From positions 1 to 35,073 of the forward strand of contig JAOPZA010000197.1 of assembly GCA_025964325.1 (NCBI GenBank): DNA of 35,073 bases, in the 5' to 3' direction. The notes under the pieces are model-generated. The model searched no databases. It was not told where the DNA came from and worked only from the letters and a program-made list of their open reading frames with translations. Origin of the DNA: Conexibacter sp. (GTDB taxonomy: Bacteria; Actinomycetota; Thermoleophilia; Solirubrobacterales; Solirubrobacteraceae). Numbering within the stretch: the first letter of the stretch is position 1; each line of letters begins with the position of its first letter. Shown in pieces: positions 1-35,073 of the stretch. A program made the translations under genes and the position numbers.

Positions 1-484
1 GCGCCCGCCCGCTCCGCGCGCGTCGGCTGCGCTCCAGCGCGAGCAGCGCCGCGAGCGCCGGCACGAGCCCGAGCGCGAACGCGATGCGCCCGCTGAAGAG
101 GCTCGTCGCGCTGCCGGCGCCGAACCAGAGCGCGCCGAGCCAAGCCCGCTCGCCGTAGCGGACGCGCGCGAGCCGCTCGAACAGCAGCGCGGCCGCGACG
201 ACTGCGAGCGCGCCGACGACGCGCGGCCCAAGCCACCAGCCGAGGGGCGGGAAGAGCACGCTGTAGCCGGGCAGGTGATGGCCGGCGTACCACTGCAGAT
301 CCCAGAGGGCGAGGCCCTCGCGGCCGAACAGCGAGGCGCGGTACTCGCCGGCGGCGAGGTCGAGGCTCGGCGGCGACCAGATCAGGTACAGCGCCGCAAG
401 CGCGGCCGCGAGCGCTGCCGGTGCCGCCCGCACCGCGGCCGTCCTCGCGTCGAGGCGCCGCAGGTCTCCAGGAGGTCGAGCCAT
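1..484 (-). CDS. Multi-pass membrane protein, N-terminal part (cut by window edge)
   Basis: An open frame on the minus strand begins with ATG at 482-484 and runs off the left edge, so about 161 N-terminal residues are visible. An in-frame TGA lies upstream, which limits the start. The protein opens with a short basic segment (MARPPGDLRRLDAR), then an Ala/Leu-rich membrane segment at about residues 20-36. A loop with WDLQWYAGHHLPGYSVLFPP follows, then further hydrophobic segments at about 82-100 and 112-150. The aromatic loop after the first membrane segment recalls polytopic glycosyltransferase-like proteins, but no catalytic motif can be confirmed from this fragment. A -10-like TAGGGT lies 10 nt before the ATG. 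It is divergent from the SCP2-like gene. I do not recognise the family; the call rests on hydrophobicity and an intact frame. Confidence 0.7.
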   Translation of the reverse strand, partial: MARPPGDLRRLDARTAAVRAAPAALAAALAALYLIWSPPSLDLAAGEYRASLFGREGLALWDLQWYAGHHLPGYSVLFPPLGWWLGPRVVGALAVVAAALLFERLARVRYGERAWLGALWFGAGSATSLFSGRIAFALGLVPALAALLALERSRRARSGRA

Positions 485-494
485 CGGGGCCGGG

Positions 495-500
495 ACCCTA
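495..500 (-). promoter_or_regulatory. -10-like box TAGGGT, leaderless placement
   Basis: TAGGGT (minus strand) matches TANNNT and ends 10 nt before the ATG of the membrane protein. A transcript starting 6-9 nt past the box would have almost no leader. No convincing -35 is visible. Confidence 0.4.
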
Positions 501-619
501 TGCGATCGCCCCCGTTGCGATCACTCCGCATCCCGGTGCGGACTGTCGCTTGTGTCAGGTGCTACGAGCCGGCGGCGCGCGTACGGTCGGGCGACCAGTC
601 CCGCGAGGAGGAGAGCTCG

Positions 620-1069
620 ATGCGGTTTGCCGATCCCGCGTTCCAGGAACGCCTGCAGGATGCGCTCAACGCCGACGAGGAGTTCGCGCTGGAGAGCCGC
701 TGGTTCGACGGCTCGATCCTGCTCGAATGTGGGCCGGAGCGCTGCTGGCTGAAGGTCTACCGCGGCCAGGTGATCGACCGGCTCGAGTTCGTGCCGGCCT
801 TCGGCTACACGTTCAAGCTGGTCGGATCCGAGGACGCCTGGCGGCTGCTCGTCAGCGGCGAGCGCACCTTCACCGACCTCGCGACCTCCGGCTCCCGGCA
901 CTGCGAGACGCTCGAGCAGATCGTTGCCGGCGGCGGGGGCTACCGGCCGCCCGAGATCGGCATCGAGGGCAACGGCATCGAGGCGGGCCGTCTGCACCTC
1001 GCGATCCTGCGGCTGGCGGCGGTCCTCGCCGCGCTCGGGTCGACCGAGCTGGCCGCCGCCGGCCGCTGA
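620..1069 (+). CDS. SCP2-like lipid-binding domain protein
   Basis: This 149-residue protein starts at ATG 620, with a GAGGAGGA ribosome binding site about 8-14 nt upstream. Longer readings of the same frame have no such support. The region FDGSILLECGPERCWLKVYRGQ and the following GYTFKLVGSEDAWRLL resemble the beta-sheet core of sterol-carrier-protein-2-like domains, which bind lipids or CoA esters in a hydrophobic pocket without catalysis. The C-terminal 35 residues are predicted helical and rich in Ala and Leu. It is followed 13 nt later by an alpha/beta hydrolase with its own AGGAG site, so the two probably form an operon, and a shared hydrophobic substrate is a reasonable inference. The SCP2 assignment is by pattern only; it could be another small alpha+beta fold. 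Confidence 0.7.
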   Translation: MRFADPAFQERLQDALNADEEFALESRWFDGSILLECGPERCWLKVYRGQVIDRLEFVPAFGYTFKLVGSEDAWRLLVSGERTFTDLATSGSRHCETLEQIVAGGGGYRPPEIGIEGNGIEAGRLHLAILRLAAVLAALGSTELAAAGR

Positions 1070-1082
1070 GAGGAGCGATTCG

Positions 1083-1913
1083 ATGAGCACCGAGATCACC
1101 GGCCACTACGTCTCGATCGACGGGACGCGCATCTTCTACGACGCCTGCGGCGAGGGGACGCCGTTCGTCGGCGTCCACACCGCAGGCGCGGACGCCCGCG
1201 AGTACCAGTACCTGCTCCCGCTGATGGCCGAGCGCGGCTACCGCGCGCTCGCCCTCGACCTCCCGGGCCACGGCAAGTCCTATCCCGTCGGCTGGGAGCC
1301 GCACCGCACGATGCACCAGCATGCCGAGCTCGTCCACCGCTTCGCGCAGGAGGTCTGTCCGGGCGAGAAGCCCGTCGTCGCCGGCTGCTCGATCGGCGGC
1401 TGCATGGCCTTCGACCTCGCCGCCCACCACAGCGAGGACTACACCGCGATCGTCCCGATGGAGGGCCTGCCCGACGGCTCGCCGATCCTGCCGCATCCGG
1501 GCGAGGCCGAGCGCCCGTCGTGGTCGACCGCGTGGCGCCCGTTCCTCGAGTACGCCGCCGTCGAATCGCTCGGCAAGCCGACGCTGGCCGACGCCGAGAA
1601 GGTCAAGGAGCTCTGGTGGCAGCACCAGAACGCCCAGCAGGCCGGCAACGGCGACATCCAGGCGTGGGCCGGGCACGACGTCCGCGAGCTGCTCGGCGAC
1701 GTGCGCTGCCCGATCCTGATCATCAAGGGCGCCGACGACTTCTGGGTTCCGGAGCTGCTGATCCGGGCGGCTGCCGAGCTGATCGGCGAGCAGGCCGAGG
1801 TCGCCGTGCTCGATGACATCGGCCACTACCCGATGTACGAGGATCCGGCGCTGGTTGCCCGCTTGATCGACGAGTTCGTCAGAGCCCGCGCGGGCGTCGC
1901 CGCGGCCCGCTAG
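1083..1913 (+). CDS. Alpha/beta hydrolase (serine nucleophile)
   Basis: A 276-residue alpha/beta-hydrolase-fold protein starting at ATG 1083, behind an AGGAG site at about 1071-1075. The nucleophile elbow is GCSIGG with Ser103. LDLPGHGKS near residues 59-66 is the usual strand-4 segment. An acidic pair lies in GADDF (about 218-219) and the catalytic His is in IGHYPMYEDP (about 248), so the Ser-Asp-His triad appears complete. No signal peptide is present, so it is cytoplasmic. The substrate cannot be read from sequence; the family includes esterases, C-C hydrolases and lactonases. The preceding SCP2-like gene suggests a hydrophobic or CoA-linked substrate, which is inference. Its stop codon overlaps the stop of the convergent CAP-domain gene by four bases (CTAG). 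Confidence 0.88.
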   Translation: MSTEITGHYVSIDGTRIFYDACGEGTPFVGVHTAGADAREYQYLLPLMAERGYRALALDLPGHGKSYPVGWEPHRTMHQHAELVHRFAQEVCPGEKPVVAGCSIGGCMAFDLAAHHSEDYTAIVPMEGLPDGSPILPHPGEAERPSWSTAWRPFLEYAAVESLGKPTLADAEKVKELWWQHQNAQQAGNGDIQAWAGHDVRELLGDVRCPILIIKGADDFWVPELLIRAAAELIGEQAEVAVLDDIGHYPMYEDPALVARLIDEFVRARAGVAAAR

Positions 1914-2482
1914 CGCGGCGTCGCGAAGTCGACCGTGTAGACGGCCGCGGAGCTGGCGCCGAGCTGCCCGGCGGCGCGGCCGATGCCGACGCGGCGAAAC
2001 GTGCCGTTGAGCAGGACGACCCGGTGGGGAGGCGAGGCGAGCCAGTTGCGCACGAGCCAGCGCGCCTCGCCCTCGGCGCTCGAGGGGCTGAGCCAGCCGA
2101 GGACCTCGCCGATGCTCTTCGCCTGCCCGGCGGCACGCGCGACGCGTCCGGACCAGGCGCCGTGGGCGAAGTAGTGACGGTGGGCCATGTCGCGCGAGTG
2201 CTGGAAGGCGCCGCTGCTCATGCGGCGGTCGCTCGTGACCGGCGGCAGGTGGTACTGCGCGCGGACCCGGTTCAGCTCGCGCAGGACCGTGGGGCCGAAG
2301 ACGGCGGGCTTCGCCGCCGCGTGGGCGACGGGCACGGCGGCGGCGCTCAGCGCGCTGCCGAGCAGCGCGGCCCGCAGGAGGAGGCGCTGAGGTTTCCTCC
2401 TCGGCGCAGCAACCGCAGCACGAGCCGGGCCCGCACCGGCGGGCCCGCGTCCTTCGTCAGCTTTCACCCAGGAACGTTGCAC
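1910..2482 (-). CDS. Secreted CAP (SCP/PR-1-like) domain protein
   Basis: A 190-residue protein read from GTG 2482; a second in-frame GTG at 2467 is an alternative start. Residues 28-56 carry two arginines followed by a hydrophobic stretch ending in AHA, a secretion signal. The mature part has the CAP order: LNRVRAQYHLPPV (first helix), SRDMAHRHYFAHG with the characteristic His pair, SIGEVLGWL, SPPHRVVLLNGTFRRVGIGR, and a terminal YTVDFA strand. Bacterial CAP domains are exported; few have a known function, and roles in the cell envelope or lipid binding are proposed. The start overlaps the end of the epoxide-hydrolase-like gene by 26 nt (11 nt with the later GTG), so the two are probably cotranscribed and translationally coupled. 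Confidence 0.88.
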   Translation of the reverse strand: MQRSWVKADEGRGPAGAGPARAAVAAPRRKPQRLLLRAALLGSALSAAAVPVAHAAAKPAVFGPTVLRELNRVRAQYHLPPVTSDRRMSSGAFQHSRDMAHRHYFAHGAWSGRVARAAGQAKSIGEVLGWLSPSSAEGEARWLVRNWLASPPHRVVLLNGTFRRVGIGRAAGQLGASSAAVYTVDFATPR

Positions 2483-3266
2483 AAGCTTCGATCACGTCTG
2501 CCCCGGCTCGGTCGAGCCACGGCCAATGTCCGGCATCGGCGAAATGCACAGCGCGTCCGTCCGACAGCCTGGCGGCATAGGCATCGGCGAATGCGGATCC
2601 GATGTACGGATCGTGCTCGCCGCAAACTACCAATGCCGGCACCCGGATGTGTGAAAGCGCTGTGCCCGCCTCCGCCAGGCGCGTCTCCGGCGCGCTGCGG
2701 TAGAGCCGTAGGATCGCCCGCTGCGTGCCCTGGTCGAAGTGCGACCAGGCAGCGTCGACGAACGCTTCCGGCACCGGCCCGGCGAACGCCGGCCGCAGCG
2801 CCCGCGCGAGCGCCCAGTGCGTCGTCGCGCCCATCGTCAGCTCGCCCAGCAGCGGCGTCCGCCAGACGCGCGCGACGCGGTGCCAGCGGTAGTCGGGCAG
2901 CAGCGGCAGCGCGTTGACGAGCAGCAGCCGCTCGATCCGCTCGGGGTGGGCGGCCGCGAAGGCGAGCGCGGCGGCGCCCCAGTCGTGGACGACCAGTTGG
3001 ACGCGGTCGACCTCGACGAGCGCGAGGAAGCGCTCGACGAACGCCGCGATCCCCGCGAGCGAGTAGTCGAGGTGGCCGCCCTTGCCGGAGCGGCCGAAGC
3101 CCGGCAGGTCGGGCGCGAGCCCGCCGGTGCGCTCCAGCAGCGGGAGCCAGTCGTCGCTGCTCGTCGGCACGCCGTGGATGTAGAGCGGCGGCGGGCCGTC
3201 GACCGGCGCGGCGCGCCAGAAGAGCGGCTGCCCGTCGACCTCCGCGGTGTGCTCCTCGACTGGCAC
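2457..3266 (-). CDS. Alpha/beta hydrolase with aspartate nucleophile (epoxide hydrolase/haloalkane dehalogenase type)
   Basis: I start this 269-residue protein at GTG 3266, because an open frame upstream is low-quality sequence and a -10-like TAGGCT lies just 8 nt before that GTG. The protein has HGVP (31-34, oxyanion hole), LPGFGRSG, and a nucleophile elbow VVHDWGAA in which Asp95 takes the place usually held by Ser. That Asp, with the HGxP motif, marks epoxide hydrolases and haloalkane dehalogenases, which form an alkyl-enzyme ester. CGEHDPYI supplies the likely acid and AGHWPWLD the catalytic His. Which halide- or epoxide-specific lid residues are present cannot be settled here. It is divergent from the PfkB gene, and its last codons overlap the CAP-domain gene. 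Confidence 0.86.
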   Translation of the reverse strand: MPVEEHTAEVDGQPLFWRAAPVDGPPPLYIHGVPTSSDDWLPLLERTGGLAPDLPGFGRSGKGGHLDYSLAGIAAFVERFLALVEVDRVQLVVHDWGAAALAFAAAHPERIERLLLVNALPLLPDYRWHRVARVWRTPLLGELTMGATTHWALARALRPAFAGPVPEAFVDAAWSHFDQGTQRAILRLYRSAPETRLAEAGTALSHIRVPALVVCGEHDPYIGSAFADAYAARLSDGRAVHFADAGHWPWLDRAGADVIEACATFLGES

Positions 3267-3274
3267 GCGGCGCG

Positions 3275-3280
3275 AGCCTA
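3275..3280 (-). promoter_or_regulatory. -10-like box TAGGCT for the epoxide-hydrolase-like gene
   Basis: TAGGCT on the minus strand fits TANNNT and ends 8 nt before GTG 3266, implying a leaderless mRNA. The region one would search for its -35 overlaps the -10 of the divergent kinase gene. Confidence 0.45.
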
Positions 3281-3298
3281 GCCGATGGCGGCACGCGT

Positions 3299-3304
3299 TA
3301 ACGT
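3299..3304 (+). promoter_or_regulatory. -10-like box TAACGT for the PfkB kinase gene
   Basis: TAACGT fits TANNNT and ends 8 nt before GTG 3313, where no Shine-Dalgarno sequence is seen. This supports the chosen start and a leaderless transcript. Confidence 0.45.
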
Positions 3305-3312
3305 CCCGCAGC

Positions 3313-4209
3313 GTGACGACCCTCTGCCTCGGCGAAGCGCTCGTCGACCTCGTCTGCGAACGGCCGATCGCCGACATCGCCGAGGCCGACGCGTTCGTCC
3401 CGTCCGCTGGCGGCGTCGCCGCGAACGTCGCGACCGTCGCCGCCCGCGAGGGCGCCCGCGTGGCGCTCGCGGGCGGCGCCGGCGACGACAGCTGGGGTCG
3501 TTGGCTGCGGACGCGGCTCGGGCGCGAGGGCGTCGACCTGCGCTGGTTCGAGCTGCGCGGCGGCACGCGCACGCCGGTCGCCTTCGTCGCCGTCGACGCG
3601 CGCGGCGAGCCGCACTACGAGCTCTACGGCGATGACGAGCGCAGCGTCCTGCACGCGCTCGCCGCCGACGGCGGCGAGGCCGCGCTCGACGCGGCCGACG
3701 GCCTCTTCCTGACATCCAACCCGCTCGTCGACGAGGAGGAGCGCGAGCTTGTGCTGGCGCTGCGCGAGCGCGCGCTCGCGGAGGGCAGGCCCGTGATCTT
3801 CGACCCCAACATCCGCCTGCAGCGCTGGGCGATGCGCTCGCATGCGCAGCAGATGGCGAACGCCTGCGTGAAGGGTGCGCTGCTGGTCCGCGCGACGCTC
3901 GCGGAGGCGGCGCTGATGACGGGCGAGGAGGAGCCCGAGATGGCGGCCCGCGCGCTGCTGAAGGGCGGTGCGCGGATGGTCGTGCTGACGCTCGGGGCCC
4001 GCGGCGCGATCCTGCGCGGGGAGCTGAAGGCGGACGTGCCGGGCGTCGCCGCCGACGTCGTCAGCACGATGGGCGCGGGCGACACGCTCACCGGCATCCT
4101 GCTCGCCCGCCTGCAGCTGAGCGGCTACTACCCGGCGTCGGTCGCGGCCGCGCTGCCGGACGCGGTCGCCGCCGCCGCGCGCGCGACGGAGCGCTGGAGC
4201 GCGCTCTGA
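3313..4209 (+). CDS. PfkB-family carbohydrate/nucleoside kinase
   Basis: Starting at GTG 3313 gives 298 residues, normal for PfkB/ribokinase-family kinases. The N-terminal strand CLGEALVDLV, the substrate-side GGVAANVA motif (about 36-43), VIFDPNIR in the middle, and the family signature TMGAGDTLTGILLARL with catalytic Asp257 are all present. The enzyme would phosphorylate a sugar or nucleoside hydroxyl with ATP in the cytoplasm; DPNIR and GAGDT are typical of fructokinase and KDG-kinase-like members, but the substrate is not determined. An upstream in-frame ATG at 3247 would lie inside the divergent hydrolase gene and lacks support. Endonuclease III follows 19 nt downstream, and cotranscription is likely by spacing alone. 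Confidence 0.9.
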   Translation: MTTLCLGEALVDLVCERPIADIAEADAFVPSAGGVAANVATVAAREGARVALAGGAGDDSWGRWLRTRLGREGVDLRWFELRGGTRTPVAFVAVDARGEPHYELYGDDERSVLHALAADGGEAALDAADGLFLTSNPLVDEEERELVLALRERALAEGRPVIFDPNIRLQRWAMRSHAQQMANACVKGALLVRATLAEAALMTGEEEPEMAARALLKGGARMVVLTLGARGAILRGELKADVPGVAADVVSTMGAGDTLTGILLARLQLSGYYPASVAAALPDAVAAAARATERWSAL

Positions 4210-4228
4210 GCATGGGCGCCGTCGGGGC

Positions 4229-4924
4229 ATGAGCGATCTCGCGACGATCCCGCGGTCCGACTTCCGCCCGCCGACCGGCCGCCGGGTGCGCGCGATCCGC
4301 GACCGGCTACGCGACGTCTACGGGATCCCGCGGATGGCGCCGCACCGGCAGCCGCTCGACGAGCTCGTGCTGACGGTCCTCTCGCAGAGCACGAACGACC
4401 GCAACCGCGACATCGCCTACGAGCGGCTGCGCGAGCGCTTCGACTCCTGGGCGGCCGTGCGCGACGCGCCCGTGGAGGAGGTCGAGGAGGCGATCCGGCC
4501 GGGCGGCATCTCGAAGGTCAAGTCGGTGCGGATCCAGGCGATCCTCGAGGCGATCTCGGAGCACGACGAAGGGCTCGACCTCGGCTGGCTGCGCGACGCG
4601 TCCGTCGCCGACGGCCAGGCGTTCCTGACGGCGCTGCCCGGCGTCGGGCGCAAGACGGCGGCGTGCGTGCTGCTGTTCGCCTTCGGCCTGCACGACGTGC
4701 CGGTCGACACGCACGTCTCGCGCGTCGGCATGCGCCTGCGGCTGCTGCGGCCGGGCGCGCCCTTCGAGGAGCTGCACGACGCGATGCTCGCGCTGACCCC
4801 GCCGGGCCAGGAGCTCGAGCTGCACGTCAACCTGCTGCGCCACGGGCGCCGCACCTGCCACGCGCGGACGCCCGACTGCGCCGGCTGCGCGCTGCGGCGG
4901 ATGTGCCCGAGCCGCCGCGTGTAG
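4229..4924 (+). CDS. nth: Endonuclease III (DNA glycosylase/AP lyase)
   Basis: A 231-residue HhH-GPD base-excision enzyme that removes oxidised pyrimidines and cleaves the abasic site. The helix-hairpin-helix LPGVGRKTAACV contains the catalytic Lys142, followed by the catalytic Asp160 in VPVDTHVSRV. The C-terminal iron-sulfur loop has Cys210, Cys217, Cys220 and Cys226 in the standard C-x6-C-x2-C-x5-C spacing, so a [4Fe-4S] cluster is expected. LSQSTNDRNR near 51-60 replaces the usual LSAQTTD segment, slightly divergent from the best-known Nth proteins. MutY is unlikely because the C-terminal adenine-recognition domain is absent. It follows the PfkB gene closely and ends about 100 nt before dnaK. 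Confidence 0.93.
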   Translation: MSDLATIPRSDFRPPTGRRVRAIRDRLRDVYGIPRMAPHRQPLDELVLTVLSQSTNDRNRDIAYERLRERFDSWAAVRDAPVEEVEEAIRPGGISKVKSVRIQAILEAISEHDEGLDLGWLRDASVADGQAFLTALPGVGRKTAACVLLFAFGLHDVPVDTHVSRVGMRLRLLRPGAPFEELHDAMLALTPPGQELELHVNLLRHGRRTCHARTPDCAGCALRRMCPSRRV

Positions 4925-4970
4925 GCAGGTCCCGAACACCCGTCCAGGAGTCGAGAATTCGCCCTTGATC

Positions 4971-4979
4971 TGCTAGCCT
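4971..4979 (+). promoter_or_regulatory. Candidate extended -10 (TGC-TAGCCT) for dnaK
   Basis: TGCTAGCCT combines an extended TG with a TANNNT box. It would give a leader of roughly 40 nt carrying the AAGGAG site at 5014-5019, 9 nt before the dnaK ATG. TTGATC (4965-4970) with TTAGAT (4985-4990) is an alternative pair, but its 14-nt spacing is short. I found neither a HAIR nor a CIRCE element here. Confidence 0.4.
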
Positions 4980-5028
4980 CGCGCTTAGATTTTTTCCGCA
5001 GAGAACCAGCAGCAAGGAGTCACCGCAC

Positions 5029-6945
<1,917 letters not shown>

Positions 6946-6947
6946 CG

Positions 6948-7592
6948 ATGAGCTCCGAGCAGCAGCACTCGCAGCCGGACCCGGAGCCGGAGGCGACCGT
7001 CGAGGAGACGGTCGCCACGGCGACCGGGTCTGACGCGTCCGCGCCCGCCGACGCCGGCGACGCCGACGCCGGCGGCGACGCCGGCGACGGCGTCCACGCG
7101 GTCGAGGACGAGCCCGAGCAGGAGCTCGACGAGCTGGCCGCCCGCGCGGCCCGCTCGGACGAGTACCTCGCGCTCGCGCAGCGCACGCAGGCCGACTTCG
7201 AGAACTTCCGCAAGCGGATGACGCGCGACGTCGCCGCCGCGGAGGCGCGCGGGATCGGCCGGCTGGCGAAGGAGCTGCTGCCCGCGCTCGACAACCTCGG
7301 GCGGGCGCTGCAGGCGGCCGAGGCGCCGGGTGAGGCCGGCTCGGGCGCGCCCGAGCACCACCTCACGTCCGGCATCCGGCTCGTCCACGACGAGCTGGTC
7401 GCCGCGCTCGGCCGTGTCGGGATCGAGGGCTTCTGGCCGCAGGGCGAGCTGTTCGACCCGCAGCAGCACGAGGCGATGCTGCAGCAGCCGGTCGAGGGCG
7501 TCGCCTCCGGCACGGTCGTCGAGGTCTACCAGTCGGGCTACCGGCTCGGCGGCGTCGTGCTGCGCCCGGCCCGCGTCGTCGTCGCGGCGTAG
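6948..7592 (+). CDS. grpE: Nucleotide exchange factor GrpE
   Basis: GrpE releases ADP from DnaK. I prefer ATG 6948 (214 residues) because GAGGG at 6934-6938 is 9 nt away; a GTG at 6942 overlapping the dnaK stop would add two residues. The N-terminal third is acidic and repetitive (Asp/Ala/Gly). A dimerising helical stalk follows, with [12 protein letters not shown] and [13 protein letters not shown]. The C-terminal beta domain ends with the conserved [20 protein letters not shown]. The dnaJ start lies 11 nt downstream. The family assignment is secure; only the start is open. Confidence 0.95.
7050..7092 (+). repeat. Tandem GACGCCGGC-type repeat in grpE
   Basis: Imperfect tandem copies of GACGCCGGC encode an Asp-Ala-Gly-rich stretch in the disordered N-terminal tail of GrpE. 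Such repeats can change copy number by slippage without breaking the frame. Confidence 0.6.
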
Positions 7593-7603
7593 GGGCGAAG
7601 CTC

Positions 7604-8770
7604 GTGGCCGCGAACGGAAAGCCCGACCTCTACAAGATCCTCGGGGTCGGCAAGAACGCCTCCGACGAGGAGATCAAGAAGGCGTACCGCAGACTCGCGC
7701 GTCAGTACCACCCGGACAAGAACCCCGGGGACGGACACGCCGAGACCCGCTTCAAGGAGGTCTCGGCCGCGCACGACGTGCTCTCGGACGCCGACAAGCG
7801 GCGCGACTACGACCGCGGCACGGGCCCGTTCGCGACCGCGGGCGGCGCCGGGTTCGACCCGAGCGCCTTCGGCGGCGGCGGCTTCAGCGACATCCTCTCG
7901 AACCTCTTCGGCGGCGCCGGCGGGGGCGGGACCGGTCCCGGTGCCCGCCGTCCGGGCGGCGCGGGCGCCGGTCGTCCGCGGGCCCAGCGCGGCCGCGACC
8001 TCGAGACCGAGGTCTCGCTCTCCTTCGAGGAGGCGCTGGAGGGCGCGCAGGTGCCGCTCGCGGTGCCGGCCTCGACGCCCTGCGAGACGTGTCACGGCTC
8101 GGGCGCGCGACCGGGCACGAGACCGGTCGTCTGTCCGGTCTGCCACGGGAGGGGCGTCGAGACCGAGGGCCAGGGCCTCTTCTCGATGTCGCACCCCTGC
8201 TCGCGCTGCGGTGGCGCCGGCACGATCATCGAGGACCCCTGCCCGACCTGCGGCGGCACCGGCGCGCGGCGCACGATCAAGCGCCTCAGAGTCAACGTCC
8301 CCGCCGGCGTTCGGGAGGGCAGCCGCATCCGGATCGCCGGCAAGGGCGAGCCGGGCGTCAACGGCGGCGAGCCCGGCGACCTGTTCGTCGTCACGCGCGT
8401 GACCGACTCGCCCGTCTTCAAGCACGTCGGCGACCACGTCGAGGTCGAGGTGCCGCTGACGGTGCCCGAGGCCCTGCGCGGGGCGACCGTCGAGGTGCCG
8501 ACGTTGCACGGCCGCAAGCGGCTGCGGGTCGCGCCCGGCACCCGACACGGCACCGTCCAGCGGCTGCGCGGCGAGGGCGCTCCCAGACTCGGCGGCAAGG
8601 GCAACGGCGACATCCACTACCGCTTCACGATCGAACTGCCGAAGCAGCTCTCGAAGGAGCAGGAGAAGGCGGTCGAGCAGCTCGCCAAGGTGCTCGACGG
8701 CAATCCCCGCGAACGCCTCTTCGCAGGCGGCAACGGCGCCAGAGGCGGCCGGACCGAGGCGACGGCGTAG
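7604..8770 (+). CDS. dnaJ: Chaperone DnaJ (Hsp40, type I)
   Basis: A 388-residue type I J-protein starting at GTG 7604. The J domain has the DnaK-stimulating HPD at 36-38 (QYHPDKNPG). A Gly/Phe-rich linker follows, then the zinc domain with four CxxCxGxG modules beginning at Cys160, Cys177, Cys199 and Cys213, then the client-binding C-terminal beta domains. It delivers unfolded proteins to DnaK and stimulates its ATPase. The Gly-rich segment around residues 85-125 is longer than in E. coli DnaJ. It sits between grpE and hspR with very short gaps, so it belongs to the same transcript. This is the actinobacterial DnaJ1-type position next to grpE. Confidence 0.97.
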
Positions 8771-8772
8771 AC

Positions 8773-9261
8773 ATGCGCCGAATCCGCACCACCACCACGA
8801 CCCGGATCGAGGTCAGCGACGACCGCGGCGTGTTCATGATCTCGGTCGCCGCCGAGCTGGCCGAGATGCACCCGCAGACGCTGCGGATGTACGAGCAGCG
8901 CGGGCTGATCCAGCCGAAGCGCTCGCCCAAGGGCACGCGCCTCTACTCGCACAAGGACGTCGAGCGGCTGCGCCGGATCCAGGAGATGACGGCGGAGCTG
9001 GGGATGAATTTGGCCGGCGTCGAGCGCGTCTTCGAGCTCGAGGAGCAGCTCGAGGCGGCGAGCGCGAAGGTGCGCCGGCTGGAGCGCCGGGCGCGCGAGC
9101 TGCAGGACGAGGTGGAGAAGCTCGTGGCGCTTCGGCGCTCCCTCCGCGCAGAGATCGTGCCCTACGTCGGCGGTGGCGCGCTGGTTCCCGTCAGGCAAGC
9201 GAAGCCACGCTTCAAGATCCCCGTCGAACGGCCTGGAAACGACGGGCCAGACGTGGCATAA
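8773..9261 (+). CDS. hspR: Heat-shock repressor HspR (MerR family)
   Basis: A 162-residue MerR-family regulator starting at ATG 8773, two bases after the dnaJ stop. Residues 24-45 (VAAELAEMHPQTLRMYEQRGL) form the winged helix-turn-helix, followed by the wing PKRSPKGTRLYSHKDVERL. Residues about 88-125 are a coiled coil for dimerisation. In Actinobacteria HspR binds HAIR inverted repeats, uses DnaK as co-repressor and represses the dnaK operon and clpB. Its last codon and stop overlap a 25-nt perfect inverted repeat of HAIR type that lies immediately before clpB, so control of clpB by this protein is a well-supported inference. Confidence 0.92.
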   Translation: MRRIRTTTTTRIEVSDDRGVFMISVAAELAEMHPQTLRMYEQRGLIQPKRSPKGTRLYSHKDVERLRRIQEMTAELGMNLAGVERVFELEEQLEAASAKVRRLERRARELQDEVEKLVALRRSLRAEIVPYVGGGALVPVRQAKPRFKIPVERPGNDGPDVA

Positions 9262-9262
9262 T
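9234..9262 (+). promoter_or_regulatory. Candidate clpB promoter inside the end of hspR
   Basis: TGGAAA (9234-9239) and CATAAT (9257-9262) are 17 nt apart. The HAIR-like repeat covers the -10 end and predicted start site, as expected for a repressor site. Each hexamer is an imperfect match, so this is tentative. Confidence 0.4.
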
Positions 9263-9284
9263 CTGAGTCTCAGAGACTCAGATT
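9260..9284 (+). promoter_or_regulatory. HAIR-like HspR operator before clpB
   Basis: The arms AATCTGAGTCTC and GAGACTCAGATT are perfect 12-bp inverted repeats around a single central A. Inside them TGAGT-N7-ACTCA has the same spacing as the published HAIR consensus CTTGAGT-N7-ACTCAAG. The site overlaps the hspR stop codon and lies 19 nt before the clpB ATG, between it and the ribosome binding site. Confidence 0.8.
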
Positions 9285-9303
9285 TCACGGAAGGAATTCG
9301 TTC

Positions 9304-11898
9304 ATGCAGCTCGATCGCTTCACCATCAAGTCGCAGGAAGCGATCCAGGCAGCGCTCCGGCTGGCCGAGGATCGCCACAACCCGCAGGCCACGCCCGAGC
9401 ACCTCCTGTCGGTGCTGCTGGCGCAGCCCGAGAGCATCGTCCCCGCCGTCCTGCGCAAGGTCGGCGCCGACCCCGGCGCGGTCCGCAGCGAGCTGAACGG
9501 CGCGCTCGACACGCTGCCGACGATGAGCGGCCCGAGCGGCGGCAGCGGGCCGTCGACGGAGCTGATGCAGGTGGTGCGCGCCGCCGAGCACGAGATGCGG
9601 GAGCTGAAGGACGAGTTCGTCTCGACCGAGCACCTGCTGCTGTCGCTGTCCGGGCACAACTCGACGTCCGGCGAGCTGCTGCGCGGCGCCGGCGCCACAC
9701 ACGAGAACGTGCGGCAGGCGATCGACGACGTGCGCGGTCCGCACCGCGTCACCGACGCCGCACCCGAGGACAAGTACCAGGCGCTGGAGAAGTACGGGCG
9801 CGACCTGACGGAGGCGGCGGCGCTCGGCCAGCTCGATCCCGTGATCGGCCGCGACGACGAGATCCGCCGCGTGATCCAGGTGCTCTCCCGCCGCACGAAG
9901 AACAACCCCGTGCTGATCGGCGAGCCCGGCGTCGGCAAGACCGCGATCGCCGAGGGGCTCGCGCAGCGCGTGATCTCCGGCGACGTGCCGTCGAGCCTGC
10001 GCGACCGCAAGGTCGTCGCGCTCGACATCGGCGCCCTGGTCGCGGGCGCCAAGTACCGCGGCGAGTTCGAGGATCGCCTGAAGGCGGTCCTGAAGGAGAT
10101 CGCGGACGCCGACGGAACGGTGATCCTCTTCATCGACGAGCTGCACACGATCGTCGGCGCCGGCGGCGCGGAGGGTGCGGTCGACGCCGCCAACCTGCTG
10201 AAGCCGATGCTCGCGCGCGGCGAGCTCCGCGCGGTCGGGGCGACGACGCTCGACGAGTACCGCAAGCACATCGAGAAGGACCCGGCGCTCGAGCGCCGCT
10301 TCCAGCCGGTCTTCGTCGGCGAGCCGTCGGTGCAGGACACGATCGCGATCCTGCGCGGGCTGAAGGAGCGCTACGAGGTCCACCACGGCGTCGACATCCA
10401 GGACGCGGCGCTGATCGCGGCGGCGACCCTCTCGCACCGCTACATCGCCGACCGCTTCCTGCCGGACAAGGCGATCGACCTGATCGATGAGGCCGCCTCC
10501 AAGCTGCGGATCGAGATCGACTCGAAGCCGACCGAGATCGACGAGATCGACCGTCGCATCATGCAGCTCGAGATCGAGCGCGAGGCGCTGGCGAAGGAGT
10601 CCGACGAGGCCTCGGTCGCGCGCCGCGAGGCGATCGAGCGCGAGATCGCCGACCAGCAGGAGCGCTCTGCCGGGATGACGGCGCAGTGGCAGCGCGAGAA
10701 GGACGTGATCGACGCCGTCAAGGTCGTGCGCGAGCGGCTCGAGCAGGCGCGCGTCGAGGCCGAGCGGGCCGAGCGCGAAGCCGACCTCCAGCGCGCCGCC
10801 GAGCTGCGTTACGGCGAGATCCCCGCGCTCGAGAAGCAGCTCGCCGAAGCCGAGGCGACGACCGCGGCCGCGGCCGCCGAAGAGGAGCCGCAGGCGCAGT
10901 TCCTGAAGGAGAAGGTCGACGCCGAGGACGTCGCCGAGGTGGTCGAGAAGTGGACGGGGATCCCCGTCTCGCGGCTGCTCGAGGGCGAGGTCGAGAAGCT
11001 GGTGCAGATGGAGGATCGCCTGCATCAGCGGGTGATCGGCCAGCACGAGGCGGTCGAGGCGGTCGCCAACGCGCTGCGGCGCTCGCGCGCCGGGCTGCAG
11101 GACCCGGATCGCCCGATCGGCACGTTCCTGTTCCTCGGTCCGACCGGCGTCGGCAAGACCGAGCTGGCGCGCGCGCTGGCCGAGTTCATGTTCGACTCGC
11201 AGGACGCGATGATCCGGATCGACATGTCGGAGTACATGGAGAAGCACTCCGTCTCGCGGCTCGTCGGCGCGCCTCCCGGCTACGTCGGCTACGAGGAGGG
11301 CGGTCAGCTGACCGAGGCGGTGCGCCGCCGGCCCTACTCGGTTCTGCTGCTCGACGAGATCGAGAAGGCCCACCCGGACGTCTTCAACGCGCTGCTGCAG
11401 GTGATGGACGACCGGCGCCTGACCGACGGTCAGGGGCGCACCGTCGACTTCAAGAACGTCGTGCTGATCATGACCTCGAACATCCCTGGCGGCCAGGCCG
11501 GAGCGGAGGAGCACTTCCGGCCCGAGTTCATCAACCGCCTGGACGACATCGTCGCGTTCGACCGGCTCGACCGCGAGCAGATCGGCGCGATCGTCGAGCT
11601 TCAGGTGCAGCGGCTGGTCGCGCGGCTGCGCGAGCGGGACGTCGCGATCGAGCTGACCGGCGCGGCGCGGATGCTGCTCGGCGACCTCGGCTACGACCCG
11701 ACCTACGGCGCGCGTCCGCTCAAGCGCGTGATCCAGAAGCGGTTGGTCGACAAGCTGGCGCTCGCGCTGCTGCAGGGCGAGTTCCACGCCGGCGACCTGG
11801 TCGAGGTCGACGCGGTCGACGGCGAATTGGTGTTCGGCCTGGAGGCCGAACACGTGGAGGTTGGCTTGGCGGCCAACTCCCGGGAGGACTCCGCCTAG
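9304..11898 (+). CDS. clpB: Disaggregase ClpB (Hsp100)
   Basis: An 864-residue AAA+ disaggregase starting at ATG 9304 after GGAAGGA. It has the N-terminal Clp domain with two repeats (1-145), first Walker A GEPGVGKT at 206-213, Walker B LFIDE ending near 279, a long coiled-coil middle domain (about 400-530) and second Walker A GPTGVGKT at 612-619 with [15 protein letters not shown]. The middle domain separates it from ClpA and ClpC. Hexamers thread aggregated protein and work with DnaK/DnaJ, encoded just upstream. One oddity: after MTSN (ending at 726) only about ten residues precede [13 protein letters not shown], where the E. coli protein has roughly thirty, so a surface segment of the second AAA domain is missing. 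A HAIR-like operator precedes the gene. Confidence 0.96.
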
Positions 11899-12584
11899 CG
11901 ACCGGTCTTCGGCGTCGCTCTCGGTCTGCTGACCTGGTACTGGATCAGCAGCCGGGGCACCGTCGTCGGACGGTAGCCGGCGTGCGCGTCGATCTGGAAC
12001 GTCCAGCGACCGTAGGAGATCGGGAACGGGAAGACCTTCAGCGGCTTCGTCTTGAGGTGGCCGCAGGCGCCCTGCGCGTGGCCGATCCGCACCGAGCCGC
12101 GGAGCTTGCCGTTCGGCTGCACGTAGTGGACGTAGACGGCGTTGTTCGCGCCCAGGCCGAGTACGCGCCAGCGCACGCGCAGCGTGTTCGGATCGCCGCT
12201 GCTGGGGGAGAAGCTCGCCGTCAGCGGCGTCATCGCGAAGACGGCGCTGGCGACGTGGGGGCCGTCGGTGACCGACAGCGTCAGCTCGCGCTCGCCGGTC
12301 GTCCCGTGGAAGGCGGGCGCGGTGAAGCGCGCGCGGATGTTGCCCCTGCCGTCGCTCGTGCCGCTGCCGAGCTGCTGCGTGCCGCGCAGCTTCGCGGTCC
12401 AGTGGGTCGACGGCTTGAAGCCGCTGCCGGTCAGCCAGCCGAGCTGACCGCTGTGGTAGCAGCCGGGCGCGAGCGTGACCTTGGCGGCCGCGGCGGTCGC
12501 AGGCGCGGCCACGGGGGCGAGCAGGGCGGCGGCCGCGAGCGCGGCGAGCGGAGTGACGGGAAGGAGGCGCACGGGCGGCATCAT
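11895..12584 (-). CDS. Secreted protein of unknown function, Ig-like repeats likely
   Basis: I start at ATG 12584 (a second ATG follows directly), giving 229 residues; an in-frame GTG at 12629 would add 15 residues before the signal peptide. Residues 6-33 are a clear signal sequence rich in Leu and Ala ending in ATAAAA. The mature chain has two beta-rich halves. The first contains [16 protein letters not shown] and resembles Ig-like repeats of surface proteins. The second contains [19 protein letters not shown], a GACGHLKTK segment, and [12 protein letters not shown]. Two cysteines may form a disulfide after export. I recognise no enzyme motif. Its stop overlaps the clpB stop by four bases (CTAG), tail to tail. 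Function unknown. Confidence 0.75.
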
Positions 12585-12656
12585 CGTTGCAAATGCGGCG
12601 AGCGCCGGTCGATGCCGCGGTGGGTGCACGGCGGGCTCCGGTCGGATACAACCTTT

Positions 12657-12664
12657 GCTAGACG
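12657..12664 (+). promoter_or_regulatory. Candidate extended -10 (TGCTAGACG) before the GYD gene
   Basis: TGC followed by TAGACG recalls the TGC-TANNNT boxes before dnaK, purC and purF, though its last base is G. It would give a leader of about 30 nt carrying GGGAGG at 12690-12695. The same transcript could continue into purD. Confidence 0.35.
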
Positions 12665-12701
12665 AGCGATTCGCGCGATCGACGACGACGGGAGGAACGC
12701 C

Positions 12702-12983
12702 ATGCCGACGTACATCATGCTCTCGACCTTGACGCCCGAGGGTACGCAGACGATCAAGAACAACCCGCAGCGCATCCGCGAGATCAACAAGGAAGTCGAG
12801 CAGCTCGGCGCGACCGTGAAGGCGCAGTGGTGCACGCTCGGCCGCTTCGACTTCATCAACGTCGTGGAGGCGCCCGACGAGAAGACGATCGCCCGCGTCT
12901 CGCTCGAGCTCGGCTCGCGCGGCACGGTCCGCTACGAGACGCTCTCGGCGATCCCGATCGACGAGTTCATCTCATCGCTCTGA
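12702..12983 (+). CDS. GYD-domain protein
   Basis: A 93-residue protein starting at ATG 12702 behind GGGAGG. It opens with PTYIMLSTLTPEG, continues with a helix (RIREINKEVEQLGATVKAQW), then GRFDFINVVEAPDEKTIARVSLELGSRG and ends with ETLSAIPIDEF. This order matches the small GYD family, ferredoxin-like alpha/beta proteins of unknown function. Here the name-giving motif reads GRFDF. It contains no obvious catalytic residues. It lies 39 nt before purD, whose ribosome binding site is in the gap, with no terminator between, so it probably leads the purine operon. A role in purine synthesis is suggested by position only. Confidence 0.85.
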   Translation: MPTYIMLSTLTPEGTQTIKNNPQRIREINKEVEQLGATVKAQWCTLGRFDFINVVEAPDEKTIARVSLELGSRGTVRYETLSAIPIDEFISSL

Positions 12984-13022
12984 TGCCCGCCGGCGGAACC
13001 CCGACAGGAGGCTGACCGACCC

Positions 13023-14303
13023 GTGGCAGACAAGGTCCTCGTGATCGGCTCCGGCGGGCGCGAGCACGCGATCGTGCGCGCGCTGCGCCGCTCGCCGCAG
13101 GCGCCCGAGGTGCTGTGCGCGCCCGGCAACGCGGGCATCGCGGCCGACGCGCGCCTGCTCGACGTCGCCGTCGACGACGTCGAGGGCCTCCTCGCCGCGG
13201 CGCGCGCGGAGGGCGTCGCGCTGACCGTCGTCGGACCGGAGGTGCCGCTCGTCGCGGGCGTCGTCGACGCCTTCGCGGCGGCCGGCCTGCGCTGCTTCGG
13301 CCCGGTCGCGGCAGCGGCGCGGCTGGAGGGCTCGAAGGCCTTCTCGAAGGAGCTGATGGACGCGGCGGGCGTGCCGACGGCCGCGCACCGCGTCGTCACC
13401 ACCGTCGCCGACGGGCTCGCCGCGATCGACCGCTACCCGATCGTGATCAAGGCCGACGGGCTGGCGGCCGGCAAGGGCGTGATCATCGCCGCCGACGAGA
13501 CGCAGGCGCGCGCGGCGCTCGAGGCGTTCCTCGTCGAGCACCGCTACGGCACCGAGCGCGTCGTCGTGGAGGAGCACCTCGTCGGCGAGGAGGTCTCGCT
13601 GCTCGCGCTCTGCGATGGCGAGCGCGCGATCGCGATGGCGCCGGCGCAGGACTACAAGCGGATCTTCGACGGCGACGAGGGCCCGAACACCGGCGGGATG
13701 GGCTCCTACTCGCCGGTCCCCGGGTTCGACGCCGCGCGCGCCGAGGAGCTGGCGGCGCAGGTCCACCAGCCGATCGTCGACGAGCTGGCGCGGCGCGGCG
13801 CCCCGTTCCACGGCGTCCTCTACGCCGGCCTGATGTTGACGCCCGACGGCGTGCGGGTGCTGGAGTACAACGTCCGCTTCGGCGATCCCGAGACGCAGGC
13901 GGTGCTGCTGCGGCTGCGCTCCGACCTGCTCGAGCTGCTGATCAACGCCTCGCGCCCCGGCGGCCTCGCCGGCACGAGGCTCGAGTGGGCGCCGGAGACC
14001 GCCGTCACGCTCGTGCTCGCGAGCGCGGGCTATCCCGAGTCGCCGCGCACCGGCGACCCGATCTCCGGGCTGGACGCGGTGCCCGACGCCGTCGAGGTGA
14101 CGCACGCCGGCACGGCGCGGAGCGCGGACGGCGCGATCGTCACGGCCGGCGGCCGCGTGCTGAACGTGACCGCGCTCGGGGGCGACGCCGCCTCGGCGCG
14201 CGACGCCGCTTATGCTGCGGCCGACCTGATCGCCTTCGACGGGCGCCAGCTGCGGCGGGACATCGCGCTGCGCGCCGTCCGACCAACCCGGAGCCCCGCA
14301 TGA
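13023..14303 (+). CDS. purD: Phosphoribosylamine-glycine ligase (GAR synthetase)
   Basis: A 426-residue enzyme starting at GTG 13023 with AGGAGG upstream. It condenses phosphoribosylamine and glycine using ATP, the second step of purine synthesis. The N-terminal domain opens with [17 protein letters not shown]. The ATP-grasp domain contains [14 protein letters not shown] (Lys143), followed by the PurD signature [14 protein letters not shown] and the metal-binding [12 protein letters not shown]. The length is normal. The purE ATG overlaps its stop as ATGA, so the two are translationally coupled. There is no fusion to purM or purN, unlike in eukaryotes. Confidence 0.97.
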
Positions 14304-14791
14304 GCGAAGAGCCGCAACTCGCATCCGTCCCCCAGCCCCCCGGCACGTCCGAGGAGGTCGCCGAGCTCGAGCAGGAGCTGGTCGCCAACGGCGTGCTGGT
14401 CGGGATCGTGATGGGCTCCGAGAGCGACCGGCCGGCGATGGAGAAGGCGGCGGCCGAGCTCGAGCAGCGCGGCATCGCCCACGAGGTGCGCGTGATGTCG
14501 GCGCACCGCGATCCCGACACCGTCGCCGACTACGCCCGCACGGCCGCGCCGCGTGGCATCAAGGTGATCATCGCCGGCGCCGGCCTCTCGGCCGCGCTGC
14601 CCGGCGTCGTCGCCGCGCACACCGAGCTGCCCGTGATCGGCGTGCCACTGACGAGCAGAACGTCGGTCGCCGGCGGGCTCGACGCGCTGCTGTCGATCGC
14701 GCAGATGCCGCCCGGCGTGCCGGTCGCCTGCGTCGGGATCGACAACGCGCGCAACGCGGCGCTCCTCGCCGCCCGCATCCTCGGCGGGTAG
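14300..14791 (+). CDS. purE: N5-carboxyaminoimidazole ribonucleotide mutase
   Basis: A 163-residue PurE starting at ATG 14300, overlapping the purD stop by four bases. The core begins [18 protein letters not shown], with SAHRDPD containing the conserved His69, and [20 protein letters not shown], which match bacterial class I PurE. Class I enzymes need PurK to supply N5-CAIR, and no purK is present in this window. The first 31 residues ([15 protein letters not shown] and onward) precede the usual start of the domain; they look disordered, then helical, and are an unusual extension, although the overlapping start argues that they are translated. purB follows 8 nt downstream. Confidence 0.95.
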
Positions 14792-14799
14792 GTGCAGGC

Positions 14800-16077
14800 G
14801 TGATCGCCCGCTACACCCGCCCCGAGCTCGGGCGCCTCTGGTCCGACGAAGCCCGCATGAACGCGTGGCGCGACGTCGAGGTCGCGGCCTGCGAGGCGAT
14901 GGAGGGGCCGACGCCCGAGGAGCTCGAGGGGATCCGCAACGCGACCTTCACGGTCGCCGCGGTCGACGAGCGGGAGAGAACGACGGACCACGACATGGCC
15001 GCCTTCGTCGACGTCCTGTCGGCCTCGGCCGGCCCGGGCGGCCGCTGGATCCATTTCGGCCTGACCTCCTCCGACGTGCTCGACACCGCCCTCGGAGTGC
15101 AGATCCGCCGCGCCGGCGACGTGATCGTCCCGGGCGCGCACCGGCTCGTCGAGACGCTCGCGGCACAGGCGCGCCGCCACAAGGACACGCTCACGGTCGG
15201 GCGCACGCACGGCGTGCACGCCGAGCCGACCTCGTTCGGGATCAAGCTCGCCGGCTTCGCCTTCGAGGCGCATCGCAACGCGCAGCGGCTCGAACGGGCC
15301 TTCGCGCAGGCGTCGGTCGGCGCGCTCTCCGGGGCGGTCGGGACGTACGCCGCCAGCTCGCCGGAGTTCGAGGCGCGCGTGCTGGAGCGGCTCGGCCTCG
15401 AGCGCGAGCCGGTCTCCACCCAGGTCGTCGCGCGCGACCGCCACGCCGAGCTGCTGCAGGCGATCGCGCTCGCGGGCGCCGGGCTCGAGCGCTTCGCGAC
15501 CGAGATCCGCCACCTCCAGCGGACCGAGGTGCGCGAGGTCGAGGAGCCGTTCCGCGCCGGCCAGAAGGGCTCGAGCGCGATGCCGCACAAGCGCAACCCG
15601 ATCAAGAGCGAGCAGATCACGGGCCTCGCGCGCGTCCTGCGCGGGAACGCGCAGGCGGCGGTCGAGGACGTCGCGCTGTGGCACGAGCGCGACATCTCGC
15701 ACTCGTCGGTCGAGCGCGTGATCCTGCCCGACTCGACGATCCTGATCGACTATCTCCAGCACCGCACGATCGCGCTCGTCGAGGGGATGGTCGTCCACGC
15801 CGACCGTATGCGCGAGAACCTCGAGCTGACGCACGGCGCGCTCTTCTCGCAGCGCCTGCTGCTCGCGCTGATCGAGCAGCAGGGGCTGGTCCGCGACGAG
15901 GCCTACCGCATCATCCAGCGCACCGCGCAGCAGGCGTGGGACACGGGCACGCCGCTGCGCGACCTGATCGCGGCCGAGCCGGCCGCGCAGGGCCTCGACC
16001 TCGACGCGATCTTCGACTACCGCCACTACCTGCGCCACGCCGACGCGATCTTCGCGCGGCTCGACGAGATCGCCTGA
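14800..16077 (+). CDS. purB: Adenylosuccinate lyase
   Basis: A 425-residue fumarase/aspartase-superfamily lyase starting at GTG 14800, eight bases after purE, with an AGGTG just upstream. It carries out two beta-eliminations of fumarate: SAICAR to AICAR, and adenylosuccinate to AMP. Visible motifs are TDHDMAAF, FGLTSSDVLDTA, GRTHGVHAEPTSFG with the conserved catalytic-region His, and the superfamily signature GSSAMPHKRNP from about residue 257. The length is that of the short bacterial (B. subtilis/T. maritima) type. Argininosuccinate lyase and fumarase are excluded by the overall pattern and pur context. Confidence 0.97.
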   Translation: MIARYTRPELGRLWSDEARMNAWRDVEVAACEAMEGPTPEELEGIRNATFTVAAVDERERTTDHDMAAFVDVLSASAGPGGRWIHFGLTSSDVLDTALGVQIRRAGDVIVPGAHRLVETLAAQARRHKDTLTVGRTHGVHAEPTSFGIKLAGFAFEAHRNAQRLERAFAQASVGALSGAVGTYAASSPEFEARVLERLGLEREPVSTQVVARDRHAELLQAIALAGAGLERFATEIRHLQRTEVREVEEPFRAGQKGSSAMPHKRNPIKSEQITGLARVLRGNAQAAVEDVALWHERDISHSSVERVILPDSTILIDYLQHRTIALVEGMVVHADRMRENLELTHGALFSQRLLLALIEQQGLVRDEAYRIIQRTAQQAWDTGTPLRDLIAAEPAAQGLDLDAIFDYRHYLRHADAIFARLDEIA

Positions 16078-16115
16078 GCGGCGGGCCGGGCGCACCGCTC
16101 GCCGTCGGACGCCGC

Positions 16116-16124
16116 TGCTAGCAT
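16116..16124 (+). promoter_or_regulatory. Extended -10 (TGC-TAGCAT), leaderless placement before purC
   Basis: TGC followed by TAGCAT (16119-16124) ends 8 nt before the purC GTG, and no Shine-Dalgarno sequence fits in between. This predicts a second promoter in the pur cluster giving a leaderless purC-S-Q-L mRNA. Confidence 0.5.
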
Positions 16125-16132
16125 CGACCAAC

Positions 16133-17011
16133 GTGAGCGCCCTCTCCGACCTGCCCCTCGTCGCCTCGGGCAAGGTCCGTGAGATCTACGATCTCGGCGA
16201 CCGGCTGCTGCTGGTCGCGTCGGACCGCATCTCGACCTACGACGTCGTCCATCCGACCGAGATCCCCGACAAGGGCAAGGTCCTGACGGCCCTTTCCGTC
16301 TTCTGGTTCGAGCGTACCGGCGGGATCGTCCCCAACCACCTCGTCTCCTTCACCGACGGCGTGCCCGACGAGGTGCGCGGCCGCGCGCTCGTCGTCCGCA
16401 AGCTGAAGATGCTGCCGGTCGAGGCGGTCATCCGCGGCTACATCACGGGCTCCGGCTGGAAGGACTACCAGGCGACCGGCGCGATCTCCGGGATCGAGCT
16501 GCCGCCCGGCCTGCAGGAGTCCCAGCAGCTGCCGGAGCCGCTCTACACGCCGAGCACGAAGGCCGACGTCGGCCACGACGAGGCGATCGACTTCGAGCGC
16601 TCCGCCGAGCTGGTCGGCGACCGTACGCTGGCGCAGGAGATCCGGCGCGTCTCGGTCGCGCTCTACGAGTACGCGGCGGAGCACGCGCGCGAGCGCGGGA
16701 TCATCCTCGCCGACACGAAGTTCGAGCTCGGGCTCGACAGCGACGGCTCGCTGATGCTCGGCGACGAGGTGCTGACGCCCGACTCCTCGCGCTTCTGGCC
16801 GCTCGCCGGCTACGAGACCGGTCGCGGGCAGCCGAGCTTCGACAAGCAGATCGCGCGCGACTGGGCCGCCGGCAGCGGCTGGGACAGAGCGCCGCCCGCC
16901 CCCGAGCTGCCGGCCGAGATCGTCGAGCGCACGCGCGCGAAGTACGTCGAGGTCTACGAGCTGATCACCGGCGAGCCCTTCAGCGCCTGGCTCGAGCGGG
17001 TTGGACCATGA
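16133..17011 (+). CDS. purC: SAICAR synthetase
   Basis: A 292-residue enzyme starting at GTG 16133. It joins CAIR to aspartate with ATP. The N-terminus has ASGKVREIYDLGDRLLLVASDRISTYDVV, the typical nucleotide-binding start. VRKLKMLPVEAVIRGYITGSGWKDY is the signature region and PEPLYTPSTKAD a substrate segment. ILADTKFELGLD contains the metal-binding acidic residues, and EVLTPDSSRFW the Asp-Ser-Ser-Arg motif. It is longer than the E. coli enzyme and is of the yeast/actinobacterial length. It starts 55 nt after purB behind its own -10-like box, and its stop overlaps the purS ATG (ATGA). Confidence 0.97.
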   Translation: MSALSDLPLVASGKVREIYDLGDRLLLVASDRISTYDVVHPTEIPDKGKVLTALSVFWFERTGGIVPNHLVSFTDGVPDEVRGRALVVRKLKMLPVEAVIRGYITGSGWKDYQATGAISGIELPPGLQESQQLPEPLYTPSTKADVGHDEAIDFERSAELVGDRTLAQEIRRVSVALYEYAAEHARERGIILADTKFELGLDSDGSLMLGDEVLTPDSSRFWPLAGYETGRGQPSFDKQIARDWAAGSGWDRAPPAPELPAEIVERTRAKYVEVYELITGEPFSAWLERVGP

Positions 17012-17253
17012 TGACCCGCGTGCGCGTCCTCGTGCGGCCGAAGGCCGGGATCCTCGACCCGCAGGGGCAGGCGGTCGAGCGCGCCCTGCCCGCGCTCGGC
17101 TTCGCCGGCGTCGCCAACGTCCACGTCGGCCGGCTGATCGAGCTGGACGTCGACGATCCCGCGCAGCTGCCCGAGATGTGCCGCAAGCTGCTCGTGAACC
17201 CGCTGATCGAGGACTACGAGATCGTCGACGCCGACGTCGCGCCGGCACGATGA
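17008..17253 (+). CDS. purS: FGAM synthase subunit PurS
   Basis: An 81-residue protein starting at ATG 17008 (a second ATG follows directly). It overlaps purC and purQ by four bases each. RVRVLVRPKAGILDPQGQAVERALPALGF and the C-terminal CRKLLVNPLIEDYEI are characteristic of PurS. It bridges PurQ and the small PurL in the three-part formylglycinamidine synthase found in Gram-positive bacteria and Archaea. The tight overlaps would favour synthesis in matching amounts. Confidence 0.96.
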   Translation: MMTRVRVLVRPKAGILDPQGQAVERALPALGFAGVANVHVGRLIELDVDDPAQLPEMCRKLLVNPLIEDYEIVDADVAPAR

Positions 17254-17936
17254 GGTTCGGCGTCGTCCGCTTCCCCGGCTCGTGCGACGAGGTCGACGCG
17301 CAGCTCGCCTGCGAGCGCGTCACCGACGCGACGATCCTCTGGCACGGCGACCGCGACCTGCAGGGCGTCGACGCGGTCGTGATCCCCGGCGGCTTCTCCT
17401 ACGGCGACTACCTGCGCCCCGGCGCGATCGCCCGCTTCTCGCCGGTGATGGAGTCCGTCATCGCGTTCGCGCGCGAGGGCGGGATCGTCTTCGGCATCTG
17501 CAACGGCTTCCAGGTCCTCTGCGAGGCCGGCCTGCTGCCCGGCGCGCTGCTGACGAACGCGTCGCTGCGCTTCGTCTGCCGCCAGGTCGACGTCGTCGTC
17601 GAGGACACCGCCACCGCCTTCACGAACGCCTGCCGGGAGGGGGGGCGCGGTACAAGGCTCTCGATCCCCGTCAAGCACACGACCGGCCGCTGGTACGCGC
17701 CGCCGGAGCTGCTCGACCAGGTCGAGTCGGGCGGCCAGGTCCTGCTGCGCTACGCGCCGGGCCAGAACCCGAACGGCTCGCTCGCCGACGTCGCCGGGGT
17801 GCGCAACGAGGCCGGCAACGTCTTCGGGCTGATGCCGCACCCCGAGCACGCGGTCGACCCGCTGACCGGCTCCGTCGACGGGCTGACGCTCTTCGCCTCG
17901 ATCCGCGACCACGTCACCGCGCATGTCGCTGCCTGA
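17250..17936 (+). CDS. purQ: FGAM synthase glutaminase subunit PurQ
   Basis: A 228-residue class I glutamine amidotransferase starting at ATG 17250. It provides ammonia to PurL. VIPGGFSYGDYLRPGAIA is the oxyanion-side segment and GICNGFQ holds the nucleophile Cys84. GLMPHPEHAVDP holds the His and Glu of the triad. All key residues are present. The start overlaps purS as ATGA, and the end overlaps purL by 14 nt. The assignment is firm. Confidence 0.97.
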   Translation: MRFGVVRFPGSCDEVDAQLACERVTDATILWHGDRDLQGVDAVVIPGGFSYGDYLRPGAIARFSPVMESVIAFAREGGIVFGICNGFQVLCEAGLLPGALLTNASLRFVCRQVDVVVEDTATAFTNACREGGRGTRLSIPVKHTTGRWYAPPELLDQVESGGQVLLRYAPGQNPNGSLADVAGVRNEAGNVFGLMPHPEHAVDPLTGSVDGLTLFASIRDHVTAHVAA

Positions 17937-20157
17937 GGCGGCCGTCCCGCCGCACCGCGCGCTCGGCCTGACCGACGCCGAGTACGACCTGATCGTCGAG
18001 AAGCTCGGCCGCACGCCGAACGCCGTCGAGCTGTCGATGTTCTCGCTGATGTGGTCCGAGCACTGCGCCTACAAGCACTCGAAGAGACTGCTCGGCCAGC
18101 TGCCGACCGAGGGTCCCCACCTGCTGCTCGGCCCAGGCGAGAACGCCGGCGCGGTCGACGTCGGCGACGGCCTCGCGATCGCGTTCAAGGTCGAGTCGCA
18201 CAACCACCCGAGCGCGGTCGAGCCGTTCCAGGGCGCCGCGACCGGCGTCGGCGGGATCCTGCGCGACGTCTTCGCCGTCGGCGCGCGGCCGATCGCCGTG
18301 CTCGACTCGCTGCGCTTCGGCGAGCCCGACTCGGAGCGCTCGCGCTACCTGCTCGAGCACGCCGTCGCCGGCATCGGCCACTACGGCAACTCGATCGGCG
18401 TGCCGACGGTCGGCGGCGAGATCTACTTCGAGCCCGCCTACGAGCAGAACTGCCTCGTCAACGCGATGGCGCTCGGCATCGCCGACCACGACCGGCTGAT
18501 CCGCGCGGCCGCCGCCGGCCCCGGCAACGTGCTGATCCTGTTCGGCGCGCGCACCGGTCGCGACGGCATCGGCGGCGCCTCCGTGCTCGCGAGCGCGGAG
18601 CTGGGCGAGGGTGACGCGGACAAGCGGCCGACGGTGCAGATCGGCGACCCGTTCGCGGAGAAGAAGCTGCTCGAGTGCTCGCTCGAGCTGCTCGATCGCG
18701 AGCTGCTCGTCTCGCTGCAGGACCTCGGCGCCGCCGGCCTCACCTCCTCCTCCTCGGAGATGGCGAGCAAGGGCGGCCTCGGCCTCGACATCCACTGCGA
18801 TCGCGTCCCGCTGCGCGAGGCCGACATGGAGCCGTTCGAGATCATGGTCTCCGAGTCGCAGGAGCGGATGCTCTGCGTCGTCGAGCCCGACCGCGTCGAC
18901 GAGGTGATCGCGGTCTGCGAGAAGTGGGAGACGACCGCGACCGCGATCGGCGAGGTGACCGACTCCGGCCGCCTGCGGGTGCTGTCCGGTGGTGCCGTCG
19001 TCGGCGACATGCCGGTGCTCGCGCTGGTCGACGAATGCCCGCTCTACGACCTCGAGCCGGCGAAGCCGACCGCGCCGCTCTACCCGCCCGCGCCGCGCAC
19101 GCTGCGGGCGCGCGACGACGACGCCGCCGCGATCCTGCCGGAGCTGCTCGCCTCCTCCAACATCGCCTCGCGGCTGCCCGTCTTCGAGCAGTACGACTGC
19201 GTCGTGCAGTCGCGCACGGTGCGCCGGCCGGACGAGGCCGACGCCGCCGTCCTGCTGCTGCCGGCCACGCGCTCCGCGCCCGGTGCCCGCGGCGCGATCG
19301 CGGTCTCGATCGACGGCTCCGGCCGTCGCGTCGCGGCCGATCCGTACCGCGGCACGATGGAGGCCGTCTACGAGTGCGCGGCCAACCTCGCCTGCACCGG
19401 CGCCGAGCCGCTCGGCCTGACCAACTGCCTCAACTTCGGCAACCCGGAGAAGCCGCACATCGCCTGGCAGCTGACCGAGTCGGTCCGCGGAATGGCGGAG
19501 GCGTGCCGCGCGCTCGACGTGCCGGTCGTCGGCGGCAACGTCTCGCTCTACAACGAGGGCCCCGACGGGCCGATCTACCCGACGCCCGTCGTCGGCATGG
19601 TCGGCCGCCTGCCGGACGCGGCGCGCGCCGGCCGGCTCGGCTTCGCGCGCGAGGGCGACGCGATCGCGCTCGTCGGTCCCTTCCAGCCGTCGCTGCCCGG
19701 CTCCGAGCTGGCGAAGCTGCGCGGCGAGCCGCTGCCGGACGGGCTCCCCGAGCTCGACGCGACGGCGCTGCGGACGGCGCTCACCGCGGTCCGCACGGCG
19801 GTCCGCGAGGGTCGGGTGCGCAGCGCGCACGACCTCGCCGAGGGCGGCTTCGCGGTCGCGCTGGCCGAGAGCTGCCTCGCCGGCGGCCACGGCGCGCGGG
19901 TCGCGTTCCACGGCGTCGAGACCGATGCACGGCTGGTCGAGCTGCTCTTCGGCGAGGGCGCCGGCGGCTTCCTCGTCTCCGGCTCGCGCGAGGCGCTGCT
20001 GGAGCTGGGCGAGACGCTTCCCTCGACGATCGTCGGCGAGGTCGGCGGCGAGACGATCGAGCTGGCGCACGACGGCGGCACGATCTCCTGGCCGCTCGAG
20101 GAGCTGCGCGCCGCGCGCGACGGCGGGCTCGCCGAGCGGATCGCGATCGTCGTCTAG
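17923..20157 (+). CDS. purL: FGAM synthase large subunit PurL (small type)
   Basis: A 744-residue small-type PurL starting at ATG 17923 inside purQ. It converts FGAR, ATP and ammonia to FGAM in a complex with PurS and PurQ. Motifs include LMWSEHCAYKHSK with conserved His47, KVESHNHPSAVEPFQGAATGVGG, LQDLGAAGLTSSSSEM, and in the second half NLACTGAEPLGLTNCLNFGNPE and VVGGNVSLYNE. It lacks the fused glutaminase of the 1,300-residue E. coli form, consistent with the separate purQ. It ends 4 nt from the end of the convergent SRPBCC gene, within the palindrome CTAGGCGCCTAG. Confidence 0.97.
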   Translation: MSLPEAAVPPHRALGLTDAEYDLIVEKLGRTPNAVELSMFSLMWSEHCAYKHSKRLLGQLPTEGPHLLLGPGENAGAVDVGDGLAIAFKVESHNHPSAVEPFQGAATGVGGILRDVFAVGARPIAVLDSLRFGEPDSERSRYLLEHAVAGIGHYGNSIGVPTVGGEIYFEPAYEQNCLVNAMALGIADHDRLIRAAAAGPGNVLILFGARTGRDGIGGASVLASAELGEGDADKRPTVQIGDPFAEKKLLECSLELLDRELLVSLQDLGAAGLTSSSSEMASKGGLGLDIHCDRVPLREADMEPFEIMVSESQERMLCVVEPDRVDEVIAVCEKWETTATAIGEVTDSGRLRVLSGGAVVGDMPVLALVDECPLYDLEPAKPTAPLYPPAPRTLRARDDDAAAILPELLASSNIASRLPVFEQYDCVVQSRTVRRPDEADAAVLLLPATRSAPGARGAIAVSIDGSGRRVAADPYRGTMEAVYECAANLACTGAEPLGLTNCLNFGNPEKPHIAWQLTESVRGMAEACRALDVPVVGGNVSLYNEGPDGPIYPTPVVGMVGRLPDAARAGRLGFAREGDAIALVGPFQPSLPGSELAKLRGEPLPDGLPELDATALRTALTAVRTAVREGRVRSAHDLAEGGFAVALAESCLAGGHGARVAFHGVETDARLVELLFGEGAGGFLVSGSREALLELGETLPSTIVGEVGGETIELAHDGGTISWPLEELRAARDGGLAERIAIVV

Positions 20158-20161
20158 GCGC

Positions 20162-20641
20162 CTAGCGCCGGTCCCGGATCGACGGATCGCCGCCGTCGCC
20201 CTCGTCGCCCTCCAGCAGGCCCTTCAGGCGCGCAAGGTCGGCCTCGCAGCGCCTGCGCAGCGTGCGCGCCACGAGCGGTGCCACGAGGCGCATCGCGCCG
20301 CCGATCTCGGGCGTGAAGATGGCGAGCAGGCGCGTGCCGAGCGGCGTCGCCTCGAGCTGGTAGCTGCCCGCGAGCGTCGGCGCGCCGGGGCCGGCCGGAC
20401 GCCCGTCCCAGGCCAGCTTGTGGTCGCGCTCGAACTCGATCCAGCGCAGCTCGGAGGACGCCGCCGGTCGCACGCTGCGGTAGCGGAACGTCGTCCCGAG
20501 CCCGATCGGGCCGGAGGAGAGCTGCTCGACAGCCGCGAAGCCGTCGGTCCACTGCGGGAGGTTGCGGGCGTCCGCGAGGTAGGAGAACACCTCGCCGAGC
20601 GGGCGCGCCACCTCGATCTCGACCTCAACGTGCACGGCCAT
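20162..20641 (-). CDS. SRPBCC (polyketide cyclase/START-like) family protein
   Basis: A 159-residue protein starting at minus-strand ATG 20641 with AGGAG about 10 nt upstream. It begins with a beta strand, VHVEVEIEVARPLGEVFSYLADARNLPQWT, the standard opening of SRPBCC/START-like domains, whose helix-grip fold encloses a hydrophobic ligand pocket. ELRWIEFERDHKLAW and YQLEATPLGTRLLAIFTPEI are the later strands, followed by a long helix carrying LVARTLRRRCEADLARLKGLLE. No catalytic residue is obvious. It is inserted antisense between purL and purF; no purine role is implied by the sequence. A -10-like TACCGT on the minus strand at 20683-20688 would give a leader of about 35 nt. Confidence 0.88.
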   Translation of the reverse strand: MAVHVEVEIEVARPLGEVFSYLADARNLPQWTDGFAAVEQLSSGPIGLGTTFRYRSVRPAASSELRWIEFERDHKLAWDGRPAGPGAPTLAGSYQLEATPLGTRLLAIFTPEIGGAMRLVAPLVARTLRRRCEADLARLKGLLEGDEGDGGDPSIRDRR

Positions 20642-20742
20642 CGACGACTCCTGGCGATCTGTCCGGCGCTGCCCCCGCCCGCACGGTAGCGGTCGCGGCG
20701 GAGGGGCGCGTCAGCTGCCGGTCGAGGGTCGGCCGCGCACGT

Positions 20743-20751
20743 TGCTACGCT
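20743..20751 (+). promoter_or_regulatory. Candidate extended -10 (TGC-TACGCT) for purF
   Basis: TGC plus TACGCT (20746-20751) fits the recurring TGC-TANNNT pattern and would give a purF leader of about 50-55 nt that contains the inverted repeat at 20764-20796. Confidence 0.4.
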
Positions 20752-20763
20752 CTTCCCGGAGCT

Positions 20764-20796
20764 GCCCCCGAGGGTCGCTCGTCACACGCCGGGGGC
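20764..20796 (+). promoter_or_regulatory. Inverted repeat in the purF leader
   Basis: GCCCCCG (20764-20770) and CGGGGGC (20790-20796) are perfect 7-bp inverted arms around a 19-nt loop, inside the predicted leader and ending 14 nt before the ATG. It could fold in the RNA; no known riboswitch core is recognised. Confidence 0.35.
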
Positions 20797-20810
20797 TTCA
20801 CACCTCCTCT

Positions 20811-22247
20811 ATGACCGATCAGCTCAGCCACCGCGACGGGCCCCGCGACGAGTGTGGTGTCTTCGGGATCTTCGCCCCGGGACACGACGTCGCCCGCCTC
20901 GCCTACTTCGCGCTCTACGCCCTTCAGCACCGCGGCCAGGAGTCCGCGGGCATCGCCACGACCGACGTCGGCGGCAACATCATGACGCTGCGCGACCTCG
21001 GCCTCGTCTCGCAGGTCTTCGACGAGCAGAAGCTGCGCTCGCTGCCGGGCGACTTGGCGCTCGGCCACGTGCGCTACTCGACGACCGGCTCCTCCGCCTG
21101 GGAGAACGCGCAGCCCGTCTACCGCTCCGACCGCCGCGAGCTCGCGCTGGCGCACAACGGCAACCTGATCAACGCCGTCGAGCTGCACGGCGAGCTGCGC
21201 GAGCGAGGGGTCGCGTTCCGCTCGACCTCCGACTCCGAGATCATCGCCGCGCTGCTCTCGACGCACGAGGCGGAGAAGATCGAGGACGCCGTCGCCGACG
21301 TCCTGCCGCGCCTCCAGGGCGCCTTCTCGACCGTCGTGATGACGCCCGACAAGATCGTCGCCTTCCGCGACCCGAACGGCGTCCGGCCGCTCGCGCTCGG
21401 GATGATCGGCGACCGCTACTGCGTCGCGAGCGAGTCGTGCGCGCTCGACATCATCGGCGCGAGACTGCTGCGCGAGATCGAGCCCGGCGAGGTCGTCACG
21501 ATCGACGCCGGCGGGATCTCGACGCGGATGGTCGTCGAGGGCGCGCGCAAGGCCTTCTGCGTCTTCGAGTACATCTACTTCGCCCGTCCCGACTCGCGCA
21601 TCAGCGGCACGGTGCTGCAGGGGGCGCGCGGCCGGATGGGCGAGATGCTCGCGAAGGAGGCGCCGGTCGACGCCGACCTCGTGATCGCGGTGCCCGACTC
21701 CGGCAACCCGGCCGCGCGCGGTTACGCGCGCGAGAGCGGGATCCCGCAGGACGACGGCTTCGTCAAGAACCGCTACGTCGCGCGGACCTTCATCCAGCCG
21801 GGCCAGGAGCTGCGCAAGCACGGCCTGAGACTGAAGTTCAACCCGATGCCCGAGATCGTCAACGGCCAGCGGCTCGTCGTCGTCGACGACTCGATCGTGC
21901 GCGGCAACACGACGCGACAGATCATCCAGATGCTGCGCGACGCCGGCGCGAAGGAGGTCCACCTCCGCATCACCGCGCCGCCGATCCGCCATCCGTGTCA
22001 CTACGGCATCGACATGTCGACGAGCGAGGAGATGATCGCGCACGGCCGCACGACCGAGGAGATCGCGGCCGAGCTGGGTGCCGACTCGCTGCACTACCTC
22101 TCACTCGAGGGCGTCTACAAGGCGATCGGCGTTCCGCGCGAGACGCACTGCGACGCCTGCTTCAGCGGCGAGTACCCGATCGAGGGCGGCCGCGCCGCGC
22201 AGGGCAAGCACGCGTTCGAGAACGAGCTTCCGCTGATCCGGGCGTAG
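20811..22247 (+). CDS. purF: Amidophosphoribosyltransferase
   Basis: The first committed enzyme of purine synthesis, converting PRPP and glutamine to phosphoribosylamine. I choose ATG 20811 (478 residues) because it leaves a 14-residue propeptide before Cys15 (DECGVFGIF), the expected N-terminal nucleophile after processing. The glutaminase domain continues with ALQHRGQESAGIA. The phosphoribosyltransferase loop is VVVDDSIVRGNTT with Asp359-Asp360. Cys250, Cys396, Cys447 and Cys450 match the four ligands of the [4Fe-4S] cluster in the B. subtilis-type enzyme, so this is the oxygen-sensitive, propeptide-bearing class. No Shine-Dalgarno sequence precedes the ATG; CACCTCCTCT stands there instead. 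recQ, not purM, follows. Confidence 0.97.
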   Translation: MTDQLSHRDGPRDECGVFGIFAPGHDVARLAYFALYALQHRGQESAGIATTDVGGNIMTLRDLGLVSQVFDEQKLRSLPGDLALGHVRYSTTGSSAWENAQPVYRSDRRELALAHNGNLINAVELHGELRERGVAFRSTSDSEIIAALLSTHEAEKIEDAVADVLPRLQGAFSTVVMTPDKIVAFRDPNGVRPLALGMIGDRYCVASESCALDIIGARLLREIEPGEVVTIDAGGISTRMVVEGARKAFCVFEYIYFARPDSRISGTVLQGARGRMGEMLAKEAPVDADLVIAVPDSGNPAARGYARESGIPQDDGFVKNRYVARTFIQPGQELRKHGLRLKFNPMPEIVNGQRLVVVDDSIVRGNTTRQIIQMLRDAGAKEVHLRITAPPIRHPCHYGIDMSTSEEMIAHGRTTEEIAAELGADSLHYLSLEGVYKAIGVPRETHCDACFSGEYPIEGGRAAQGKHAFENELPLIRA

Positions 22248-22325
22248 TCCGCGCGGGGTTGGGCGGGGGTTGGGCGGGGAGATCGGCGCCAGCCGATCTC
22301 CGACCGCCGGCGCAGTCGGCGGCGG

Positions 22326-22331
22326 TATCGT
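22326..22331 (+). promoter_or_regulatory. -10-like TATCGT before recQ
   Basis: TATCGT ends 10 nt before GTG 22342, similar to the other short-leader starts in the window. It suggests recQ-purN has its own promoter besides readthrough from purF. Confidence 0.4.
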
Positions 22332-22341
22332 GCCGGGTCCC

Positions 22342-24201
22342 GTGAGCGCCCTCGACCCCCGCGACGCGCTGCACCGCCACTTCGGCTTCGCGCAGTTCCG
22401 CCCGGGCCAGGCGGACGCCGTGCACGCGGCGCTGGCCGATCGCGACACGCTCGTCGTGATGCCGACCGGCTCCGGCAAGTCGCTCTGCTACCAGCTGCCG
22501 GCGCTGATGCGCGAGGACCTCGCGATCGTCGTCTCGCCGCTCGTCTCGCTGATGCAGGACCAGGTCGACGGTCTGCGGCGGATCGCGCCGGAGCGGGTCG
22601 CGCTGATCAACGCGCAGCAGAGCGCGGCCGAGAACCGCGACGTCCTCGCCCGCGCCGCCGCCGGGCGGCTGCGGCTGCTCTACGTCGCGCCCGAGCGGTT
22701 CGCGTCGCCCGGCTTCGTCAGCGCGCTCGAGCCCGTGCGGATCGGCCTCTTCGTCGTCGACGAGGCGCACTGCGTCTCGCAGTGGGGCCACGACTTCCGG
22801 CCCGACTACTTCCGCCTCGCGGATGCGGCCCGCTACGTCGGGGCGCGCGCGATCGTCGCGCTGACGGCGACCGCGACGCCGCAGGTCGCCGACGACGTCG
22901 TCGCGCGGCTGGGACTGCGCGACGCGGTCCGCGTGACGACCGGCTTCGACCGCCCCAACCTCAGCTTCGCGATCGTCCCCTGCCGCACCAAGGCGGCCAA
23001 GCAGCGCCGCCTCGCCGCCGCGCTGCGCGAGGACGGGGCGCTGCCGGCGATCGTCTACGCCGGCACCCGCAACGGCTGCGAGGAGCTGGCGGGGCTGCTC
23101 GAGGGCGAGCTCGGCGAGGCCGTCTCCGTCTACCACGCCGGCCTCGGCCGCGACCAGCGCGCGTCCGTGCAGCGCGCCTTCATGGGCGGCGAGACGCGCG
23201 TCGTCGTGGCGACGAACGCGTTCGGCATGGGTGTCGACAAGGCCGACGTGCGCACCGTCTGCCACGAGACGGTGCCGCAGTCGCTCGAGGCCTACTACCA
23301 GGAGGCCGGTCGCGCCGGGCGCGACGGCCGGCCCGCGCGCTGCCTGCTGTTCGCCGAGGCACGCGACAAGCGCCTGCACACGTTCTTCATCGAGCGCTCG
23401 GAGGTCGAGGAGGCGGCCTTCGGCGCCGTCGCGCGGCGGCTCGAGCAGCGGTCCGCCGGCGGTCGCTACGACGTCGCGCTGGGCGAGCTGTCGGAGCTCG
23501 CAGGGCACCCCGACGGCGCTCGCGCGATCATCGGCCACCTCGCGCGTGCGGGGGTGGTGCAACCGGCGCCGTCGCCGCCGGACCGCGCGATCGGCCGCCT
23601 GCTCGGCAGCTGGGATCGGGGCGCGCTGATGGCGTGCCGCGCCTCCGCGGGCGACGCGCTGCGGATCCGGTGGCGTCACTACCGCGCGATCTGGGCGTTC
23701 GTCGAGCAGCGCTCCTGCCGGCGGCGGGCGCTCCTGCGGCACTTCGGCGACCGCTCGGAACCGTCGACCGCCGCCGGCGTGCCCTGCTGCGACGTCTGCG
23801 TCGCGCGGCTCGCGGCGGCGGGATCGGCGGAGGCGCCCGGACCGGCGGGGCGGTCGGCGCTCGCGGAGCGCAGACGGGCGGCGGCGCGTGACGCCGGCGA
23901 CCTCGACGGCGCGATCCTCGCCGTCGTGGCGGCGGCCGAGCCCGCCGTCGGTCGCACGCGCGCCGTGCAGATCCTGCGCGGCGGGCGGTCGAAGACGATC
24001 GAGCAGCACTCCTACGACGGCCTGCCGCTCTACGGCACCTTCGCGCACCTGTCGGCCGGCGAGCTGCTCGCTAGGATCGACGCGCTGCTGGCCGACGGCA
24101 CGTTGCGCGTGAGCGCGGGAAGCAGCGCCCTGAGGGCTTGCTTCCGGGGCGCGAGCTCGCCAGGGGGCTCGCTCGCGCGCGACCGGGAGAGCGAAACGTG
24201 A
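22342..24201 (+). CDS. recQ: RecQ-family ATP-dependent DNA helicase
   Basis: I start at GTG 22342 (619 residues); in-frame GTG 22330 and ATG-like starts further up lie in or before the -10-like box. Motifs: FRPGQADAV (motif 0), PTGSGKSLCYQLPAL (Lys46), VVDEAHCVSQWGHDFRPDY (DEAH 140-143), ALTATATP, and TNAFGMGVDKADVR to YYQEAGRAGRDG. It unwinds 3' to 5' during recombination and replication repair. The zinc region has Cys459, then an adjacent pair Cys482-Cys483 and Cys486, where E. coli RecQ has a regular CxxCxxC, so the site is altered. The C-terminal part after about 530 resembles a winged-helix RQC-like region; no HRDC domain is evident. It overlaps purN (GTGA). Confidence 0.92.
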   Translation: MSALDPRDALHRHFGFAQFRPGQADAVHAALADRDTLVVMPTGSGKSLCYQLPALMREDLAIVVSPLVSLMQDQVDGLRRIAPERVALINAQQSAAENRDVLARAAAGRLRLLYVAPERFASPGFVSALEPVRIGLFVVDEAHCVSQWGHDFRPDYFRLADAARYVGARAIVALTATATPQVADDVVARLGLRDAVRVTTGFDRPNLSFAIVPCRTKAAKQRRLAAALREDGALPAIVYAGTRNGCEELAGLLEGELGEAVSVYHAGLGRDQRASVQRAFMGGETRVVVATNAFGMGVDKADVRTVCHETVPQSLEAYYQEAGRAGRDGRPARCLLFAEARDKRLHTFFIERSEVEEAAFGAVARRLEQRSAGGRYDVALGELSELAGHPDGARAIIGHLARAGVVQPAPSPPDRAIGRLLGSWDRGALMACRASAGDALRIRWRHYRAIWAFVEQRSCRRRALLRHFGDRSEPSTAAGVPCCDVCVARLAAAGSAEAPGPAGRSALAERRRAAARDAGDLDGAILAVVAAAEPAVGRTRAVQILRGGRSKTIEQHSYDGLPLYGTFAHLSAGELLARIDALLADGTLRVSAGSSALRACFRGASSPGGSLARDRESET

Positions 24202-24842
24202 GTGGCGGCCTTCGTCTCGCCGTCCTCGCCTCCGGGGCCGGCTCGAACCTGCAGGCGATCCTCGACGGCGTCCACGGCCGCGACGGGATCGAGGTGGTCG
24301 CGGTCGGCTCCGACAAGCCGGGGGCGGCGGCGCTCTCGCGCGCGCAGCAGCGCGGGATCCCGACGGCCGCGTTCCCGCTCGCCGAGCAGGCCGACCGCGC
24401 CGCGCGCGACGGCGCGCTGGCGGAGTGGATCGCCGGTCGCGGCGCGCAGCTGGTCGTCCTGGCCGGCTACATGCAGCTCGTCACGCCCGCCTTCCTGGCC
24501 CGCTTCCCGCACGCGGTGATCAACGTGCATCCGGCGCTGCTGCCCGCCTTCCCAGGCCTGCGCGCGGTCGAGCAGGCGCTCGCCTGCGGGGTGCGCGTCT
24601 TCGGTGTGACCGTCCACTTCGTCGACGAGGGGGTCGACACCGGGCCGATCATCCTCCAGCGCGCGCTCGAGCTGCCGTATGCGCGCGAGCCCGACGACGT
24701 CCTTCCGGCGCTCCACGCGGTCGAGCACGAGCTGCTGCCGGAGGCGATCCGCCTGATCGCCCGCGGCGCGGTGCGGATCGACCCGGCCGATCCCCGCAGG
24801 GTGCTGCTCGAGCCCGGCACGGCTGGAGGAACGAGCCCGTAG
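24198..24842 (+). CDS. purN: Phosphoribosylglycinamide formyltransferase (GAR transformylase)
   Basis: A 214-residue folate-dependent enzyme that formylates GAR from 10-formyl-THF. It starts at GTG 24198, overlapping the recQ stop (GTGA). LAVLASGAGSNLQAILD is the phosphate-binding start. INVHPALLPAFPG holds Asn109 and His111, and FVDEGVDTGPII holds Asp147, giving the full catalytic set. The C-terminus has the family HxxEHELLPEAIRLI helix. The length is normal. Its place directly after recQ, with purH next, keeps it within the purine block. Confidence 0.96.
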   Translation: MSGGLRLAVLASGAGSNLQAILDGVHGRDGIEVVAVGSDKPGAAALSRAQQRGIPTAAFPLAEQADRAARDGALAEWIAGRGAQLVVLAGYMQLVTPAFLARFPHAVINVHPALLPAFPGLRAVEQALACGVRVFGVTVHFVDEGVDTGPIILQRALELPYAREPDDVLPALHAVEHELLPEAIRLIARGAVRIDPADPRRVLLEPGTAGGTSP

Positions 24843-24903
24843 GCACCCCGCGCCGCAGGCCAAGCGCTTCCGCCGCCAGCCTGCGCGTCGCGCGCGGTTC
24901 GCC

Positions 24904-24909
24904 TATCCT
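24904..24909 (+). promoter_or_regulatory. -10-like TATCCT, leaderless placement before purH
   Basis: TATCCT ends 7 nt before the purH ATG at 24917 with no ribosome binding site between, predicting a leaderless transcript. Confidence 0.5.
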
Positions 24910-24916
24910 CGACGCG

Positions 24917-26518
24917 ATGGCCGAGGGAACCGAGATCGCGCGCCAGCTGTCGCCGACGGCCCCTGGCAAGGTGGAGATCCGCCGCGCGCTGCTGTCGGTC
25001 TCCGACAAGACGGGCATCGTCGAGTTCGCGCGCGGTCTGACCGAGCTGGGCGTCGAGATCGTCTCGACCGGTGGCACCGCCGGCACGCTCGCCGACGCCG
25101 GCATCCCGCACCGCTCGATCACCGACTTCACCGGCTTCCCCGAGATCATGGACGGCCGCGTCAAGACGCTCCACCCGAAGCTGTACGCCGGGCTGCTGGC
25201 GGTGCGCGACGAGCCCAGCCACCTCGCCGCCGCGCAGGACGCGGAGGTCGAGTTCGTCGACCTCGTCTGCGTGAACCTCTATCCGTTCGAGCAGACCGTC
25301 GCGCGCCGCGGCGTGGCCGACTCCGAGGTGATCGAGAACATCGACATCGGCGGCCCGACGATGATCCGCGCGGCGGCGAAGAACTTCGCCTTCGCGGCGC
25401 CGGTCGTCTCGCCGGCCTCCTACGACGCGATCCTCGACGAGCTGCGCGCCGGCGAGCGCCGCCTCTCGCTGGCGACGCGCCGGAGCCTCGCGGCCGAGGC
25501 GTTCTCCTACACCGCGCGCTACGACGTCGCGATCGCCCGCTGGTTCTCCGAGGGGCAGGGCGACGACTTCCCACCGCTGTTCGTGCGCGCCTTCGAGAAG
25601 GTCACCGACCTCTCCTACGGCGAGAACCCGCACCAGCGCGCCGCCTACTACGCGCAGGTCGGCTCGCCGACGCACCTGCTCTCGAACGTGCGCCAGCTCG
25701 GCGGCAAGCCGCTCTCGTTCAACAACCTGCTCGACCTCAACGGCTCGCGCCTGCTGAGCCGCGAGTTCAGCGGCCCCGCCTGCGTGATCGTCAAGCACAA
25801 CAACCCGTGCGGCGTGGCGCTCGGCGACAGCGGCCTCGAGGCCTACGAGCGTGCCTTCGCCTGCGACCCGATGTCGGCCTACGGCGGCGTGATCCACCTC
25901 AACCGCCCCGTCGACGCGCCGCTCGCGCAGGCGCTCGTCAGACAGTTCATCGAGGTGCTCTTCGCGCCCGGCTACGACGACGCTGCGCTCGAGATCCTCG
26001 CGACGAAGAAGAACATGCGGATCCTGCAGGACGACGAGCAGCAGGCGCTGTACCTGGCCGAGCCCGACCTCAAGCAGGTCGCCGGCGGCATGCTCGTGCA
26101 GGACCGCGACCTCGACACGCAGGAGCGCTCCGAGCTGACCGTCGCGACCAGGCGCGCACCGACCGACGCCGAGTGGGGGGACCTGCTGTTCGCCTGGCGC
26201 GTCTGCAAGCACGTGCGCTCGAACGCGATCGTCCTCGCGAAGGACGACGCCACGATCGGCATCGGCGCGGGTCAGATGAGCCGCGTCGACTCGGTCCAGC
26301 TCGCGGTCGAGAAGGCGCGCGAGGGCTCGATCCCCGGCGCCGCGCTCGCCTCCGACGCCTACTTCCCCTTCGCCGACGGCCCTCAGCTCGCGATCGACGC
26401 CGGCGTCACGGCGATCATCCAGCCCGGCGGCTCGATCCGCGACGCCGACGTCGTGGCGGCCGCCGACGCAGCTGGCGTCGCGATGGTCTTCACGAGCCGG
26501 CGTCACTTCAAGCATTGA
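24917..26518 (+). CDS. purH: Bifunctional AICAR transformylase/IMP cyclohydrolase
   Basis: A 533-residue two-domain enzyme for the last two steps to IMP, starting at ATG 24917. The N-terminal cyclohydrolase (MGS-like) domain begins after a 20-residue tail, with RALLSVSDKTGIVEFARGL, STGGTAGTLADAGI and GFPEIMDGRVKTLHPKLYAG. The transformylase domain contains SYGENPHQRAAYY and the catalytic IVKHNNPCGVA with Lys293-His294. It ends in the conserved ADAAGVAMVFTSRRHFKH. All motifs are intact and the length is normal. It sits 74 nt after purN behind its own -10-like box and is followed directly by an intrinsic terminator. Confidence 0.98.
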   Translation: MAEGTEIARQLSPTAPGKVEIRRALLSVSDKTGIVEFARGLTELGVEIVSTGGTAGTLADAGIPHRSITDFTGFPEIMDGRVKTLHPKLYAGLLAVRDEPSHLAAAQDAEVEFVDLVCVNLYPFEQTVARRGVADSEVIENIDIGGPTMIRAAAKNFAFAAPVVSPASYDAILDELRAGERRLSLATRRSLAAEAFSYTARYDVAIARWFSEGQGDDFPPLFVRAFEKVTDLSYGENPHQRAAYYAQVGSPTHLLSNVRQLGGKPLSFNNLLDLNGSRLLSREFSGPACVIVKHNNPCGVALGDSGLEAYERAFACDPMSAYGGVIHLNRPVDAPLAQALVRQFIEVLFAPGYDDAALEILATKKNMRILQDDEQQALYLAEPDLKQVAGGMLVQDRDLDTQERSELTVATRRAPTDAEWGDLLFAWRVCKHVRSNAIVLAKDDATIGIGAGQMSRVDSVQLAVEKAREGSIPGAALASDAYFPFADGPQLAIDAGVTAIIQPGGSIRDADVVAAADAAGVAMVFTSRRHFKH

Positions 26519-26523
26519 CCTGC

Positions 26524-26570
26524 CCGGGCGGCCGGGCGGGATCGACTCCCGCGCGGCCGCCCGGTTTTCT
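26524..26570 (+). terminator. Intrinsic terminator of purH
   Basis: CCGGGCGGCCG (26524-26534) and CGGCCGCCCGG (26554-26564) form a perfect 11-bp stem, extended inside by GCGGG/CCCGC with a small bulge, and are followed by TTTTCT. It starts 6 nt after the purH stop and is the clearest terminator in the window. Confidence 0.85.
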
Positions 26571-26627
26571 CCGGCAGCGCCGTGGGTAGGTCGTGTGGCG
26601 CGCCGGAGGTAGCACGGCGCACCCCGT

Positions 26628-27020
26628 ATGTCGCAGCCACACTCCCGTCAAGCCGCTCGCGTGCCGACGTTCTCGCTCGAGAAGGCGTCGCTCGAGAACG
26701 GCGACGCGCTCGTCGTCGTGCACGGCGAGCTCGACCTCTTCACGGCCCCGGACCTGCGCGAGCAGCTGCGCGCGCAGATCGACCGCCGCCCGGCGCGGCT
26801 CGTCGTCGACCTCGCGGACTGCAGCTTCGTCGACGCGAGCGGCTGCCATGCGCTGCTGACCGCCTCGCGCCGGCTGGCGGGCCACGGCGGCCGGATCGCG
26901 ATCGTCAACACGCATCCCGCGATCGCGCGCGTGTTCGCCGTGATGGGGCTCGACGAGCTCTTCCCCGTCGTGCCGACGCGCGCCGACGCCGCCGCCGCGC
27001 TGCGGCGGAGGGCACCCTGA
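26628..27020 (+). CDS. STAS-domain protein (anti-sigma factor antagonist-like)
   Basis: A 130-residue protein read from ATG 26628; GTG 26661 is a possible shorter start. The fold order is ALVVVHGELDLFTAPDLREQL, ARLVVDLADCSFVDASGCHALLTASRRL, GRIAIVNTHPAIARVFAVMGL, typical of SpoIIAA/RsbV-like STAS domains. Ser71 in VDASG lies in the segment that carries the phosphorylated Ser in such antagonists, so control by a serine kinase/phosphatase is plausible. Neither an anti-sigma kinase nor a sigma factor is nearby. It is followed by the c-di-GMP enzyme 60 nt downstream, which suggests joint signalling but does not prove it. A GGAGG at 26605-26609 lies too far (18 nt) from the ATG to be a normal binding site. 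Confidence 0.88.
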   Translation: MSQPHSRQAARVPTFSLEKASLENGDALVVVHGELDLFTAPDLREQLRAQIDRRPARLVVDLADCSFVDASGCHALLTASRRLAGHGGRIAIVNTHPAIARVFAVMGLDELFPVVPTRADAAAALRRRAP

Positions 27021-27025
27021 GCTAC

Positions 27026-27073
27026 AGCCCCTCGAGCGCGCTGCCGATAGGGTGCGGGTGAGGTCGAGGGGCT
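27026..27073 (+). promoter_or_regulatory. Inverted repeat covering promoter and ribosome binding site of the c-di-GMP gene
   Basis: AGCCCCTCGA (27026-27035) and TCGAGGGGCT (27064-27073) are perfect 10-bp inverted arms. The loop holds a -10-like TAGGGT (27048-27053), and the right arm contains GAGGGG, the Shine-Dalgarno sequence 9 nt before ATG 27081. Confidence 0.6.
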
Positions 27074-27080
27074 CAAATCG

Positions 27081-30000
27081 ATGCTGTCCGTACCGCGTGG
27101 CCGCCGCCGGCGAGCCGCCCGCATGACGCTACGGCCGCGCCGGCTGCCGATCGCGCTGCTCGGCGCCGTCCTGCTCGCCGCTGCGACCGCGGTCGCCACG
27201 ATCGCCGTCGTCCACCAAGAGCGCCGCTCCGCCGCGCATCAGCAACAGCGGCTCGCGGAGCAGTCGCTCGGGCTGCTGCAGCGAGCGCTGACGGTCACGA
27301 GCGACCGTCTCGTCGACCTCGGCAGCCTGCTCGCGACCGCGCCCGACCTGCCGCAGCGGCGCTTCCAGGCCGCCGCCGCGCACCTCCTGACGACCCCGGC
27401 GCTGGCGTCCGTCTCGTACGTGCGGATCATCCCGGCGTCGCAGCGCGCGACCTACGAGCGCGACCACGGACCGATCCTCGCCGACATCCGCGGCACGCCG
27501 TCGGGGCCCCGCCTCGCCTACTACCCGATCGTCGCCTCCGTCTCGCGCTACGCGCGCGCCCCGGTCGGGTTCGACGAGGGGGCCGCGCCGCATCGGCTCG
27601 CCGCGATGCAGGCCGCCGCCGACCTCGCCACGACGCGAGCGACGACGCCGCTCCAGCTCGCCAGCGGGACGGGCGCCGGAATCGTCCTCTTCACCCCCGT
27701 CTACCGCAGCGGGAGCTCGCCGACGACGGTCGCCGCCCGCCGCGCCGACGCGATCGGCTTCGCCGTCGGCGTCTACCGCCTGCGCGACGTGCAGACCGTG
27801 GTCGCATCGCTGGTTCCGTCGAACGTCGCGTTCGGGCTCAGCGTCGACGGCCAACCCGCGGTCGCGCGCGGCGACCGGATGAGCCATGCGCTCTCGAGAA
27901 CGGTGTTCGGAGCCGGGCACCGTTGGACGGTGACCGTCTCACGGCCGGCACCCAACTACGGCAGCGCCTGGACGATCATCATCTCCGGGGCCCTGCTGAC
28001 GATCGCGCTCGGGCTGCTGATCTTCCAGGCCTCCCGCCGCGAGCGCTACGCGCTCGAGCTGGTCGCCGTCCGCATGGCCGAGCGCGACCACGCCGAGGCG
28101 GAGCTGGGCGACGCCGAACGGCGCCACCGCCTGCTGGCGGAGAACGCGACCGACCTGATCCTCGTCTTCGACCCGAGCGGCGCGATCACGTACGCGTCGC
28201 CCGCCTGTCGCGAGCTGATCGGCTACGCGCCGGAGGAGCTCCTGGGGCGCCGGCCGGACGAGTTCGTCCATCCCGAGGATCGCGAGCACGTCGTCGGGGC
28301 GCGTACGCGCATCGTCGACGACGACGGCACAGTCACCGTCACGAGCCGGCTGCGCCACCGCGACGGGCACCACGTCTGGACCGAGGCGCGCGTGCGCCGG
28401 GTGCTCGACCCCGCGAGCGGGAAGCCGGTCGAGGGCCAGGCGATCGTGCGCGACATCAGCGAGCGCGTCGCCGCCGACCAGGCGCTGCGCAACAGCGTCG
28501 AGCGGCTCGCCGGCGCCGAGCAGCGCTTCCGCACCGCCTTCGAGGCGGCGCCGATCGGGATGGCGCTGTCCGACCTCGAGGGGCGCTTCATCCAGATCAA
28601 CGACGCGCTCTGCGCGATCACGGGCTACACCCGCGACGAGCTGGCGGACATGAGCTTCTCCGAGCTGAGCCATCCCGGCGACATCTCGCTCGACGAGGAG
28701 ATGATGCGCAGCCTGCTGTCCGGCGAGCAGACCACGTACTGGATGGAGAAGCGCTTCGTCGACGTCGTCGGCCAGGTCGTCTGGGTCGCGGTCCATGCGA
28801 CGCTCGTGCGCGCGCCGGACGGCACGCCGCAGCACTTCCTCGGGCAGATCCAGGACGTCTCCGAGCGCGTCCGCTACGAGGCGCAGCTCCAGCACATGGC
28901 GGATCACGACCCGCTGACCGGCCTGCTCAATCGCCGCTCGTTCGAGCGTGAGCTGAATCAGCACATCCGCCAGGTCGAGCGCTACGGGCCCGAGGGCGCG
29001 GCGCTCGTGCTCGACATCGATCGCTTCAAGCACATCAACGACACGCTCGGCCACAACGTCGGCGACGAGTTGATCGTGAAGGTCGCGCAGACGTTGCGGG
29101 CGAGGCTGCGTGACAGCGACGTGCTGGCGCGGCTCGGCGGCGACGAGTTCGCCGTGCTGCTGCCGCGCGGCGGCGCCGCGGAGGCGGAGGCGGTCGCGCA
29201 GGCGGTCCTCGCCGCCGTGCGGTCGCAGTCCGTCATCACGCCCGCCGGCCGGCGCCGCTCGGTCACGGCGAGCATCGGCGTCGCATTGTTCGCGGACACC
29301 GAGCGATTGACTGCCGAGGACCTGCTCGTCAACGCCGACCTCGCGATGTACGACGCGAAGGAGGCGGGTCGCGACCGCGCGACGACGTTCACGCAGCACG
29401 AGCGCGGGGCATCCCGGATGAAGGCGCGGATCACGTGGGCGGAGCGGATTCGCGAGGCGCTCGAGGAGGATCGCTTCACGCTCTACGCGCAGCCGATCGT
29501 CGAGTTGCAGAGCGGCGAGGTGCGCCAGCACGAGCTGCTGTTGCGGATGCTGGACGAGCACAACGACGTGATCCCGCCGGCTGCGTTCATCAACATCGCG
29601 GAGCGCTTCGACCTGATGCAGGAGATCGACCGCTGGGTCGTCTCGCGCGCGATCCGCCACATGGGCGAGCAGCGGCGCGCCGGACGCGACCTCGTCTTCG
29701 AGGTGAACATCTCCGGCAGCTCGACCGGGGACCCGGATCTGCTGACGCTGATCGAACGCGAACTGCGCACGAGCGAGATCGACCCGGTCAACCTGGTTCT
29801 CGAAGTGACAGAGACGGTCGCTGTCGCGAACATCCCGCGCGCGCAGCAGTTCGCAGCACGACTTGCCGAGCTCGGCTGTCGTTTCGCGCTGGATGACTTC
29901 GGCGCCGGCTTCGGCTCGTTCTACTACCTCAAGCATCTGCCGTTCGACATCCTCAAGATCGACGGCGAGTTCGTTCGCTCCTGCACGACGAGCCAGACCG

Positions 30001-30188
30001 ATCAACTGCTGATCCGGGCCGCCGTCGACATCGCGCGCGGTATGGGCAAGCAGACGATCGCCGAGTACGTCGGCGATCACGAGACGCTTGAACTACTGCG
30101 CCGTCTCGGGGTCGACTACGCACAGGGATTCCACATCGGACGGCCCGCTCCGCTCGAGCAGCGGCTGGCGCTCGACCAAGTCCGCTAA
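27081..30188 (+). CDS. CHASE-PAS-PAS-GGDEF-EAL cyclic-di-GMP enzyme
   Basis: A 1,035-residue membrane receptor starting at ATG 27081 with GAGGGG 9 nt upstream (ATG 27123 is a later alternative). A basic start leads to a membrane segment at 22-44, an outside CHASE-like sensor at about 70-285 (SVSYVRIIPASQRATYERDHG, PVGFDEGAAPHRLAAMQAA), and a second membrane segment at 297-315. PAS domains follow at about 345-462 and 478-597, both with PAC-like ends (RDISERV, QDVSERV). The cyclase domain has intact GGDEF at 686-690 and an inhibitory RxxD at 677-680. The EAL domain keeps ELLLR (Glu818), VNIS, LEVTE, DDFGAG, LKID and AEYV, so both synthesis and breakdown of c-di-GMP look possible. The ligand sensed is unknown. 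Confidence 0.95.
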   Translation: MLSVPRGRRRRAARMTLRPRRLPIALLGAVLLAAATAVATIAVVHQERRSAAHQQQRLAEQSLGLLQRALTVTSDRLVDLGSLLATAPDLPQRRFQAAAAHLLTTPALASVSYVRIIPASQRATYERDHGPILADIRGTPSGPRLAYYPIVASVSRYARAPVGFDEGAAPHRLAAMQAAADLATTRATTPLQLASGTGAGIVLFTPVYRSGSSPTTVAARRADAIGFAVGVYRLRDVQTVVASLVPSNVAFGLSVDGQPAVARGDRMSHALSRTVFGAGHRWTVTVSRPAPNYGSAWTIIISGALLTIALGLLIFQASRRERYALELVAVRMAERDHAEAELGDAERRHRLLAENATDLILVFDPSGAITYASPACRELIGYAPEELLGRRPDEFVHPEDREHVVGARTRIVDDDGTVTVTSRLRHRDGHHVWTEARVRRVLDPASGKPVEGQAIVRDISERVAADQALRNSVERLAGAEQRFRTAFEAAPIGMALSDLEGRFIQINDALCAITGYTRDELADMSFSELSHPGDISLDEEMMRSLLSGEQTTYWMEKRFVDVVGQVVWVAVHATLVRAPDGTPQHFLGQIQDVSERVRYEAQLQHMADHDPLTGLLNRRSFERELNQHIRQVERYGPEGAALVLDIDRFKHINDTLGHNVGDELIVKVAQTLRARLRDSDVLARLGGDEFAVLLPRGGAAEAEAVAQAVLAAVRSQSVITPAGRRRSVTASIGVALFADTERLTAEDLLVNADLAMYDAKEAGRDRATTFTQHERGASRMKARITWAERIREALEEDRFTLYAQPIVELQSGEVRQHELLLRMLDEHNDVIPPAAFINIAERFDLMQEIDRWVVSRAIRHMGEQRRAGRDLVFEVNISGSSTGDPDLLTLIERELRTSEIDPVNLVLEVTETVAVANIPRAQQFAARLAELGCRFALDDFGAGFGSFYYLKHLPFDILKIDGEFVRSCTTSQTDQLLIRAAVDIARGMGKQTIAEYVGDHETLELLRRLGVDYAQGFHIGRPAPLEQRLALDQVR

Positions 30189-30227
30189 GACAATCTTCAC
30201 CAATACGGGATGTGACGGGAGCATGCC

Positions 30228-30278
30228 ATGTTCTTGATGTTGCTGTGCGCGCCCATTCAATCGATCCTGCGTCGTTGA
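30228..30278 (+). CDS. Possible 16-residue leader peptide
   Basis: ATG 30228 opens a short frame, MFLMLLCAPIQSILRR, ending at TGA 30276-30278. GGGAG at 30217-30221 is well placed, 6 nt away. The peptide is hydrophobic with a basic end. It lies in the 131-nt gap before the winged-helix gene, but mostly upstream of the -10-like TAGCAT at 30279, so it might be transcribed only from an earlier promoter. It may be chance. Confidence 0.2.
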   Translation: MFLMLLCAPIQSILRR

Positions 30279-30284
30279 TAGCAT
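30279..30284 (+). promoter_or_regulatory. Candidate -10 (TAGCAT) for the winged-helix gene
   Basis: TAGCAT with a weak TTCAAT (30256-30261) 17 nt upstream would give a leader of about 30 nt bearing AGGAG at 30307-30311. Confidence 0.4.
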
Positions 30285-30319
30285 GCCGCTCACCCCCCTC
30301 GTCCTCAGGAGTAACACGC

Positions 30320-30730
30320 ATGGCAGACCTCGTCGGGCAAATTCAAAGAGACATCGAGCAACGGCTCAAGGAACTGGCGCCGCTGATCGAGGAGAAGGAT
30401 CAGTTGGAGGCCGTTCTCGTCGCGTTGACCGGCGAGCTGAACGGCGCCAGCTCGCCGGCCCCGCGCGCCACCCGTGCGCGCACGAACGGCGCCTCGAGCG
30501 GCACCCGCGCCCCGTACGCCGGTGGCAAGCGCCGCCGTGCTCCGCGTGGCGCCAACCGTGAGGCGATCCTGAGGATCGTCGAGCAGCAGCCGGGCGTCTC
30601 CGCCTCGGAGGTCGCCGACCAGACCGGCATCGCCAAGCCGACCGTCCACACGACGATCTCGCAGCTCAAGCGCAAGGGCATACTCGAGCCCGAGGGCGCC
30701 AACGGCGTCCGTCTCGCGAAGGCGTCCTGA
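30320..30730 (+). CDS. Small coiled-coil/winged-helix DNA-binding protein
   Basis: A 136-residue protein starting at ATG 30320 with AGGAG 8 nt upstream. Residues 4-40 (LVGQIQRDIEQRLKELAPLIEEK and on) are a predicted coiled coil. Residues about 44-80 are a disordered, strongly basic linker with repeated Arg, Ser, Gly and a KRRRAPRG cluster. Residues 80-136 form a winged helix (EAILRIVEQQPGVSASEVADQTGIAKPTVHTTISQLKRKG), MarR/IclR-like in style. The order dimerisation helix, basic tail, DNA-binding domain is reminiscent of nucleoid proteins such as Lsr2 in layout, not in sequence. It could be a regulator or a nucleoid-associated protein; I do not recognise a named family. It stands alone, followed by a hairpin and a convergent tRNA gene. 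Confidence 0.88.
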   Translation: MADLVGQIQRDIEQRLKELAPLIEEKDQLEAVLVALTGELNGASSPAPRATRARTNGASSGTRAPYAGGKRRRAPRGANREAILRIVEQQPGVSASEVADQTGIAKPTVHTTISQLKRKGILEPEGANGVRLAKAS

Positions 30731-30749
30731 ACGAATCCCGGGACGCGCC

Positions 30750-30769
30750 GCCGGTGAGCCTCCACCGGC
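30750..30769. terminator. Hairpin between the winged-helix gene and tRNA-Lys
   Basis: GCCGGTG and CACCGGC form a perfect 7-bp stem around a 6-nt loop, between the end of the coding gene and the 3' end of the convergent tRNA. No T-run follows on either strand, so a terminator role is tentative. Confidence 0.4.
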
Positions 30770-30777
30770 CGCAGCGA

Positions 30778-30849
30778 TGCGCGTCCTGGGACTCGAACCC
30801 AGCCCGCCGGATTAAAAGTCCGGTGCTCTACCCGATGAGCTAGACGCGC
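30778..30849 (-). tRNA. tRNA-Lys (anticodon TTT)
   Basis: Read on the minus strand, acceptor arms GCGCGTC and GACGCGC pair perfectly, with discriminator A. The D stem is GCTC/GAGC, the anticodon stem CCGGA/TCCGG with loop CTTTTAA (anticodon TTT), and the T arm CTGGG-TTCGAGT-CCCAG. The total is 72 nt with a 4-nt variable loop. CCA is not encoded. Confidence 0.95.
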
Positions 30850-30875
30850 ATCCTCATCGTTGCAGACCCAGGAAC

Positions 30876-30881
30876 TACAAT
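30876..30881 (+). promoter_or_regulatory. Candidate -10 (TACAAT) for tRNA-Glu
   Basis: TACAAT is the best -10 match in the gap and lies 16 nt before the mature tRNA 5' end. A clear -35 at 17 nt is not visible; TTGCAG at 30860-30865 is too close. Confidence 0.4.
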
Positions 30882-30897
30882 GCCTGGTTCCCGCCCT

Positions 30898-30969
30898 GCC
30901 CCCATGGTGTAGCGGTCAGCACGCCAGCCTTTCACGCTGGTAGCGGGGGTTCGATTCCCCCTGGGGGTA
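30898..30969 (+). tRNA. tRNA-Glu (anticodon TTC)
   Basis: Acceptor arms GCCCCCA and TGGGGGT pair with one G-T at the first position. The anticodon stem CCAGC/GCTGG frames CTTTCAC (anticodon TTC), and the T arm is GGGGG-TTCGATT-CCCCC. The length is 72 nt, discriminator A, no encoded CCA. It points away from tRNA-Lys. Confidence 0.95.
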
Positions 30970-30983
30970 CTACGCGACCGCTC

Positions 30984-31002
30984 CCGCGGCGCAGCGCCGC
31001 GG
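30984..31002 (+). terminator. Perfect hairpin after tRNA-Glu
   Basis: CCGCGGCGC and GCGCCGCGG are perfect 9-bp arms around a single A, 14 nt after the tRNA. It is probably a termination or RNA 3'-end hairpin, but it lacks a T-run. Confidence 0.45.
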
Positions 31003-31062
31003 CGGCGTCGCGCCGGGTCGCGCCCGGCCACGCCCGGTCACGCCGGGCCGGCGGGCAGATAG

Positions 31063-31076
31063 TTGTAGCTCTACAA
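31063..31076. promoter_or_regulatory. Palindrome TTGTAG-CT-CTACAA, candidate MarR operator
   Basis: Perfect 6-bp inverted arms with a 2-nt centre lie 7 nt before the -10-like box of the MFS gene, across its -35/spacer. This is the typical place for autoregulation by the MarR protein encoded second in the operon. Confidence 0.6.
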
Positions 31077-31080
31077 GCAT

Positions 31081-31089
31081 TGCTATCGT
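31081..31089 (+). promoter_or_regulatory. Extended -10 (TGC-TATCGT), leaderless placement
   Basis: TATCGT (31084-31089) preceded by TGC ends 7 nt before GTG 31097, supporting that start over GTG 31088, which would lie inside the -10 box. Confidence 0.5.
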
Positions 31090-31096
31090 GGCACGG

Positions 31097-32545
31097 GTGC
31101 CGCAGCCTCTCGACGACCGCGACGAGCGCGATCCCCGCCGCTGGCTGATCCTCGCGATCTGCTGCATGAGCCTGTTCATCGTCGGGCTCGACGCGACCGT
31201 CGTGAACGTCGCGCTGCCGGCGATCCGCAGCGACCTCCACGCATCGGTCGCGCAGCTGCAGTGGACGATCGACGCCTACACCCTGACGCTCGCCGCGCTG
31301 CTGATGCTGTCCGGCTCCACGGCCGACCGCCTCGGCCGCGCGCGGGTCTTCCAGATCGGGCTCGTGCTCTTCACGCTCGGCTCGCTGCTCTGCAGCATCG
31401 CCCCGAACGCGCAGCTGCTGATCGCGTTCCGCGTCGTGCAGGCGATCGGCGGCTCGATGCTCAACCCGGTCGCGATGTCGATCATCCGCAACACGTTCAC
31501 CGATCCGCGCGAGCGGGCGCAGGCGATCGGCATCTGGGGCGGCGTGATCGGCATCAGCATGGCATTCGGCCCGATCGTCGGCGGGCTGCTGGTGGAGGCG
31601 GTCGGCTGGCGTGCGATCTTCTGGATCAACGTCCCGGTCGGGATCGCCGCCGTGCTGCTGACGGCGCGCTTCGTGCCGGAGTCGAAGGCGGCCCGCGCCC
31701 GCCGCCTGGACCCGATCGGTCAGGCCCTCGTGATCGTGCTGCTCGTCTCGCTCACCTACGGGATCATCGAGGCGCCCAGCTCGGGCTGGACGTCGGGCAA
31801 GAGCGTGGCGTTGTTCGCGACCGCCGCGGTCGCGCTCGTCGCGCTCATCGTTCACGAACTGCGCCATCGCGAGCCGCTGATCGACGTCCGCTTCTTCCGC
31901 AGCGCGCCCTTCTCCGGCGCGACGGCGATCGCGGTCGCGACGTTCGCCGCGCTCGGCGGCTTCCTGTTCCTCAACTCCCTCTACCTGCAGGAGGCGCGTC
32001 ACTTCTCGCCGCTGCACGCCGGCCTCTGGATGGTCCCGATGGCGGCGATGACGCTCGTCTTCGGACCGATCTCCGGGCGGCTCGTCGGCCGCCTCGGCGC
32101 GCGCCCGTCGCTCGTGCTCGGCGGCGCCGGGATCCTGCTCGGGGGCCTGCTGCTGACGGACCTGAACGAGACGACGTCGTTCCTGCACCTGCTGGTCGGC
32201 TACGGGCTGTTCGGGATCGGCTTCGGCTTCGTCAACCCGCCGATCACGAACACCGCCGTCTCCGGCATGCCGGCCGACCAGGCCGGCGTCGCCGCCGCGG
32301 TCGCCTCGACGAGCCGGCAGGTCGGCAGCTCGCTCGGCGTCGCGGTGCTCGGCGCGATCGCGGTCCCCGCGAGCGCGGTGGCGGCCCCGGGCCAGATCGT
32401 GAGCGCCGGCCACCTCGGCTGGTGGGTGATCGCCGCCTGCGGCGCGATCGTGCTGGTGCTCGGACTGGCGACGACGAGCCGCTGGGCGCGCGGAACGGCG
32501 TCGCGCACCGCGGCGCTGCTGCGCGAGCAGCCGGTGGGAGCCTGA
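31097..32545 (+). CDS. MFS exporter, DHA2 (14-TMS, EmrB/QacA) family
   Basis: A 482-residue membrane transporter starting at GTG 31097. The first helix ends in LFIVGLDATVVNVALPAI, the motif (with Asp32) that marks the DHA2 drug:proton antiporters. GSTADRLGRARVFQIGL is the MFS loop 2-3 motif A, and GGSMLNPVAMSII, WGGVIGISMAFGPIVGGLL and WRAIFWINVPVGI are the following conserved helices. About 14 membrane segments are expected. Such proteins expel toxic or signalling compounds in exchange for protons; the substrate is unknown. The stop overlaps the marR-type gene by one base (TGATG), so exporter and regulator form an operon behind a palindromic operator candidate. Confidence 0.93.
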   Translation: MPQPLDDRDERDPRRWLILAICCMSLFIVGLDATVVNVALPAIRSDLHASVAQLQWTIDAYTLTLAALLMLSGSTADRLGRARVFQIGLVLFTLGSLLCSIAPNAQLLIAFRVVQAIGGSMLNPVAMSIIRNTFTDPRERAQAIGIWGGVIGISMAFGPIVGGLLVEAVGWRAIFWINVPVGIAAVLLTARFVPESKAARARRLDPIGQALVIVLLVSLTYGIIEAPSSGWTSGKSVALFATAAVALVALIVHELRHREPLIDVRFFRSAPFSGATAIAVATFAALGGFLFLNSLYLQEARHFSPLHAGLWMVPMAAMTLVFGPISGRLVGRLGARPSLVLGGAGILLGGLLLTDLNETTSFLHLLVGYGLFGIGFGFVNPPITNTAVSGMPADQAGVAAAVASTSRQVGSSLGVAVLGAIAVPASAVAAPGQIVSAGHLGWWVIAACGAIVLVLGLATTSRWARGTASRTAALLREQPVGA

Positions 32546-32955
32546 TGGATGCGGCCCAGCGCAGCTGGCGGATCATCCGCGAGCTGGTGCTCGACCACGA
32601 CCGCCGCAAGGCCGTGGCCGACGCCTTCGGCCTCAGCTTCGTGCGCGTCAAGGCGCTCCGGAGACTGGTCGACGGCCCGCTGACGATGCGCGAGCTGGCC
32701 GCGCGACTCGCGACCGACCCGCCGTACACGACGCTGATCGTCGACGACCTCGAGCAGCGCGGGCTCGTTGCGCGCAGCGTCGACCCGCGCGATCGGCGCG
32801 CGAAGATCGTGACCGTGACGGAGGCGGGGGCGGACCTGGCGCGGCGCGCCGAGCAGCTGCTCGACGTGCCGCCGGCGGCGCTGCGCGAGCTGCCCGCGGA
32901 CGACCTCGCCGTGCTCGAGCGCGTGCTCTCCGCGCTCCGGCCGCCCGGCTCGTAG
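32545..32955 (+). CDS. MarR-family transcriptional regulator
   Basis: A 136-residue winged-helix regulator starting at ATG 32545, sharing one base with the exporter stop. LTMRELAARLATDPPYTTLIVDDLEQRGLVARSVDPRDRRAKIVTVTEAG (46-95) has the MarR recognition helix and the wing with the DxRDRR motif that grips the minor groove. Flanking helices form the dimer. It most likely represses its own operon through the TTGTAG/CTACAA palindrome at 31063 and is released by a ligand that the exporter removes; this is the usual logic for such pairs, inferred here. Confidence 0.92.
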   Translation: MDAAQRSWRIIRELVLDHDRRKAVADAFGLSFVRVKALRRLVDGPLTMRELAARLATDPPYTTLIVDDLEQRGLVARSVDPRDRRAKIVTVTEAGADLARRAEQLLDVPPAALRELPADDLAVLERVLSALRPPGS

Positions 32956-32973
32956 GGGGCTCAGCCCCGCGCT

Positions 32974-32991
32974 GCCGCGCCGAAGCGCGGC
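32974..32991 (+). terminator. Hairpin after the MarR gene
   Basis: GCCGCGC and GCGCGGC form a perfect 7-bp stem with a CGAA tetraloop, 18 nt after the stop. GGGGCT-C-AGCCCC just before it is a second palindrome. No T-run is present. Confidence 0.45.
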
Positions 32992-33051
32992 GGGTGCGGC
33001 GCGCGCGAAGCGGCGGACGAGCTCCTCGAGCGGCGCTCTCCCTCGCGACCT

Positions 33052-33080
33052 GGTACCGACTGGTACCAGCGTACGGTACC
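33052..33080. promoter_or_regulatory. Three GGTACC palindromes before the SDR gene
   Basis: GGTACC occurs at 33052, 33062 and 33075; the middle one sits in the larger palindrome CTGGTACCAG. A -10-like TACGGT (33072-33077) overlaps the third. The cluster looks like an operator for an unidentified dimeric repressor. Confidence 0.5.
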
Positions 33081-33131
33081 CTGCCGCGCAGCCCGCCGTC
33101 TCGGTTCCCGCAGTCCGCCCCAGGAGATCCC

Positions 33132-33926
33132 GTGTCCGCAGCGTCCGCCGCTCCCGCCGAGCTCACCGTGCTGCGCGACAAGGTGGCGCTCGTCACCGGC
33201 GGCGCGAGCGGCATCGGCCGCGCGACCGCGTTCGCGCTGGCGGAGGCCGGCGCGGAGGTCGTCGTCGCCGACCTCGACACCGACGCCGGCGCGGAGGTCG
33301 CCGCCGCCGTCGGCGGTCACGCGATCGCGACCGACGTCTGCGACCTCGAGGCCAACCGCGCCGCCGTCGCGTTCGCACAGGAGCGCTGTGGCGGCCTCGA
33401 CCTCGCCTTCCTCAACGCCGGCATCTCGACCGGCTGCGGCATCGGGGAGGAGTTCGACCTCGCGCTCTACCGCCGCGCGATCGGCGTCAACCTCGACGGC
33501 GTCGTGTTCGGGACGCACGCCGTGCTGTCGGCCATGCGGAAGAACGACGGGCCCGAGCGCGGCGCGATCGTCGCGACCTCGTCGCTCGCCGGTCTCGCCG
33601 GCATGCCGCTGGAGCCGATCTACAGCGCCAACAAGCACGCCGTCGTCGGCTTCGTGCGCGCGGTCGGACCTGCGCTTGCGGCCGAGGGGATCCGCTTCAA
33701 CGCGATCTGTCCGGGCTTTGCCGAGACGGCGATCGTCGAGCCGATCCGCGGCGCGCTGAGCGAGCTCGGGATCCCACTGATCCCGCCCGAGCGGGTTGCG
33801 GCGACGGTCGTGCGGCTGCTCGCGGGCGCGGCCGGAGCCGGCGCCGCCGGCGGCGAGTGCTGGTTCGTCCAACCGGGGCGCGAGCCGGCGCCGTTCGCCT
33901 TCCGCGGCGTGCCCGGCCCGCGCTGA
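33132..33926 (+). CDS. Short-chain dehydrogenase/reductase
   Basis: A 264-residue classical SDR starting at GTG 33132, with AGGAG 5-6 nt before it. After a 13-residue tail comes the Rossmann motif TGGASGIG (22-29), the acidic Asp47 in VVVADLD that favours NAD(H) over NADP(H), LNAG (94-97), Asn120, Ser150/Ser151, and the catalytic Tyr164 and Lys168 in YSANKHA, then the ICPGF segment. All tetrad residues are present. It would oxidise or reduce a hydroxyl/keto group of an unknown substrate. No neighbour reveals the pathway. The GGTACC-rich operator region upstream suggests induction. It ends 15 nt from the convergent metal-binding lipoprotein gene. Confidence 0.93.
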   Translation: MSAASAAPAELTVLRDKVALVTGGASGIGRATAFALAEAGAEVVVADLDTDAGAEVAAAVGGHAIATDVCDLEANRAAVAFAQERCGGLDLAFLNAGISTGCGIGEEFDLALYRRAIGVNLDGVVFGTHAVLSAMRKNDGPERGAIVATSSLAGLAGMPLEPIYSANKHAVVGFVRAVGPALAAEGIRFNAICPGFAETAIVEPIRGALSELGIPLIPPERVAATVVRLLAGAAGAGAAGGECWFVQPGREPAPFAFRGVPGPR

Positions 33927-33941
33927 GCGCGTGGCGCGACG

Positions 33942-34967
33942 TCAGAGTCCGGCGATCGTGCAGCTCTTCGCGCCGCCGCTGAAGCCGCGCACCATCGCGT
34001 CCGCGTTCGCCTGCTCCATCGCCAGGTAGGTCGCGCCCTTCGAGCCCTGCGGCCCGAGCGTGTCGCCGTAGAGCGTGTAGTTGGCGGAGGCGCCCGTCTC
34101 CCGCGCGATCGCGTTCGCGAGCTTCGGGTTGATCGAGCTCTCCGGGAAGACGGCTCTGACGCCCTGCGCCTCGATCACCTTCACGAGCTTTGCGACGTCG
34201 CCGGCCGAGGCCTGCGCCTGCGTCGTCTGCGACGGGATCACGGCGCCGACCACGGTCACGCCGTAGCGCTTGGCGAAGTAGTTGAACGCGTCGTGGTCGG
34301 TGACCAGCTTGCGCTGGCTCGCGGGGATCGCGGCGAAGCAGGTCTCGATGCCGGCGTCGAGGGTCCTGAGCTTCGCGAGGTAGGCGTCGGCGTTCGCCGC
34401 GTAGGTCGCCTTGCCGGCTGCGTCGGCGGCCATGAGCGCGTCGCGGATGACGGGGACCGCGGCCTCGACGTTGGTCGGGTCGTGCCACCAGTGGGGGTCG
34501 TAGGTCGAGGCATCCCGGCCGCCCGCCTGGCCCGGCTGGCGGTCGACGTTGGAGTTGGCGAGGTCGACCACGGTCGGCTTGCCGCCGGACTGATCGATCA
34601 CCTTGGCCATCCACTTGTCGAGGTTGTCGCCGCTCTCGAAGACGATCTTCGCGCCGGCCGTCTGCTTGACGTCGTTCGGCCGCGGCTCGTAGTCGTGCGG
34701 GTCGGTGTTCGGCTGGAGGATCTGGGTCACGTCGGCGGCGTCGCCGCCGATCGTGCGGACGAGGTCGCCGAGCTGGGTCGAGGTCGCGATCACCTTCACC
34801 CGCGCCGCCCCGCCGCCGGCGGTGCCGTTCGCGGCGTTCGCGGCCGTCGCGCCCTTCGTGCCGGAGCCGCCGCAGCCGGCGAGGACCAGCGCGGCGAGCA
34901 GCGCCAGCGGCACGAGGACGGACGTGCCGAGGCGGCGGGGGGCGGGGGAGTCGGAGCGCAGGGGCAT
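33942..34967 (-). CDS. Metal ABC transporter substrate-binding lipoprotein (ZnuA/cluster 9 family)
   Basis: I start at minus-strand ATG 34967 (341 residues) because a -10-like TAAGAT lies 7 nt upstream; an earlier in-frame start would lie upstream of that promoter. The signal peptide ends in the lipobox LVLAGC (Cys32). Metal ligands are visible as His91 in DPHDYEPRP, His159/His162 in DPHWWHDP, His225 in TDHDAFNYF, and Asp302 in YGDTLG, matching zinc- or manganese-binding members. A short loop rich in Gly, Gln and Asp precedes DPHWWHDP instead of a long His-rich loop. It would deliver metal to an ABC permease, not seen here; the permease and ATPase genes may lie elsewhere. A Fur-family-like operator overlaps its promoter, suggesting Zur, Mur or Fur control. 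Confidence 0.92.
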   Translation of the reverse strand: MPLRSDSPAPRRLGTSVLVPLALLAALVLAGCGGSGTKGATAANAANGTAGGGAARVKVIATSTQLGDLVRTIGGDAADVTQILQPNTDPHDYEPRPNDVKQTAGAKIVFESGDNLDKWMAKVIDQSGGKPTVVDLANSNVDRQPGQAGGRDASTYDPHWWHDPTNVEAAVPVIRDALMAADAAGKATYAANADAYLAKLRTLDAGIETCFAAIPASQRKLVTDHDAFNYFAKRYGVTVVGAVIPSQTTQAQASAGDVAKLVKVIEAQGVRAVFPESSINPKLANAIARETGASANYTLYGDTLGPQGSKGATYLAMEQANADAMVRGFSGGAKSCTIAGL

Positions 34968-34974
34968 GCCCGGG

Positions 34975-34980
34975 ATCTTA
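34975..34980 (-). promoter_or_regulatory. -10-like TAAGAT with leaderless placement
   Basis: TAAGAT (minus strand), preceded by TG, ends 7 nt before ATG 34967, predicting a leaderless mRNA for the metal-binding lipoprotein. Confidence 0.5.
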
Positions 34981-34982
34981 CA

Positions 34983-35001
34983 GAGAATGAGAACTGTTCC
35001 C
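34983..35001. promoter_or_regulatory. Candidate Fur-family (Zur/Mur/Fur) operator
   Basis: GAGAAT-GAGAAC-T-GTTCCC has the hexamer-hexamer-1-inverted-hexamer layout of Fur-family boxes (compare GATAAT-GATAAT-N-ATTATC). It lies just upstream of the -10 box, where a repressor would block RNA polymerase. Confidence 0.55.
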
Positions 35002-35066
35002 GTCTTGGGCCCGTGTTGAGGTCGGCGTTGCAGCTCCACGCCGCGCAGGCGGGCGGGCTCGAGCGC

Positions 35067-35072
35067 TACGCT
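35067..35072 (+). promoter_or_regulatory. Possible -10 (TACGCT) of a gene beyond the right edge
   Basis: TACGCT at the window end resembles the box before purF and could serve a divergent rightward gene sharing the metal-responsive region. No coding sequence is visible, so this is weak. Confidence 0.2.
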
Positions 35073-35073
35073 G

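What the first reader, a model, noticed from the sequence alone, without database searches (positions are those of the whole stretch)
27026..27073. Inverted repeat that can hide the ribosome site of the c-di-GMP gene
Perfect 10-bp arms flank a -10-like box, and the right arm contains the Shine-Dalgarno GAGGGG. In a transcript reading through from the STAS gene the stem would block translation. A transcript from the internal promoter would start near 27060, lack the left arm and be translated. This gives promoter-dependent translation from one sequence; alternatively the repeat is a protein operator.
Basis: partly seen in the sequence, partly recalled or inferred. Interest (0 to 1): 0.55.

Follow-up and report, generated by a model that had tools for sequence, protein, structure and literature searches.

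The report
Flagellar-type promoter for c-di-GMP gene
Between the two arms of a probably accidental inverted repeat lies a conserved promoter of the flagellar/WhiG type, and its transcript appears to begin directly with a tiny coding sequence whose stop codon overlaps the start of a cyclic-di-GMP enzyme gene.

Summary
The 10-bp arms are real (27026-27035 / 27064-27073). They are ordinary in this GC-rich window: 11 such repeats, against 8.2 +/- 2.9 in Markov sequence. None of the five Conexibacter relatives with the gene keeps them. What is conserved, in 6 of 6 orthologous loci, lies between the arms: CTACAG-N14-TGCCGATAGGG, followed 8-9 nt later by GTGA. This is a promoter of the flagellar/WhiG sigma class. 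The predicted transcript starts at or within about a base of a GTG (27058). That GTG opens a 7-22-codon leader ORF; its stop codon overlaps the start of the GGDEF-EAL gene (in own, ATGA at 27123) in 5 of 6 loci, and via a second short ORF in the sixth. Of nine CCGATR sites upstream of 20 other Conexibacter GGDEF-EAL genes, eight have an in-frame start at the same 14-16-nt distance. The genome encodes WhiG and the c-di-GMP-binding anti-sigma RsiG. Best reading: a c-di-GMP-linked promoter making a leaderless, translationally coupled mRNA. The hairpin switch is not supported. No transcript was measured.

The parts
27022..27027 (+). -35 element CTACAG (TACA counted as the -35 tetramer)
   Evidence: Invariant in 6 of 6 Conexibacter loci; one exact match of the whole motif per genome in 6 of 7 genus genomes
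27043..27049 (+). -10 element GCCGATA of flagellar/WhiG class (TGCCGATAGGG invariant)
   Evidence: consensus TAAA / GCCGATAA as printed in PMC8325347
27057..27058 (+). Predicted transcription start (inferred from -10 spacing, not mapped)
   Evidence: inference; conserved 8-9 nt from GCCGATA to GTGA in 6 of 6
27058..27126 (+). Short leader ORF GTG...TGA, 22 codons (VRSRGSNRCCPYRVAAAGEPPA), predicted leaderless
   Evidence: counterparts of 7-22 codons in the 5 other loci, peptide sequence not conserved
27123..30188 (+). CHASE-PAS-PAS-GGDEF-EAL protein, conserved start ATG 27123 overlapping the leader stop (ATGA)
   Evidence: Pfam; N-terminal homology MTLRPRRLPIALLG / MTLRRRRMPVALLG / VSPRRRRMPIALLG etc.
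27081..27083 (+).
   Evidence: no in-frame upstream start in G002 or G006, TTG in G004, adjacent GTG in G003 and G005
27026..27035 (+). Left arm of inverted repeat AGCCCCTCGA (overlaps the last two bases of the -35 element)
   Evidence: not paired in relatives
27064..27073 (+). Right arm TCGAGGGGCT (codons 3-6 of the leader ORF)
   Evidence: not paired in relatives
26628..27020 (+). STAS-domain (anti-sigma-antagonist-like) gene upstream; absent from this place in G006
   Evidence: Pfam PF01740 1e-19, TIGR00377

Best explanation
The feature is a promoter of the flagellar/WhiG sigma class (-35 TACA at 27023, -10 GCCGATA at 27043) driving the GGDEF-EAL gene. RNA polymerase starts at about 27057-27058, so the mRNA begins at or next to GTG 27058 and is translated without a Shine-Dalgarno leader as a 22-codon leader ORF. 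Ribosomes ending at TGA 27124-27126 restart at the overlapping ATG 27123 and make the c-di-GMP enzyme. The genome encodes the sigma factor WhiG and its c-di-GMP-armed anti-sigma RsiG, as well as a flagellar-cluster FliA. The likely logic is feedback: high c-di-GMP lets RsiG hold WhiG and shuts off this c-di-GMP-turnover gene. Shown by sequence: promoter conservation, spacing to GTGA, stop/start overlap, presence of WhiG, FliA and RsiG. Inferred: the transcription start, leaderless initiation, reinitiation, which of the two sigmas acts, and the direction of the loop. The inverted repeat is most likely a chance feature of this strain.
For: CTACAG and TGCCGATAGGG are invariant in 6 of 6 loci while the 14-nt spacer and the DNA beyond GTGA diverge. 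Exact motif once per genome in 6 of 7 genus genomes; the 7th, G001 (77% complete), gave no full-length ortholog. The element stays with the gene when STAS is missing (G006). TACA/GCCGATAG meets the criterion used for Rubrobacter WhiG promoters (up to two mismatches to TAAA/GCCGATAA; 12 of 20 candidates had a mapped start, 5 of the 12 before DGC/PDE genes; PMC8325347, section read). Flagellin genes of the genus carry TCAAG/TAAAG...GCCGAT. WhiG: NF004935 339.4 bits with a partial query, cut-off 343, and PDB 6pfj E 1.5e-80. RsiG: PF22802 68.5 bits, cut-off 27, and PDB RsiG chains. Stop overlaps the gene start in 5 of 6 loci, and a second short ORF's GTG in G006; chance about 4.5-4.8% per locus. 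Of 9 CCGATR sites upstream of 20 other GGDEF-EAL genes, 8 have an in-frame start 14-16 nt on, background 1.65% of positions; here the distance is 14. In 146 family genomes an RTG lies 14 nt from CCGAT 137 times against 66 at 17 nt, binomial P 7e-7.
Against: No mapped 5' end, ribosome profile or expression data. WhiG and FliA share promoter specificity, so the sigma is not assigned. The -35 differs from the flagellin sites (TACA rather than TCAA/TAAA, and spaced one base further). The motif does not extend beyond the genus at the best full-length homologues in other genera (no GCCGATA in L009 or L011). The six loci are related, so the overlap probabilities are not independent; the eight leaderless-looking genes fall into about five families. 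In this strain the conserved start 27123 has the weakest Shine-Dalgarno of the six, whereas ATG 27081 has GAGG at good spacing, so 27081 may also be used here.
Confidence: 0.7

Rival explanations
1. One reading: in read-through RNA from STAS the arms pair and hide the Shine-Dalgarno of ATG 27081; the internal transcript lacks the left arm and is translated.
For: Arms are perfect and the predicted fold of 27015-27100 contains the stem; an internal start near 27058 would remove the left arm; GAGG 7 nt before ATG 27081.
Against: Arms unpaired in 5 of 5 relatives; fold not better than shuffles, z -0.50; such repeats are common in the window; ATG 27081 is not a conserved start; G006 has no STAS gene at this place to read through from.
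Confidence: 0.06
2. The inverted repeat is an operator: a dimeric regulator binds both arms across the promoter.
For: The arms straddle the -35 to about +16 region; left arm overlaps the -35 element.
Against: Not conserved in 5 of 5 relatives that keep the promoter; arm centres 38 bp apart with a 28-bp gap is wide for one dimer (general knowledge).
Confidence: 0.07
3. An ordinary housekeeping-sigma promoter (TANNNT = TAGGGT 27048-27053) with Shine-Dalgarno-led translation from ATG 27081; the leader ORF is accidental.
For: TAGGGT fits TANNNT in this strain; ATG 27081 has a fair Shine-Dalgarno.
Against: The other five loci read TAGGGA, without the T, while GCCGATAGGG is invariant; stop/start overlap recurs with leader lengths of 7, 19 or 22 codons; G002 and G006 have no in-frame upstream start at all.
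Confidence: 0.12

Closest known systems
WhiG/RsiG c-di-GMP switch and its promoters in Rubrobacter (PMC8325347; passages and sections 7 and 14 read)
   Same: Same promoter class before a DGC/PDE gene; WhiG and single-motif RsiG (E-x3-S-x2-R-x3-H-x3-D) encoded in the genome
   Different: The paper's text names Conexibacter twice and describes no Conexibacter promoter in the passages read; 'leaderless' occurs 0 times in its main text
Leaderless coupled small ORFs of mycobacteria (PMC4633059; passages read)
   Same: Leaderless RTG opens a short ORF ending in an RTGA overlap with the next gene; the linkage is conserved, the peptide is not
   Different: Here in Conexibacter, at a flagellar/WhiG-class promoter of a c-di-GMP gene; the transcription start is predicted, not mapped; two relatives use TGATG instead of RTGA
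FliA (sigma-28) class promoters of flagellar genes
   Same: GCCGAT -10 core; flagellin genes of the genus have it
   Different: TACA one base further upstream instead of TCAA/TAAA; flagellin genes keep a 5' UTR

Membership tests
Flagellar/WhiG-class promoter | TAAA and GCCGATAA with at most two mismatches in all, within 200 bp of a start codon | tested here: met
   TACA-N16-GCCGATAG, two mismatches; criterion
Flagellar/WhiG-class promoter | Element conserved at orthologous loci | tested here: met
   6 of 6 loci
Flagellar/WhiG-class promoter | Mapped transcription start just downstream and dependence on WhiG or FliA | not testable with these tools
   no transcript data
RsiG-WhiG c-di-GMP switch (presence in the genome) | WhiG sigma and single-motif RsiG encoded | tested here: met
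   (WhiG model 339.4 bits against cut-off 343, with a query lacking the N-terminus)
Leaderless coupled small ORF | Short ORF of 5-50 aa with its stop overlapping the next start | tested here: met
   own, G004 and G002 RTGA; G003 and G005 TGATG; G006 GTGA into a second short ORF
Leaderless coupled small ORF | mRNA begins at the RTG | tested here: inconclusive
   spacing only: 14 nt from CCGAT, the same distance as at 8 of 9 sites of other c-di-GMP genes, which lie at 14-16
RBS-sequestering hairpin | Pairing kept across relatives or stability above shuffles | tested here: not met

The most novel reading that the evidence does not exclude
In Conexibacter the c-di-GMP-sensing WhiG/RsiG pair feeds back on a set of c-di-GMP enzymes by making leaderless mRNAs, so that these enzymes are chosen both by sigma factor and by translation mode; at this gene a leaderless leader ORF adds a third control point through coupled translation that could respond to ribosome state.
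Probability: 0.25. Interest if true: 0.62.

Novelty: new member of a known kind. Interest (0 to 1): 0.4.

Why it matters
It extends the WhiG/c-di-GMP network, described for Streptomyces and Rubrobacter, to target genes in Conexibacter, for which no targets appeared in the passages read. It suggests that c-di-GMP enzymes there are commonly made from leaderless mRNAs, one of them through a conserved coupled leader ORF. It also corrects the likely start codon of the gene and removes a hairpin-switch reading that conservation does not support.

Tried and rejected
The hairpin and operator readings were tested by conservation, folding and chance rate, and set aside. A strict genome-wide regulon for CTWCAG-N15-GCCGATAGGG was sought in 121 family genomes with one mismatch allowed: 36 of 121 had a match, the reversed-pattern control also matched in many genomes, and apart from this gene and a CpsB-like gene no recurrent target stood out. 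A loose TCAAG/TAAAG scan of the genus was enriched over its reversed control, but that control is unfair because ATCGGC is a common coding word; I use it only for examples. In that call several sites lie inside long ORFs and are probably chance. RsiG was first looked for next to the two sigma genes (none); a degenerate motif then found it elsewhere. I could not decide between WhiG and FliA. Homologues in other genera were checked only at their best loci. Of 28 other listed GGDEF-EAL matches in the genus, 20 were fetched and 8 were not. Within the genus alone the RTG-at-14 excess is weak (10 against 6).

Full report
Place. The window is contig C169 of a 4.34-Mb, 251-contig genome. G002, a single 6.36-Mb contig, is probably C. 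woesei (recalled, from size). Gene order is purH (named from its sequence, not from a family search), STAS (26628-27020), then a CHASE-PAS-PAS-GGDEF-EAL gene.

The repeat. Both arms are exact. The window has 11 distinct repeats of this kind against 8.2 +/- 2.9 in Markov-1 sequence, and 20 of 100 simulations reach 11. The stem forms in the predicted RNA, but the fold is not better than shuffles. In the five other orthologous loci the homologous positions give 2-7 of 10 pairs in the same register, and no inverted repeat of 7 bp or more with a 3-40-nt loop was found around the motif. G005, with 7 of 10 pairs, is the nearest approach.

What is conserved. All six loci carry CTACAG, 14 variable bases, TGCCGATAGGG, and 8-9 nt after GCCGATA the string GTGA. 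The exact CTACAG-N14-TGCCGATAGGG motif occurs once per genome in 6 of 7 genus genomes. In G006 the STAS gene is absent at this place and purH's end is followed directly by the element, so the element belongs to the GGDEF-EAL gene. G006 also lacks the CHASE part of the protein, yet keeps the promoter. The housekeeping reading TANNNT fits only the window's own sequence, because the others read TAGGGA.

Class of promoter. The published flagellar/WhiG criterion is TAAA and GCCGATAA with up to two mismatches (PMC8325347, section 14); TACA and GCCGATAG meet it. Flagellin genes of the genus have TCAAG or TAAAG before GCCGAT, and further sites precede cheW-like and flgB-like genes (these two names are from the look of the sequence, not a family search). 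The own genome has two sigma factors over the FliA_WhiG cut-off: one is WhiG-like, the other lies among flgK, flgL and flgG-like genes. RsiG is present, with the histidine variant of the c-di-GMP motif reported for C. woesei. The same paper reports that 5 of 12 start-confirmed promoters in Rubrobacter radiotolerans precede DGC/PDE genes.

Leaderless leader ORF. From GCCGATA the start of transcription should fall at about 27057-27058, that is, at the GTG. In each locus this GTG opens an ORF of 7, 19 or 22 codons. In five loci the stop overlaps the conserved GGDEF-EAL start: ATGA in own and G004, GTGA in G002, TGATG in G003 and G005. In G006 it overlaps the GTG of a second, 9-codon ORF, which in turn ends in TGATG at the gene. 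The gene start was fixed independently by N-terminal homology (the P-x-ALL region). By simulation an overlap has a 4.5-4.8% chance per locus; the loci are related, so the product should not be taken literally. The arrangement is what Shell et al. 2015 describe in mycobacteria as coupled small ORFs, with the linkage conserved and the peptide not (PMC4633059, passages).

Wider pattern. In 20 of the 28 other listed GGDEF-EAL matches of the genus, the upstream regions contain 9 CCGATR sites. Eight have an in-frame start codon 14-16 nt after the first C, where 1.65% of positions would; this locus has 14. These eight fall into about five gene families, and 11 of the 20 regions have no such site. Across 146 family genomes, RTG at 14 nt from CCGAT in TCAAG-N15-CCGAT sites is found 137 times against 66 for RTG at 17 nt.

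Caveats. Nothing here is transcript evidence. The sigma is not resolved. In the own strain the conserved start has a weak Shine-Dalgarno while ATG 27081 has a fair one, so a longer protein made from 27081 is possible here, and the hairpin could then matter in this strain alone. Paper searches for leaderless with WhiG, FliA or c-di-GMP, Conexibacter woesei with leaderless, Thermoleophilia with c-di-GMP, promoter and phosphodiesterase and leader ORFs with diguanylate cyclase showed no listing that describes this arrangement; these are searches of an open-licence library only, read as listings.

Noticed in passing
L142, L155, L158, L140 (flagellin genes), own copy L146: Conexibacter flagellin 5' UTRs share a hairpin GGGCGAC-ATGGA-GTCGCCC and a second AAGGA at the Shine-Dalgarno, resembling paired CsrA sites (ANGGA, recalled). 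Seen by eye.
   Followed up: no
G000:C10:10756-10786 (L170, L247) and G001:C629 (L161): A CpsB/CapC-like phosphatase gene (PF19567) carries a very similar promoter, CTYCAG-N14-NGCCGATAGGG.
   Followed up: partly
window 26524-26564: 18-nt arms (94% complementary, 5-nt loop) followed by TTTTCT just after purH: a likely intrinsic terminator separating purH from STAS.
   Followed up: no
L034/L162 (G006): The orthologue has lost the CHASE domain and the neighbouring STAS gene but keeps the promoter and two chained short leader ORFs.
   Followed up: partly
146 family genomes: Start codons pile up 14 nt after CCGAT in TCAAG-N15-CCGAT sites (137 against 66 at 17 nt), suggesting many leaderless genes under sigma-28-type promoters in this family.
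   Followed up: partly
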